From the NCBI GenBank assembly GCA_009926865.1, contig RFOD01000008.1, forward strand, positions 1-64,000: 64,000 nucleotides of DNA. The letters are read 5' to 3'. The stretch comes from Gammaproteobacteria bacterium (GTDB lineage Bacteria > Pseudomonadota > Gammaproteobacteria > Steroidobacterales > Steroidobacteraceae). Made by a program: the position numbers and the translations under genes. Of the stretch, positions 1-64,000 are shown piece after piece. The notes beneath the pieces were generated by a model. The model did no database searches. It was not told the origin of the DNA and saw only the letters and a program-made list of their open reading frames with translations. Within the stretch, counting starts at the first letter, position 1. Each line of letters starts with the position of its first letter.

Positions 1-757
1 TGGCATACATAATCGGTGACCCAACCGCGCCCTTTGCTGGATCGTAGGCAAAGTGCTCGGGGTAGTACTGCTCGATCACGTAGTGAACGAGCTCGCGTAA
101 GCGCGCCTGCTCACTAAGAGCCGCATGGATTTCAAAGTTACCGAAGCGGATAAAGCTCGGCGCAACACGACAGACGATTGCCCCAGGCTCCGCTTCGGGA
201 TGTCCGTCATAAAACATATCCCGAATCACCTCATCGCCCGTCGCGACCAGACTGAGTGCTCGCGTGGTGGGCACCCCGAGTGCATGCATCGCCTCACTGC
301 ACACGAACTCTCTGAGGCTGGAGCGTAAGACCGCACGACCATCCGCAAAGCGGGAATAAGGCGTCGGTCCTGCCCCCTTAAGCTGTAGTTCCCACCGCTC
401 ACCAGAGGCTGAACGCAGTTCACCCAAACCAATGGCGCGACCGTCACCCAACTGTCCGGCCCAATGCCCAAATTGATGACCGCCATAACGCGCGGCATAG
501 GGCTTCATCCCCGGTGCCAATGCATTACCTGCCAAGACTTGGATGGCTGACTCACTATCGGCAGTCGGCCGAGCAAGATTGAGCTGCGCGGCGAGCGCAT
601 CCGACCAAGCGAGCAGCCTCGGAGCGCGCACGGGCGTGGGCTGCACCCGACTGAACATCACATCAGGCACCTGCCGAGGTCGGTTCGCACCCTCATGATC
701 GCCGGTCAGACGATCAACGAAGCTCGACTCGAAATTTAATTGTGTCCAATCGGTCAT
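1..757 (-). CDS. selO: Protein adenylyltransferase SelO (YdiU), 5' part only
   Basis: SelO is a pseudokinase-fold enzyme that transfers AMP from ATP to protein hydroxyl side chains. The reading frame is open from an ATG to the window edge, about 252 codons, so the C-terminal half is missing; this is why the ORF track lacks it. The translation contains the family blocks [18 protein letters not shown] (N-terminal third), [20 protein letters not shown] and RFGNFEI, with [11 protein letters not shown] between them. Full-length members are about 480-500 residues. The gene next to it on the same strand (a glycosyltransferase) lies upstream with a short gap. The small ORFs the track shows here are shadows. 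Identity is secure; the activity is taken from family knowledge. Confidence 0.93.
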
Positions 758-823
758 GACTTCCCGCTTACACAGAGGGCGGAAGATTAACCGATCCGTG
801 GGGCGATCATGCCCATCGTGGCG

Positions 824-1888
824 TTATCGCACTCGAGGCGTACTCAAGTTAGGTCGCTGAAATATCTCATTGAGTAATACATTACGTTTCGCCACACCGC
901 GAATCTCAAGCGCATTCAAAAATTGCCGTGTCGCGTTCAACCATGACCTCGCTTCGGCCTGTCGACGACAGGCTGTGCGATCGAGCGTGAGCGCAGCGAG
1001 CGCGGCGCGTCTTAAATCCAGATCCAAAATACCCGTCACCCCGACGTCGACAACATCGATCGGCCCCGTCACCGGATAGGCTGCAATGGGTAGCCCGCAG
1101 GCCATCGCTTCGAGCATGACTAAACCAAACGTGTCGGTACGACTCGGAAAGACCAGGACATCCCCCAAAGCGAGAGTCTGCGCGAGTCGCTCTCCCCGCA
1201 ACATGCCAAAGAATTTGACTGCAGGGTATCGCTCCGCAAGCGACACACGCTCAGGCCCATCGCCAATGACCCACTTATCGCCTGGGAGATCAAGCTTAAG
1301 AAAGGCTTCAATATTTTTTTCGACAGCAACGCGGCCAAGATAAACAAAACGCGGTAATCCGCTCGAGGTAGCACGCCCCCGCGGCTGGAACAACTCGGTG
1401 TCCACACCCCGCCCCCACGTGGCCAGCCGGCGAAATCCGCGGCGAGCCAGCTGCTCACGCATGGTGGGCGTTGAGACCAAGGTACGCGCCGCCGGTTCAT
1501 GAAACCAGCGCAGATAGGCGTAACTGACGGTGAGCGGAATCGGAAACCGCGCGCGGACATACTCCGGAAACTGAGTATGGTAAGACGTTGTAAAAGATCG
1601 CTTTCGAAGTAAGCACCAAGCTCGAGCAGCGAGGCCTAAGGGGCCCTCCGTGGCAATATGAATCGCATCCGGATCAAAGCGATCAAGGCGGGCGGCGACC
1701 GTCGGCCCCGCCGCCCAGGCGAGACGAATCTCAGGATAGGTGGGACACGGAACGCTACGAAACCCCTCTGGAGAGACTCGTAGGCACTCTACCCCCAGAG
1801 AATCGAGCGTCACCAATGTTTGACGCAAAGTCGACACCACCCCGTTGACTTGGGGCTCCCACGCATCGGTAACGAGGGCGAGTCGCAT
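824..1888 (-). CDS. GT4-family glycosyltransferase
   Basis: Retaining glycosyltransferase with the two-Rossmann GT-B fold. The N-terminus MRLALVTDAWEPQVNGV is the typical opening of GT4 enzymes that glycosylate lipids or glycans, and the C-terminal half carries the E-x7-E type region FGLVMLEAMACGLPIAA that binds the sugar nucleotide. TSYHTQFPEYV resembles enzymes annotated as alpha-mannosyl- or sulfoquinovosyl-diacylglycerol-type transferases, but the donor and acceptor cannot be read from sequence. I chose the internal ATG giving 354 residues because the 61 residues before it in the ORF do not look like a GT4 N-terminus. It could act in glycolipid synthesis, as inference only. It is divergent from the MOSC gene. 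Confidence 0.85.
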   Translation of the reverse strand: MRLALVTDAWEPQVNGVVSTLRQTLVTLDSLGVECLRVSPEGFRSVPCPTYPEIRLAWAAGPTVAARLDRFDPDAIHIATEGPLGLAARAWCLLRKRSFTTSYHTQFPEYVRARFPIPLTVSYAYLRWFHEPAARTLVSTPTMREQLARRGFRRLATWGRGVDTELFQPRGRATSSGLPRFVYLGRVAVEKNIEAFLKLDLPGDKWVIGDGPERVSLAERYPAVKFFGMLRGERLAQTLALGDVLVFPSRTDTFGLVMLEAMACGLPIAAYPVTGPIDVVDVGVTGILDLDLRRAALAALTLDRTACRRQAEARSWLNATRQFLNALEIRGVAKRNVLLNEIFQRPNLSTPRVR

Positions 1889-1987
1889 TGGGTCAGGCTC
1901 GCAGAATTTCTTTGCACTCGTATTAAGGGGATACTGCAGTGAGCTTAAATCTACCGCTCGCGCGCTAATCCGGTAGCATGCGGAGCT

Positions 1988-2814
1988 ATGATCCGAATCG
2001 AATCGCTGCATCTTTATCCGGTCAAATCCGCGGCAGTCATCGATGTCCCGCAAAGCCTCGTCACTCCGCAAGGCCTACTCCACGATCGCAGTTGGCTCAT
2101 CGTCAATCCAGAAGGTCAATTTCTAACCCAGCGTACTCACCCGCAACTCGCCCGTCTGCAGACTGAGCTCACATCGCAGGGACTCTTGCTGCGCGATCCT
2201 CAGGCTGGAGACCTCCTGCTACCGTTAGAGCTGCCTGCTTGGGAAAGTGAGCACGAGCAGCCATTGCAAAAAGTGCGGGTCTGGAAGCGGGATATGCTGG
2301 CCTATGACACGGGTGATGTAGCTGCAGAGTTTGTGTCAAAGATTGTCGGGGAGCCTGCGCGCCTGATGCGCGCCAGCAAAGAGACCTTTCCCGACGGCTA
2401 TCCGCTACTACTGTGCACACAAGAGTCGCTGGCTGCGCTAAACGCCGAGTTACCTCAGTCCCTACCAATGAATCGATTTCGACCGAACATCGTGGTGAGT
2501 GGAATACCCGCCTGGCAGGAAGATCACCTTCAATACCTCACGATCGGCTCTGACATCATGCTTCGGCCCATGAAAGCCTGCACACGCTGCGTCATGACCA
2601 GCATTGATCAGGCAACGGGGGCGCGTAGCCTAAGTCCGCTGGAGGCATTACGCCGCTTGCGCTACGACCCCGCGCTCGCGGGGTGACCTTTGGTCAGAAC
2701 CTGCGGGTCGATCGTGGCTTCGGCAAAGAAATTCGCGTGGGTGATCGAGTCGATGTCAGCTGGAAGCCGGCGCGGCATCCAACAACGGGACCCGAGACGT
2801 TACCTGACCTTTAA
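1988..2814 (+). CDS. MOSC-domain protein (YcbX/MARC-like), frameshifted near 3' end
   Basis: MOSC proteins bind a molybdenum cofactor; YcbX and mARC relatives reduce N-hydroxylated compounds. The first frame has the MOSC N-terminal beta-barrel (MIRIESLHLYPVKS) and the MOSC core with RFRPNIVVSG and the Cys pair in KACTRCVMT. It ends early at a TGA just after an LAG sequence. The next frame continues with VTFGQNLRVDRGFGKEIRVGDRV, the expected end of a MOSC domain, up to a TAA. Restoring one G in the GGGG/GGG run at about 2681-2683 gives one protein of about 275 residues. The C-terminal 2Fe-2S domain of E. coli YcbX is absent. Either a sequencing or assembly indel or a true frameshift; the truncated ORF is 232 residues. 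Confidence 0.8.
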
Positions 2815-3833
2815 AATCAAGCCACGCGTGGTTTGCAAAATCATAGAGCTTGCAAGAGCGCACGCACTGGCGATAGGTCTGCCAGTTCATGCGATAGCTT
2901 TGGAATTGATTCTCAAAGCGCTCATTCAAAACTTGCTGGGCGCGTCGCAACTGGTACATGGGAATACGCGGATTCAGGTGATGCGCGTTGTGCTCCATGA
3001 TGTTGTGCAGTAAGCGATCGATACCGAACGACCGTCGCCGTGAGATAGGCCCGGTATCGCTGCCATTCATGTCGCTGCTGAAACCAAGCAATAGACGGAT
3101 GGGTGTGGTGCACAAAGACGACAAAACCCATCACCACGTTCCACAAGGCAAACGGCAGCACCACACCCAGAGCGAGCAGTAGCCACACATTCTGATCCGT
3201 CTGTAGTGCGACACCGACCACCACCGCAATCCAGGCCACCATCGCCACCGTCACCAAGGCGCTATCCCAATGATATTTGGCTCGGCTAGCACCGATTTGT
3301 CGTTTAGTGGCGAAGTAGAGCTTCTTCCACCACAACTCGAGGAAGTAATAGAGCCCCCAGCCCGCCCCACTACGATAAATACGTTCCAGGACTTTTCGAG
3401 AACGCGGCAACGCGTCGAACTCTTCTTTGGAGAACGGGGCCCAGACTTGATCGCGACCCTTCAGATTATTGAAACCGTGATGCGCCACGTTATGACCCAC
3501 ATCCCACAAACTGAAGGCCGTCATGGAGGGCAAGAACGCGATGCGTCCGACAATATCGTTTAACAGACGGCTCTTAAAGAAAGCGCCATGACAGGCATCA
3601 TGACCGATCAAAAAGAGGCGCACGATCCCGGCCGTCGCCAGCAATGACCCCAGAATTTTCCAGACCAGCCCGGCATCGACCAACACCAATGCCACCCCGC
3701 CAAGAAAAATAGCGAGATCCAATACAAACGCTAGCACGGGCTGAACGAAGCCCGCCTTTTCAAACGCGAGTAGCAAAGCCTTACGGCTAATCGTCGGTGC
3801 CGGAGGGGCTTGAGGCGGTCCGAGGGATTCCAT
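2756..3833 (-). CDS. Membrane fatty acid desaturase, frameshifted
   Basis: Integral membrane di-iron desaturase acting on acyl lipids. The N-terminal frame has hydrophobic segments and the first two histidine boxes, GHDACHG and HNVAHHG, and an HHTHP motif after a second pair of membrane segments. The third box, HNIMEHNAHH, lies in another frame, which then runs on for about 80 residues to a good stop. The shift is near 3026-3035, where a single extra base or two missing bases separates ...LTATV from FGIDRLLHNIMEH. Without the second frame an essential iron-binding box is lost. The 3' end overlaps the end of the convergent MOSC gene by about 59 bp, and the start lies only 9 bp from the divergent putA start. 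Family is secure; functional state is not. Confidence 0.82.
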
Positions 3834-3842
3834 GTCTCACCT

Positions 3843-6800
3843 ATGCAACAACAAAGCCGTGAAAGTCTACTCGATTCGCCCGACTTGTCGATAAAATTGC
3901 GCATGTCTTGGGCCCTCAATGTCCGCTCGCATTCAGAGCACGAAGATGTTCGTGCGCTGCTCGTGCATGCCCCTTCGGCCACCACGCGCCTCACCGCTGA
4001 CGCCCTGACCCGCAAACTGGTCGCAGCGGCGCGTGCTCAGCACGCGGATCGCCCCTATCTCGATGCTTTTTTGCAGGAATTCGGGCTTTCCAATCAGGAA
4101 GGCATTGCACTCATGTGTCTGGCCGAATCACTGCTGCGCATTCCCGATGCTGCGACAGCCGATACGCTCATCGCCGAAAAGCTGGCAGGCGGTAACTGGG
4201 ATGCACACGCGGGGAAATCAGACTCGATATTTGTGAACGCCTCGACTTGGGGGCTCATGCTCACCGGGCGTTTAATTGAGCTTCCCGAACATATTCGTCG
4301 CGAGCCCCAGTCTTGGTTGCGCACCCTCACCCAGCGGGCGAGCGAACCGCTGATCCGCGAAGCCCTGAAGCGCGCGATGCAAATCATGGGGGGTGAGTTT
4401 GTCGTCGGTCGCGATATTCGCGAGGCGCTCACGCGTGCGGCCAAAGACTCCTCTCTGCAATACTGCTCCTTCGATATGCTCGGTGAGGGCGCGCGAACAG
4501 AAGCTGATGCGCAGCGCTACCATGAGGCCTATGAAAAGGCGATCTGTGCGATCGCTGAAACGAATGCGACGCAACATGCGATCTCGATCAAGCTCTCCGC
4601 CCTGCATGCGCGCTACTCGCTCGCCCAAGCGGACAGCGTCCGTCAGCATTTACTGCCACGCGCCATGGAGTTGGCGCGCCTGGCGGCCGAACGGGGCTTG
4701 CCGTTAACACTCGATGCGGAAGAACAAGACCGACTCGAAATCTCTCTCGAGATTCTCGAAGCGCTCATGCGTGACCCGCGCACCCGCAACTGGAGTGGAC
4801 TTGGATTAGCGGTACAAGCCTATGGACGCCGAGCACCGGCTGTCCTTACACATATATTGCAACGAAGTCGTGAACTTTCGCGTCCGCTCTGCATTCGACT
4901 CGTGAAAGGCGCCTACTGGGATAGCGAGATCAAACGCACTCAAGAAAGAGGCCTCAAAGAATACCCTGTCTATACTCGCAAAGTCTCCACGGATGTCGCT
5001 TATCTCGCTTGCGCCTCCATCTTATTACGCGCTCGAGAGGCCATCTACCCACAGTTTGCCACCCATAATGCGCACACCATCGCGAGTATTCTGAGCTTGC
5101 GCGATCAAATCCGGAGCAATGATCCTTCGGGTGTACCAGATTTCGAGTTTCAAAGATTACATGGCATGGGGATCTTGCTCTACACCGCAGCCAAAACACA
5201 TTGCGATAAATTTCCGCGGGTACGCGTCTATGCACCCGTAGGCCCCCATGCCGATTTGCTTGCGTATCTGGTGCGACGCTTACTCGAAAACGGCGCTAAT
5301 ACGTCTTTTGTCAATCGCTTCATGGACGAGCGTATCGCCGTGGACGATTTAGCCCAGGATCCTTTTACTGAAGTTGAAAACCGACTGACAGAGGGGGCGA
5401 TCGCCCACCCCTCAATCCCTCCACCCTCCCTGCTCTACGGTCCATCGCGACCGAACTCCTCAGGCGTGGATTTCGGATCTACCACGGAGCTCTCATACGT
5501 GCGTACTAACAGTCAAAAAAATCTCGCCCCATGGCCCATGCCCCCTTGGAGTCAGGCTGAGCAAGTCGAACAGGCATTTACGCAGGCGAGCCAAGCCTTT
5601 ATTCGTTGGCGCCTAACCCTTGTGAAGGACCGAGCCGCCTGTTTGCGACGGGCAGCCGATGCGCTCGAAGCGACGCGAGAGGATTTTTGGGCGTTACTCG
5701 TGCAAGAGGCAGGCAAGACGCTCCCCGATGCCGTCGCCGAGGTACGCGAAGCCATTGACTTTTGCCGCTACTACGCCGAATCAGCGGAAGCATTACAGAC
5801 TGAGGCCAAAATATTGGTGGGTCCGACCGGTGAACGTAACGAACTGACTCACGAGCCCCGCGGGGTGTGGGTCTGTATCAGCCCTTGGAATTTCCCACTC
5901 GCCATTTTCGCAGGGCAGCTCGTCGCAGCCTTGGTCACCGGTAACACCGTGGTCGCTAAGCCCGCTGAGCTCACACCCAGAATCGCCTTCGCGTTCGCCG
6001 ATATCCTCTACCGAGCAGGCATTCCACGCGACGCGCTACATCTTCTGCATATGGTGGGACGCGATTTTGGAGAGATCGCACTCAAACAAACTGCACTCGC
6101 CGGTGTCGTTTTTACAGGCTCGACCCGCACGGCGCTTTGGCTTAACCGAGCGCTCGCCGCCCGTGATGGCGCGATCTTGCCGCTGATCGCCGAGACCGGC
6201 GGCATTAATGCGATGGTGGTGGATTCCACCGCCCTCATCGAACAAGTGGTCGATGATGTGGTGAGCTCTGCTTTCGGCAGCGCGGGACAACGCTGCTCCG
6301 CATTGCGCTTGCTCTGCTTGCAGGAGGATATCGCCGATCGGAGCATTCACATGTTGCAAGGCGCGATGCAACGATTACGAATCGGCGACCCGGCGGATCC
6401 CGACACCGATGTGGGTCCACTCATTAGTCAGTCGGCCGCCGAGGGGCTAGAGACGCACGTGCGGCAACAACTCGAGCGAGGTGCCGCATTACTTGCGCAG
6501 ACAACGCTCCCTGACACAGACCGTTTGACTGAGATTCAACGCCAAGCGGGTATCGATCCTGAGCGATTCTTCGCACCGACACTTCTTGCACTCAATGAAA
6601 TCAGCGATCTGACCACCGAGGCGTTTGGTCCTGTGTTACACGTCGTGCGCTTTAAGGCCGCTGAACTCAGCAACACCTTGGCTGCTATTAAAGCCAATGG
6701 CTACGGCCTCACGCTCGGCATTCAGAGTCGATTGGATGACACACAACTCAAAGGCTTTACCCAGAGCATCGCGGGCAACGTCTATGTCAATCGCAACATG

Positions 6801-6965
6801 ATCGGTGCAGTGGTGGGCGTGCAGCCATTTGGGGGTACCGGTCTGTCTGGCACGGGACCTAAAGCGGGTGGACCCCACTATCTACAGCGCTTTACCACTG
6901 AGAGAACCTTGACGATCAACACCACGGCTACAGGTGGTAACACCGCGCTACTTAGCCTCGACTAG
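3843..6965 (+). CDS. putA: Bifunctional proline dehydrogenase / P5C dehydrogenase PutA
   Basis: PutA oxidises proline to glutamate: FAD-dependent proline dehydrogenase, then NAD-dependent delta-1-pyrroline-5-carboxylate dehydrogenase. The PRODH barrel occupies about residues 150-460 with LCIRLVKGAYWDSEIK and RVYAPVGPHADLLAYLVRR. The aldehyde dehydrogenase part follows at about 530-1010 with ISPWNFPLAIF, the glutamate-containing AETGGINAM and the catalytic cysteine in SAGQRCSALR. At about 1040 residues it is the minimal PutA form: there is no N-terminal ribbon-helix-helix DNA-binding domain as in E. coli, so it should not repress itself. I preferred the ATG before QQQSRES over the ORF's first start. 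It feeds glutamate to the NAD-GDH encoded at 33 kb. Confidence 0.96.
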   Translation: MQQQSRESLLDSPDLSIKLRMSWALNVRSHSEHEDVRALLVHAPSATTRLTADALTRKLVAAARAQHADRPYLDAFLQEFGLSNQEGIALMCLAESLLRIPDAATADTLIAEKLAGGNWDAHAGKSDSIFVNASTWGLMLTGRLIELPEHIRREPQSWLRTLTQRASEPLIREALKRAMQIMGGEFVVGRDIREALTRAAKDSSLQYCSFDMLGEGARTEADAQRYHEAYEKAICAIAETNATQHAISIKLSALHARYSLAQADSVRQHLLPRAMELARLAAERGLPLTLDAEEQDRLEISLEILEALMRDPRTRNWSGLGLAVQAYGRRAPAVLTHILQRSRELSRPLCIRLVKGAYWDSEIKRTQERGLKEYPVYTRKVSTDVAYLACASILLRAREAIYPQFATHNAHTIASILSLRDQIRSNDPSGVPDFEFQRLHGMGILLYTAAKTHCDKFPRVRVYAPVGPHADLLAYLVRRLLENGANTSFVNRFMDERIAVDDLAQDPFTEVENRLTEGAIAHPSIPPPSLLYGPSRPNSSGVDFGSTTELSYVRTNSQKNLAPWPMPPWSQAEQVEQAFTQASQAFIRWRLTLVKDRAACLRRAADALEATREDFWALLVQEAGKTLPDAVAEVREAIDFCRYYAESAEALQTEAKILVGPTGERNELTHEPRGVWVCISPWNFPLAIFAGQLVAALVTGNTVVAKPAELTPRIAFAFADILYRAGIPRDALHLLHMVGRDFGEIALKQTALAGVVFTGSTRTALWLNRALAARDGAILPLIAETGGINAMVVDSTALIEQVVDDVVSSAFGSAGQRCSALRLLCLQEDIADRSIHMLQGAMQRLRIGDPADPDTDVGPLISQSAAEGLETHVRQQLERGAALLAQTTLPDTDRLTEIQRQAGIDPERFFAPTLLALNEISDLTTEAFGPVLHVVRFKAAELSNTLAAIKANGYGLTLGIQSRLDDTQLKGFTQSIAGNVYVNRNMIGAVVGVQPFGGTGLSGTGPKAGGPHYLQRFTTERTLTINTTATGGNTALLSLD

Positions 6966-7002
6966 TGACACCATCGCTTCGGGACACCATCACGCGACGT
7001 GC

Positions 7003-9660
7003 TCACAAGCGCCAGCTTGGCTGATCTGGATGTGAAGAGGACACCCGCTTCGCCTCCTCCGCCCACACCCGACGCTCGAGTCGCCCTGATTCACACAAGG
7101 CCTGCAACACGCCAAGTAACACATGATTGCGATCAACTTCAAAGAATTCTCTCAGAGCGCTGCGTTTATCGCTACGCCCAAAGCCATCGGTGCCGAGCGT
7201 CACATAACGACAGCCGAGCGGTAGATAACTTGCAATCATCTGAGGTACCGCTCGGACATAATCGGTCGCCGCGATGATCGGTGCATCTCCCGCGAGACAG
7301 CGCTGGACATGACTTTCGCGAGGGGGTAAGTCTGGATTCAATCGGTTCCAACGCTCTGTCTCTGACGCCTCTCGAGCGAGCTCACTAAAGCTCGTCACCG
7401 ACCATACCTCACACGCGATCCCGAACGACTCATATAAACGCTTTGCCGCCGCAATCACTTCGCGCAGAATAGTCCCTGAACCGAGCAATCGCACCGCCAC
7501 TCTCTCAGGCTGCCCTCCAAAGGTCGCATAGCGATACATTCCACGAATTACATGCTCTGCGTTCTGTGGTGCCAATGAAGGTTGTGCATAGTTCTCGTTC
7601 ATCACCGTGAGGTAATAAAACTCATCCACCCCCTCGGTGAGCATGCGCCGCATCCCATAATCAAAGATCACGGCCAGTTCCCCTGCAAACGCGGGATCAT
7701 AGGCACGGCAATTGGGGACAGTGGCCGCCACCAAATGACTTGATCCATCCTGGTGCTGTAGGCCTTCCCCGCTTAAGGTGGTACGTCCTGCTGTCGCCCC
7801 CAATAAAAAGCCACGGGCTCGCTGATCGGCGGCCGCCCAAATCAAATCCCCCACCCGCTGAAAACCAAAGATCGAGTAGTAGATATAGATCGGTAGTAAC
7901 GCGACCCCATGGGCGCTATAGGCGGTGGCGGCTGCAACCCAAGACGATAGCGCTCCGGCCTCAGTGATACCTTCCTCGAGTAATTGTCCGTCCCGACTTT
8001 CGCGATAAGAGAGCAAACTACCCGCGTCTTCAGGCTCATATAACTGCCCCATCGGCGAGTAAATACCAATCTGGCGAAAGAGACTCGCCATCCCAAAGGT
8101 ACGCGCCTCATCTGCCACGATCGGCACGATTCGCGGGCCCAATTGCTTATCGCGTAAAAGATTACTGACCAGTCTAACCACCGCCATTGTGGTCGACATT
8201 TCTTTGTTATCCGCCTCGAGGGCGAATTTTCCATAGCTCGCTAACTCAGGTATCGATAACGCGCCTGCGCTACGCCTACGAACCGGTAGCGGACCGCCCA
8301 ACTCGGCACGCCGATCCCGCAGGTAACGCATTTCCGCGCTGTCGTCAGCGGGCTTATAAAACTGCAGTTCAGCGACTTCTTGATCGGTCAGCGGCAAATT
8401 AAAGCGGTTACGAAACTCGAGCAAAGCGTCCACATCGAGCTTCTTCTCTTGGTGAGCCGTCATCCGCGATTCACCCGCTCGACCCATCCCATAGCCTTTT
8501 TTGGTCTTCGCGAGGATGACGGTCGGCTGACCTGTGTGCGCCTTGGCGGCAGCGAAGGCGGCATAGAGCTTACGCAAGTCATGCCCGCCGCGTTTCAGGC
8601 TATCGATCTCAGCCAGCGACATGTGAGCGATCAACGCTCGTAACTCAGGATCTAAAGCAAAGAAATGCTCCTGATTATAAGCTCCATCATTCGCGCCTAG
8701 CGTCTGGTATTGCCCATCCACGGTCGCTGCAAAGGCCTTTAGCAGGGCATGTTGCTTGTCGCGTGCGAAAAGCGCATCCCAATCTGACCCCCACAATACT
8801 TTGATCACATTCCAACCTGCGCCAGTGAAGAGCGCTTCGAGCTCCTGAATGATTTGCCCGTTACCTCGCACGGGCCCATCCAAGCGCTGTAAGTTGCAAT
8901 TAATGATGAAGGTCAGATTGTCGAGCTGCTCGCGGGCAGCCAGCGTCAGCGCTGCGATCGACTCCGGCTCATCCATTTCGCCATCACCAAAAATTCCCCA
9001 CACATGCCGCTGAGCGGTATCGGCTAATCCGCGATGGGCGAGATAGCGCATGAAGCGTGCTTGGTAGATCGCATTGATCGGACCGATCCCCATGGATCCG
9101 GTCGGGAACTGCCAAAAGTCGGGCATCAACCAGGGGTGTGGATAGGAGCACAAGCCCCCTCCGCCGACTTCTTGGCGGTACTGCGCCAACTCACTCTCTT
9201 GTATCCGACCCTCAAGAAACGCCCGAGCGTAAATACCCGGCGCAGAGTGAGGTTGAAAAAACACTAAGTCCGCTCCACCCTCAGCCTGCGGTCCACGAAA
9301 AAAATGATGCAGACCCGTCTCAAAGATTTCAGCAGCGGATGCATAGGTCGCCACATGGCCGCCCAACTCACCATAGGCTTTGTTCGCGCGTACCACCATC
9401 GCCAGCGCGTTCCAACGCATGATCGCAGTCAGTCGCTCCTCGATCGCCACATCGCCTGGGTGCACGACCTGCTCACGTAAGGGGATGGTGTTTTGATACG
9501 CCGAATAGGGCATCACATGCGCCACCACCCCGAGGCGTTGCGCCTCCTGCTCAAGGGCGGTAAGCAAATACAGCCCCCGATCGCGCCCCCCCGTCGCCAC
9601 ACTCGCGCGCAGCGCCTCTAACCACTCGTTGGTTTCTTGCGGGTCTTGGTCGTGCTTCAT
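7003..9660 (-). CDS. aceE: Pyruvate dehydrogenase E1 component, homodimeric type
   Basis: TPP-dependent E1 of the pyruvate dehydrogenase complex; decarboxylates pyruvate and acetylates the lipoyl group of E2. At 885 residues it matches the single-chain alpha2 type. The TPP/Mg motif is visible as GDGEMDEPES followed by NCNLQRLDGPVRGN, and the N-terminus has NTIP and RWNALAMVVRANK as in E. coli AceE. The second half shows GRTTLSGEGLQHQDG and LGTDGFGRSD. No aceF (E2) or lpd (E3) follows, so the rest of the complex is elsewhere. It is divergent from an Lrp/AsnC gene whose operator lies in the shared intergenic region, so regulation by that protein is possible. The 3' end is convergent with putA, 37 bp away. 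Confidence 0.96.
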   Translation of the reverse strand: MKHDQDPQETNEWLEALRASVATGGRDRGLYLLTALEQEAQRLGVVAHVMPYSAYQNTIPLREQVVHPGDVAIEERLTAIMRWNALAMVVRANKAYGELGGHVATYASAAEIFETGLHHFFRGPQAEGGADLVFFQPHSAPGIYARAFLEGRIQESELAQYRQEVGGGGLCSYPHPWLMPDFWQFPTGSMGIGPINAIYQARFMRYLAHRGLADTAQRHVWGIFGDGEMDEPESIAALTLAAREQLDNLTFIINCNLQRLDGPVRGNGQIIQELEALFTGAGWNVIKVLWGSDWDALFARDKQHALLKAFAATVDGQYQTLGANDGAYNQEHFFALDPELRALIAHMSLAEIDSLKRGGHDLRKLYAAFAAAKAHTGQPTVILAKTKKGYGMGRAGESRMTAHQEKKLDVDALLEFRNRFNLPLTDQEVAELQFYKPADDSAEMRYLRDRRAELGGPLPVRRRSAGALSIPELASYGKFALEADNKEMSTTMAVVRLVSNLLRDKQLGPRIVPIVADEARTFGMASLFRQIGIYSPMGQLYEPEDAGSLLSYRESRDGQLLEEGITEAGALSSWVAAATAYSAHGVALLPIYIYYSIFGFQRVGDLIWAAADQRARGFLLGATAGRTTLSGEGLQHQDGSSHLVAATVPNCRAYDPAFAGELAVIFDYGMRRMLTEGVDEFYYLTVMNENYAQPSLAPQNAEHVIRGMYRYATFGGQPERVAVRLLGSGTILREVIAAAKRLYESFGIACEVWSVTSFSELAREASETERWNRLNPDLPPRESHVQRCLAGDAPIIAATDYVRAVPQMIASYLPLGCRYVTLGTDGFGRSDKRSALREFFEVDRNHVLLGVLQALCESGRLERRVWAEEAKRVSSSHPDQPSWRL

Positions 9661-9731
9661 CCGCTTACTTTACTGCGGAAGCCCTGCGCAGATCATGCGG
9701 AAAAGTATGGCATTAGGATACTTAAGTAAAT

Positions 9732-9767
9732 TTTTATTCTGATTTTTATTTACATTTCAGAATAAAA
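9732..9767. promoter_or_regulatory. Perfect 11-bp inverted repeat, probable Lrp/AsnC operator
   Basis: TTTTATTCTGA and TCAGAATAAAA are exact reverse complements separated by 14 AT-rich bases. The repeat ends 7 bp before the ATG of the Lrp/AsnC gene and lies about 70 bp upstream of aceE. This position fits autorepression, which is common in the family. Binding is inferred, not shown. Confidence 0.6.
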
Positions 9768-9774
9768 TACTGCT

Positions 9775-10245
9775 ATGAAACTAGATTCCATCGATCGACA
9801 TATCTTGCGGGAATTGCAGCGCGACGCTCAGATCACCAACGTCGAGCTGGCCCGACGCGTGAACCTGTCCCCGTCGCCCTGCCTCGCCCGCGTGCGTGCG
9901 CTGCAAGAAATGGGGGTCATCCTCAGGCAGGTCACGCTTCTTGATCCTCGTCAGCTCAACTTAGGACTCAACGTCTTTATTCACGTCACGCTCGAGCGCC
10001 AAGTTGAGCACTCTCTCGATACCTTCGAGGCAACCATCACTCGCTTCGCCCAAGTCATGGAGTGCTATCTCATGACGGGAGATGCCGACTATTTATTGCG
10101 CGTGGTGGTATCAGACGTCGATGCGCTGCAGTCGTTCATCGTTGACAAACTCACCCGCATACCGGGTATCGCGAGCATTCGCTCCAGCGTGTCATTGAAA
10201 CAAGTAAAGTACGAGACGGCCCTGCCGCTGACCGATCCAACATAA
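9775..10245 (+). CDS. Lrp/AsnC-family transcriptional regulator
   Basis: A 156-residue feast/famine regulator. The N-terminal helix-turn-helix runs over about residues 4-60 ([20 protein letters not shown], then the SPSPCLARV recognition helix), and the C-terminal RAM ligand-binding/oligomerisation domain follows (FIHVTLE, then [16 protein letters not shown]). Members respond to amino acids or 2-oxo acids. It is clearly paralogous to the regulator divergent from the bkd operon, sharing [16 protein letters not shown] and SPC in the HTH. It lies divergent from aceE, so pyruvate dehydrogenase and itself are the likely targets. The alpha/beta hydrolase gene starts 36 bp downstream on the same strand. 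Ligand unknown. Confidence 0.92.
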
Positions 10246-10281
10246 CACCGACAATATCGCGCACTTTAGAAGACCCCAAGC

Positions 10282-11277
10282 ATGTACCCCTCACTGCAAG
10301 CGAGCCTATGGGGACTCCTACTGGGACTCATCGCCATCCCGTGGGCGAGCGCCAAAGCCCCCTATGAATTGTCGCTCTCGCAACTTGAGGCTCGCTACGC
10401 CGATGCAGCCTCGCAATTTGTCACCTTAGACGGGGTTCGGGTGCACTACAAAGACGAAGGTAGTGGCCCAGCGCTCGTCATGTTACATGCCTCATTTTTG
10501 AACCTTCACGCCTGGGATGCACTCGCCGAGCGCCTATCCCGCAGCCATCGAGTAGTCCGTCTAGATATGTTGATGGCTGGCTTGACCGGTAATGAACCGA
10601 TGGGCAACTACTCGATGGAGCGCAATCTTGAATTACTCGAGTTATTGCTCGGGCACTTGAAGATTGATAGTTATTCTTTGGTCGGCACTTCATCGGGTGC
10701 GATCGTGGCTTTTCGTCATGCAGCCGCGCACGCAGATAAGGTGCAAAGACTCATCCTGATCAATGCCGCGGGAATGCCCCGCACGGCAGCGACGGACCCT
10801 AATCGTGCCCGCGGCAGCGCCCTCTCGCAGTGGATCCGCGCACGCTATCAGTCGAAGGGATACTGGCGCGATAGCCTCGTCGGACAGTTCACAGGGGGCA
10901 CCGTACCGCCTGAGACCCTCATCCAGCGTACCTACGATATGAATCGTCGCGAGGATGGCAAAACCTACGCCAAGAAGTTTATGCGCAATTTCCGCACTGG
11001 CGATCCCGAAGCGGAGCTTGCCAAAGTCCGCGCCCCCACCCTCATCGCTTGGGGTATGGGCAACATTACGGTGTCACACTTGGAAGCGAATGTCTTTCAG
11101 CTCTGGCTGACGGGCGCACCCTCGATGCTGATCAAATATCCGAAACTCGGACATTACGCCTATATCGAAGAGCCGGATCTGATTGCCAAAGATTTCGAAG
11201 ACTTTCTGCTCGGACGACACGATGACGAACTGCGGATTACCCAGCGCGCGAACTTAAACGAAGTGAGTGACCACTGA
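10282..11277 (+). CDS. Alpha/beta hydrolase, exported
   Basis: Serine hydrolase of the alpha/beta fold, 331 residues. An N-terminal hydrophobic stretch ending in WASAKA looks like a Sec signal peptide, suggesting a periplasmic or envelope location. The core begins at VRVHYKDEGSGPALVMLHA, with the nucleophile serine in LVGTSSGAIVA (about residue 137), an acidic residue region near TLIAWGMGN and the catalytic histidine in KLGHYAYIEEPD. Epoxide hydrolase, esterase or haloalkane-dehalogenase-like chemistry cannot be separated by eye. It follows the Lrp/AsnC gene and may share its transcript. The next gene on the opposite strand is tRNA-Met. Confidence 0.85.
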   Translation: MYPSLQASLWGLLLGLIAIPWASAKAPYELSLSQLEARYADAASQFVTLDGVRVHYKDEGSGPALVMLHASFLNLHAWDALAERLSRSHRVVRLDMLMAGLTGNEPMGNYSMERNLELLELLLGHLKIDSYSLVGTSSGAIVAFRHAAAHADKVQRLILINAAGMPRTAATDPNRARGSALSQWIRARYQSKGYWRDSLVGQFTGGTVPPETLIQRTYDMNRREDGKTYAKKFMRNFRTGDPEAELAKVRAPTLIAWGMGNITVSHLEANVFQLWLTGAPSMLIKYPKLGHYAYIEEPDLIAKDFEDFLLGRHDDELRITQRANLNEVSDH

Positions 11278-11284
11278 GCAGGAG

Positions 11285-11361
11285 TGGTGGAAAGGGAGGG
11301 ACTCGAACCCTCGACCCCGGCATTATGAGTGCCGTGCTCTAACCAGCTGAGCTACCTTTCC
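11285..11361 (-). tRNA. tRNA-Met (CAT), elongator
   Basis: A complete 77-nt cloverleaf on the minus strand with encoded CCA. The acceptor stem GGAAAGG pairs with CCTTTCC; the D-loop has AGCTCAGCTGGTTAGAGC; the anticodon loop is CTCATAA; the T arm is GGGTTCGAGTCCC. The body resembles elongator tRNA-Met rather than initiator (the acceptor is fully paired). A CAT anticodon could also belong to lysidine-modified tRNA-Ile2, but GCACTCATAATGC is closer to Met. Confidence 0.95.
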
Positions 11362-11438
11362 AAGCGTGTAAATCACAAGGCTGCGCTTTCATGGCGCCCT
11401 TGGCAGCGGCGCGAGTTTGGTCGGGCGCTCCCCTGCTG

Positions 11439-12446
11439 TCAAGAAACCGGGGTCAGCCAACCATGGGTATCGTCTTGAAGACCCTGTTGAATCGCGACCA
11501 ACGCAGCCCTTAATTTTCGCGTCTGAGGACCCACCTGGCCATCACCGACCTGATGCTCCACACCCTGACGGATCAGCGTACCCACACCCGCCAGTACGGC
11601 AGCGGTACCGGACAGCGCCGCCTCCCCGTCGCGTACCCAATCGAGCATCTCCTGAACGGTAACGTGCTGCTCGCGGACCTGCCAACGCATATCGCGCGCC
11701 AACATCAGCAAGGAATCACGGGTCACACCATGCAGAAAGCTGGTATCGAGGTGACGCGTTAAGACTTCACCCTCACGGATCAGCAAAAAATTTGCCGCCC
11801 CCGTTTCCTGCACATCACCACCGGGACAAAAGAGAACTTGATCAACGGCATATTGCTGGCGTGCCGCCAACGTGGGCCCCATGGCGGCCGCATAATTACC
11901 GCCCGTCTTCACCATCCCCAAATGGGCTGCGCAACGTTGCCCCTGCTCCTCCACCAAAATCCGAAGCGGCTTCACCCCCCCGGCAAAGTAATCCCACACT
12001 GGACTTGCCAGGACGATCAGCTTGGCCTCACTAGACGGCACCGCCGCTGCGCCAATATTGGCCATCGTACCAATCAGTAGCGGTCTGACATACAACGCAC
12101 CGGGGGCCTCTGGGACCTCGTGACGGACTCGATCAATGAGACCGAGCACCATCTCGGTCAGCAACGTGACGGGGGGCTCGGGTAAGAGCAGTAAGCGCGC
12201 ACTCTGGCGCATACGCTCAATGTGCCGATCCAAACGGAACACGTGCAAAGACCCATCGGCATGACGATAGGCTTTGAAGCCCTCAAAACATTCACTGCCA
12301 TAGTGCAGCACGTGGGCCGCCGGATGTATGGAGACTGGACCCGTGTCGGGATAGTCCACTTGCGACCAGACACCCGCACCAAAATCCGCCACGGCCATGG
12401 TGGGGGCCAATACGCTGCCAAAAGGCGCATTGCGAGCTTGAGTCAT
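11439..12446 (-). CDS. ilvE: Branched-chain amino acid aminotransferase
   Basis: PLP-dependent class IV aminotransferase that interconverts leucine, isoleucine and valine with their 2-oxo acids. The 335-residue protein has LHYGSECFEGFKAYR, the PLP lysine in GMVKTGGNYAAAM and the cofactor-binding ETGAANFLLI. Its ATG directly abuts the stop of the bkdB (E2) gene, so it is the last cistron of the bkd operon. In that place its role is probably catabolic: it makes the oxo acids that the branched-chain dehydrogenase consumes. The name ilvE is given by family; a separate biosynthetic copy may exist elsewhere. The 3' end faces tRNA-Met on the same strand. Confidence 0.94.
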   Translation of the reverse strand: MTQARNAPFGSVLAPTMAVADFGAGVWSQVDYPDTGPVSIHPAAHVLHYGSECFEGFKAYRHADGSLHVFRLDRHIERMRQSARLLLLPEPPVTLLTEMVLGLIDRVRHEVPEAPGALYVRPLLIGTMANIGAAAVPSSEAKLIVLASPVWDYFAGGVKPLRILVEEQGQRCAAHLGMVKTGGNYAAAMGPTLAARQQYAVDQVLFCPGGDVQETGAANFLLIREGEVLTRHLDTSFLHGVTRDSLLMLARDMRWQVREQHVTVQEMLDWVRDGEAALSGTAAVLAGVGTLIRQGVEHQVGDGQVGPQTRKLRAALVAIQQGLQDDTHGWLTPVS

Positions 12447-13670
12447 CTACCTCATTCCACTACGAAAAATCTGCTCGGGCTGCTCGAGCTCCGACTTCAG
12501 CCGCTGAATCATCGCTGCTGCATCATAACCATCCACCACGCGATGGTCGAAGGATGATGACAGATTCATGATTCGCCTAACCGCAATCTTGCCATCATGC
12601 ACGACGACTCGCTCAACCGCCTTATTAACACCGATGATCGCGACCTCAGGGAGGTTGAGAATGGGTGTCGAAACAATTCCACCCAACTTGCCTAAGCTCG
12701 TCAGGGTGATGGTGGAACCCTTCAATTGCTCTCGCGCCGCGGTCCCCTCGCGAGCCGCCTGCGTCACCCGCTGAAGGTGCGCTGCCAAATCAGATAAATC
12801 CAATCGTTGTGCCGCACGCACCACCGGCACTTTTAAACCCTGCGGCGTATGGGTCGCAATGCCGAGATGAACCGCATGGAATCGGCGTAAAACATTACGC
12901 GCCTCGTCGAAGTGCGCATTACATTGGGGGAAGTCCGCCAACACGTTCATCAAGGCACGCGCGATAAACGGTAGGTAACTCAGACGAAGCGCAGACGAAT
13001 CAGCGGTGCCCCCCCTCGCATCAGACTCTGCATGGTAGGTTTGACGTAAACATTCCAGTGCGGTGATATCGACTTCCTCCACGTAGGCAAAATGCGGAGC
13101 GTTCCGTTTGGCGGCCACCATTCTTTGAGCGATCACGCGACGCACACCTACCAAGGGGATCTCGTCATAGGGCCCCAGCACGTCTGAGACCTCTTCTTTT
13201 ACGGATGGATTGGACGTGCTTTCATCTCTGACGAGATCCCCGCGCACAATGCGCCCGCCCGGGCCCGATCCGCTAATCGTCTGAAGATTGATCCCTGCCT
13301 CGTAAGCCAGCCGACGTGTGGCGGGCGAAGCCCGAACACGTTGTGGCTGATGGGTGGAGATATGGGTGGAGGACTGGGTGGGGGACTGCGTGGAAGCCGC
13401 CGCTGGGGTCGAGGCACTCAGCTCATCGAGATCAAAGATCACTAAGGGGGCGCCCACAGCGATACTCTCACCCGGCGCTCCGCTCAACGATACGACACGG
13501 CCGCTCACAGGTGCTGCCACTTCCACCAGCGCTTTATCGGTGGACATCTCAACGAGGGGTTGATCCTCGCGGACGATATCGCCCGTCTGGACATGCCACT
13601 CACTGATCTCGGCTGAGACCAAGCCCTCACCTAAATCCGGTAGCCGCATCACGTATTGAGTCATGGGCAA
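12447..13670 (-). CDS. bkdB: Branched-chain 2-oxoacid dehydrogenase E2 (dihydrolipoyl acyltransferase)
   Basis: E2 core of the branched-chain oxoacid dehydrogenase complex; transfers the acyl group from lipoamide to CoA. Domains in order: one lipoyl domain (residues about 3-80) with the lipoylated lysine in EMSTDKALVEV, a Thr/Ser/Gln-rich linker (about 90-112), a peripheral-subunit-binding domain (RASPATRRLAYEAGINL), and the catalytic domain ending in SSSFDHRVVDGYDAA with the active histidine. Length 407 is normal for a one-lipoyl E2. The start may be either of two close ATGs. It lies 27 bp after bkdA2 and abuts ilvE. No lpd (E3) gene accompanies the operon, so E3 must be shared. Confidence 0.95.
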   Translation of the reverse strand: MPMTQYVMRLPDLGEGLVSAEISEWHVQTGDIVREDQPLVEMSTDKALVEVAAPVSGRVVSLSGAPGESIAVGAPLVIFDLDELSASTPAAASTQSPTQSSTHISTHQPQRVRASPATRRLAYEAGINLQTISGSGPGGRIVRGDLVRDESTSNPSVKEEVSDVLGPYDEIPLVGVRRVIAQRMVAAKRNAPHFAYVEEVDITALECLRQTYHAESDARGGTADSSALRLSYLPFIARALMNVLADFPQCNAHFDEARNVLRRFHAVHLGIATHTPQGLKVPVVRAAQRLDLSDLAAHLQRVTQAAREGTAAREQLKGSTITLTSLGKLGGIVSTPILNLPEVAIIGVNKAVERVVVHDGKIAVRRIMNLSSSFDHRVVDGYDAAAMIQRLKSELEQPEQIFRSGMR

Positions 13671-13697
13671 ATGTCCTGTCGCTCAGCGATCAAAGAT

Positions 13698-14732
13698 TCA
13701 AGACACCGTCTGCGCAAGCTCTTGTAACGCGCGCGCAACACGTACCTTACCGGGGAAATATTCCCACTCGAATGCATGCGGGTAAGGCGTATCCCATCCC
13801 GCAACACGTACGATCGGCGCTTCGAGCGACCAAAAGCAGCGCTCTTGAATCGACGCGGAAAGCTCTGCACCAAAGCCTGCAAATCGCGTCGCCTCGTGGG
13901 CAATCAAACATCGGCCTGTCTTCTCAACCGATGTGGCAATGGTATCCATATCAAGCGGCACCATGCTACGTAGATCAATGATTTCAGCATCAATCCCCGT
14001 ATGGGCCGCGGCGGCCAAACACACATGCACCATGGTGCCGTAGGTGACGACCGTCAAAGCCTCACCCGCTTTACGTATCGCCGCCTGACCAATCGGCACG
14101 GAGTAATAACCCTCAGGCACCTCCGCCAGTGGATGATCGGCCCATGACGTAGCCGGCTGCTGTGGGTCACCATCAAACGGGCCGTTGTAAAGCCGTTTCG
14201 GCTCAAAGAATATGACAGGATCATCACTCTCAATGGCCGCGATGAGTAAGCCTTTAGCGTCATAAGGATTGGACGGCATCACGGTTTGCAAGCCACTGAC
14301 ATGCGCAAACACACCTTCAGGGCTCTGCGAATGGGTCTGTCCGCCGCGAATCCCCCCACCGCAAGGCGTACGAATGGTGACGGGAGCCGTGTACGCACCG
14401 CCGCTGCGATACCGTAGACGAGCAAGCTCACTCACGATCTGATCATAGGCGGGGTAAATGTAATCCGCGAACTGAATCTCGGCGACCGGTCGTAAGCCGT
14501 TAACGGCCATTCCAATCGCTGCGCCGATGATTCCGCCCTCTGCAATCGGCGTATCCAGCACCCGATGAGTACCGTATTTTCTTTGTAGCCCTTCTGTAAC
14601 CCGAAAGACGCCACCGAAGTAGCCGACATCCTCCCCCAAGGCGACGACCGTTGAATCACGCGCCAGCATGACATCCAGCGCGGAATTGAGCGCTTGAATC
14701 ATACTCATGCCCTTTGTCGCCGGATCGCTCAT
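13698..14732 (-). CDS. bkdA2: Branched-chain 2-oxoacid dehydrogenase E1 beta
   Basis: Beta subunit of the TPP-dependent E1 that decarboxylates branched-chain 2-oxo acids. It starts with SMIQALNSALDVMLARD and shows ALGEDVGYFGGVFRVTEGL, GMAVNGLRPVAEIQFADYI and a transketolase C-terminal domain with IDLRSMVPLDMDTI and HEATRFAGFGAEL. I place the start at the ATG of MSDPATKG (344 residues): it is 13 bp after the alpha-subunit stop, whereas the longer ORF would overlap bkdA1 by about 100 bp with unrelated sequence. It forms a heterotetramer with BkdA1. The order bkdA1-bkdA2-bkdB matches Pseudomonas. Confidence 0.94.
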   Translation of the reverse strand: MSDPATKGMSMIQALNSALDVMLARDSTVVALGEDVGYFGGVFRVTEGLQRKYGTHRVLDTPIAEGGIIGAAIGMAVNGLRPVAEIQFADYIYPAYDQIVSELARLRYRSGGAYTAPVTIRTPCGGGIRGGQTHSQSPEGVFAHVSGLQTVMPSNPYDAKGLLIAAIESDDPVIFFEPKRLYNGPFDGDPQQPATSWADHPLAEVPEGYYSVPIGQAAIRKAGEALTVVTYGTMVHVCLAAAAHTGIDAEIIDLRSMVPLDMDTIATSVEKTGRCLIAHEATRFAGFGAELSASIQERCFWSLEAPIVRVAGWDTPYPHAFEWEYFPGKVRVARALQELAQTVS

Positions 14733-14745
14733 GACGGGGTAGCCC

Positions 14746-16008
14746 TCAGGGTGAACGCACGCCGGTCTCGGCGCTGATCTCGCGCAACTCCTTGGCGAGC
14801 GCAGCGGACTGAGCTTGTAAATGGGGTGGGATATCTTTGTAGACATCAGTAAACATGAGATGCGGATCCAGACGGACCCCCTCGCTCAAACTGCCGTACG
14901 CGATAGCATCACGCCAGGCGCCAGCAACTTCCTCTTCCAAAGAATGGATGAGTTCTTGATGTGCTTTTTCATCCCAATGCCCGAGCGCACAGAGGTGGCG
15001 CTTAAGCCGATCTACGGGATCGCCTAAAGGCCATTGCGAGAACTCCTCGCGCGGTCGGTAGCGCGTCGGATCATCACTCGTTGAATGCGCGCCGGCGCGA
15101 TAAGTCACCCATTCGATCAGCGTCGCGCCGTGACCAGCGCGAGCGCGCTCGGCCGCCCACGCCGTGGCGGCGTACACGGCTAAAAAATCGTTACCATCGA
15201 CGCGTAACCCGGCAACGCCTACCCCTGGGCCTCGCGCCGCGAAGGAGCGTTGCTCACCCCCCGCGTAGCCTTGAAACGTGGAAATCGCCCACTGATTATT
15301 GACCACGTTCAAGATCACGGGCGCGCGATACACCTTGGCAAACAGTAGCGCATGATGGAAGTCCGCCTCGGCAGCGCTACCCTCACCCATCCACGCCGCC
15401 GCGACGTTTAACTCACCTTTGATGGCTGCTGCCATCGCCCATCCCACCGCTTGAGGAAACTGGGTCGCTAGGTTGCCCGAGATCGAAAAGATCTTGCGCT
15501 CGCCGCTGTGATACATCACGGGGAGTTGTCGCCCCTTACACATATCCCTCGTATTCGAGAGCAACTGACACATCAAATCGACGAGCGATACACCACGCGT
15601 CAAAAACAAGCCTTGATTACGGTACGACGGAAACAACATGTCGTCCGCGAGAAGCGCCATGGCCGCAGCCACTGACACCGCTTCCTCGCCATACGAGCGC
15701 ATGTAAAAAGTAATCTTGCCCTGCCGCTGTCTGCGTTGCATCGAGTCATCAAAGATTCTCGTCCGCAACATGAGCTCTAGCCCTTTGCGTAGCTGATCCG
15801 GGTCGAGCCCAGGATTCCAAGGCCCGCAGGCCTGACCTGACTCATCGAGCACTCGAATCAAGGTTTCCGCTAAAGAGGCCGTCTCGGCGACCGTCGCCGC
15901 CGGCGAGGGGCGAGCAATTTCGCCGGCCGCTGATACTTGCACGTAGCTGAAATCCGGCGTGTCACCGGGTCGCGCAGGGACGGTAGGGACATACAGCTGA
16001 GGTGTCAT
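14746..16008 (-). CDS. bkdA1: Branched-chain 2-oxoacid dehydrogenase E1 alpha
   Basis: Alpha subunit of the branched-chain E1; carries most of the TPP/Mg site, visible as WMGEGSAAEADFH followed by NVVNNQWAIS. MRSYGEEAVSVAAAMAL and the phospholoop-like RAGAHSTSDDPTRYRP are typical of the family, and the alignment by eye to Pseudomonas BkdA1 is close through VDGNDFLAVYAA. Length 420. It is the first gene of the operon and is divergent from an Lrp/AsnC gene, the same arrangement as bkdR-bkdA1 in Pseudomonas, where BkdR activates the operon. Together the operon degrades valine, leucine and isoleucine to acyl-CoAs. Confidence 0.95.
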   Translation of the reverse strand: MTPQLYVPTVPARPGDTPDFSYVQVSAAGEIARPSPAATVAETASLAETLIRVLDESGQACGPWNPGLDPDQLRKGLELMLRTRIFDDSMQRRQRQGKITFYMRSYGEEAVSVAAAMALLADDMLFPSYRNQGLFLTRGVSLVDLMCQLLSNTRDMCKGRQLPVMYHSGERKIFSISGNLATQFPQAVGWAMAAAIKGELNVAAAWMGEGSAAEADFHHALLFAKVYRAPVILNVVNNQWAISTFQGYAGGEQRSFAARGPGVGVAGLRVDGNDFLAVYAATAWAAERARAGHGATLIEWVTYRAGAHSTSDDPTRYRPREEFSQWPLGDPVDRLKRHLCALGHWDEKAHQELIHSLEEEVAGAWRDAIAYGSLSEGVRLDPHLMFTDVYKDIPPHLQAQSAALAKELREISAETGVRSP

Positions 16009-16075
16009 GAGTACTCACATTACGACAGCCCAACTGACACCAAAAGGCGCGAAATCACACAAAACCTCAAAATCT

Positions 16076-16090
16076 AGAATAATCTATTCT
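16076..16090. promoter_or_regulatory. 15-bp inverted repeat, probable Lrp/BkdR operator
   Basis: AGAATA-ATC-TATTCT is a perfect six-base inverted repeat between the divergent bkdA1 and Lrp/AsnC genes, about 30 bp before the regulator's ATG. It shares the AGAATA core with the repeat upstream of the paralogous regulator at 9.7 kb. This suggests related binding specificities; binding itself is inferred. Confidence 0.5.
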
Positions 16091-16120
16091 TAAGAAGACC
16101 TAATAGCGAGGCACTTATCG

Positions 16121-16588
16121 ATGAAACTTGACCAACAGGATATTGCCATCCTCAAAGAGTTACAGCGAGACGCGAGCTTATCGAGTACTGAGCTCGCTGA
16201 ACGGGTTGGGCTATCACAATCACCGTGCTGGCGACGGGTCAATCAACTCGAAGAAGCCGGCATCATTCAGAGAAAAGTGGCGGTCCTTGCGCGGCGTAAG
16301 CTCGGCATTGAGGTACTGGTATTTGTACATGTGAAGCTCGCCAGTCACGGCTGGCAGTCCTTGCCAAAATTTAAACAAAAGGTCGTGAGCTTCCCCGAGG
16401 TCTTACAGTGCTTTTTGGTGATGGGGGATATTGATTTTATTTTGCTGGTCGCCACCCGCACGATCGAGGAATACAACCACTTCGTTCAACAAAAACTCGC
16501 TCAGATCCCAGGAGTTCAATCGGTCGATTCACGCATTGTGAGTGAAGAGACGAAAAACACGACTGAATTGCCACTGGGCCTTGTTTAG
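16121..16588 (+). CDS. Lrp/AsnC-family regulator, probable bkd regulator
   Basis: A 155-residue Lrp/AsnC protein: HTH at about residues 4-60 (LDQQDIAILKELQRDASLSS, SQSPCWRRVNQLEEAG) and a C-terminal RAM domain (VLVFVHVKLA, then FLVMGDIDFILLV). It is divergent from bkdA1 with about 110 bp between, the arrangement of Pseudomonas bkdR, an Lrp homologue that activates branched-chain oxoacid dehydrogenase in response to branched-chain amino acids. I infer the same role. A short inverted repeat sits in the shared promoter region. It resembles the second regulator of this window, upstream of aceE, suggesting a duplication. Confidence 0.9.
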   Translation: MKLDQQDIAILKELQRDASLSSTELAERVGLSQSPCWRRVNQLEEAGIIQRKVAVLARRKLGIEVLVFVHVKLASHGWQSLPKFKQKVVSFPEVLQCFLVMGDIDFILLVATRTIEEYNHFVQQKLAQIPGVQSVDSRIVSEETKNTTELPLGLV

Positions 16589-16614
16589 TATCAAGACGCG
16601 TGTTTCGTTGATGA

Positions 16615-17172
16615 TCAACCGACCAGGATCACCACACCCAGTACCACAAATACGAAGGCCACCACGCTGTGCACGATCCGCATGGGCAGTTTTTGTGCCG
16701 CGACTTCGCCCAGATACACAGCCGGTACATTGGCAATCATCATGCCTAAAGTGGTCCCGACGACCACCGCGATCAACGAGCTGTAGTGTGCGGCTAACGC
16801 AACGGTTGCGATCTGGGTCTTATCGCCCATTTCGACCAGAAAGAAAGCCACCAGCGTCGTCACAAACACGCCATAGCGAGCAGGCTTCTGCTCATCATCA
16901 TCCAGTTTATCGGGGATGAGCATCCATGCGGCCATGGCGATAAAGGAGACACCGAGTATCCAGCGCAGCAGCTCCTCACCCAATGCTGACGCAATCCAAG
17001 CGCCGACCACCCCTGCGATAGCGTGATTCGCGATCGTGGCCACTAATATTCCTAAAATAATCGGGACTGGCTTTCGGTACCGTGCCGCGAGCACCAACGC
17101 GAGCAACTGCGTCTTATCGCCCATTTCCGCGAGCGCGACGACACCCGTGGAAATGAGAAACGCTTCAATCAT
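16615..17172 (-). CDS. GDT1/TMEM165 (UPF0016) family cation exporter
   Basis: Small membrane protein of 185-186 residues with two repeats of three helices. Each repeat contains the signature EMGDKTQ (near residues 16 and 112), whose acidic residues bind the transported cation. Bacterial members such as Vibrio MneA export manganese; eukaryotic ones move Ca/Mn. A Mn export role is inferred from family. The start may be the GTG one codon earlier. No yybP-ykoY manganese riboswitch fits in the 35 bp before it. It ends convergent to the bkd regulator and follows ychF on the same strand. Confidence 0.9.
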   Translation of the reverse strand: MIEAFLISTGVVALAEMGDKTQLLALVLAARYRKPVPIILGILVATIANHAIAGVVGAWIASALGEELLRWILGVSFIAMAAWMLIPDKLDDDEQKPARYGVFVTTLVAFFLVEMGDKTQIATVALAAHYSSLIAVVVGTTLGMMIANVPAVYLGEVAAQKLPMRIVHSVVAFVFVVLGVVILVG

Positions 17173-17209
17173 CACTATAGATAGTTCGCAAGCGGCAACT
17201 TAACGTCAC

Positions 17210-18301
17210 TCAAACATTGAAGCGAAAGTGCATCACATCGCCTTCGCGCACCAGATAGTCTTTACCTTCGAGGCGCAACTTGCCCGCTTCTTTGGCGCCT
17301 TGCTCACCTTTGAGTGTCACGTAATCATCAAACGCGATCACCTCGGCTCGAATAAATCCGCGCTCAAAATCCGTATGAATGACGCCTGCGGCTTGCGGTG
17401 CAGTCGCACCTTTTTTGACCGTCCACGCCCGTACCTCTTTTTCACCTGCCGTAAAGTAGGTTTGTAGGCCCAGCAAAGAATAGCCAGCTCGTATCACCCG
17501 ATCGAGCCCCGGCTCACTCAGACCGAGCTCAGCTAAAAACTCCGCTCGATCAGCATCCTCAAGCTGAGAAATCTCAGCCTCAATGGCGGCACAAACAGCG
17601 ACGACTTGCGAACCCTCTTCAGCTGCCAGCGCCTGGACGGACTCGAGCATGGGGTTCTGATCGAACCCACCCTCTTCAACATTCGCGATGTAGAGCACAG
17701 GCTTCCAGGTCAGCAACTGCATGTCACGAACGATGGGGCGCTCCGTCTCATCGAATGAAAGACTCCTTGCAGGCTTACCGGCGTTCAATGCATCGCGCAC
17801 GCGACGAATGACTTCGCGCGCTTTCACTGCCTCTTTGTCCTGCGCCTTGGCGGCTTTTTCCGCGCGGGCGAGCGCTTTTTCAGCAGTTTCGAGATCCGCT
17901 AAGGCGAGTTCCGTATTGATGATCTCAATATCTTCGAGCGGCGCGATTCGCCCAGCCACGTGAACAATATCTTCGTCCACAAAACAGCGGACCACATGGG
18001 TAATCGCATCAACCTCACGGATATTGGCCAAAAATTTATTACCGAGTCCCTCACCCGTCGAAGCGCCTTTAACAATGCCAGCGATGTCGACAAACTCAAC
18101 GGTGGTGGGGATGACGCGCTCCGGGTGAACAATCTCTGCGAGCTGCTGTAGCCGCGGATCCGGTACCGGCACAATGCCAACATTGGGATCGATCGTGCAG
18201 AACGGGTAATTTTCAGCCGCGATCGCCGCGCGCGTAAGCGCGTTAAACAAGGTGGACTTTCCCACGTTCGGCAAACCCACGATGCCGCACTTGATACCCA
18301 T
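17210..18301 (-). CDS. ychF: Redox-regulated ATPase/GTPase YchF (OLA1 family)
   Basis: Obg-related P-loop NTPase that prefers ATP and associates with ribosomes. G1 motif [15 protein letters not shown] is at the N-terminus, [17 protein letters not shown] is the G3 region, a coiled-coil stretch rich in Ala/Lys/Glu lies near residues 130-170, and the TGS-like C-terminal domain has [16 protein letters not shown] and [17 protein letters not shown]. Length 363 is exactly the family norm. It starts 3 bp after the pth stop on the same strand, the conserved pth-ychF pair of proteobacteria. Confidence 0.97.
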
Positions 18302-18304
18302 AAC

Positions 18305-18946
18305 TTACTGTCCTCTGGCCCCATCTACGGCGGATGATTCGGTCGACGCTCGCGTACGACTGTGCAACGCTTGCATGGCCTTCTCACCCCCCTCGATCAA
18401 AAATATGCTGAGTGCGTCGAGCGACGCTACGATCGCCTCGTCTAACGCTCGCTCATCCTCTTGAGACGCCCGATTCAATACGTAGTCAAGCACCTGATCC
18501 TTATGACCTGGATGCCCAATACCCAAACGCAAACGCCAGAAATCGGCGCCGATCTGCGAGATCGTATTGCGTAAACCGTTATGCCCGCCGTGGCCACCCG
18601 CGAACTTCAGCCGCGCAGCACCCACCGGTAAATCGAGCTCGTCATGAACCACCAAAATCTCAGCGGGCTCGATGCGATGGAAACGCGCCAGCGCCCCAAT
18701 CGACTCCCCACTCAGGTTCATGAAGGTCTGAGGCTTGAGTAGCCACAACGCGTCTGCAGCACCGCTCACTCGTACCCGTGTCAGCTCGCCGCGAAACTTG
18801 GACTCCTCACGCCACGCGGCGCCACAGCGTTCAGCCAACGCGTCCGCCCACCAAAACCCCACGTTATGTCGCGTATGACGATACTTCGGCCCTGGATTTC
18901 CCAGTCCGACCAGTAGCCGCAGCGGAATGTTGGAGAGTTGAGGCAC
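18305..18946 (-). CDS. pth: Peptidyl-tRNA hydrolase
   Basis: Releases peptides from prematurely dropped peptidyl-tRNA. The core begins LRLLVGLGNPGPKYRHTRHN, with the catalytic histidine in RHNVGFWWAD, PQTFMNLSGE and HDELDLPVG, and the substrate-binding GGHGGHNGLR. The C-terminus has an extra tail of about 20 residues. The start used is a GTG with no clear Shine-Dalgarno sequence; a start closer to LRLL is possible. The rplY reading frame runs 166 bp into this gene in another frame, which is abnormal and suggests damage between the two genes. Gene order rplY-pth-ychF is standard. Confidence 0.93.
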   Translation of the reverse strand: MPQLSNIPLRLLVGLGNPGPKYRHTRHNVGFWWADALAERCGAAWREESKFRGELTRVRVSGAADALWLLKPQTFMNLSGESIGALARFHRIEPAEILVVHDELDLPVGAARLKFAGGHGGHNGLRNTISQIGADFWRLRLGIGHPGHKDQVLDYVLNRASQEDERALDEAIVASLDALSIFLIEGGEKAMQALHSRTRASTESSAVDGARGQ

Positions 18947-19626
18947 CGAAGAACATCGGCGGGACCGGTAGTACCAGGCATGGGTAGGCAGGCCGCCGTG
19001 GCCGCCGTGGCTGCGGCACCCTCGGCCGCAGCGGGCGTCTCAGGTTCGTTCGCGCGTGGGTTGGTCATCGAGACCACCACCTCATCACGACCCTGCAGGA
19101 CGATGGTTGAGATGACCCCTTCCGGGAGAGGAATATCTGACACATATTTGATTTCGTTCAGATTCATCTGCGAAAGGTCGAGGACAATTTCCTCGGGCAG
19201 GTCTTTAGGCAGACACTGCACTTCGATATCGGTCAAGCGATGCGAGACCAGTCCGCCCTGCAACTTCACGCCCGGCGACACGGCTTCACCTTGGAAGTGA
19301 ACAGGCAGTCGGATACGGATCTTCTCGGTCTCGACCACACGCTGCAGGTCAACGTGCAAGACTTGATTTTTGGCCGGATGCATCTGCAGGTCTTTGAGAA
19401 TCACCGGCTGTAGCGCATCACCCACTTTGATGCCGAGAATCGTGGAGTAAAACTTCTCGTTCTCCACCAGGATGATCAGCTTCTCGTGCTTGAGTGATAG
19501 CGACTGCGGAGCGGCCTGCCCCCCATACAGAATGGCTGGCACTTGGCCTGCGCGACGCAGGCGGCGGCTCGCACCTTTGCCTTCGTCGTTGCGCAGATCC
19601 GCAACCAGTTCAAAAGAGATTTTCAT
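18781..19626 (-). CDS. rplY: 50S ribosomal protein L25/general stress protein Ctc, with readthrough tail
   Basis: Binds 5S rRNA in the large subunit. Residues 1-95 are the L25 domain (MKISFELVADLRNDEGKGAS, RRAGQVPAILYGG) and residues about 100-190 the TL5/Ctc C-terminal beta domain (VHFQGEAVSPGVKLQGG, LDLSQMNLNE). The usual Ala-rich tail begins at about 198, but after residue 212 the frame continues for 69 residues (CLPMPGTTGPADV...) that are the pth start region read in another frame. The tail is not L25-like. A 9-bp tandem repeat (ACGGCGGCC twice) lies at the point of change. The real protein is probably about 210-230 residues, with a frameshift, slippage or small deletion removing its stop. 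Confidence 0.88.
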   Translation of the reverse strand: MKISFELVADLRNDEGKGASRRLRRAGQVPAILYGGQAAPQSLSLKHEKLIILVENEKFYSTILGIKVGDALQPVILKDLQMHPAKNQVLHVDLQRVVETEKIRIRLPVHFQGEAVSPGVKLQGGLVSHRLTDIEVQCLPKDLPEEIVLDLSQMNLNEIKYVSDIPLPEGVISTIVLQGRDEVVVSMTNPRANEPETPAAAEGAAATAATAACLPMPGTTGPADVLRCLNSPTFRCGYWSDWEIQGRSIVIRDITWGFGGRTRWLNAVAPRGVRSPSFAAS

Positions 19627-19673
19627 GACTACAACTCCTGAAGTGTGAAAGATCCGTTCCGCGACCAGAACGG

Positions 19674-20627
19674 TTAATCGACGTACAACGAACTCACGGA
19701 CTCCACGTCACGTATCCGCCGTATCGTCTCGCCAAGCAAACCCGCCACCGAAAGCTGACGGATTTGCCCGCATGCTTGAGCTTGTTCGCTGAGTGGGATG
19801 GTATCGGTGACCACCAACTCATCCAGCGCTGAGCCCGAAATCCTCTCCACCGCCTTGCCCGAGAGCAAAGCATGGGTAATGTAGGCGACCACCCTGACCG
19901 CACCCTCATCTTTGAGTGCTTGGGCCGCCAGGCATAAGGTTCCTGCGGTATCAACCATATCGTCGATCAGCACACAGGTCTTACCCTCCACATCACCGAT
20001 GATATTCATGACCTTCGACTCATTGGGTCGCGGTCGACGCTTATCGATGATCGCCAACTCCACATCATCCAGACGCTTGGCTAAGGCGCGAGCGCGCACC
20101 ACGCCGCCCACATCCGGCGAGACTACGATCATGTTCGCGTAGCCCTGCTTCCAGGCATCCCCCAGTAAGACCGGCGAGGCATAGACGTTATCGACCGGAA
20201 TATCAAAGAAGCCTTGGATCTGCTCGGCGTGTAAATCCACCGTTAGCATGCGATTGATCCCCGCCCCAGCGAGCATATTGGCCACCAATTTTGCGGAGAT
20301 GGCCGAGCGCGTCGCGCGCGGTCTACGATCTTGTCGCGAGTAGCCCATATACGGTACGACTGCCGTGACGCTCGCTGCCGAAGCTCGGCGACAGGCATCC
20401 GCCATGATCAAAAGTTCCATCAAATGATCGTTGACCGGCGGTGAGGTCGGCTGAACTAAAAACACATCGCGACCGCGAACGTTTTCCATCAATTCAACGT
20501 TGACTTCGCCGTCGCTGAATCGACCCACCACCGAGCGACCGAGCGGCACACGCAGGTGCCGAGCGATATCCTGCGCCAATGCCGGGTTGGCATTGCCGGA
20601 AAACAGCACCATCGTTTGATCGTCCAC
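19674..20627 (-). CDS. prs: Ribose-phosphate pyrophosphokinase (PRPP synthetase)
   Basis: Makes PRPP from ribose-5-phosphate and ATP for nucleotide, His, Trp and NAD synthesis. [52 protein letters not shown] and the PRPP loop [14 protein letters not shown] are all present. The ORF opens with TTG, but the GTG five codons in has a GGAG sequence eight bases upstream, so I chose it (317 residues, family norm about 315). It lies 32 bp downstream of tRNA-Gln in the usual ispE-tRNA-Gln-prs-rplY order. Confidence 0.96.
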
Positions 20628-20659
20628 GCGGCCCTCTCCCAAAACGGCAAGCCGTCAAT

Positions 20660-20734
20660 TGGCTGGGGTGGAAGGACTCGAACCTCCGAATGGCGGGATC
20701 AAAACCCGCTGCCTTACCACTTGGCGACACCCCA
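20660..20734 (-). tRNA. tRNA-Gln (TTG)
   Basis: A 75-nt cloverleaf with encoded CCA on the minus strand. The acceptor TGGGGTG pairs with CACCCCA, the D arm is GCCAAGTGGTAAGGC, the anticodon loop is TTTTGAT (anticodon TTG) and the T arm is GGAGGTTCGAGTCCTTCC. It sits between ispE and prs on the same strand, a placement seen in many gammaproteobacteria, so it is probably processed from their transcript. Confidence 0.96.
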
Positions 20735-20755
20735 GCAGACGGTGCAATCGACTGA

Positions 20756-21646
20756 TCAGTCGAGTCTCGACTCCAGCGGCGAGCATTGCAGACCTTGCAC
20801 TGCCCATGCTCTCCAACCCGCCGGCACCTCCGCCCGCACACGTTCGGCCTCAGCACGAGCGTGAAAACGCGCGAAAATACAGGCTCCGGTACCGGAGAGC
20901 CGCGCTGTGGCGAATGCCCCTAACCAGTCCAATGCCCGCGCCACCTCAGGGTAACGCTGGCGAACAACCGGCTCGAAGTCATTACGCCCCTCATCGATCA
21001 AGCCCGCTATTGTGAGCACCGGGGAATTTCGTGTCAATTCAGGGGCCTGGAATATCTCTCGAGTGGAAATGGTGACCGGCGGCTGAAGTACCAGATACCA
21101 GCGATTCGAGAGCTCCGCTGGCTCTAAACGCTCGCCACGACCTTCGCCATAGGCCGATTGGCCGTGTATGAACACAGGAACATCCGCCCCCAAGCGCAAG
21201 CCCAATTCAGCGAGTGCGAGCCGATCCAGCTTCAAGCCCCACAAGTGGTTCAATACGCGCAGACTGGTCGCCGCATCGGAGCTACCCCCACCGAGCCCAC
21301 CACCCATGGGAATGCGTTTTCGGACACGGATTTGCACACCGGGCAAGGACGCCCCCGCGGCGCCCGCCTGCTCACGCAGCAGCCGCCCTGCACGGACACA
21401 TAAATCGTCATCTGTCGCCACCTGCTGTAGCGCGCCAGGCTCGGCACCTTGATCATCGACCCGAAGGATGCGCGGATCATCCGTGAGTTCAAACGAAAGC
21501 TCATCACACAGATCAATGATTTGAAATAGCGTCTGCAAATCATGATACCCATCGTCTCGCCGACCTGTGACGTGCAACCAAAGATTCAACTTCGCAGGGG
21601 CAGGCCACCACTCGATCGATGACCTTGGGTCGACTGAGTCACTCAC
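20756..21646 (-). CDS. ispE: 4-diphosphocytidyl-2-C-methyl-D-erythritol kinase
   Basis: GHMP-family kinase of the MEP isoprenoid pathway. The N-terminus AKLNLWLHVTGRRDDGYHDL and the ATP-binding PMGGGLGGGSSDAATSL are diagnostic, and LSGTGACIFARF is the C-terminal glycine motif. Length 296. It begins with GTG in a GTGA overlap with the end of lolB, so translation is probably coupled. Two other MEP genes, dxs and ispH, lie in the photosynthesis cluster of this same window. Confidence 0.96.
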   Translation of the reverse strand: MSDSVDPRSSIEWWPAPAKLNLWLHVTGRRDDGYHDLQTLFQIIDLCDELSFELTDDPRILRVDDQGAEPGALQQVATDDDLCVRAGRLLREQAGAAGASLPGVQIRVRKRIPMGGGLGGGSSDAATSLRVLNHLWGLKLDRLALAELGLRLGADVPVFIHGQSAYGEGRGERLEPAELSNRWYLVLQPPVTISTREIFQAPELTRNSPVLTIAGLIDEGRNDFEPVVRQRYPEVARALDWLGAFATARLSGTGACIFARFHARAEAERVRAEVPAGWRAWAVQGLQCSPLESRLD

Positions 21647-22281
21647 TTTGCGCCTCCTCGGGTCGAGGCCCTGACCGAAGACGTCCCTAAGGTCGTGGTA
21701 CCCCAGCTCTCAATAAAAATCTTGAGCTGCACCGCCTCGTGCCGCATCTCCAAAAGACTCGGCATCCGCAAGGACGTACCGGGTACGGAACTGTAACGCT
21801 GTAAGCCAATCTGCCACCCCTGCTGCTGGAAGCTTCGTGGCAAGCCCAAATCCCACTCATCCATAGGGCTCAGTCCTGACACGGGCAACCTTGGATCGGG
21901 AACACCGAGCAACCAATATCGCAAAGATTTGACCGGCACCTCAAAGCCCAACGCCTCATTGAGTCGCTGCTCAATGTCCTCGGTCACTGTCATATCAAGG
22001 CCACCGATGCCGAGTGGACTTGTTAAGTTCAGGCGGCTGAGCGCTCCGTTCTGAGACCACACCAGTCGTGCCGTCACGACCTCATCGCCACGGACTGCCG
22101 AGACACGCGCACGCAAAGAATAACGATCCCACTTGGCAAGTGCGGCTGCGCGCTCCGGCCATTGAACCGGCAGGGTCCGACTCGGCAGGTCTATGCGTGG
22201 TGACCATGTCGCACACGCGGATAGTAGAGCGCAGGCCGTCGCAAGCCCGACGTGGCGTAATAGACGAACCAAAGACATCAT
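21643..22281 (-). CDS. lolB: Outer membrane lipoprotein LolB
   Basis: Receives lipoproteins from LolA and inserts them into the inner leaflet of the outer membrane. I chose the ATG pair that gives a classic lipoprotein signal, MSLVRLLRHVGLATACALLSAC, with lipobox LLSAC; the 56 residues before it in the ORF overlap the TPR gene and are not signal-like. The mature part has WSLRARVSA-like content (YSLRARVSAVRGDEV) and SPLGIGGLDMTV, as in LolB. About 212 residues. It lies between a TPR gene and ispE, the gammaproteobacterial order. Confidence 0.9.
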   Translation of the reverse strand: MMSLVRLLRHVGLATACALLSACATWSPRIDLPSRTLPVQWPERAAALAKWDRYSLRARVSAVRGDEVVTARLVWSQNGALSRLNLTSPLGIGGLDMTVTEDIEQRLNEALGFEVPVKSLRYWLLGVPDPRLPVSGLSPMDEWDLGLPRSFQQQGWQIGLQRYSSVPGTSLRMPSLLEMRHEAVQLKIFIESWGTTTLGTSSVRASTRGGAK

Positions 22282-22306
22282 CGATCGTATCCGTCCGCCG
22301 GAAGTC

Positions 22307-24049
22307 TCAGGGGGCTTCATCCAAGAATTGATCGATTGTACGACGCACCAGGGCTGAATCTGGGGCAGCCTGGAGTGCCCGACGCCACAGTCGGCGCGCC
22401 GTCTCTTGCTCACCCTGCACCCACAAAAGCTCACCGAGGTGCGCGGCAATCTCGGGCTCGCGCGACAATCGCCATGCGCGCTCCAACGCGGGCTTCGCGG
22501 CCTTCAGTTGTCCGCGACGATAAAGAACCCATCCGAGACTATCAAGAAAGGCGGCATTGTCCGGTCGCTGCGCTAAGGCCTGCCGTATCAAGCGCTCAGC
22601 GCGTCGCAAGTCCTGACCACGATCTGCAAGCGTGTACCCTAAGGCATTCAAAAGCCCTGCATCCTCTGGACGTGAAACCAATAAGGCTTCAAATTCTTTG
22701 ATTGCCAAGGAAGTATCGCCCGCCAAGTCGTGGACGATAGCGCGCTGATAACGCAAGTCGTGATGATCCGGATAACGCTCAAGGGCAGACTCTAAGCTCT
22801 TCAAAGCAAGCTCAAACCGACCCGACTCGGCCAGTACCCGCGATCGGGTGACCTCTATCGCAACCGAATCATTCCGACCCGCCCGTGCCCAATCATCAAA
22901 GAGCGATTGGACCTGCGCCTCATCGCCTTGCGTAAGCAGCCAACGGGCCGCCCGCGCTCGCGGCGCAAGTCCCGCGCCAGCGGCAATCAGCTGCTGATAG
23001 CCTTGTAGTGCCCGTTCGGAATCGCCACGCCTCTCGGCGAGCACTGACAAATAATAGATGGCCTCACCGGATCCTTGATCGCGCTCAAGCCGAGCTCGCC
23101 ACAAAGATTCGGCGAGTGCCCACTGCCCTTGCTGCTGCGCGAGCAAGGCAAGACGTCGATCCGCCTCGTGTACGATGGGCGACACGGACGCCTCATTTGC
23201 CAACCGCTGGATCTCCTGAAGCAGCAAACGGGCATCTTCCAGCCGATCCAAAAAGATCAAAACATCGACAGCTGCAAACGCATGATCGCGAGGATCTGCT
23301 CTGGCCAGCATTCCGGCTTCGGCGAGTGCAGCATCCCCATCACCGAGCGCTGCATTAACACTCGCCGATAATCGTACGAGCCGTGCGTCGGGCGCGATAC
23401 CCGCCTCGCGCGCCGCATCAATCAAAAGCCGACACTGTTGCAGGCTATCCGCATTACAGGCCATCCGAGCGAGCGCACCCAAAGTATTTGGCACTACGAC
23501 CGAGCGATCGACAAGCGGGTTGAGTACCTGCCAAGCGGCATCAACGACCTGCCCCTCTGCCAGTGAAGGAATGATGTCCTCCCAGGCAAGCTCTGGATCG
23601 ACATCAGGCTTGGCGATCAACTCACCGAAGGCGCGGCGCGCCTCCGCCAAACGCCAAGTTTCCAGGGCGACCACACCGACCAAACGCAAGGCCTCTGGAT
23701 TTTCCGGATCAAGGGCCCACAGTCGCTCGGCCGCCTGCCACGCCGCAGGCAGGTGATGGCAGGCACGAGCGACCTCAATCGCGCGCACTGCCACCCGCGG
23801 ATCTCGATCCGCCATCGCCTCCAAGACATACCCCTCAGAGGCCGTACGGCAATCACCGGCCATGAGCGCCTCATCGTGGGTCGACATGGCGCCCTGATCC
23901 GCTTCAATCGCCAAGCCTGATATGGCCCACATACCACCGACGAGTGTAGCCACCACTCTGCCGGTGCGACGCAGATACGTGCGCGCTGCGACCTTCGCGA
24001 TACTCGAAGGAGCGGCGACTTTTGGGGTGTTATCTCGCTGATCCGTCAT
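22307..24049 (-). CDS. Tetratricopeptide repeat protein
   Basis: A 580-residue protein with one N-terminal membrane segment or uncleaved signal (about residues 30-52, [17 protein letters not shown]) and a long helical repeat region. TPR-type units are clearest at the C-terminus, for example [24 protein letters not shown] and [24 protein letters not shown] homologous TPR gene lies upstream of lolB in Pseudomonas. Such proteins are periplasm-facing scaffolds; no specific partner can be named. It is divergent from prfA with 57 bp between and probably starts the lolB-ispE-prs transcript. Confidence 0.85.
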
Positions 24050-24106
24050 GATCTCCGCACTATAACTTGTCAGCCCGCGCGCCGACCTAGAGAATCGCGC
24101 CCACCC

Positions 24107-25183
24107 ATGAAAACATCCATTCGCGAACGCCTACAGCGACAATACGAACGCCACGAGGAAATTGGCCGTCAACTGGCTGACCCCGCGCTCGATGGCGGCT
24201 CAAATCAGTTTCGCGAGCTATCCATGGAGTTTGCAAAATTAGATCCGCTGGCGGCGAGTTATCGGGCCTATCTGCAAACCGAACACGAGCAAACTGCCGC
24301 CGCGGAACTGAGCCGAGATCAGGATCCCGAGATGCGGGCGCTCGGGGAAGAGGAGCAACAGCGACTCTCCGCGCTACTGGAGCAGCAAGAACTCGAGCTG
24401 CGTCGGCTCTTAATCCCTGCAGATCCACGCGATAACCTGAATGTTTACCTCGAAATCCGCGCGGGAACGGGTGGCGATGAGGCCGCCATCTTCGCAGGGG
24501 ATTTGCTACGTATGTACGCACGCTATGCAGAGCGGCGCGGTTGGGCGATCGAAACCCTCAATGAAAACCCGGGCGAACACGGCGGCTTTCGCGAGGTGAT
24601 CTGTAAGGTGAGCGGCGCACAGGTCTTTGCACAGCTTAAATTTGAGTCAGGCACCCACCGAGTCCAACGGGTACCGGCGACCGAAGCGCAAGGACGAATC
24701 CACACCTCTGCGGTGACCGTTGCCATTCTGCCCGAGCTCGGTGAAATGGAAGCGGTGGAACTCAATCCTGCAGATCTTCGTATCGATACCTTTCGCGCCT
24801 CGGGCGCGGGAGGACAGCATGTCAACAAAACCGACTCGGCCGTCCGTATCACGCACATCCCGACCGGTGTCGTGGTGGAATGTCAGGATGAACGCTCACA
24901 ACACAAAAACCGTAGTCGGGCGATGTCTTTGTTGAAAGCCAAGCTGCAAGCAGCCGAACAAGAAAAACGAGCGAGTGAACAAGCGCGTAGCCGCAAACTA
25001 CAGGTCGGTAGCGGCGATCGCTCAGAGCGAATCCGTACCTATAATTTTCCGCAAGGACGCGTGACCGATCACCGTATCAATCTCACGCTCTACCAACTTG
25101 ATGCATTGATGAACGGTGAGCTCGACCCCTTGATCGGCCCGCTCTCGCAGGAATATCAAAGCGAGCTCTTGGCTGAGCTTTGA
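24107..25183 (+). CDS. prfA: Peptide chain release factor 1
   Basis: Terminates translation at UAA and UAG. Contains the codon-reading PxT element in [11 protein letters not shown], the catalytic GGQ in [18 protein letters not shown] and the helical N-terminal domain. Length 358 matches RF1 rather than RF2. hemA, which usually precedes prfA in gammaproteobacteria, is absent here. The GGQ glutamine is the substrate of PrmC, whose gene follows after an inverted membrane-protein gene that overlaps the last 28 bp of prfA. Confidence 0.97.
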
Positions 25184-25917
25184 CGTCTTGCGCTGAGCAG
25201 TGCCTCATGCGCAACTGCCATGGCGGAGGCGAACGGCATGTATAGCGCGCCCAACATGCCGCCAATCACGCTCATCATGGCCTGCCCTAGCGCATCATGG
25301 GTGATGGCACCTAGACCCGACAGCAAACTCAACTCAAATAACAACAGGCCGAGTAAGTTACCCACGACAAATAGAGCCATGATGCCAATTAAGGTCAGTA
25401 GCAGGCCCTTGGCTAAGACCCACCATTGCCCTCGCGCAGACTGTAGACAACCATCGATCAGTACACGCGCCGAACCCTCGCGACTGACCACCGCCGGCAA
25501 CACAAGCCAACCGACCACCAAAAGATAGATACCGGGTATGACGAGCGCGAGCGACCCGATCGCGATCAGTACCGACATCAAAGTAAGGGCTTGGCTTGCG
25601 GGCAGTATGGCCTTCGCCGCCGCAAGCATCGCCGCACCGACGGTGGTAGAGCGCCCAATTAAGCGCATCGTCTGACGATGCATAATAAATAACCAGGCCC
25701 AAAGATTGATCAGAATGGCGGCCGCCATCAGCAGCCACCAGCCAACATCTTTGCTCTCGTTGAGCGCCAAAGGTAACCCCTGCCAAGCGGAATAAGCGGC
25801 CGGCAATTGACCGACCAGCACCGCAAACAGCGCTGCGGGGAGTGTCACCCACCAAGAGTCGATAAAGAGATCAACGCCGAGCAGCAAGGGATCTCGCGAA
25901 GAGGCATACTGGGTCAT
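25156..25917 (-). CDS. Uncharacterised multi-pass membrane protein
   Basis: About 253 residues from the MTQYASSRD start; the ORF's first 11 codons are less likely. Roughly six hydrophobic segments are visible, including [58 protein letters not shown] and a Leu-rich stretch near residue 200. The pattern of [21 protein letters not shown] recalls bacterial DUF975/glycerophosphodiesterase-membrane-domain-like proteins, but I do not recognise a function. It interrupts the prfA-prmC pair on the opposite strand and overlaps the end of prfA by 28 bp, so its position looks like an insertion or inversion. Confidence 0.75.
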
Positions 25918-25958
25918 CACGCTGCGCACTTTATCACCCTCAACCCACACACGCGTTT

Positions 25959-26861
25959 ATGACTGCTCACTCCTCGAGTCCCGGTTTAACGTTGGCAATC
26001 GCCATCGCCGAGATCAGTACCGCGCTCGGGCGAGTCGACTCCCAACTGCACAGGCTCGACAGCCTTGAGCTGCGCCGCGAAGCTGAAACCTTAGCGCTGA
26101 CCGCGCTAGGGCTCGCGCGATCAACGCTCTATCAGCACCCCGATCGCGAACTTAGCGTGGCAGAGCAAGCGTTACTCGCCGATTGGACACGTCAACGCCA
26201 AGCCGGGATGCCACTCGCCTATTTGAGTGGTCATCGTGAATTTTGGTCGTTATCACTGCAGGTCACCCAAGATGTCCTGATTCCACGACCTGAGACGGAG
26301 CTTCTCGTGGAACGAGCGCTGCAATGCGGCAGGAGTCTCTGTCAGACGCTGACGCGCCCCCTTCGCGTGCTCGAACTCGGCACCGGCTCAGGCGCAATCA
26401 TTCTCGCACTTCGCAAGGAACAAGCACTATGGGACCTGACGGCGGTCGACCTCTCGTCAGCAGCTTTAGTGGTTGCTCAAAGAAATTCACAAAAACTTGC
26501 CCTCAAAGATATCGAATTTCTACACGGAAGTTGGTTTGAGCCCGTTGGCCAACGCTTCTTCGACCTAATCATCAGCAACCCACCCTACGTGGCGGCGGAC
26601 GATCCCTGTCTGCATCGAGACTCCCTACGGTATGAACCCCGCCTTGCGCTAACCCCAGGCGCCGATGCGATGCATGACTTACGTCACCTCATCGCTCGGG
26701 CAGCGGGACACTTATCGCCCGGAGGCTGGCTACTGCTCGAACACGGTCACACCCAAGCTAGCGAGGTGCGCGCAGAACTACTGACGAGGGGTTACACTGA
26801 GGTCCAGTCTCATCGGGATCTCGCTGGTCAATGGCGCGCATCCGAGGGCCGTATCCCTTAA
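25959..26861 (+). CDS. prmC: Peptide chain release factor N5-glutamine methyltransferase
   Basis: Methylates the GGQ glutamine of RF1 and RF2 with SAM. The N-terminal helical domain ends at GMPLAYLSGHREFWSL, followed by DVLIPRPETELLVE, the SAM loop VLELGTGSGAIILAL, and the glutamine-binding signature ISNPPYVAADD. Length 300 is slightly above the family average because of about 15 extra N-terminal residues. It is divergent from the membrane-protein gene, so it likely has its own promoter rather than being read from prfA. Confidence 0.96.
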   Translation: MTAHSSSPGLTLAIAIAEISTALGRVDSQLHRLDSLELRREAETLALTALGLARSTLYQHPDRELSVAEQALLADWTRQRQAGMPLAYLSGHREFWSLSLQVTQDVLIPRPETELLVERALQCGRSLCQTLTRPLRVLELGTGSGAIILALRKEQALWDLTAVDLSSAALVVAQRNSQKLALKDIEFLHGSWFEPVGQRFFDLIISNPPYVAADDPCLHRDSLRYEPRLALTPGADAMHDLRHLIARAAGHLSPGGWLLLEHGHTQASEVRAELLTRGYTEVQSHRDLAGQWRASEGRIP

Positions 26862-26881
26862 TGACGTGAGGACGCAATACC

Positions 26882-27363
26882 ATGTTAACTATTTCCACCA
26901 GTGCCGGTGAATTTACCGTTGAATTATTTGAAGCGGAGGCGCCTGAAACCAGCGGAAACTTTTTACGCTATGTGGATGAGGGTTTCTTTGCAGGCACACT
27001 CTTCCATCGCGTCATTCCAGGGTTCATGATTCAAGGTGGCGGCTTCAGCGCGGGATTGGAGCATAAGGAGGGGCATGACCCCATACGCAACGAAGCCAGT
27101 AATGGCGTCGGTAATACTCGTGGCACGCTCGCAATGGCCCGTACGAGCGACCCACACAGCGCGACATCGCAGTTTTTTATTAACCTGGTCGATAACGACT
27201 TTTTGAATCAGAGCCCCGGTAACGCAGGCTATGCGGTTTTTGGTCGAGTCACCGCAGGCATGGAGGTGGTCGATGCAATCGCGCAACAACCCACCACCCG
27301 ACGCCGCGGCCATGACGATGTCCCCGAAGAGGATGTCTTCATTCTCTCGGTGGTGCGCAACGA

Positions 27364-27382
<19 letters not shown>
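26882..27382 (+). CDS. ppiB: Peptidyl-prolyl cis-trans isomerase, cyclophilin type
   Basis: Cytoplasmic cyclophilin: no signal peptide and only 166 residues. The active site is seen in [16 protein letters not shown] (Arg and Phe-Met-Gln), [22 protein letters not shown] and the GYAVFGRV block. Accelerates proline isomerisation during folding. It follows prmC by 20 bp on the same strand and probably shares its transcript; its end overlaps the end of convergent metH by 19 bp. The symbol ppiB is by similarity. Confidence 0.93.
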
Positions 27383-32953
<5,571 letters not shown>

Positions 32954-32962
32954 AATTACAGT

Positions 32963-32980
32963 CTTGCGTAACTTTGCAAG
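32963..32980. promoter_or_regulatory. Inverted repeat upstream of arsR-metF-metH
   Basis: CTTGC-N8-GCAAG lies 10 bp upstream of the regulator's ATG, within an AT-rich patch between arsR and the divergent NAD-GDH gene. Position and symmetry fit an autoregulatory operator of a dimeric ArsR protein. The arms are only 5 bp, so chance cannot be ruled out. Confidence 0.4.
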
Positions 32981-33074
32981 TTTAACCGTGGCGGACTCGG
33001 TTTGCCAACCTGGCTGACCGGCTTCCCTAGCTTCGGATCTCGACAAGTCTTCGGATGCGCACCAAAGTACGCCC

Positions 33075-36000
33075 ATGAAACACTCAGTTAAACGCGTCCG
33101 CGCTGTCGTACCGCCGGCGCGTGCTCGCTGCATCGCTAAAATCGTCGCCGCGGCTCGAGGCCTTCCGCAGCGCCCTCCCAGCGACTGGCTTGAGCGCTAC
33201 TTCGCGGGAGTGGATGAGCAAGATCTGCAAGCTCGACCCCCCCTGGAACTCGCCCAGCTCGCCAAGCGCCACTGGCAGCTCGGGCGGCGACGGCCACTCG
33301 GCCAGCCAATCATCGACATTGTCGATAGCCGCGACATCGCGGGTATTAACGAGCGTCGTAGTTACCTCTTGCTCGTCACGGATGATCGACCATTCTTGGT
33401 GGACTCCGTCTCACTGACACTGGCGCGATACCACATTGCGGTCCATCTACTGATCCATCCCGTGCTCGGCCGAATCTCGCAACAGCCTGCCACCACCGCG
33501 GCCCAAAGCGCGCTCGAGTCCTGGCAATTGATCGAGATCGATCGGCAATTTGACGGTGCCACGATTAGTGCACTGACCCAAGAATTACACGACGTCCTCA
33601 TCGAGGTGGAAAAGGCCGTGACAGACTGGGCGGCGATGAGATCGCGTATCAAAGATATTTCTGCAGAGCTCGCCCGTCGTCCGATTGACAGCCTGTCGAG
33701 TAGCCAACAGCACGATCACCGCGAAGCACTGGCTTTACTTGACTGGGTCGAAGCAGGCAATTTCGTCTTACTAGGCATAGATTCATTACGCGGCTGGAAA
33801 AAGCGCGAACAGCACGGGCGCGCGCTCGGCATCCTAAGCCGAAGCGCAGCAGACCCACTCTGGCTCACCGATCATGCTGTCTCGAGTCTGCAACACGATG
33901 AGCGACCTCTCATCATCACTAAGTCGTCACAACAATCTCGCATCCATCGAGCAGGCCATCTCGATCAGATCGTAATCAAACAATTCGATCCACAAGACGA
34001 CGTCGTTGGACTGTACCGAATAATCGGTCTTTGGACATCGCGTGCGTACTTTGCTTCTACCCATGAGATCCCATTGATCCGCACAAAAGTTAACGGACTC
34101 ATCAAGAAGTTTGGTCTTGACTCGCGAAGCCACGATGGCAAAGCGGTACTTACGATGCTGGAGAACTGGCCACGCGATGAGCTCTTTGCGAGTAGCACCG
34201 TCGAATTACAGCAATTCGTCCGGGCAGCAGTGAATCTTTACGATCGCAGTACCACACGTACCTTGTTACGTTTTGATGCGGTCGGGGATTTTTGGACCTG
34301 CCTCATCTTTATACCGCGCGATCGCTACAACACCGAAGTCCGACTGCGTATTGAAAATTTATTGAAAGCCGCACTACAGGCCGCCCAAATAGATTCTCAA
34401 ACACAACTCACCAGCGCTGGACACGCACGCCTACAACTCACTTTGCGCGGCGCACTACGCACGCTCGGTCGTGCCGAACGCGTCACATTAGAAAGTGCGA
34501 TTAGCGAAGCGGCGCTCACCTGGCTCGATCGCCTCGAGAGGGGGATCGACGCCGATTACCCCGCTGTGCAAGCCGCAGAACTTAAGCGCCGTCACGGATC
34601 GCGATTCTCTGCGTCCTACCAGAACGATATCGATATCAAGACCGCGCTTTGCGATCTGGCTGCCATGGAAAGTTTGAGCGCCACAGAGCACTCGGACTGG
34701 CGCATTGTGCGCACCGAGAACTGTGACCGCATGCATCTTGAGTTACGCGTCGTGAGTCACGGTGAACCCTTACCGATTGCCGATTTGATGCCGCTATTCG
34801 AAAACTTTGGCTTACGATTGCTGGCTGAACACCCATGGCCGATTCTGGCGACCGAAACTCTGCCGTCAGGCTGGATTCAAGGATTTGAGATTGATCCGGC
34901 TGCGGCGAACTACCTCGCCAAAGGCGATGACGCGGAGCGCCTCCTGAAGGCCATGCGTGTCGTCCAGTGCGGCACTTATGACAATGATGCGCTCAATCAA
35001 CTGGTGCTACGCGCCTCTCTGGCTAGTCACGAAGTCAATCTACTTCGCGCACTGTGTAGGTACCTATTACAGACAGGATTGCCGTTTAGTCTGCAGTACA
35101 TCGCCGAGACACTCTCTCGCCAAGCAGACATCGCAGCCGATCTTTGGCATTACTTTGATCTCCGACATCGACCCTCACCCAGTACAAGGAAGCGAGCGCA
35201 ACAGGCAAACGCGGTACGAGAACGTTTGCTAAAAGATTTGGACTCGTTAGAGAGCGCTGACGAAGATCGTATTTTAAGAGCACTGCTGGCAGTCATTGAT
35301 GCCTGCTTAAGAAGCAATTTTCACGCACGTCTAACAGATGAGGCCGCGACCATCGCGCTCAAACTGGACCCGGCCACGATTCCTGGCCTGCCACTCCCAC
35401 GCCCAGAAATCGAAACCTGGGTGTTTGGTCCGATCGTCGAGGGCGTACACCTGCGGATGGGCCGTGTCGCCCGTGGCGGACTGCGCTGGTCAGATCGACG
35501 CGAGGACTTCCGGACCGAAATTTTAGGCCTCATGAAAGCCCAACACGTCAAAAATACTTTGATTGTGCCCGTGGGTGCGAAGGGCGGGTTCGTCGTACGC
35601 CGACATCCGGCAGGGCTCGGACGTGAAGAGTGGTTAGCTCAAGGGGTCGCCGCATATCAAGCCTACATCGGCGCCTTACTGGATATTACGGACAATATCG
35701 ATCAGGGTCGTATCGTCCCTCCACTAAATGTAACCCGTTACGATAACGATGATCCTTATCTAGTGGTGGCCGCAGACAAAGGTACCGCGACATTCTCTGA
35801 TATTGCCAATGCGATCTCTTTGTCGCGGAACTTCTGGTTAGGCGATGCCTTCGCATCCGGTGGCTCAGTCGGCTATGACCATAAGAAAATGGGCATCACC
35901 GCCCGGGGCGCATGGGAGTGTGTCAAGCGTCACTTCCGAGAGCTTGGAATCGACACGCAAACTCAAGAATTCTCGGCCATTGGTATTGGTGATATGTCAG

Positions 36001-37847
36001 GCGACGTGTTCGGCAATGGCATGTTGCTGTCACCAAAAATCCAACTCGTCGCAGCATTTAACCATCAGCATATTTTCATTGATCCAAATCCAGACACAGC
36101 ACGAAGTTTTCGTGAGCGTGAGCGCTTGTTCAATCTGCCCCGTTCAGGTTGGGGGGACTACCGCACGACCGTTCTGTCGAAGGGTGGTGGTGTCTACGCA
36201 CGTAGCGCGAAGACACTACAACTGTCCCGAGAAGCCTGCGCACTACTCGACCTACCCTCATCCACGATTACACCTAATGAGCTAATTCAGACCATCCTGC
36301 GATTGCCGGTGGATCTCCTTTGGAACGGCGGCATTGGTACTTACGTGAAAGCCTCGCATGAGACGCACATAGATGCCAGTGATCGCGCAAATGACGCAGT
36401 CCGTGTGGATGCCAAGGATCTTGGCGCTAAAATCGTCGGCGAGGGTGGAAATCTTGGACTTACCCCGCTCGCGCGGGTCGAGTTCGCCTTAAAGGGCGGG
36501 CGAATCAATGCCGATTTCATTGACAATTCAGCAGGTGTCAATACTTCGGATCTGGAAGTCAATATCAAAATTTTATTAGCGAGTCGCGAGGTCAGCGGGC
36601 GCTTAGCGCGTTCCGCCCGTAAACAGCTATTAGCAAAGCTAGAACCGCAAGTTGCTGAACTTGCGCTAAGAAATAACTACCTACAGAGCCAGGCTCTGTC
36701 GATTTTGCAATCGCAAGCTCACGTGCGCGCGAATGAACTTCGGGTATTGATTCGTAGCCTTGAGCGAGACGCTGGGCTCAACCGCAAAGTCGAGCGTCTG
36801 CCCGATGAAGACGCTCTCATTGAGCGACAGAAGCGCAACCAAGCACTGACTCGGCCTGAGTTAGCTGTTATTTTTTCGTACGCGAAACTAGATTTGAATC
36901 GACGATTATCCGCCTCAGCCTTACCGGAAGATCCTTACTTCGCCCAAGAGCTCGCCCGCTACTTTCCGACTGCATTACAGCGTCGATTTACCGAGGATAT
37001 TAAGCTGCATCGCTTACGGCGCGAAATCATTGTGACCGCCACGACGAATAGTATCATCAACCGAATGGGTCCCTCGTTCGCGCTTCGCGCTGCCGAGGAA
37101 AGCGGATGTAGCGTGATCGATGTCGCGCGCGCCTACAGTATCGCGCGAGAGATCTTTGACGCGCGGGACGCTTGGGCGAGACTGGAGTCTTGGGATGGGC
37201 GACTCGATACCGCTCTGCAATATCACCACTACGCGAGCATCGCGCGCGCGCTGCGTCATGCCAGCATGTGGTTACTGGCGCGACATGGTGCTACGGACAG
37301 TGACGCTCGCCTAAGCGTCTCCGCTGCAGTGGCGCACTACGGACCAGGCATACGCCAGTTGCGACAGGCGCTGCCTCAGCTGCTGGTCGGCGAACTCGCC
37401 TCGCAACATCTACACGAACAGCAAAAACTACTCCACGCGGGTATGAAGACCGAGGATGCGCAGACGCTCGCGGACTTTCCTGTACTCGAGTGGATGCTCG
37501 AGGTTATTGACCTCGCGCAGTCTCGTCGTCAGCCGCTCGAAAAAGTCGCCAATCTTTGGTTCGGATTACCGATCACGCTTAAGTTCGATTGGATTGAATA
37601 CCAAATTGATGCACTTGCTGCACCGAGCTCCTTACACGCGACCGCGCGACGACAATTGCGCTCGCGTGCGAAAGATGCCCGAAGGGAACTCGTGGCGGCA
37701 ATGCTGACTGGCCATGCGCCCTCGGAAGAGGCCCGTCAGCGCTGGCAAGAGACACTTACTGAAACGCAAGCGACTGGAAAACTCGACCATGCGATGCTGT
37801 CGGTCGTCGTAAGCGCCATGCATACCCTTGCCGCCGGACGCCGATGA
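33075..37847 (+). CDS. gdhB: NAD-specific glutamate dehydrogenase, 180-kDa type
   Basis: Oxidatively deaminates glutamate to 2-oxoglutarate. At 1590 residues it is the large L_180 class, with a long N-terminal ACT-like regulatory half (DDRPFLVDSVSLTLARYHI) and a catalytic middle: LRMGRVARGGLRWSDRREDF, the lysine in VPVGAKGGFVVRR, and the Rossmann part with GIGDMSGDVFGNGML and KIVGEGGNLGLTPLARVEF. A C-terminal domain follows with RPELAVIFSYAKLDLNRRL. These enzymes are usually catabolic and allosterically controlled by amino acids. With PutA it would feed proline carbon into the TCA cycle. It is divergent from the arsR-metF-metH operon. The symbol follows Pseudomonas usage. Confidence 0.95.
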   Translation: MKHSVKRVRAVVPPARARCIAKIVAAARGLPQRPPSDWLERYFAGVDEQDLQARPPLELAQLAKRHWQLGRRRPLGQPIIDIVDSRDIAGINERRSYLLLVTDDRPFLVDSVSLTLARYHIAVHLLIHPVLGRISQQPATTAAQSALESWQLIEIDRQFDGATISALTQELHDVLIEVEKAVTDWAAMRSRIKDISAELARRPIDSLSSSQQHDHREALALLDWVEAGNFVLLGIDSLRGWKKREQHGRALGILSRSAADPLWLTDHAVSSLQHDERPLIITKSSQQSRIHRAGHLDQIVIKQFDPQDDVVGLYRIIGLWTSRAYFASTHEIPLIRTKVNGLIKKFGLDSRSHDGKAVLTMLENWPRDELFASSTVELQQFVRAAVNLYDRSTTRTLLRFDAVGDFWTCLIFIPRDRYNTEVRLRIENLLKAALQAAQIDSQTQLTSAGHARLQLTLRGALRTLGRAERVTLESAISEAALTWLDRLERGIDADYPAVQAAELKRRHGSRFSASYQNDIDIKTALCDLAAMESLSATEHSDWRIVRTENCDRMHLELRVVSHGEPLPIADLMPLFENFGLRLLAEHPWPILATETLPSGWIQGFEIDPAAANYLAKGDDAERLLKAMRVVQCGTYDNDALNQLVLRASLASHEVNLLRALCRYLLQTGLPFSLQYIAETLSRQADIAADLWHYFDLRHRPSPSTRKRAQQANAVRERLLKDLDSLESADEDRILRALLAVIDACLRSNFHARLTDEAATIALKLDPATIPGLPLPRPEIETWVFGPIVEGVHLRMGRVARGGLRWSDRREDFRTEILGLMKAQHVKNTLIVPVGAKGGFVVRRHPAGLGREEWLAQGVAAYQAYIGALLDITDNIDQGRIVPPLNVTRYDNDDPYLVVAADKGTATFSDIANAISLSRNFWLGDAFASGGSVGYDHKKMGITARGAWECVKRHFRELGIDTQTQEFSAIGIGDMSGDVFGNGMLLSPKIQLVAAFNHQHIFIDPNPDTARSFRERERLFNLPRSGWGDYRTTVLSKGGGVYARSAKTLQLSREACALLDLPSSTITPNELIQTILRLPVDLLWNGGIGTYVKASHETHIDASDRANDAVRVDAKDLGAKIVGEGGNLGLTPLARVEFALKGGRINADFIDNSAGVNTSDLEVNIKILLASREVSGRLARSARKQLLAKLEPQVAELALRNNYLQSQALSILQSQAHVRANELRVLIRSLERDAGLNRKVERLPDEDALIERQKRNQALTRPELAVIFSYAKLDLNRRLSASALPEDPYFAQELARYFPTALQRRFTEDIKLHRLRREIIVTATTNSIINRMGPSFALRAAEESGCSVIDVARAYSIAREIFDARDAWARLESWDGRLDTALQYHHYASIARALRHASMWLLARHGATDSDARLSVSAAVAHYGPGIRQLRQALPQLLVGELASQHLHEQQKLLHAGMKTEDAQTLADFPVLEWMLEVIDLAQSRRQPLEKVANLWFGLPITLKFDWIEYQIDALAAPSSLHATARRQLRSRAKDARRELVAAMLTGHAPSEEARQRWQETLTETQATGKLDHAMLSVVVSAMHTLAAGRR

Positions 37848-37880
37848 CTCTGACAACCGGACATACCAAGAGTTAACCCC

Positions 37881-38669
37881 ATGCGGGTGGGCCTGATCAT
37901 TACCACCTATGAATGGCCGAGGGCGCTCGCGAGTGTATTGCGCAGCGTACGTGCTCAGCGTCGACCGCCGAATGAGTTAATCATCGCGGACGATGGCTCG
38001 GGTATTGATACCCGACTCGAGGTCGCCGCTTTTGCGCGACAGGTTCACTATCCTGTGCACTATGTCAGACAAGAGCACCAAGGATTTCGTCTCGCACGTC
38101 TACGTAATCTTGCGCTCGCGACCGCGCATGCAGAATATTTAGTGTTCATTGATGGCGACATGGTGCTCCATCCTGAGTTTCTGGCAGACCATTGTCGTGC
38201 CGCCCGCCCCGACTTCTACCTACAAGGCGCGAGAATCCCCTTAGATAAAGAGACTACGCAAGCGGTGATACAAGGTGCATCGCCACCTGGTGTCTTTGGG
38301 CGTGGCGCGATAGGTCGCCGTCGATTACATGCGATTCACTCGCCTATCTTGCAGCCCCTACTAGGCGGTTTAGGCCGCAGGATCCTGGCCATCAAGGGCT
38401 GCAATCAGGGATTTTGGCGCCAGGACTTACTCAAAATTAATGGCTACGACGAAGCCTTCACAGGCTGGGGCTCGGAAGACAAAGATCTGTGCTGGCGTCT
38501 TGAGCTTGCCGGCGTTCAAAGACAAGGCTTACTCGCGGGCGGTATCGCTTACCATTTAAATCATCCGCCAGCGGCGCGCGATCAAGCAGCCATCAATCTG
38601 CAACGCTTCAGAGAGACTCAAAAAAAACGCCGCATGCGTTGTGCATGCGGCGTCGATCGTCACTGCTAG
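37881..38669 (+). CDS. GT2-family glycosyltransferase
   Basis: GT-A fold enzyme of 262 residues. MRVGLIITTYEWPRAL is the nucleotide-sugar binding start, IIADDGSG and YLVFIDGDMVLHP supply the DxD-type metal site, and GCNQGFWRQDLLKINGYDEAFTGWGSEDKDL is a Glyco_transf_7C-like acceptor region. The acceptor is unknown; similar enzymes build surface glycans. It starts 33 bp after the NAD-GDH gene. The last 14 or so codons, including QKKRRMRCACGVDRHC, are encoded by the terminator hairpin of the convergent gene, so the extreme C-terminus is unlikely to be conserved. Confidence 0.88.
   Translation: MRVGLIITTYEWPRALASVLRSVRAQRRPPNELIIADDGSGIDTRLEVAAFARQVHYPVHYVRQEHQGFRLARLRNLALATAHAEYLVFIDGDMVLHPEFLADHCRAARPDFYLQGARIPLDKETTQAVIQGASPPGVFGRGAIGRRRLHAIHSPILQPLLGGLGRRILAIKGCNQGFWRQDLLKINGYDEAFTGWGSEDKDLCWRLELAGVQRQGLLAGGIAYHLNHPPAARDQAAINLQRFRETQKKRRMRCACGVDRHC
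38620..38653 (-). terminator. Rho-independent terminator of the membrane-protein gene
   Basis: On the minus strand ACGCCGCATGC-ACAAC-GCATGCGGCGT forms a perfect 11-bp stem with a 5-nt loop, followed directly by a run of T. It ends the convergent membrane-protein gene about 40 bp after its stop. It lies inside the 3' end of the GT2 coding sequence on the other strand. Confidence 0.92.
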
Positions 38670-38690
38670 GTTGACAAAGTTTTATCAGGC

Positions 38691-39656
38691 TTACGGGGCT
38701 TGATCACCCTCTGGACCTTGATTTAGTTTCTGCCGCGAGATCTCCGCTTTTTGGTGTAACGGTGTCCGCGCGGCCATCCAAGCTGCTCCCACAATACCGA
38801 TCGTCAGTGCGATCAGCTCTAGCGTGTACAGTTCAGGGTACTCCCAAAACTCGGTAAATAAATGCCAGCGGCCGCCCAGTTCGACACAATTCCAAGCGAT
38901 GATAGCGGTCGGAATACCGTAGCGAATCGCTGTGGTGACACGCCAAAACTTCATCAGACGCCGAAATAGATACACCGCCCAAATCGTGTTCAGGAAAAAC
39001 GCAGCGTAAGTGGCAGGATGCCGATCCCCCAGAAAACTCTCGTCGTACAAGAAAAGTAGCGCCAAGTAAAAAAACCAAATCACGTAGACGGTTTCTAGCG
39101 CCGTAATCGCTGCAAAGTTTCGCTCGTGGGCAGGATTTGGCTTCCCTGTTTTTAAACCTAAATTGCGCTGAAACCAGATGAAGAAATTACATTTGGTTTC
39201 TTTGTTTAACAAAAAATAAACCAGTGTAGAACCTAGGACACCTACTGATGACATCATCACCAAGTATTCAGCCTTAGTAGCAATGACGCCTGGCTTCGTC
39301 GCATCCATGAGATCGGGCACACCCAGCACTTGGGCTGACCAAACAAATGAAAACTCCACCCAACCGGTCCACAAAAAGGTTCCGGCCCAAAAGCCGTACC
39401 AGGTCGCCGCGACTTCATTCTTATGTCGCATGCCCAGCCAAAGTAGCACCGCACCGAACAGGCCCATCGCAAAGGCAGATTCATAGACGTAGCCTGGGCC
39501 CGGCCAAATATCTTCCATCATGATCATGACCGTGTGACCGAGGGCCTGCACCACGAACACAACAATAAAAGCCAACAGACCGACCCAAGGCGGTCGATAG
39601 AAGAACCCCTTCAGACCACCACCCGGTTTAGGGAGAGAATCTACTTCTACACTCAT
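38691..39656 (-). CDS. Uncharacterised membrane protein, about 8 TM segments
   Basis: About 321 residues from the ATG of MSVEVDSLPKPGG; the 19 codons before it in the ORF are unlikely. Hydrophobic segments include VGLLAFIVVFVVQALGHTVM, AFAMGLFGAVLLWLGM, WYGFWAGTFLWTGWVEFSFV, YLVMMSSVGVLGSTLVYFLL, TVYVIWFFYLALLFLYD, TYAAFFLNTIWAVYLF, IPTAIIAWNCVELG and LYTLELIALTIGIVGAAW. Aromatic residues are abundant and a few His and Glu lie at segment ends (GHTVM, WVEFSF). I do not recognise a family and do not assign a function. It has its own strong terminator and stands alone, so it is probably a one-gene transcript. Confidence 0.8.
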   Translation of the reverse strand: MSVEVDSLPKPGGGLKGFFYRPPWVGLLAFIVVFVVQALGHTVMIMMEDIWPGPGYVYESAFAMGLFGAVLLWLGMRHKNEVAATWYGFWAGTFLWTGWVEFSFVWSAQVLGVPDLMDATKPGVIATKAEYLVMMSSVGVLGSTLVYFLLNKETKCNFFIWFQRNLGLKTGKPNPAHERNFAAITALETVYVIWFFYLALLFLYDESFLGDRHPATYAAFFLNTIWAVYLFRRLMKFWRVTTAIRYGIPTAIIAWNCVELGGRWHLFTEFWEYPELYTLELIALTIGIVGAAWMAARTPLHQKAEISRQKLNQGPEGDQAP

Positions 39657-39869
39657 AGCAACACCCCCGTTTGCGCCAACCCCAACCCGTGGTGGGAAAA
39701 AGCGCGTCCACATGTTCTTGTTCAGACGACCCTACTTCGCGCCAGCGCATCGCCCAACCGATTCCGTGGTCGATGACCGCAGGCTGAATGGGGCCGTGGC
39801 CGGACGGTGGCCACCCTAGGGCGTGCTACCATCCCCCGCCTGAATCTAGCACTGATGGGAGTCGATAGG

Positions 39870-40619
39870 GTGCCCGGTAAGCTGGTATTGGCCCGTCATG
39901 GCCAAAGTATTTGGAATGTCGAGAATCTTTTCACTGGCTGGACCGACGTCGATCTGTCCAATCAGGGTCGCGCAGAGGCGGCCCAAGCGGCGATCGAACT
40001 GCAACGGGCGGGCATCGAGATTGATATTGCCTTTACGTCCCTACTCAAACGCGCCATTCGGACCTTGTGGATCATGCTCGATGGCATGGATCGGATGTGG
40101 ATCCCGGTCGAGCGCAGCTGGCGCCTGAACGAGCGGCACTATGGCGCCTTGCAGGGGCTCAATAAGGCCCAAACCGTAGCCGAGCATGGCGAATCACAAG
40201 TCAAGATTTGGCGGCGCAGTTACGACATCCCTCCGCCCGCCTTAACCACGGATGACCCTCGGCATCCTCGTTTTGATCCGCGCTATGCGGGTATCGATCC
40301 TGCATTACTACCCACCACAGAGTCGCTCAAAACCACCTTGGAACGCGTAAAACCGTTCTGGGAGTCACGTATCGCACCTGAGCTTGAAGCCGGACGTAAC
40401 GTACTCGTGACGGCCCATGGCAACAGTTTGCGGGCCTTGGTCAAAATGCTGGATAACGTACCCGAGGCGGATATCGTCGAGCTGAATATCCCAACCGGCG
40501 TACCGCTCCTCTATGAATTGGACGACGCGCTGCAACCGCTATCAAGACGTTATTTGGGCGATGCAGAGGCGATCCGCGCAGCCGCAGACGCGGTCAAGCG
40601 ACAAACAGAACAAAAATAA
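39870..40619 (+). CDS. gpmA: 2,3-bisphosphoglycerate-dependent phosphoglycerate mutase
   Basis: Interconverts 2- and 3-phosphoglycerate through a phosphohistidine. [20 protein letters not shown] contains the catalytic histidine, [12 protein letters not shown] the proton-donor region and [15 protein letters not shown] the second active-site histidine. The length of about 249 residues matches dPGM. The ORF offers an ATG five codons earlier, but the GTG chosen has GGGAG eight bases upstream, and the protein then begins at PGKLVL as in homologues. Its end is convergent with the RraB-like gene, 17 bp away. Confidence 0.95.
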
Positions 40620-40636
40620 AGGGCGGGTAAAGACGT

Positions 40637-41053
40637 TTAGGCTTGTTTTTCAGCGCCCGGCGCCCACCCGTCGTAGCGTCCACCGGCCGCTTCAGCGAGT
40701 TCAGTCAGACGTCTGGAAACAGCTTGCACCGCTTCGATGTGCAATTGCATGGTTTTCAGCGCATGCACACTGTGGGTCTGATCTGCACCCTCTGGCATTT
40801 CGCGAATATCAACCGCGTAGCCTTCACCCTGTAGGGTCTGCGCGAGCGTATTGGCCGCCTCGAGCGACGGCGCGGCAACAAAGAAATCGACTTCCATTGG
40901 CTGAAAAGGATTGATACCGCTACGTCGCAAGTTTTCAATCATGCGCTGATCCCAATCATCCTGCGGCCGACTGGCACCACGGCGTACCTGAGTCACAATG
41001 CGCCAAATAGCGATCGCCGCACCCGCTACCAGAAAGAGATACAACAGATCCAT
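40637..41053 (-). CDS. RraB-like protein (RNase E inhibitor family)
   Basis: 138 residues: one N-terminal membrane segment (LLYLFLVAGAAIAIWRIV) then a soluble domain with MEVDFFVAAPSLEAANTLAQ, GEGYAVDIRE and the C-terminal GGRYDGWAPG. The last motif and the beta-alpha layout are those of the RraB family, whose E. coli member binds RNase E. E. coli RraB lacks a membrane anchor, so this version may act at the membrane, where RNase E also sits; that is inference. The regulatory role itself is uncertain. Confidence 0.8.
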   Translation of the reverse strand: MDLLYLFLVAGAAIAIWRIVTQVRRGASRPQDDWDQRMIENLRRSGINPFQPMEVDFFVAAPSLEAANTLAQTLQGEGYAVDIREMPEGADQTHSVHALKTMQLHIEAVQAVSRRLTELAEAAGGRYDGWAPGAEKQA

Positions 41054-41136
41054 GGCTTCGCCTCGCTGAGATAAACGCCTCGAATTACGCGCGCATCAAA
41101 TCGCCAGAGCTCGCTCAATCGCCTAAGAAGGCTCGA

Positions 41137-41451
41137 TCACTCATCCGGTGCGATCGTGACGCGCATCCCATCCAGCTCATTGGTCATATCCACCTGACAT
41201 GAAAGACGAGAGCCCGTTTTATAGTACGCAAGCTCCTGCAACAACTCCGTCTCGTCCGACATCGGCGCCGGAATTTTATTTGCCCAGGGCTCGTCAATGT
41301 ACACATGGCAGGTCGCGCATGAACACATACCCCCGCAAATAGCAGCGATGCCGTAATCGAGCTCGCGCAACGTTTCCATAATTTTGAGGCCAGAGCGCGC
41401 GGGCACTTCGTGCTCCGCACCGTCACGATCGATTACTTTAAGAACGGGCAT
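41137..41451 (-). CDS. Adrenodoxin-type 2Fe-2S ferredoxin
   Basis: 104-residue electron carrier. The cluster ligands are visible in CGGMCSCATCHVYID plus a cysteine in GSRLSCQV. The pattern is that of the vertebrate-like (adrenodoxin/putidaredoxin) class, which serves cytochrome P450s, ring hydroxylases or Fe-S assembly. An AGGAAG ribosome site precedes the ATG. It is not in an isc cluster, so it is not the Isc ferredoxin by context. Partner unknown; no P450 is in the window. Confidence 0.92.
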   Translation of the reverse strand: MPVLKVIDRDGAEHEVPARSGLKIMETLRELDYGIAAICGGMCSCATCHVYIDEPWANKIPAPMSDETELLQELAYYKTGSRLSCQVDMTNELDGMRVTIAPDE

Positions 41452-41545
41452 GATGACTTCCTAACATGATTCAAAAGAAGACCCGAGCCATCGATGACCC
41501 AGACCATAACCTGAGAAGGAAGTTATTGTGCCGCGCCGGGAGCGG

Positions 41546-42328
41546 CTATTCCAGCGTCGTGGACGGGATTTGCAGCAGAGTGTAAAGATCAGTCCACAAT
41601 TCGTTCAACAACGATCGTAGCGCGACCGCTGTGCGTAACTGGTTCATCGAGATCGACCAATCGGCCTCTCGAAGCGCGACGGCTAATTCCCCTTGCCCCT
41701 GCTCGAGCGCTGTGAGTTGATCTGGGTAATCAGCGAGGACGCCCGCAAGGTCCTCTAGGGCGTGGCCGCGATGCGCATACTCCCAATCCAAGAGACACCA
41801 ACGACCCGTTTCAGGGCGGACTAACACGTTCTGCGCGTGTAAATCTCCGTGGACCAGTCGATCGGCGACTAAACCATCAGCCGTCCCAACACTCTGCGCG
41901 GCTAAGGCTCTGACACGCGCCTCGGTGCGTCGCGCCCGCGGCGCATCACGCTCAGCGAGAGACACGTGTAACTGGCGGCAACGCGCACTGACGCAGACGG
42001 TCGGCAGCTGCTCACAGCCAATTGTTCCAAGTTGAGCTAACACGCCCAATAGTTGAGTACAGCCCGTCCGAGTTTCCAGCCACCCATCTGGCAGCGCGCG
42101 ACCCACCACGGCCTCCATATCCAGCCATCGCCCAGAGGGCTCCACCTCGATGATTGCCGGTGACAGTCCCGCCTGCACGGCCAAACGATGCGCCACTAGC
42201 TCTGTCTCTGCGTCACTACCGAGAAGCCGCGCCTGCTCGGACGGCAGCGGATGACGCCGTACACGTCGGCGACCGTCCACCGTCACATATTGGATACGCG
42301 TAACCCCTGTTTGCAGCGACTCGGGCAC
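41546..42328 (-). CDS. Phosphotransferase, probable thiamine kinase
   Basis: Choline kinase/aminoglycoside phosphotransferase fold. The catalytic loop VHGDLHAQNVLV and the metal-binding LLDWEYAHRGHALEDLA are clear. The N-terminal ATP lobe is present though divergent. I moved the start to a GTG with an AGGAG sequence eight bases upstream, located 2 bp after the pnuT stop (260 residues); the ORF's TTG start would overlap pnuT. As third gene of a TPP-riboswitch operon it most likely phosphorylates imported thiamine, trapping it in the cell. Substrate is inferred from context. Confidence 0.82.
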   Translation of the reverse strand: MPESLQTGVTRIQYVTVDGRRRVRRHPLPSEQARLLGSDAETELVAHRLAVQAGLSPAIIEVEPSGRWLDMEAVVGRALPDGWLETRTGCTQLLGVLAQLGTIGCEQLPTVCVSARCRQLHVSLAERDAPRARRTEARVRALAAQSVGTADGLVADRLVHGDLHAQNVLVRPETGRWCLLDWEYAHRGHALEDLAGVLADYPDQLTALEQGQGELAVALREADWSISMNQLRTAVALRSLLNELWTDLYTLLQIPSTTLE

Positions 42329-42330
42329 TA

Positions 42331-42897
42331 TCACGACTCCTGCGCTTGATAAGCCCGCCACCACTGCCGCCAACCCACGATCGCGATCAAAAAATAAACC
42401 AGATAGAGCGCTGTCACCCCCCAGAGGGCCTGACTACTGTAAAGCCAAATCGACCCCAAATTGACGCACCACCAATACGCCCAATTCTCGAGTACCCCTC
42501 GTGCCGTCATGAAGGTCGCGCACAGACTCAGGCAGGTCACTGCTGCATCCAGTCTAGGCCAAGCTGAGCCTAGCGAAGCTTCAAAGAATGGGCTTCCTAG
42601 TAGCACCACCGTTAAGGTGGCTATCCATATTAGCCCATGCGCTAACCAAGACCATCGACTCACGCGGATCGGACTTGACGACGTGCTACGCGACCAATGC
42701 CAAAACCCATAGAATGCCATCAAAACGTATACCGACTGCAAGATCGCCTGTAGCGGAAGTGACGCGCCAAAGGCAAGGATCGCCAGCAGTGCCGATGACA
42801 CAGCACCACTCGCCCACGCCCAGCGATTTCTAAGCACCGCTCCGACGGCATAGCCAATACCGGTCAGTAGCGCGATGATCTCGAGCGAAAATGTCAA
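42331..42897 (-). CDS. pnuT: PnuC-family transporter, probable thiamine transporter PnuT
   Basis: 188-residue inner-membrane protein with about seven helices. The Trp-rich core YVLMAFYGFWHWSR and the late motif NWAYWWCVNLGSIWLYSSQ are PnuC-family features that line the vitamin site. PnuC proteins move nicotinamide riboside or thiamine by facilitated diffusion driven by phosphorylation inside the cell. Placement between a TPP-riboswitch-controlled receptor and a kinase points to thiamine. It starts with TTG overlapping the receptor's TGA. Confidence 0.88.
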   Translation of the reverse strand: MTFSLEIIALLTGIGYAVGAVLRNRWAWASGAVSSALLAILAFGASLPLQAILQSVYVLMAFYGFWHWSRSTSSSPIRVSRWSWLAHGLIWIATLTVVLLGSPFFEASLGSAWPRLDAAVTCLSLCATFMTARGVLENWAYWWCVNLGSIWLYSSQALWGVTALYLVYFLIAIVGWRQWWRAYQAQES

Positions 42898-45008
42898 TTA
42901 AACGCCCACCGCGCACTCAAACCCGCTCGCCGCGGCTCAGCTAACTGTATGTAGAGACGATCCGGAAAATCAGGTGGCTCGTTACCAAAGAAAAATCCTC
43001 TTTGCGCATAATCCTCATTAAGCGCATTGCGCATCCATAACTCGACCCGCCAGCGATCGTACTCGTATCCTGCCGCGAGGTTCACTAACAAACGCGAACT
43101 CGCCTGCTGATCATGGCTGTCGCTGAAGAAAAACCCACTCTGATATTGCGCTTCCAAACGTGTGAACCATCCAGTCGGTCGCGAATAAGAGATCGCGGTC
43201 ATAGCCTGCCACTCAGGTGCATGCGCTTGTTTGCGACCACGAAGATCCCGCTCCACGGTCTGATAATCTTTGAATGTCGCCCGCAACCAAGCCACCGAGC
43301 TCGTGAGGCGCCACCCCTCCCCTAGGCGAAGCGACGCATCCGCCTCAAGACCATAATTGGCGCCCTCGGCCGCGTTAGCCGTCAAATAAATAAACGAAAG
43401 GGGATCACCCGGATCAAGCTGAGCAGAAGTACTTACTTGCTGGTCGAGACGACGCATGTAAAAAAATATCATCGACGCTGAGCCCCGATCCTGACCCCAG
43501 CGACGCTTATGCCCAAGCTCCGCACTAACGAGACGCTCTGCTCCAAACTCCCGTTGTGCTTCGGGAATCGCCGCGCCCAAGTTGAATCCACCCGCCTTAT
43601 AGCCGCGCGCCAGACTGAGATACCAACGGCTCTCGGCGCTCGACTCATAATTCAGCGAAATGTTACCGCCCCACATGTTTTCGGCAGGATCGAAATCACT
43701 CCCGTCACTATCTTGATAGCGGGTTTCGCGTCGCTCGGCTCGGAGTCCGAGTGTCAACTGCCAAGACGGTGACCATCCCCAAGCGAGCTCTCCATAAACC
43801 GCCAGATGATCTGCTTGATAATCACTCACCAAGGCACGAAACACCTCGCCACCGTAGAGATCAAGTTGATCGTTGGTCTCCGAGACGCGTAAACCATAAA
43901 CCCCGGCAACCCAAGAAAGCTCTCCCACTACACGCGCGTTATTCGCTCTCGCGCCGCGTACTGCATTCGGTACCGTCGAACTCCATCGCAAATCTTGAGT
44001 CCACGTTTGACGCTCTCGCAAAAAACGCGATGTGAAATCATAGCTGGGATCTGCCGCCCAATCGCCGTCAAAACTGTAGAGCATATCGGCTTCGACGAGC
44101 GAGGATTGGCTGGAAAAAAAGACCTGTCCCGGTCTGATTAGATGCAAGGAAACGCCACGGCTTTGCTGCTCATCGGCACCCGGATCATCCGATTGAGTCT
44201 CGCGACTATTGTCAATCGCAAACGCATCGAACCCATTTTGTTGATCAACCCACAAAACCGATAGGTCTGCTTGCCAGTGATCAAGCACTTGATGACGGCT
44301 ACGCCATCGGACCGTCGTTTCATCGAGTCCGTTGGTGTCCTTACGTCCAAGGGTTCGATTAATTCGCGACCCATCGTCAACTAATTTTTGGCCGATAAGG
44401 CGCCAACCGCTCGCCTCGGATAAGGCGCCCTCGTCAGCGTCAGAGAAACCGCCCGCGAGCACAGCGCCAACCGACTGCAGCCCTCGCTCTCCTGTCTGCC
44501 AATAGATTTCGGTCGCAGATACACCATCGGGTACCCGTGTCTGTAGATTGATGAGTCCCGCTAATGCATTCGCGCCGAGTGTCGTACCCTGCGGTCCGCG
44601 CAACACCTCCACCTGCGCAAGATCGAGCAGGCCCGCCGGCATACCGATCCCAGAAAAATCCATGCCATCAATCAAAAACCCAACCGACGGATTGGGAGCC
44701 CCCTGCCACTGATCCGTTTCACCGATACCACGTAACTGAAAATAACGTGGTCGCGAGGTACCCGACGCCCAGTTCAAATTTGGGACCTGCGGCAACAGAT
44801 CTTCGAGGTGCTGCACACCCGCTGCGGATAAGCGATCGCCGCTCAGCAACGTCACGCTCGCCGGTACCTCAAAGTCAGTCACTGAGCGCAAGGTCGCCGT
44901 GATCACGACCTCCTCCAAACGATCCGCTTCGGCGGCCTCGGTCGAGGCACTCAAAATAAAGACGGACATGATGACAGCCGCGGACGCAGCTAAATAAGAC
45001 GCTTTCAC
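42894..45008 (-). CDS. TonB-dependent outer membrane receptor, probable thiamine receptor
   Basis: 704 residues. Signal peptide MKASYLAASAAVIMSVFILSASTEA, TonB box EEVVITAT, plug domain at about 45-165 (SVGFLIDGMDFSGIGM, VEVLRGPQGTTLGANALAGLINLQTR) and a 22-strand barrel ending in an aromatic-rich strand with Asn (RRAGLSARWAFN). Starts with GTG immediately after the riboswitch, whose 3' end carries the ribosome-binding site. The receptor domain does not reveal the ligand; the TPP riboswitch and the pnuT-kinase pair downstream point to thiamine. It supplies the outer-membrane step of the salvage route. Confidence 0.9.
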   Translation of the reverse strand: MKASYLAASAAVIMSVFILSASTEAAEADRLEEVVITATLRSVTDFEVPASVTLLSGDRLSAAGVQHLEDLLPQVPNLNWASGTSRPRYFQLRGIGETDQWQGAPNPSVGFLIDGMDFSGIGMPAGLLDLAQVEVLRGPQGTTLGANALAGLINLQTRVPDGVSATEIYWQTGERGLQSVGAVLAGGFSDADEGALSEASGWRLIGQKLVDDGSRINRTLGRKDTNGLDETTVRWRSRHQVLDHWQADLSVLWVDQQNGFDAFAIDNSRETQSDDPGADEQQSRGVSLHLIRPGQVFFSSQSSLVEADMLYSFDGDWAADPSYDFTSRFLRERQTWTQDLRWSSTVPNAVRGARANNARVVGELSWVAGVYGLRVSETNDQLDLYGGEVFRALVSDYQADHLAVYGELAWGWSPSWQLTLGLRAERRETRYQDSDGSDFDPAENMWGGNISLNYESSAESRWYLSLARGYKAGGFNLGAAIPEAQREFGAERLVSAELGHKRRWGQDRGSASMIFFYMRRLDQQVSTSAQLDPGDPLSFIYLTANAAEGANYGLEADASLRLGEGWRLTSSVAWLRATFKDYQTVERDLRGRKQAHAPEWQAMTAISYSRPTGWFTRLEAQYQSGFFFSDSHDQQASSRLLVNLAAGYEYDRWRVELWMRNALNEDYAQRGFFFGNEPPDFPDRLYIQLAEPRRAGLSARWAFN

Positions 45009-45011
45009 CTA

Positions 45012-45094
45012 CTCCCTCCGCCGGTACTAGCCGGATCAGGTTCAACGGGTTCGTCGCCCCATGCGACATCTCAGGCCTTTCGGCCACCCCAAGG
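45012..45094 (-). promoter_or_regulatory. TPP riboswitch (THI element)
   Basis: On the minus strand the conserved blocks occur in order: GGGGTGGCC at the 5' side, GGCCTGAGATG containing the invariant CTGAGA, and GTTGAACCTGATCCGG with CTAGTACCGGCGGAGGGA at the 3' side. These match the TPP aptamer. The terminal GGAGGGA helix overlaps the ribosome-binding site of the TonB receptor, whose GTG follows within a few bases, which fits repression of translation by TPP. No terminator hairpin is seen between aptamer and gene. Confidence 0.95.
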
Positions 45095-45096
45095 CA

Positions 45097-45131
45097 GGTC
45101 GGGATTATCCATACAAATCAGTGTCTTGCAA
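45097..45131 (-). promoter_or_regulatory. Candidate sigma-70 promoter of the thiamine operon
   Basis: Minus strand TTGCAA (-35), 16-bp spacer, GATAAT (-10). Transcription would begin about where the riboswitch starts, which supports the call. Only two hexamers, so moderate confidence. Confidence 0.5.
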
Positions 45132-45229
45132 GCTCCTCGTGCAGTCTCCTGCCGACTTGCCTACAATCGCGCCCCTCGTCGCCTCGCGGCTCCGAGCACT
45201 AATCGGCTGCCATCCGATGGGGGTACATC

Positions 45230-46144
45230 ATGGCCAGATCAGTTCGCGTCTTTCAGATCGATACATTTACGCAGCAAATGTTCGCGGGTAATCCGGCGAG
45301 CGTCGTGCTCGATGCCGAGGTGTTAAGCGATGATGAGATGCTCGCCATCGCTCGCGAGTTGAATAATGGCTACACCGCCTTCGTCCTTCCTGCCGATGCC
45401 TCCGACCATGACGTGTGGGTCCGTTTTTTCACCCCCCGGACAGAATCGAGCTTTGTGGGGCACGCCACGATTGCGACGCAATACGTCCTCTCGCGTCATG
45501 ACACCGCACCTCGTCGTCTCAAACAAAGACAGAAGGCCGGAATCTTTGATATAGAAATACGGGGCACGGGTGCTGCTCGGCGCATTGCCGTGCGACAACC
45601 CATTCCTCCCATCGGGCGCGAGCTTAATGATCGCGAAAAATTGGCCGTGCTCGATGCGCTCGCACTCTCTAGCAGTGATCTGGATCCGCGCTTTGATTTA
45701 CGCATCGTGGGCGGTGCAGCAGGCGGCGCACGTACGCGCCTCTTGGTTGGGGTGCGGGGCCCTCAACAATTGAAACAGCTAAAACCTGATATGAATCGGT
45801 TGAATACACTCTCGGCTCAATTGGGTGCCACAGGTCATTTTGTATTCACGCTGGACTCACAAATTGAAGGCTGCTTAAGTCTCTCGCGCATGTTTTGCCC
45901 GGCGATCGGCGTTCCTGAAGATCCCGTTAGTGGTAATGCTCACGGCTTATTGGGCGCGTACTTATTGCAGCACGGTATTTTGCAACGCGAAGGAGAACGT
46001 GCAGCCTTTACGGCAGCGCAGGGACATTTCCAAAATCGGCCGGGGCAGATTGATGTCGAGTTGGAGTTCGAAGACGGCGGCTTGTCAGCGGTGTGGATCA
46101 TTGGGCATGCCGCTCAGGTTTTTGAAACCACAGTCACCCTGTAA
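45230..46144 (+). CDS. PhzF-family isomerase/epimerase-like protein
   Basis: 304 residues, diaminopimelate-epimerase fold. Family blocks: FQIDTFTQQMFAGNPASVVL at the start, RFFTPRTESSFVGHATIAT, and FCPAIGVPEDPVSGNAHGLLGAYL. Characterised members include PhzF of phenazine synthesis, but most relatives have unknown substrates, and no phenazine genes are present. The catalytic glutamate of PhzF (E45) is not obvious at the matching position, where ELNNGYTAFV is seen. It is divergent from the thiamine operon and overlaps the end of cbiO by 11 bp. Confidence 0.88.
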   Translation: MARSVRVFQIDTFTQQMFAGNPASVVLDAEVLSDDEMLAIARELNNGYTAFVLPADASDHDVWVRFFTPRTESSFVGHATIATQYVLSRHDTAPRRLKQRQKAGIFDIEIRGTGAARRIAVRQPIPPIGRELNDREKLAVLDALALSSSDLDPRFDLRIVGGAAGGARTRLLVGVRGPQQLKQLKPDMNRLNTLSAQLGATGHFVFTLDSQIEGCLSLSRMFCPAIGVPEDPVSGNAHGLLGAYLLQHGILQREGERAAFTAAQGHFQNRPGQIDVELEFEDGGLSAVWIIGHAAQVFETTVTL

Positions 46145-46829
46145 GCGAACGCGAGCCAAGCACCCCCTCGCGTAGCGTCAGCCGGCGCGTCGATAAAGCC
46201 TCAATGCACAGCGGATCATGACTCGCGAGCACTAGCGCGCAGGGCAACGACGCCAAGACTTCCACCATGCCTTCAGCGGCTGCTCGGTCCAGTGACGCCG
46301 TTGGCTCATCCAGCAACAACAAGCGCGGCTCTAGCGCCATCACACCTGCCAAGGCAACTAATCGCTTTTGCCCACCGGATAAGGTGCCAACCGCGCGCTC
46401 AGCCAATGATTCAATCCCCAACTGACTCAAGACCTGCCGCGCCCGATCGCGGCTCTGTCGCCGATCGACGCCAAGATTCAGCGGACCAAACTCCAGATCT
46501 TCCAACACAGTCGGCCCGATTAGCTGATCATCGGGGTCCTGAAACATAAGCGCGATTTGCCCTCGTACCCGAGCAAAATCGGGCTCGGTGACACAAGGTT
46601 TAGAAAATATTTGAATTTCGCCCGCTTGCCGCTCGATCAAACCCATTGCCGCCCAGAGTAACGTACTCTTACCGGATCCGATCGCGCCCTCGATACTCAC
46701 GCGCTCGCCCGAGTGGATTTCCAAAGAAATCGCATGTAATACGTCGTGATTTTGCCGACGCACAGAGAGACCCTTAATCTGCAACAGGGGCCCATGCTCG
46801 GGGATGACCTCACGCGCCTGCACTCCCAT
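46134..46829 (-). CDS. cbiO: ECF cobalt/nickel transporter ATPase CbiO
   Basis: ABC ATPase of about 231 residues from the ATG 4 bp after the cbiQ stop; the longer ORF start lies inside cbiQ. Walker A GAIGSGKST, Q-loop MFQDPDDQL, signature TLSGGQKRLVAL, Walker B LLLLDEPTAS. The FQDPDDQL form is typical of ECF-type A subunits. It powers uptake with CbiQ and CbiM. Only one ATPase gene is present, so the pair is probably a homodimer. Last gene of a run that may start at bchG. Confidence 0.92.
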   Translation of the reverse strand: MGVQAREVIPEHGPLLQIKGLSVRRQNHDVLHAISLEIHSGERVSIEGAIGSGKSTLLWAAMGLIERQAGEIQIFSKPCVTEPDFARVRGQIALMFQDPDDQLIGPTVLEDLEFGPLNLGVDRRQSRDRARQVLSQLGIESLAERAVGTLSGGQKRLVALAGVMALEPRLLLLDEPTASLDRAAAEGMVEVLASLPCALVLASHDPLCIEALSTRRLTLREGVLGSRSLTG

Positions 46830-46833
46830 CTCG

Positions 46834-47592
46834 CTACAGACCCCAGCCCGCAACCAGCAGTAACACAATGGCTGCGGTAAACGTCCACCGCTGGCGCCAA
46901 GGAAGTGGTCGCGACACTGATGACGGCAGATAAAAGTGGGTGCTCTGCAAATCGAGACCACGGGCTCTTAGCGCTGCGACAAAGATATCTGCGCGTCGTA
47001 CGCCCTCAGCGATCAACAGCACCAACAACTGCGCGATACCCTGCAAACGTCGCAATAGGCTGTATGCTGATCCGCGCGCCCGCATCGCGCGCTGCAAACG
47101 TTTACGACTACTGGTCAGAGTCTCGAGCAGCCGCAAGGTCAAATAAAGCAGCAAAGCCAGCCGAGCGGGGGCGCCGAGCGCACGAAAGCTGCTGGCGAGG
47201 ACTTGGGGCTCCATCTGCGAAAGCCACACTAAGCACCACAATACGATCGCATTCAGTCGCAGCGTCACCACCGCAGCCTGAGTCGCCATCTCAGGCTGCC
47301 AACTCCAGCCCTGCGAGACCGTCCAACCCCAGGGCAGAGTCAGCCAGATAAATATTGACAATAAATTGATCTGAAGAAGACGCCGCCCGACACGCCCCAC
47401 GCGCAGCGGAGGTAATGACATCTTTGGTGCAAAGATTGCCGTACAAGCGACGATCAACGTGACCAAGAACGCTGCCAAAGTGCTTTCAAAGTCGCGCATA
47501 CTCGCAATGAGTACGCTACCTAATATCGCCATCCACAGACGCGCACGCTCATCGGCTTTGACCACCGATCCTGAAGCAGACACGTCAAACAT
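46834..47592 (-). CDS. cbiQ: ECF cobalt/nickel transporter T component CbiQ
   Basis: 252-residue membrane protein coupling the ATPase to the metal-binding subunit. Hydrophobic segments near the N-terminus (MAILGSVLIASM, FLVTLIVACTAIFA) and the coupling-helix Ala-Arg-Gly motifs: MRARGSAYS and LRARGLDL. These two ARG motifs are diagnostic for ECF T subunits. Its start overlaps the end of cbiM by 8 bp. Confidence 0.9.
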   Translation of the reverse strand: MFDVSASGSVVKADERARLWMAILGSVLIASMRDFESTLAAFLVTLIVACTAIFAPKMSLPPLRVGRVGRRLLQINLLSIFIWLTLPWGWTVSQGWSWQPEMATQAAVVTLRLNAIVLWCLVWLSQMEPQVLASSFRALGAPARLALLLYLTLRLLETLTSSRKRLQRAMRARGSAYSLLRRLQGIAQLLVLLIAEGVRRADIFVAALRARGLDLQSTHFYLPSSVSRPLPWRQRWTFTAAIVLLLVAGWGL

Positions 47593-48235
47593 GCTCCGGC
47601 GTCTCCAGCAAGCGCTGACACAAGTCGGGCGCCGCGCGAAACAAGGTACCGATAGTCAGCGCCGTCACCGCCGCGTCAATCAGCAATGCAGGTAAGTGAG
47701 CTACACTCAATACATACATCAAAGATAACCACTGCTCACCCCCCGACCACCACAGCAGCAAAGCTACTAGCAGAATAGATCCACCGATACTGAGGGCTGC
47801 GCTGACGCCTCCCAAGCCCATCGCAGTGCGTAGGCTGACGGATGTTCGATTAACCGTCATCATTGATCGTAAAACGGGTCGTAGCAGAGCGCCGACTAAT
47901 GCCGCAGGCAAGGCTAGTACCAATAAATTAGCCCCCAACACGGCAAAACCACCGAACGAGAGCAGCAAAACCTGTAAAAAAAGACCAATCAATAACACCG
48001 GAAATATAGCCCACCCGAGCAATACGCCAAGTAAGCCCGTCAATACGAGATGTACGCTACCGATCCCGATGGGGATATGCACCGTGCCACCAACAAAGAA
48101 AACGGCGGTAAGTACCGCTGCGGTGGGCAAACGATCCTGAGATAAGGTACGCATACCCAAGCCCACACCGAATGTCGACAGCGCAGCCGCTGAAGCCAAC
48201 ACCGGCCATTCGAGCACCCCCTCTGATAGATGCAT
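47585..48235 (-). CDS. cbiM: ECF cobalt/nickel transporter S component CbiM
   Basis: 216-residue substrate-binding membrane subunit. It begins MHLSEGVLEWPVL, with the essential histidine at position 2 whose amino terminus forms the metal site, and has the further motif VHIPIGIGSVHLVLTG. About six helices. Co and Ni versions cannot be separated safely by eye. No CbiN gene is present; a CbiL/NikL-like exported protein precedes it instead, which is one of the recognised subunit arrangements of such transporters. Confidence 0.92.
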   Translation of the reverse strand: MHLSEGVLEWPVLASAAALSTFGVGLGMRTLSQDRLPTAAVLTAVFFVGGTVHIPIGIGSVHLVLTGLLGVLLGWAIFPVLLIGLFLQVLLLSFGGFAVLGANLLVLALPAALVGALLRPVLRSMMTVNRTSVSLRTAMGLGGVSAALSIGGSILLVALLLWWSGGEQWLSLMYVLSVAHLPALLIDAAVTALTIGTLFRAAPDLCQRLLETPEHV

Positions 48236-48253
48236 ACGCTGAAACCTGCTTAA

Positions 48254-48733
48254 TTAGACTCGCGACCGACGGCGCGACATCCACACACTGAGCAGCCCAA
48301 AAATACCGACGATGTAGCCCAGCCCCGCAACTAGATCGCGTAGTTGCCAAGGTGCCGCGGATGACCAGACACGCGACGTAGACGCACTCGGCGTCAGTTC
48401 CAGTTGTACTTTGGCCTGATGACCCAACCCATCGTTGAGCCGAAGTTGATAGTGACCTGGGGGTAGGTTCTGGAAGCGAAACGCGCCCTGTGCATCAGTG
48501 GCGCTCTGCCAACCGATCTCGGCATCACTCTCACCCTGATCCGTTCGGTGTAGCTGGACCGACACACCCACGAGGGGCGTCTGATCGATATAACGGGCTT
48601 CACCGACAATGCGATCACCCTCGGTCTCGGCGCTCAGCCTCAAACCGTGGGCGTGGGCTTGGCCGCCCATCAAGCCGGCTAAAATCAGGCTACACAGCAC
48701 CCCTGACTGCGAAATCCGCATGGTCGAACCCAT
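48254..48733 (-). CDS. CbiL/NikL-like accessory protein of the metal ECF transporter
   Basis: 159 residues: signal peptide ending QAHAHG, leaving a His-containing mature N-terminus; a carboxypeptidase-regulatory-like beta domain (GSVQLHRT-type strands, AQGAFRFQNLPPGHYQLRL); a C-terminal membrane anchor (GLGYIVGIFGLLSVWM) with basic tail. This layout matches the L component found with Ni/Co ECF systems. It lies 18 bp before cbiM. The upstream gap to the small membrane-protein gene is 45 bp, AT-rich; a separate promoter there is possible but no good -35/-10 pair is evident. A second ATG four codons in is an alternative start. Confidence 0.8.
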   Translation of the reverse strand: MGSTMRISQSGVLCSLILAGLMGGQAHAHGLRLSAETEGDRIVGEARYIDQTPLVGVSVQLHRTDQGESDAEIGWQSATDAQGAFRFQNLPPGHYQLRLNDGLGHQAKVQLELTPSASTSRVWSSAAPWQLRDLVAGLGYIVGIFGLLSVWMSRRRSRV

Positions 48734-48778
48734 CTGCTAATCGATAGTATGAAAAATATCATGTTCTTCTTACATCGA

Positions 48779-49060
48779 TTACGCTTGAGCGCGATAGCGC
48801 AGTATCAAGTCCACCACGTGAGCGATTAGCGCGCAGCTCAGCCACAGGGCAATCTGTGTCCACGGCTGATCAAGAATCGCCGCCCTAACCGCCAGCATGA
48901 GCGAGGCGCCCGAGGCTAACTGACCAAAGAGTAGGCGAGGCGCCCATCCGATTCGCTTGCTGGCCCACAGCCACGCGAGTACCGCCGCTTCCACCACCAC
49001 CAAGGCGACGATCCACAGTAGCACGCTGCCATCGGCAAATCGCGCCGCCAAGGTTGTCAC
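48779..49060 (-). CDS. Small membrane protein coupled to bchP, unknown function
   Basis: 93 residues, about three hydrophobic segments: SVLLWIVALVVVEAAVLAWLW, a middle stretch LLFGQLASGASLMLAVRAAIL, and ALWLSCALIAHVVDLILR. It starts with GTG in a GTGA overlap with the bchP stop, so it is almost certainly translated together with bchP. I do not recognise the family. Given the position it may assist pigment synthesis or light-harvesting assembly; that is inference from context alone. Composition matches its neighbours. Confidence 0.78.
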   Translation of the reverse strand: MTTLAARFADGSVLLWIVALVVVEAAVLAWLWASKRIGWAPRLLFGQLASGASLMLAVRAAILDQPWTQIALWLSCALIAHVVDLILRYRAQA

Positions 49061-50277
49061 GTGGGGGCAAGGCCTAGGAGATGCGCTACATCTTTAAAAA
49101 ATACTCGGATATGCGCCATGGGGCTGCGACGCACAAGCTTTTTGTGCATGTAAGACTCCCAGGTAAGGCGCTGCACATCGGGATCCAGGCACATTTTGAC
49201 AAACCGCTCCCGACGCCGGTCACTGGTATACCAAAAGCGCTGCAAAAGTCCGAGCACCCAAAACACACGACCATGCGCCGCCATAAATTGGCGCCGTGCT
49301 TCGCGCAATGCCCGCGCATCCCCAGTGGCCAAACATTTATGAATCGCCTCGGCGGCCATTCGGCCGCAAGCCATCGCATAGTAGATACCTTCCCCCGACG
49401 CGGGCGCCACCACGCCTGCGGCATCGCCCGCAACGAGCACATCGCGACCGTTATCCCAACGCTTCAAAGGTTTGAGAGGAATCGGCGCACCTTCGCGACG
49501 CACGAGCTCTGCCCGCTCGAGTCCGGCGATTCTCTTTAAATCATCGACCGCGTGTCGAATCGAAAATCCCTTAATGGCTGTACCGGCTCCTGCGCTGATC
49601 GTCTCGCCGTGAGGAAAGACCCAGGCGTAGAAATCCGGCGACAACTCACCTTGGTAATAGACATCACAACGTTCGCCATCGTAGCTCGCCGGTGCCTGCT
49701 GGGGCGTACGTAGAATTTCGTGGTAAGCGTAGACGAAAGGCACTTCAGATCCGCCAGCAATGGACTGGCGCGCCACTTCCGAACGCGCGCCATCGGCACC
49801 CAGCACCACTCGGGCACGTAACTGCTGCTCCGATCCGCCCTCTCCCGTCGTCCCGCTCTTGTCACGAAACGAGATGATCGCATCGCCATCCGTATCACGC
49901 TCAATACGCAGAAACTCGCCCGTCACGCGCGTGGCTCCATGGCTCGCTGCCCGCGCGCGCAGCCACTCATCAAAATGCTCGCGGTCAACCATACCCACGA
50001 AGCCACCTTCTATCGGCATATCGACTGTACGCGAACTCGGGGCGACCATACGCGCTGCATGAATACGTGCGACTAGCAAAGAATCAGGTATCTCAAAATC
50101 TTTGACGAGTTGAGGAGGAATGGCGCCTCCACAAGGCTTGATACGCCCTGCCCGATCCAACAGCGCTACTCGCCATCCACCTCGGGCCAAATCATCCGCC
50201 GCGGTCGCGCCGCACGGCCCACCACCGACCACCACAACGTCGTATTCGCGCTCAAATCCGTTGGGAACTTCGTGCAT
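49057..50277 (-). CDS. bchP: Geranylgeranyl reductase BchP
   Basis: Flavoprotein that reduces the geranylgeranyl tail of bacteriochlorophyll (or its pyrophosphate) to phytyl. The FAD-binding motif YDVVVVGGGPCGATAADDLA is at the N-terminus, followed by IKPCGGAIPPQLV and VLVAGDAAGVVAPASGEGI, which are characteristic of ChlP/BchP. About 406 residues from the ATG chosen, which lies one base after the bchG stop with an AGG sequence upstream; the ORF's earlier start would overlap bchG. Order bchG-bchP is typical of purple bacteria. Confidence 0.95.
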   Translation of the reverse strand: MHEVPNGFEREYDVVVVGGGPCGATAADDLARGGWRVALLDRAGRIKPCGGAIPPQLVKDFEIPDSLLVARIHAARMVAPSSRTVDMPIEGGFVGMVDREHFDEWLRARAASHGATRVTGEFLRIERDTDGDAIISFRDKSGTTGEGGSEQQLRARVVLGADGARSEVARQSIAGGSEVPFVYAYHEILRTPQQAPASYDGERCDVYYQGELSPDFYAWVFPHGETISAGAGTAIKGFSIRHAVDDLKRIAGLERAELVRREGAPIPLKPLKRWDNGRDVLVAGDAAGVVAPASGEGIYYAMACGRMAAEAIHKCLATGDARALREARRQFMAAHGRVFWVLGLLQRFWYTSDRRRERFVKMCLDPDVQRLTWESYMHKKLVRRSPMAHIRVFFKDVAHLLGLAPT

Positions 50278-50278
50278 G

Positions 50279-51193
50279 TTAAAGACCTGCAACCTGTAAA
50301 TTACGCAGCGCTAAGGCGCTGACTATCATGCCAAGAACGTAGAGCGGCACACCGAGCGCGTTGTACCAGACATCAAGCTCTGCAGGCCGCTGCACCAAAC
50401 GCCTCATCATCAATAACTGTCCGATAAGTAAAGCCAAAATAATTAGCGCATAGATATTTTGCTGCCAGAACACGAGACACCCGATCACGCCAATTTGGGC
50501 GAGCACCATCACGATACAAGCGACCCACACCGCACGCGTCACCCCTAAACGGACCGGCAAAGAACCCACGCCCATACGCTGATCACCGGCGACTGACTTG
50601 AAATCATTGAGCGTCATGATGCCGTGAGCACCAAAACTGTATAGCAAGGCAATGGCCACTTGACGGGAGTCGGGTAGCACGCCGGTCATCACGACCACAG
50701 CAGTCAACCATGGCACCCCTTCATAACAAAGTGCGACAGCAGAATTACCCCACCAACCATTTTTTTTGAGTCGGAACGGTGGCGCGCTATACATCCACGC
50801 TAAGGCCATACCCAGCAAGGAGGCTGCGAATACCCAAGGCCCCAGTAAATAGGCAACCACCAATGAAATAAAAGTCCAGCCAATGGAAATGTACAAACCC
50901 CACAGACCCGGCAGACGCCCGGAGGGAATCGGTCGACGGGGCTCATTGATCGCATCGACATGACGGTCAAACCAGTCGTTGACTGCCTGACTGGTGCCAC
51001 AAATGAGCGGACCTGCTAATACCAAACCCACGGCAATGATATGCCAGCGGCCGTCTGGCGCCGCGCCTGCTGCCACAACACCACAAAGAAATGCCCACAT
51101 TGGAGGGAACCACGTGACAGGCTTTAGCAATTCAAGCATCGCCGGCCACGCGGGACGACGGCCTGCGGTCAGGTTACCCACGCCTTCGGTCAT
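50279..51193 (-). CDS. bchG: Bacteriochlorophyll synthase BchG
   Basis: UbiA-family prenyltransferase that esterifies bacteriochlorophyllide a with the C20 alcohol. LLKPVTWFPPMWAFLCGVVA and the first Asp motif NDWFDRHVDAINEP, plus LNDFKSVAGDQRMG, define it; about eight or nine membrane helices. 304 residues. The ATG lies only six bases after a -10-like TATGTT, so the transcript from that promoter would be nearly leaderless. First gene of a run bchG-bchP-orf-cbiL-cbiM-cbiQ-cbiO. Confidence 0.96.
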   Translation of the reverse strand: MTEGVGNLTAGRRPAWPAMLELLKPVTWFPPMWAFLCGVVAAGAAPDGRWHIIAVGLVLAGPLICGTSQAVNDWFDRHVDAINEPRRPIPSGRLPGLWGLYISIGWTFISLVVAYLLGPWVFAASLLGMALAWMYSAPPFRLKKNGWWGNSAVALCYEGVPWLTAVVVMTGVLPDSRQVAIALLYSFGAHGIMTLNDFKSVAGDQRMGVGSLPVRLGVTRAVWVACIVMVLAQIGVIGCLVFWQQNIYALIILALLIGQLLMMRRLVQRPAELDVWYNALGVPLYVLGMIVSALALRNLQVAGL

Positions 51194-51199
51194 ATGGGC

Positions 51200-51240
51200 A
51201 ACATAACCATGACACCCCTTGGTGTCAATTAAGGTTTACA
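51200..51240 (-). promoter_or_regulatory. bchG promoter with PpsR/CrtJ-type operator
   Basis: The sequence TGTCAATTAAGGTTTACA (plus strand, 51223-51240) is an exact TGT-N12-ACA box, the known PpsR/CrtJ consensus. Read on the minus strand, its last six bases are TTGACA (-35), followed by a 17-bp spacer and TATGTT (-10). PpsR bound here would cover the -35. The same geometry recurs at bchF and aerR. Confidence 0.8.
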
Positions 51241-51264
51241 ACTCACCTCGGTGCAAAGAAGCGG

Positions 51265-52704
51265 TTAGTCCGTCTCCAGCTCACCCAAGCCATAGCGACG
51301 CAGCTTCACATACAAACTTTGCCGAGAAAGTCCCAGCATTTCCGCGGCGGAGGCACGATTATCCTGAGTCAACTCGAGTGCAGCCTCGATGCAAAGACGT
51401 TCAATGACATCAGTCGTTTCGCGTACTAACTCTTTTAAAGTGACTCGCCCGACCAACTCGGTCAATTGCTCGACCGAGCGAGGCAAGCTACGGCCGACCC
51501 GCGCCTCACCGACTCGACGTCGCTCGACGTTACGGATCGAAAACCCGAGATGAGGACTCGGACCCTCTCCAAGTTGCGTCGCCGAAATTTCCACTTCAGT
51601 CGACGCACCGAGCTCGCCGCGAACGGTAGTTGAAAAGGCCCGAATCACGCCGTGCTGTTTAAGATTTGACAGCATCACGCCGAGATCGACACCCGGACGG
51701 CCCAACCATCGATCCAGCGACTCTCCCCGTGCAAGCTCTTCGCTGGCCAGCTCCGTTAATTCAAGAAAACTTTGATTGACCAAAGTCACTTTGCCGGACT
51801 GATCGAGGACCACTAACGCATCCGGTAACTGAGCAAAAAACTCATTAACCTGCCTATCCAAACCGGCAGGCGCTTGCTGCGCAGAGGCTTTTATTGCCTC
51901 AACCAGCTGCAATCTAATCAAAACGTGTGAGAGGGACTCTTGACGGAAAAGAGCCCCGTGCAAGCGATACTCGCGACGCGCGGCCGAGGCATTACCGTTC
52001 GATGAACGCACGCGTAACTCACGCGCTCTCCCCGTGGTTTGCAACGCCAGGAGCCACTCTGCAACCGGCCGAGCACTCGCCGAATCGACCCATTCTTGCA
52101 GTGGCTTGCCGAGTAATTTTCTCGCCTCGACACCGAAAAAATCGGCTGCGGCCGCGTTAGCTTCCGTAATACGTTGCGCCGCCAGATCGACCACTAAAAA
52201 AGGTTCAGTCGTTGACTGTAACAACAAACGGTAGCGCGTTTCAGCCGCACGTAAACGCGAGTAGTCGCGTTCCAATGACTGTTCGACCGCCACGAGTTGT
52301 TGCTGCATGTCGGCGAGGGACCGCAGGTCACGCCCCAGAGCCAACAAACGCCCCTCATCGTCCAATCGCTGAATGTGGTATTGCACCGGCAGCGTTTGAC
52401 CGCCAGGGAGCGGATGGTTGATTTGACGACCCAGCGCCCGGCTATCGACCGCTGCGTCGCGGGCCCCCTCGAGCAAGCGTTCAATCTTGCCTCGACTGTC
52501 GCTCGTAACGACATCGACCAACGCGCGACCCAACCATTGATCGCCCACGCTGGTAGCCAGTTCATCGCTGTGGATGGAAAGGTCACGGATCACCCCACGA
52601 CGATCCAACACTAATGCCAGATCCGTCGCTGCCGTCACCAGACCCGATACGGTCTCCGCTGAGAGTCCGGTTAGGGCCTTCCTTGGCGCCTTGAATTTTC
52701 TCAC
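51265..52704 (-). CDS. ppsR: Photosynthesis gene repressor PpsR/CrtJ
   Basis: Redox- and light-responsive repressor of bch, crt and puc genes. 479 residues: N-terminal domain with LVLDRRGVIRDLS, PAS domains around 155-270 (EPFLVVDLAAQRITEANAAAADFFG) and 275-400 (LPDALVVLDQSGKVTLVNQSFLEL), and a Fis-type HTH at the end (NRASAAEMLGLSRQSLYVKL). The only cysteine is in the HTH region (ERLCIEAAL, about residue 438), matching CrtJ Cys420; the partner cysteine of the disulfide model is missing. Follows aerR by 37 bp on the same strand. TGT-N12-ACA-like boxes occur at three promoters in this cluster, including its own. Confidence 0.95.
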   Translation of the reverse strand: MRKFKAPRKALTGLSAETVSGLVTAATDLALVLDRRGVIRDLSIHSDELATSVGDQWLGRALVDVVTSDSRGKIERLLEGARDAAVDSRALGRQINHPLPGGQTLPVQYHIQRLDDEGRLLALGRDLRSLADMQQQLVAVEQSLERDYSRLRAAETRYRLLLQSTTEPFLVVDLAAQRITEANAAAADFFGVEARKLLGKPLQEWVDSASARPVAEWLLALQTTGRARELRVRSSNGNASAARREYRLHGALFRQESLSHVLIRLQLVEAIKASAQQAPAGLDRQVNEFFAQLPDALVVLDQSGKVTLVNQSFLELTELASEELARGESLDRWLGRPGVDLGVMLSNLKQHGVIRAFSTTVRGELGASTEVEISATQLGEGPSPHLGFSIRNVERRRVGEARVGRSLPRSVEQLTELVGRVTLKELVRETTDVIERLCIEAALELTQDNRASAAEMLGLSRQSLYVKLRRYGLGELETD

Positions 52705-52741
52705 TTTTTGTCCGTGTCAGTTCCGTTGACTAAAGGCCCCA

Positions 52742-53548
52742 TCACAAGAGCTGGATTAGTTGTTCCGCTTGCCTCACTGCATCTCGCCCGTCCGTCGCCG
52801 CCACATCTGCACCGACCAATGCAATCCAATCGCCGCGCACCTGAAAAGGTCGCCCGCCCACCATAATTCGCACTTCACGGTTCAGGGATTGACGACGAAT
52901 TCTCCGTATGAGGCCCGACAGGGCGTCGAATTGTTCAGAACTGCTGATGGATAGGCCGACCACCGCAAACCATTCGTGTTGTACGAGCGAAATTATATCC
53001 GTTTCGGTCGCACCCGGCAGGTCCCAGACATCCCAGCGGGCCTGGCGCAGCATATCGACTACTAATTGAGTGCCAAACACATGCTGCTCACCCGGCAACG
53101 CCGCGATCAGCGTACGACGCCCAGCCAGCGGCAGTTCCATGCCGTCGCTTGCCTCGGCCGAGAGACTGCGCGCGAGCTTTTGTAACCGACGCAAGCCCAC
53201 CGTCACCTCGACAAAATCCGCGCATTCGTTCTCCCAAGCGGCGCCGAACCACCTAGCAGCTTGCGCTAAGAGATCGAGATAAAGCGTGTCACGATCGACG
53301 CCTAAGGCTTGCAATTCCTGCGTGAAAGCCAGTGCTTCAGCATCATGGCCGAGACGCAACATGCCACAAAGCTGCTCTACCTGAGCCGAGGAAATCTGAG
53401 GCGTGGACCCATCGGCGTCGCGGTCTGGGAAAAGCCCCTGACGCCGGTGCGCAAGCACCAATCGCGGGATCACTTCGCTCTCAATGGTTCTGAGCAGCGC
53501 AGAGGGCTTGCTGGCCGATACGGCCGGTCGGATTTTTCGGTCCGTCAT
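52742..53548 (-). CDS. aerR: AerR/PpaA-type cobalamin-binding antirepressor
   Basis: Family members bind B12 and modulate PpsR/CrtJ in response to light. About 268 residues from the ATG of MTDRKIRPAV, preceded by a GAGGG ribosome site; the ORF's TTG start is less likely. The helical region with LCGMLRLGHDAEALAFTQELQALG is followed by a B12-binding Rossmann domain with the ligand-type histidine in GEQHVFGTQLVVDMLR, then GLSISSSEQFDALSGLIR and VGGRPFQ. Presence of EQHxFG suggests B12 binding is kept. It forms an operon with ppsR. A cobalt/nickel transporter lies a few genes downstream. Confidence 0.92.
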   Translation of the reverse strand: MTDRKIRPAVSASKPSALLRTIESEVIPRLVLAHRRQGLFPDRDADGSTPQISSAQVEQLCGMLRLGHDAEALAFTQELQALGVDRDTLYLDLLAQAARWFGAAWENECADFVEVTVGLRRLQKLARSLSAEASDGMELPLAGRRTLIAALPGEQHVFGTQLVVDMLRQARWDVWDLPGATETDIISLVQHEWFAVVGLSISSSEQFDALSGLIRRIRRQSLNREVRIMVGGRPFQVRGDWIALVGADVAATDGRDAVRQAEQLIQLL

Positions 53549-53673
53549 GTCGTCACCCTCGCCTGACCCAGTCCCTGACTGAGTCTCCAATGGCCACCAA
53601 CGCGCGACGACTTCCGTGTACCTAAAAAGGGCCCGTGTCCTATTCAGCTAGCCCCGTTCGTCGCACCTTCGCA

Positions 53674-53714
53674 CATATAGGCCCCCCTACGTCAAATGTC
53701 AATTTGGACTGACG
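53674..53714 (-). promoter_or_regulatory. aerR-ppsR promoter with PpsR-type box
   Basis: The plus-strand box TGTCAATTTGGACTGACG (53697-53714) matches TGT-N12-ACA except for the last base. On the minus strand it ends in TTGACA (-35), followed by 17 bp and TATATG (-10), giving a leader of roughly 120 nt to aerR. The architecture is the same as at bchG and bchF, suggesting autoregulation of aerR-ppsR. Confidence 0.68.
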
Positions 53715-53753
53715 TAAACTTTAATTGACAGTTTGGCGCCGCTTCTCTAGATT
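53713..53753 (+). promoter_or_regulatory. bchF promoter with PpsR-type box
   Basis: CGTAAACTTTAATTGACA (53713-53730) is 16/18 identical to the bchG box in promoter orientation. Its last six bases TTGACA are the -35; a 17-bp spacer and TAGATT (-10) follow. The box overlaps the divergent aerR box by 2 bp, so one operator block can serve both directions. Confidence 0.75.
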
Positions 53754-53782
53754 CGGTGTTGTCCGGTAGTGTGAGTACAGTT

Positions 53783-54310
53783 ATGCCTCAACCTCATCGG
53801 ACGGCGATCCGCCGTCCCCTCTATACCCCCGAAGAGCGCCTCCGGCGTGATCGTTCGGTATGGACGGTTGTGCAAGGCATCCTCGCTCCCCTGCAGCTCA
53901 TCGCATTTCTCATCAGTGTCTGGTTAGTCGTCGGATTTCTTCGCACCGGTGAAGGCGCGGAAATGGCGACTCTCAGCATTGTCATAAAGACGGGCTTTCT
54001 CTACGCCATCATGGTGACGGGCGCGATCTGGGAAAAAGAGATCTTTGGCGTATGGCTATTCGCTCCCAGCTTTTTTTGGGAAGACGTAGTCAGTATGGGC
54101 GTAATCGCCTTACACACGGCCTATCTCTACGCGTTACTGACCCAAAGCCTTAGCATCGAACAGCAAATGTGGTTAGCCCTGAGCGCCTATGCGCTCTACC
54201 TGATCAATGCGGGCCAATTCTTTTACAAACTTCATTTAGCTCGGCGCTCGCGCTGCGCAACTGGCGCATCTGAAGAGGCCCGAGACACTGCGTGGTCGCC
54301 TGGCACGTGA
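53783..54310 (+). CDS. bchF: 3-vinyl (bacterio)chlorophyllide hydratase BchF
   Basis: Adds water to the C3 vinyl group on the way to bacteriochlorophyll a. 175 residues from the ATG of MPQPHRTAI, with YTPEERLRRDRSVWTVVQGILAP, FLISVWLVVGFLRTGEG, WEKEIFGVWLFAPSFFWED and LINAGQFFYKL, all characteristic of BchF. Three to four membrane segments. Earlier GTG starts in the ORF lie too close to the predicted transcription start. It is followed directly by lhaA with a GTGA overlap; the usual bchNBHLM genes do not intervene. Confidence 0.93.
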   Translation: MPQPHRTAIRRPLYTPEERLRRDRSVWTVVQGILAPLQLIAFLISVWLVVGFLRTGEGAEMATLSIVIKTGFLYAIMVTGAIWEKEIFGVWLFAPSFFWEDVVSMGVIALHTAYLYALLTQSLSIEQQMWLALSAYALYLINAGQFFYKLHLARRSRCATGASEEARDTAWSPGT

Positions 54311-55716
54311 ATCTCATTACCCGTATTTTAAGCGACCCACGCATGCTGCCCTTTGCAGATGCCGCGAGCGATGACCTGCCCTTAGCTCGTTTGATGAGGC
54401 TCGCCTTATTTCAGGTCTCTGTTGGCATGGCGCTTACGTTGCTAGCTGGCACACTCAATCGAATCATGATCGTTGAATTGCATGTCCCGACCTGGCTGGT
54501 CGGCATCATGCTCGCTTTGCCTTTGCTGTTTGCGCCGTTTCGCGCCTTGCTAGGTCATCGATCCGATCATTACCGGTCGATTCTCGGCTGGAAGCGCGTG
54601 CCTTATATTTGGTTCGGCACCCTGTTGCAGTTCGGTGGACTGGCCATCATGCCGTTTGCGTTATTGGTGCTAAGCGGCACGGGACGTGGCCCTATCATTT
54701 ACGGACAAATCGGTGCTGCACTGGCATTTTTGTTGGTGGGCGCGGGTTTACACACCACCCAAACGGCGGGCCTCGCGCTCGCCACAGACATTGCCCCCAA
54801 AGAAACCCGCCCACGAGTCGTGGCCTTACTCTACGTCATGCTTTTACTGGGCATGGTAGGCGCGTCAGTCATTTTTGGTTGGCTATTGAGTGATTACACG
54901 CACTTAAGACTCGTACAGGTCATCCAAGGGGCGGCGTTCTTAACTTTTGTTTTCAATGTCATCGCGCTGTGGCGCCAAGAGCCGCGCGATCCAGATCGCG
55001 CACGTGAACCCGTCGCCACGCCCGCTTTCTGGGACGTTTGGCAGCGTTTCACGGCGCCGCAAAGTACGCGCCGCCTGCTCTGGACGATCGGACTCGGCAC
55101 GGCCGCTTTCAGCATGCAAGACGTCTTACTCGAACCCTATGGCGGCGAAATCCTGGGGATGCCGGTGGGTGCCACGAGTTTGCTGACCGCGTTTTGGGCT
55201 TTGGGTGCACTACTTGCTTTTGGTTTGGCAGCGCGTCGCTTACGCGTGGGCGCTGATCCCTTGCGCGTCGCAGCCGGTGGACTACTGACTGGACTCCTCG
55301 CCTTCGCCGCGGTGGTGCTCGCCGACCCACTCGGTTCTCCCACCTTGTTTAAATTCGGTGCATTGCTGATTGGCTTTGGGGGTGGTTTGTTCTCGGTCGG
55401 CACTTTGCTCGCCGCCATGGCGCTAGAGCGTACCGACAACGGCCTCGCACTCGGCGCTTGGGGTGCCGTGCAAGCGACAGCGGCTGGTCTAGCCATCGCC
55501 GCAGGTGGCGCACTCTGTGACCTGATCGGCAGCTACGCCGAACAGGGTCTTCTCGGCCCTGCACTGGTTTCAAAAGTATCTGGCTATATGTTTGTGTATC
55601 ACGTCGAGCTCGGATTGCTGTTCGCCGCCCTGATCGCGATTGGCCCGCTGGTGCGTAGCACTACTGGGCCAAAATTGGTTGCCGAACGACTGGGCTTAGC
55701 AGATATGCCTGGATAA
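54307..55716 (+). CDS. lhaA: Light-harvesting 1 assembly protein LhaA (PucC family)
   Basis: Twelve-helix BCD-family membrane protein required for LH1 assembly, possibly as bacteriochlorophyll carrier. About 469 residues from a GTG overlapping the bchF stop. The family blocks MLPFADAASDDLPLARLMRL, ALFQVSVGMALTLLAGTLNR, HRSDHYRSILGWKRVPYIWFG and QTAGLALATDIAPKETRPRVV are plain. LhaA rather than PucC is chosen because it stands next to puhA. An alternative GTG lies five codons upstream. Confidence 0.93.
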   Translation: MNLITRILSDPRMLPFADAASDDLPLARLMRLALFQVSVGMALTLLAGTLNRIMIVELHVPTWLVGIMLALPLLFAPFRALLGHRSDHYRSILGWKRVPYIWFGTLLQFGGLAIMPFALLVLSGTGRGPIIYGQIGAALAFLLVGAGLHTTQTAGLALATDIAPKETRPRVVALLYVMLLLGMVGASVIFGWLLSDYTHLRLVQVIQGAAFLTFVFNVIALWRQEPRDPDRAREPVATPAFWDVWQRFTAPQSTRRLLWTIGLGTAAFSMQDVLLEPYGGEILGMPVGATSLLTAFWALGALLAFGLAARRLRVGADPLRVAAGGLLTGLLAFAAVVLADPLGSPTLFKFGALLIGFGGGLFSVGTLLAAMALERTDNGLALGAWGAVQATAAGLAIAAGGALCDLIGSYAEQGLLGPALVSKVSGYMFVYHVELGLLFAALIAIGPLVRSTTGPKLVAERLGLADMPG

Positions 55717-55820
55717 TTGAGTGCAAATATATTGATGACCAAAGATGGAAGATGATTTTTTTTCACTAACTGAAAGCCATGTGTTTTTGAAGGATCGAAA
55801 AGGTTAAGGAGGATACAGTC

Positions 55821-56606
55821 ATGCAAACCGGTGGATTTACCCAATACATTGACGTGGCCCAGATCGCCCTTTACGGCTTCTGGATTTTCTTTGCAGGCTT
55901 AATTTGGTATCTACATCGTGAGGACAAGCGCGAAGGCTATCCACTCGACTCGGATCGCACGGAGCGTTCAGGCGGACGCGTTAAGGTCGAAGGTTTTCCG
56001 GCTGTGCCCTCACCCAAAACATTCTTGCTGGCGGACGGTAGCAGCGTTCAGGCACCACGCGCCGATGGTGCGGATCGTCGCACTATCGCGGCGACACCTC
56101 TCGGAAACGGTGAGGGAGCTGCGTTGCAACCGACCGGCAATCCAATGGTTGATGGAGTGGGCCCGGCCGCTTACGCACAACGACAGGATGTGCCCGAGTG
56201 TATGGTCGATGGCAGCCCGATGATCGTGCCGATGCGCACCGTCAGTGGCTGGCACATTAACTCACGTGACCCTGACCCGCGTGGCATGACCGTTGTCGGT
56301 TGTGACGGCGTGGCGGCCGGCAAGGTGAGCGATGTGTGGGTCGATAAGGCCGAGCCGCAAATCCGGTACCTTGAGATGCAGCCCGCCGATGGCGGTGGTG
56401 CGGTGCTCGTGCCCTACGGCTTCATCGTCTACGACGCAGGTCGCCGCCTCGCAAAGGTCAACGCGCTCACGGGCGCTCAATTTGCGCAGGTCCCAAGAAC
56501 AGCCAGCAGCGAGCAGGTCACGCGCTTAGAGGAAGACCGCATTACCGGCTACTACGGTGGCGGTACGCTCTACGCGACACCTGATCGCCTCGGCCCGGTA
56601 CTGTAA
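55821..56606 (+). CDS. puhA: Reaction centre H subunit PuhA
   Basis: Caps the L/M dimer on the cytoplasmic side and steers protons to QB. 261 residues: one membrane helix near the N-terminus (VAQIALYGFWIFFAGLIWYL) followed by basic YLHREDKREGYPL and a PRC-barrel cytoplasmic domain with DPRGMTVVGCDGVAAGKVSDVWVD. A strong AAGGAGG ribosome site precedes the ATG. The 104 bp between lhaA and puhA are AT-rich; no PpsR box was found there. puhB follows after 2 bp. Confidence 0.97.
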   Translation: MQTGGFTQYIDVAQIALYGFWIFFAGLIWYLHREDKREGYPLDSDRTERSGGRVKVEGFPAVPSPKTFLLADGSSVQAPRADGADRRTIAATPLGNGEGAALQPTGNPMVDGVGPAAYAQRQDVPECMVDGSPMIVPMRTVSGWHINSRDPDPRGMTVVGCDGVAAGKVSDVWVDKAEPQIRYLEMQPADGGGAVLVPYGFIVYDAGRRLAKVNALTGAQFAQVPRTASSEQVTRLEEDRITGYYGGGTLYATPDRLGPVL

Positions 56607-56608
56607 CC

Positions 56609-57295
56609 ATGCCCGGGCCCACCACCCTCACCGAATACGACTACGAGCCCGTGCGAGGATTGCCGGGTGTGTTGCCATCAGATGAGCACTTGTTGTGGCA
56701 GGGATCGCCGCAGTGGCTATCCCTCGCCCTCAATGCCTATCGGGTGCGCGCGTTAGGCGTGTATTTCGCATTGATGGTGATGGCTCGTGGCGTCTATCTG
56801 CTGTCCACCGGCGTCGGTCTACCGGCTGCTTTATCGGGCATGACTGGGCCAGCGATCTTTTCTTTGATCGCCCTTGGTATCTTGCTGGGTATCGCGGCGA
56901 TGTCCGCTCAGCGTACGGTGTATAGCATTACGAGCAAACGTGTGATCATCCGCCAGGGTGTCGCACTCGAAAGTACGATCAATCTGCCGTTCACCGTAAT
57001 CGACTCGGCCAACCTACAACAAGGTAGTAATGGCACAGGGGATATTGCCCTGCAGCTTCGCCGTGGTGATCGGGTCTCCTACGTTTGGCTATGGCCACAT
57101 GTTCGTCCTTGGCGGATCACGCATCCGCAGCCTGCATTGCGATCGATCAATGACGTGCAAGCGGTGGGGGATCTACTGGCTCGTGCATTCACCCAACAAG
57201 AGCAAGTCGCCGGGCGTGAAAGCCCGCAGCGGACGACCTCGACTCAAGAGGCCACGCCGTTGATGGACTCACCCTCGGCGGGCGTCACGGCGTGA
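56609..57295 (+). CDS. puhB: Photosynthetic complex assembly protein PuhB
   Basis: Assembly factor for the reaction centre, PH-domain-like membrane protein. 228 residues: EYDYEPVRGLPGVLPSDEHLLWQG is the family start, two helices follow (ALGVYFALMVMARGVYLL, IFSLIALGILLGIAAM), then YSITSKRVIIRQGVALESTINLPF, the bPH2-like block. The C-terminal 40 residues are polar and variable. Overlaps puhC by 4 bp (GTGA). Confidence 0.93.
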   Translation: MPGPTTLTEYDYEPVRGLPGVLPSDEHLLWQGSPQWLSLALNAYRVRALGVYFALMVMARGVYLLSTGVGLPAALSGMTGPAIFSLIALGILLGIAAMSAQRTVYSITSKRVIIRQGVALESTINLPFTVIDSANLQQGSNGTGDIALQLRRGDRVSYVWLWPHVRPWRITHPQPALRSINDVQAVGDLLARAFTQQEQVAGRESPQRTTSTQEATPLMDSPSAGVTA

Positions 57296-57807
57296 GCGGA
57301 GATCACAATCTCGATCTACCTAAACCGCTCCTTTTCGCAGCGGGTCTCTTGATTGTCGGCTCATTGCTACTCGCCTATTGGGGGCGCCAGACCGGGATCG
57401 GCCGCATCACCGTCGCAGAAAGCGCGGTGGTTGCGGCCTATGAGTTGCGTTTACTCCCACAGGGCAACGGCACCATCGATGTGTATCTCACCGATGGAAC
57501 CTTAGTCAGACATCTCCCAATTGAACAGGCGGGTTTTGTCAGTGGCGTACTACGTGGGTTCTCGCGCGGTCGATCGCTCGCCAAAGTCCCTGGAGATGTT
57601 CCTTTTTCTTTGATTCGCTACACGGATGGCAAGTTGGTATTAGAAGATACAGCAACCCTGGAACGGGTCGTCATCGATGTGTTCGGACCCACTAATGCCA
57701 AAACATTCGTTGATCTTTGGCTAATCAGCGATGACTTGATGACCACCTCCTCCACGCCATCGACCACCGAGTCTGATCGCTTCGCAAGTCTTGCGGGCGG
57801 TCACTAA
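57292..57807 (+). CDS. puhC: Photosynthetic complex assembly protein PuhC
   Basis: 171 residues with one N-terminal membrane helix (LLFAAGLLIVGSLLLAYW) and a periplasmic beta-rich domain containing ELRLLPQGNGTIDVYL, GFVSGVLRGFSRGR and LIRYTDGKLVLEDTAT. These are PuhC features; the protein is needed for normal reaction centre/LH1 organisation in Rhodobacter. GTG start coupled to puhB. Confidence 0.92.
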   Translation: MSGDHNLDLPKPLLFAAGLLIVGSLLLAYWGRQTGIGRITVAESAVVAAYELRLLPQGNGTIDVYLTDGTLVRHLPIEQAGFVSGVLRGFSRGRSLAKVPGDVPFSLIRYTDGKLVLEDTATLERVVIDVFGPTNAKTFVDLWLISDDLMTTSSTPSTTESDRFASLAGGH

Positions 57808-57816
57808 GTCAGGGCG

Positions 57817-58665
57817 ATGCCCGACGTCGTGGGCAATCTATCGTGGCCCTGGCACCTAGGCCCCGCTCTGTTCACGGTAATGGCGTGGTGGGGTGCCACC
57901 GGACTCATCGCCTGGCTGATCGGCAAGCCTCCATCGAGCTATCGCCTGACATTGTTTGGATCATCCATCGTTGCCGTGATTTCTTTGGGCATGATTGTGC
58001 TACTCGCGGCCGAATCTACAGCGCTGAGTGCGTGGCTCAGCTTTAGCGCCGCATTAGCGCTTTGGGGGTGGATTGAGGTCACCTTCCTTACTGGCACGAT
58101 CACGGGGCCGCACCGCCCTCGCCACACCCCTCGCGAGGGTTTCGCTCACGCTCGGGATGCGATTCGCGCGATCTTGTGGCACGAGCTTGTCATCATCACA
58201 ACGATAGCGCTCTGTGCCTGGCTGACAGGCTCCGCCACAAACCGTACTGCGCTTTTTACCTTGCTCCTTTTATGGATCATGCGCAGTAGCGCGAAATTAA
58301 ACCTATTTCTTGGAGTGCGCAATTTAGGTGAAGTCTTTTTACCACGACATCTACAACATTTATTGGGCTTTCTGCGTCACCGCCAAATGAATCTCCTCTT
58401 TCCCTTTTCACTCATTTTAGGTAGCGCTTTGACCTGGCAACTGACGATGACAGCGATTCAAGCTACCGATATCTTTGTTGCAACGTCTTTTAGCATGCTC
58501 GCGACACTGAGCGCCCTCGCCATGCTCGAGCACATGCTGATGATCTTACCCATCCCAGCAGAGGTCTTGTGGCGCTGGAGCCTTAGAAATCGTGACGACA
58601 ACGGACATACCCTCGCAGTTTCTGCCGAGACCCGCGAGTGTTCCGCGCAAGGGGTCAAATCATGA
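57817..58665 (+). CDS. puhE: Photosynthetic complex assembly protein PuhE
   Basis: 282-residue membrane protein with about seven helices. Family blocks are GWIEVTFLTGTITGPHR, LWIMRSSAKLNLFLGVRNLGEVFLP and FLRHRQMNLLFPFS. In Rhodobacter capsulatus PuhE affects bacteriochlorophyll levels. Starts 9 bp after puhC and its end overlaps the dxs start as ATGA. acsF and hemA, often found next in purple bacteria, are absent. Confidence 0.92.
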   Translation: MPDVVGNLSWPWHLGPALFTVMAWWGATGLIAWLIGKPPSSYRLTLFGSSIVAVISLGMIVLLAAESTALSAWLSFSAALALWGWIEVTFLTGTITGPHRPRHTPREGFAHARDAIRAILWHELVIITTIALCAWLTGSATNRTALFTLLLLWIMRSSAKLNLFLGVRNLGEVFLPRHLQHLLGFLRHRQMNLLFPFSLILGSALTWQLTMTAIQATDIFVATSFSMLATLSALAMLEHMLMILPIPAEVLWRWSLRNRDDNGHTLAVSAETRECSAQGVKS

Positions 58666-60575
58666 TCGATCAAAACCCAACCTCCCTACTAGCACGCGTA
58701 GTGGACCCATCGGACTTGAGGCGATTGTCGGAGGACGCACTACCCGCCTTCGCTGAGCAACTACGTTCCGAGTTATTGCAGTCAGTCTCGCGTAGCGGTG
58801 GACATCTATCGGCAGGTCTCGGCACCGTGGAGCTCGCGATCGCCCTACATTATGTCTACGACACACCCCGCGATGCACTCGTCTGGGACGTCGGTCACCA
58901 AGCCTATCCGCATAAAATGTTAACGGGACGACGTGATCGACTCGCGAGTATCCGTCAACGCGAGGGTTTATCGGGTTTTTTACGTCGCGACGAAAGCCCC
59001 TATGACGCCTTCGGCGCAGGGCACTCCAGCACTTCTATCGGGGCGGCACTCGGTATTGCCGTCGCAGAGAGCTTAGCGAGCGAATCCCCCGCGAAAGCGG
59101 TGGCCATCATCGGGGATGGTGCACTAACAGCTGGGATGGCTTTTGAAGCCCTGCATCACGCCGGTGGTATGCAAGCGGACTTACTGGTGATCTTGAATGA
59201 CAACGGCATGTCGATCTCGGAAAATGTCGGTGCCTTAGCGAAATCTTTGGGCTTTGCTGAATCAGGTCAGAGCCTCACCGGTTTTTTCAACACCCTGGGC
59301 TTCGCGTATGAGGGCCCAGTCGATGGCCATGACTTGCCCTCCCTAGTTGGCATTTTAAAGCGCATGCGTGGCCTATCGGGCCCACGCCTTCTGCATCTTC
59401 GTACCCGCAAGGGTGCGGGCTACGAACGCGCTGAAGCCGAACCTATTCGGTACCACGGTGTCACCCCCTTTAATCCAGCCGAGGGCCTCGTCAGTCGTCC
59501 CTCACCCGTCACGTACACGCAGGTCTTCGGCGACTGGTTATGTGAGATGGCGGCGCATGACTCTAAGTTAGTCGTGATCACACCTGCGATGCGCGAAGGC
59601 TCAGGATTGAACGCGTTTGCAAAGCGCTTCCCCGAGCGTTTTTTTGATGTGGGTATTGCCGAGCAGCATGCTGTGACCTTCGCGGCGGGCCTCGCCACGC
59701 GGGGATTACGGCCGGTGGTCGCCATTTATTCAACGTTCTTACAACGAGCCTTTGACCAGTTAGTTCATGACGTCTGCTTGCAGGGTCTGCCGGTCACCTT
59801 CGCCATTGATCGGGCAGGCTTGGTCGGTCCGGATGGCGCGACTCACAATGGCAGCCTCGATCTCAGTAGCCTCAGATCAGTGCCTGGCATCACCGTTATG
59901 ACACCGGCGGACGCCCAACAATTACGGGCGATGTTACGCACTGGGATCGAGTCTGGGATGCCTGCGGCGATTCGCTATCCACGCTGTGCCGCTCTGGGGG
60001 TGACACCGGCAGCCACTGCACTCGTCCCCGGCATGCTCTCCGCAACACTGCCGCCTGCACTGCCCATCGGCCGCGGTCATATTGAGCGGCATGGTTCGGG
60101 AATCGCCTTATTGTGCTTTGGAAGCTTGCTAAAAGAAGCACGCGAACTCAGCGAAATCATTGATGCCACAGTCATCGATATGCGATTTGTGAAGCCGCTG
60201 GATGAGGACTTGCTGCGCGATATCGCCAACAGTCACGAACTGCTCGTCAGTATCGAGGAAAATGTCATAGCTGGCGGTGCAGGGAGCGCGGTGGGTGAAG
60301 CGCTACAGCGCTGGGGCCATCCGGCTCATTTGCTGCAGATAGGTCTGCCTGACCGGGCGATCGAGCACGGCACCCGCGAACAATGTTTACAAGAGGCTGG
60401 ACTGGATGTTCCGGGTATTTTTGATACGATCGCTCGCTATACCGCCACGCTCGAGTCGAGCTCAGCAACGCTGCGCCCTCGTCAATCCGCTGTTAATCGA
60501 AACCAGCTCAGCCTCAGCCGCAATACGATGTTCAACGGAGTGACTCGATCGCTGACGCGCTTTCGCATGCGCTAA
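58662..60575 (+). CDS. dxs: 1-deoxy-D-xylulose-5-phosphate synthase
   Basis: TPP enzyme that condenses pyruvate and glyceraldehyde-3-phosphate, first step of the MEP pathway. About 637 residues from the ATG overlapping the puhE stop. SGGHLSAGLGTVELAIALHY, WDVGHQAYPHKMLTGRRD, the TPP motif GDGALTAGMAFEALHHAGG with NDNGMSISENVG, and DVGIAEQHAVTFAAGLA are all present. The C-terminal 50 residues are basic and variable. Its place as last gene of the puh run ties precursor supply for carotenoids and phytol to the photosystem. Confidence 0.95.
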   Translation: MIDQNPTSLLARVVDPSDLRRLSEDALPAFAEQLRSELLQSVSRSGGHLSAGLGTVELAIALHYVYDTPRDALVWDVGHQAYPHKMLTGRRDRLASIRQREGLSGFLRRDESPYDAFGAGHSSTSIGAALGIAVAESLASESPAKAVAIIGDGALTAGMAFEALHHAGGMQADLLVILNDNGMSISENVGALAKSLGFAESGQSLTGFFNTLGFAYEGPVDGHDLPSLVGILKRMRGLSGPRLLHLRTRKGAGYERAEAEPIRYHGVTPFNPAEGLVSRPSPVTYTQVFGDWLCEMAAHDSKLVVITPAMREGSGLNAFAKRFPERFFDVGIAEQHAVTFAAGLATRGLRPVVAIYSTFLQRAFDQLVHDVCLQGLPVTFAIDRAGLVGPDGATHNGSLDLSSLRSVPGITVMTPADAQQLRAMLRTGIESGMPAAIRYPRCAALGVTPAATALVPGMLSATLPPALPIGRGHIERHGSGIALLCFGSLLKEARELSEIIDATVIDMRFVKPLDEDLLRDIANSHELLVSIEENVIAGGAGSAVGEALQRWGHPAHLLQIGLPDRAIEHGTREQCLQEAGLDVPGIFDTIARYTATLESSSATLRPRQSAVNRNQLSLSRNTMFNGVTRSLTRFRMR

Positions 60576-60610
60576 GCAATCATTCGCCGTGTGATCTGAT
60601 AACGCGTGTC

Positions 60611-61567
60611 TTAGGAGAAGAGACGCTTTGCGCTGGGCTCAAGACGTTGTAGACCTTCAGGCAACGCAAAATGTGTCGTCTCGACTAAACCCGGCAAGAT
60701 ACCAAGCTGCGTCGCACCCAGGTCTCCCAGCCGACGACACACGGCTCGCACCAAATATTCAGGGGTCGACGCCCCCGAGGTGACACCCACCACCTCAACA
60801 CCCTCAAACCAAGCGAGATCTAAGTCCGATGTTTGCTCGACCAGCCGAGATGGTACTCCACAGTCAGCCGCTACTTCTTGCAATCTTTGGCAGTTAGAGC
60901 TGCGTGCCGAGCCGATCACGAGGACGAGATCACTCCGCTCGGCTAGGCGACGTACCGCACGCTGACGATTAAGCGTCGCGTAGCAGATGCTCTCTGTGCC
61001 GGCTCCGCGTGCAAACGGATATTTTTGAAATAAAGCAGTCAGTAGAGGCTCTGTATCTTGGGGTACCAACGTAGTCTGGGTGACGTAGGCAAGCGGCGTG
61101 TCTCTATCGAAGGTGAGTGCAGCAATCTCTGCCGCAGAGCTCACCACCATTACTGGCACATCCACGGCGCCCACGAGTCCCACGACTTCGTCATGCTCAG
61201 CATGACCGAGAATGACGAGTGCTTTTGCGCCCTGCTCAACGAGACGACTCGCCTGCAGATGCACTTTACTGACAAGTGGACAGGTTGCATCAATGATACG
61301 CTGGCCGCGCAACTCTGCCTGATGACGAATAGCACGAGTGACGCCATGCGCACTGAAAATGACAACGGCCCCTTGGGGGGCCGTCGCTAAATCATCAATA
61401 AATACCGCACCGCGCTTCGCTAAATCCGCTACCACGGACTCGTTATGAACGATGTCATGATAGACGTATACCGGTGCGCCAAAGTTTTCAAGCGCTGTGT
61501 CAACCGTGTCGATCGCGCGCGCCACACCCGCGCAGAATCCGCGCGGTTGGGCGAGCATGATCTTCAT
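60611..61567 (-). CDS. ispH: 4-hydroxy-3-methylbut-2-enyl diphosphate reductase
   Basis: Last MEP step; gives IPP and DMAPP. The three Fe-S cysteines are in QPRGFCAGVARAID, IDATCPLVSKVH and ESICYATLNRQRAV, and the active-site block ATQLGILPG-like C-terminus is normal. 318 residues. On the minus strand it follows pufC by about 40 bp, so it can be transcribed with puf; it converges on dxs with 35 bp between. Confidence 0.96.
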   Translation of the reverse strand: MKIMLAQPRGFCAGVARAIDTVDTALENFGAPVYVYHDIVHNESVVADLAKRGAVFIDDLATAPQGAVVIFSAHGVTRAIRHQAELRGQRIIDATCPLVSKVHLQASRLVEQGAKALVILGHAEHDEVVGLVGAVDVPVMVVSSAAEIAALTFDRDTPLAYVTQTTLVPQDTEPLLTALFQKYPFARGAGTESICYATLNRQRAVRRLAERSDLVLVIGSARSSNCQRLQEVAADCGVPSRLVEQTSDLDLAWFEGVEVVGVTSGASTPEYLVRAVCRRLGDLGATQLGILPGLVETTHFALPEGLQRLEPSAKRLFS

Positions 61568-61608
61568 TGACTGTACACAATCTGTCGTAAGCGCTCAGAC
61601 ACCTGAGA

Positions 61609-62811
61609 TCAGCGCCGCGCCACTAAGGCGGCGTTGACCACGGGTGTCACGGCATTCGGTAGCGGCGCGCTGCGCTGAGCGGTTACCGATTCCGCCATGG
61701 CGGAGCCAGCACTGTCGCCCTCGCCCGCACTTTCGCCATCCGATTCGGTAGCGACCGGCGCGGGCTTCTTGCGCAACTCTGGATAATCTTTGGCCGCAGG
61801 TGCTCCGAAATAGGGCTTATACACCCCTTGGTGACAGGTCTGGCAATTCACCTTACCCACATCACCCATCGGTCCCAGTCGTGCTTGACCATCACTACCG
61901 ACCGCCGGAAATACATCCGTCAACGGAACGAGGTAGTTATTGTTCAAGCTGCGGGCCATTTGAATGCCATGCCACGCGACCACACGTTGCGGCCGACTGT
62001 TACCGTCTGTCCAATCCCCCCAAGCGCGGGTGTTATGACAGTAGGTACAGTTGACGCCCAATGCATTAGACATATGGGTCATCAACCCATAGGTCCATTC
62101 GGCCTGTTTGATGGAGGCGCGATTGTCGCCGGGTAACGCAGTTGTCGTCTCGACACGGATGTTTTGAGCATCCAAGAGATACGGCGTGTACGGATCGAAC
62201 GGCAGACTCGAATGAGCAATCGTGGTCATACCGAGACCGGTGACAGGGGTGTTTTGCCCTGCATTCGTCCCGATCGAGCCCCGCTCTTTGCGTGGACCTG
62301 GGTCCATGTACCACACGTTCGCCGGTACGGCATTGCCGCGGTGGCAAGTATGACAGGTCACACCCGTTTCTTTGACGTGAGACTGCCATTCCGTGTTGAT
62401 ATCTCGCGTCATGACGAGCATGCGCCGGGCGACCTTGTACTGGTACTTACTGTCATCCGCCAGATTGTTCTCCACGTGGCAGTACAAGCACTGTTGGTCA
62501 GCGGGTGCGACCCACTGAGTCATCGCCGTCATGACACGTGTGAACTCACCAATACTCAAATCGGTCAACACTTGGACATTTTGATAAATGTCTTTGGCGA
62601 GTGGACCCTCTGGGTCTGCCATCGGCAATACCACCTCGGGGGCCTGGTTACGCGCAGCCACCTCTTGTAGTAAGCGCGGGTTATAGACCTGTTCCATACC
62701 GGTTCCGCGATACCCAACCTGCACGGTATCCACCGGCGGCCGTTCACCGCAGGCGACCAACAGCACTGCGCTCGCTAGCCCGGTCAACCACATTCCATAG
62801 CGTGTTTTCAT
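61609..62811 (-). CDS. pufC: Reaction centre tetrahaem cytochrome subunit PufC
   Basis: Periplasmic electron donor to the special pair. Lipoprotein signal [21 protein letters not shown] with lipobox cysteine at 21. Four haem motifs: CLYCH (108), CHTCH (153), CTYCH (255) and CQTCH (323), each preceded by a helix that carries a methionine ligand candidate (for example MTAMTQW, LMTHMSN). After the last haem a 50-residue tail rich in Ala, Ser and Glu extends to 400 residues. Overlaps the pufM stop as ATGA. Confidence 0.97.
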
Positions 62812-63788
62812 TGACCTGCTCCCGTAAGAGTTGCGGGATCTACCACTGGGTCGAATGAGTACGGATAGGCTGGCGCCACGCCATGTTTGACCGCCCAGAG
62901 GTACCAGTTATCGACCACAGTTCCCGTCAACAAGATGCCGATACCACCCGTTAACGTACAGAGCACGGCAAACCACCACGCCCAGCGGTGAACGGATTCC
63001 ATCGTCGCGTTAAAGCCCATGGTCCAACGCCAGAACAAAGCCGCTCTTTCTGCCGCGGTACCGCGATCAATGGTCTGCTCGATCTCTCGCTCACCGCCGT
63101 ACTTGGAGACCGCCATGATGGTGCCGGCGTGCATCGCAAAGAGCAGCACCGAACCGTACAGGAAGACGATCGATAAGGCGTGGAACGGGTTATAGAGCAA
63201 GTTGCCGTAGCGCAAAGAAAACGCTGCCGTCCAGTCAAGATGCGGGAAGATCCCAAAGGGTACCGACTCCGACCAGCTGCCCATCAAAAGCGGACGGAAT
63301 AGGCCGAGCACGAGGAACAGCCAGATCGCCGAGGCGAAGGCCCATGCGACGTGCGTTCCCATCTTGTGCTTACGCGCAAGACGGTATGTGCGTACCCACC
63401 ACAACAAGATGGAGGCTGTCAAAAAGAATCCCGCCATCAAATACCAGCCACCATCCTTCAGTGGCGGTAAGCTCAGGCCGTACTGTGGCGCTGGGGGTTC
63501 GAGTGCCAACCAGAAAAGTTGGCGGACAAACTGCACCGGATCCCAACCGACCGACGCCCACATGTTGAGGCCAATGATTTCGAAAGCAAGCAGGCCAAAA
63601 ACGATTGACGCCAGACCCGTCGCTCCGAGATAGAACGGACCGATTTGTGCGTCACCGATCTTGCCGAGCCAATAGCTCGCGCTCGCTTTGGTCCCGCGTT
63701 TCCACAAGCCTTGTGGCTCGTGGGGAATACCCGGATAGTGCGGCGCTTCGACCTGCACTCGAGTGAATAAGTTTTGATAGTCAGCCAT
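62808..63788 (-). CDS. pufM: Reaction centre M subunit PufM
   Basis: Core membrane subunit binding bacteriochlorophylls, bacteriopheophytin and QA. 326 residues from [13 protein letters not shown]; the upstream part of the ORF is pufL in another frame. Five helices; histidine ligands in [14 protein letters not shown] and AMHAGTIMA, and the iron-ligand region [25 protein letters not shown] ribosome site overlaps the pufL stop, 10 bp before the ATG. Confidence 0.97.
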
Positions 63789-63798
63789 GATTGATCCC

Positions 63799-64000
63799 TC
63801 AATTCCACATTGGTAGGTTGAGCCACCAGGCCCACCAATCCGGCCAGCTACGCGTCCAGAACGGCCCTGATACCACGATACAAATCGCACTCCAGACACC
63901 CGCGTTGATCGCGAGTAGGAGGCCGAAGCGGTGGATACCAAGTGTGCCAATCGAGTAGCCGATGTTGTCGCGGAAGAAGCTGTTTTCGTGTTCAGCGGTC
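63799..64000 (-). CDS. pufL: Reaction centre L subunit PufL, C-terminal part only
   Basis: The last 66 residues are visible; the 5' part lies beyond the window edge. [20 protein letters not shown] carries the histidine that binds the non-haem iron, and the end is [14 protein letters not shown], typical of PufL. The gene is co-oriented with pufM and pufC. pufB and pufA, expected upstream, are not in the window. Confidence 0.97.

Follow-up and report, generated by a model that had tools for sequence, protein, structure and literature searches.

Several promoters at which PpsR (CrtJ) boxes overlap promoter elements have been described. ChIP-seq in Rhodobacter sphaeroides placed PpsR at bchG, bchF and ppaA (which corresponds to aerR), with ATTGACA at the end of each site (PMC4344238), and other regulators, PrrA and MppG, act at bchF in this organism (PMC4263372). 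At R. capsulatus bchC, the upper CrtJ palindrome lies at -47 to -30, over the -35 element (PMC5362033). PpsR motifs lie over the -35 and -10 elements of Dinoroseobacter shibae bchF, which was studied with a reporter whose half-sites were mutated outside the promoter (PMC10890935). In Rubrivivax gelatinosus, a PpsR footprint covers the -35 and -10 elements of pucB, and crtI accepts CGT-N12-ACA (PMC4452267). A paper on Congregibacter reviews the PpsR consensus and the occurrence of tandem sites on promoters of the sigma70 type (PMC2654016). PpsR itself forms dimers, tetramers and octamers (PMC3949515).

We analyzed a 64-kb stretch of DNA (the window) from a genome of 2.32 Mb that is 97% complete. 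Among named loci, its BchF is most closely related to those of Steroidobacteraceae and of gammaproteobacterial MAGs (L061-L065). The window carries a photosynthesis gene cluster in the order bchP, bchG, ppsR, an aerR-like gene for a B12-binding protein, then bchF, a PUCC-family gene, puhA, puhB, puhE and dxs. The features concerned are as follows.

50279..51193, reverse strand: bchG, (bacterio)chlorophyll synthase (TIGR01476, 343 bits); leaderless start predicted
51197..51214, reverse strand: predicted lower, degenerate PpsR box of bchG, TGTCATGGTTATGTTGCC, lying over the -10 at a distance of 8 bp from the upper box
51200..51205, reverse strand: putative bchG -10, TATGTT, 17 bp from the -35 and ending 6 nt ahead of the ATG at 51193
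51223..51240, reverse strand: predicted upper PpsR box of bchG, TGTAAACCTTAATTGACA; TTGACA at 51223-51228 is the putative -35
51265..52704, reverse strand: ppsR (CrtJ/PpsR), presumed binder of the boxes (TIGR02040, 482 bits against a cut-off of 275; HTH_8 and PAS)
52742..53590, reverse strand: aerR/ppaA-like gene for a B12-binding antirepressor (PF02310; synteny in relatives)
53674..53679, reverse strand: putative aerR -10, TATATG, 17 bp from the -35
53697..53714, reverse strand: predicted aerR-side PpsR box, CGTCAGTCCAAATTGACA; TTGACA at 53697-53702 is the putative -35
53697..53730, no strand assigned: predicted fused double PpsR operator, TGTCAATTTGGACTGACGTAAACTTTAATTGACA, TGT-N12-ACGT-N12-ACA; its outer ends are the putative -35s of divergent aerR and bchF promoters
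53713..53730, forward strand: predicted bchF-side PpsR box, CGTAAACTTTAATTGACA; TTGACA at 53725-53730 is the putative -35
53748..53753, forward strand: putative bchF -10, TAGATT, 17 bp from the -35
53783..54310, forward strand: bchF, 2-vinyl bacteriochlorophyllide hydratase (TIGR02020); coordinates from the likely true ATG

The bchF reading frame is open from a GTG at 53756, which would fall upstream of +1. Homology to BchF sets in at residue 10, the ATG at 53783, and this ATG is therefore the likely true start. The aerR-like open frame starts with TTG and has an in-frame ATG at 53548.

YGT-N9-TTGACA boxes occurred three times in the window, exactly at bchG, aerR-ppsR and bchF, and nowhere else in it. 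The sequence-only reading had described three boxes with TTGACA ends, 17-bp spacers and -10 hexamers, and an exact TGT-N12-ACA palindrome at bchG; all of these were present in the sequence. The 17-bp spacing at all three promoters lies within the 16-18 bp of sigma70-type promoters. The aerR and bchF boxes are CGT-N12-ACA, and PpsR/CrtJ operators with one outer mismatch from TGT-N12-ACA, such as cGT, are known. The palindrome TGT-N12-ACA by itself was rejected as evidence: it was found 12 times in the window against 9.8 expected from shuffles, and its frequency in the genome was also at chance level. YGT-N9-TTGACA was seen three times against 0.83 expected, YGT-N7-AATTGACA three times against 0.05, and YGT-N9-TTGACA-N17-TANNNT twice against 0.006, the aerR -10 (TATATG) falling outside TANNNT.

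The overlap of a PpsR box with the -35 is not new, because it has been published for promoters of R. capsulatus, D. shibae, Rvi. gelatinosus and R. sphaeroides; the window is a new instance of this known arrangement. The sequence-only reading had presented the fusion of box and -35 as its own observation. The fusion is supported by comparison (ppsR in the cluster, a recognition helix shared with a known PpsR, and conserved TTGACA ends, as described below), but the claim to novelty is lost. The three R. sphaeroides promoters are the same as in the window, and their sites TGTAAGGATAGATTGACA, TGTCAAAGAAAATTGACA and TGTAAGTCAGAATTGACA also end in ATTGACA; however, the ppaA and bchF boxes both start with TGT there and hence are not of the fused ACGT form (PMC4344238). 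R. capsulatus bchC has the same register to the -35 and a lower palindrome over the -10, as at bchG of the window, but its two 18-bp boxes are separate, 8 bp apart and on one promoter, in contrast to the overlapping boxes between aerR and bchF (PMC5362033). In D. shibae, bchF and ppaA are divergent as in the window, with one PpsR motif on the -35 and one on the -10, whereas four separate motifs were predicted and a fused 34-bp operator was not reported (PMC10890935). The PpsR of the window shares its recognition helix, residue for residue, with Rubrivivax PpsR (the comparison was with Rvi. benzoatilyticus, L125), although the pucB and crtI boxes of Rvi. gelatinosus are tandem, 8 or 9 bp apart (PMC4452267). 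Congregibacter litoralis KT71 is a gammaproteobacterium like the source of the window; the main text of its description gives 15 predicted PpsR sites, of which 12 are tandem sites with gaps of 7-8 nt, and describes no overlapping sites (PMC2654016). As a separate observation, the PpsR of the window contains only one cysteine, Cys438, beside the HTH, and the intramolecular disulfide proposed for Rhodobacter is therefore impossible here.

The aerR and bchF boxes were not the separate examples that the sequence-only reading had counted. Instead of the tandem spacing of 7-9 bp, which was not seen at aerR/bchF, they overlap by 2 bp (53713-53714) and are halves of one 34-bp element. With a 16-bp offset, perfect sequence in one 18-bp box rules it out in the other, which explains why the inner ends read CGT rather than TGT; the ACGT center is thus a compromise that leaves each box one outer mismatch from TGT-N12-ACA. 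We compared bchF upstream regions from 30 loci of the family and 80 named loci (101 distinct), using a matrix that covered each spacing between 6 and 18 on both sides. The exact 12/12 spacing, TGT-N12-ACGT-N12-ACA, was found in 56 of the 101 distinct regions, and any other spacing in at most five; as bchF loci have common ancestry, they do not count as independent trials, but they come from three proteobacterial classes. The fused loci span the alpha-, beta- and gammaproteobacteria. They include the isolates Rvi. benzoatilyticus (L125), Rhodoblastus acidophilus (L113), Variovorax sp. J22R133 (L117), Erythrobacter sp. YT30 (L126) and Ectothiorhodospira lacustris (L111). MAG records keep the species labels given by their depositors, among them some evident errors (such as Klebsiella pneumoniae for L070). 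All sampled loci labeled Rhodobacteraceae or one of its genera lacked the fused form and, with one exception (L083), had separate boxes starting with TGT. Over the 101 regions, YGT stood 9 bp from TTGACA in 91, and at any other distance in at most 10. Overlapping or fused PpsR sites were not found described in the open-access literature (text without supplements), and the 34-bp operator seems to be an undescribed form.

Variants of the element were few. In six further loci the left end was CGT. Four had an ATGT center, by which the bchF box is made complete and the aerR-side box is broken; an ACAT center was not seen in the 101 distinct regions. The four ATGT loci (L042, L055, L056 and L058) form a sub-clade of the window's genus in which strength is shifted to the bchF box. 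In Chromatiaceae loci (L066, L068, L072, L077 and L097), the region upstream of bchF has CGTAAACCTGACTTGACA on the opposite strand and lacks a bchF-side box of the fused-operator type.

The promoter elements at the two operator ends differed in conservation. The bchF end was TTGACA in 56 of the 56 fused operators, though the search had required ACA only, while the corresponding TTGACG was present in only 15 of the 112 inner half-sites, which have no promoter role. TANNNT followed the bchF-end TTGACA at 17 bp in 32 loci and at 18 bp in 18 (50 of 56), with zero or one locus at other distances. TTGACA inside the box and a -10 at 17-18 bp were thus a conserved overlap of PpsR boxes with sigma70-type promoter elements. 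Of the 56 aerR ends, 43 read TTGACA; in the window's genus a -10 beginning with TA was seen at 17-18 bp, and such a -10 was looked for in other genera and not found. Because of the conservation of TTGACA and the -10 at each end, the predicted two-way promoter may be regarded as firm for bchF and as genus-level for aerR.

The fused pattern was also linked to PpsR. A scan of 217 genomes of the window's family for TGTCAA-N9-ACGT-N9-TTGACA found it in 33, with one copy per genome, and the reversed pattern, used as a control, in none of the 217. PpsR was above the curated cut-off in 31 of these 33 genomes and cut at contig ends in the other two (G189 and G201). None of about 177 PpsR-less family genomes carried the pattern, and seven PpsR-positive genomes lacked its exact form, four of them having the ATGT center. 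In the window's own genome, the cognate PpsR scores above the TIGR02040 cut-off and is encoded in the same cluster as the boxes. Geometry, spacing, conservation and co-occurrence with ppsR are all directly observed in these sequences and comparisons.

We give a probability of about 0.85 to the reading that these elements are PpsR operators on sigma70-type promoters, with the promoter-side half-site doubling as the -35 hexamer, fused over 34 bp between aerR and bchF and arranged in tandem, with a probably leaderless mRNA, at bchG. PpsR on its operator would cover the -35, and at bchG also the -10, and so shut out RNA polymerase; AerR would relieve this repression. One PpsR assembly on the fused operator would silence the bchF-puh and aerR-ppsR operons together, the latter as autoregulation. 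We infer from sequence and comparison the binding of PpsR, repression, the start sites and a possible simultaneous filling of the overlapping boxes.

That the three sites are plain sigma70 promoters, with TTGACA serving as a -35 only and the upstream YGT there by chance, would fit the chance-level frequency of TGT-N12-ACA in the window and the fact that TTGACA is the best -35. We nevertheless consider it highly improbable, given that YGT keeps its 9-bp distance from TTGACA in 91 of 101 bchF regions and that the fused form requires three more triplets in exact register and occurs, within the family, only in PpsR-positive genomes. Another regulator could instead occupy the central ACGT, leaving the bchF-side box alone for PpsR; ACGT is itself palindromic and strictly kept, and PrrA and MppG act at R. 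sphaeroides bchF (PMC4263372). A separate site, however, would not need TGT and ACA at exactly N12 on either side. Where the overlap is missing, moreover, the bchF box begins nearly always with TGT, and the ATGT sub-clade has completed this box at the expense of the other, so that such a regulator is quite improbable.

PpsR may fill the two boxes together or in turn. The inner triplets ACG and CGT have two bases in common, so that a pair of recognition helices would come together in the same segment of groove; this overlap could keep PpsR from occupying both boxes simultaneously. PpsR would then sit on one box or the other, and the element would be a switch between bchF and aerR-ppsR instead of a joint silencer, a use for which the existence of PpsR dimers and tetramers also counts (PMC3949515). 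Against this stands the balance kept between the boxes, with ACGT in the 56 exact loci and in the six with CGT at the left end, ATGT in four and ACAT in none; this fits joint use, and exclusive use is still compatible with it. We regard the switch as a genuine possibility, with the odds somewhat against it.

Through the fused operator, a single DNA site would link the repression of bacteriochlorophyll synthesis with the regulation of the repressor and of its B12-binding antirepressor. Chances are about even that the 34-bp TGT-N12-ACGT-N12-ACA, two PpsR boxes with a common ACGT and with ends that are -35s, is the ancestral bchF operator of purple bacteria, coupling bchF-puh with aerR-ppsR, and that it was missed since the Rhodobacter models have separate boxes. 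If so, PpsR would be arranged on DNA with box centers 16 bp apart, as against 26 bp in the known tandem. The element is widespread outside the sampled Rhodobacteraceae and strictly spaced, and it makes the question of how PpsR oligomers are seated on DNA directly testable where the purified protein is available, as for Rvi. gelatinosus.

At bchG, a TGTCA half-site 8 bp below the upper box opens the degenerate lower box, and this gap equals the spacing of known tandem PpsR operators. With the upper box on the -35 and the lower one on the -10, the promoter would carry the usual 8-bp tandem. We compared 31 loci in which the composite was in frame with bchG: YGT stood at the 8-bp distance below the upper box in 28, and the distance from the end of the -10 to the ATG was 6 nt in 28, 7 nt in two and 5 nt in one. 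Transcription from sigma70-type promoters usually starts about 7 nt after the -10. A -10 ending 6 nt ahead of the ATG would therefore place +1 at the A of the ATG, predicting a leaderless bchG mRNA. Since bchG lies closely behind ppsR on the same strand, read-through from ppsR is conceivable, and the mRNA might otherwise have a leader from a start further upstream, or be translated from a later codon. We think such departures from a leaderless mRNA rather unlikely, as the 6-nt distance is kept in 28 of the 31 composites and the ATG is followed by MAR in many relatives, distant ones included (L138). No description of a leaderless bchG was found in the open-access literature (text without supplements); if true, it adds translation-level control at the last step of bacteriochlorophyll synthesis.

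The sequence-only reading had also suggested that the 18-mer, a 17-bp spacer and a -10 would define the regulon. This did not hold in a search of the source genome: the spacer at bchC is 16 bp, and no clear -10 follows within 16-18 bp at the boxes of bchH/bchI and pucC. Besides the three boxes and the PGC sites, the pattern also matched about ten unrelated places. The bchC promoter (L007, G000:C42, 1501-1544) consists of TGTCTAAAAAGATTGACA, 8 bp, and then CGTAAGCGTAGACTGACA over a TAGACT -10 at 16 bp, a tandem layout like that known from R. capsulatus bchC. The divergent pair of bchH-like and bchI-like genes has a fully symmetric box, TGTCAATTCAAGTTGACA, in its intergenic region (L006, G000:C37, 1501-1518), and neither side of the box shows a clear -10. 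At a PUCC-like gene adjoining rplC/rplD (L005, G000:C29, 1501-1544), TGTCAACCTTGTTTGACA is followed after 8 bp by TGT-N12-ACG.
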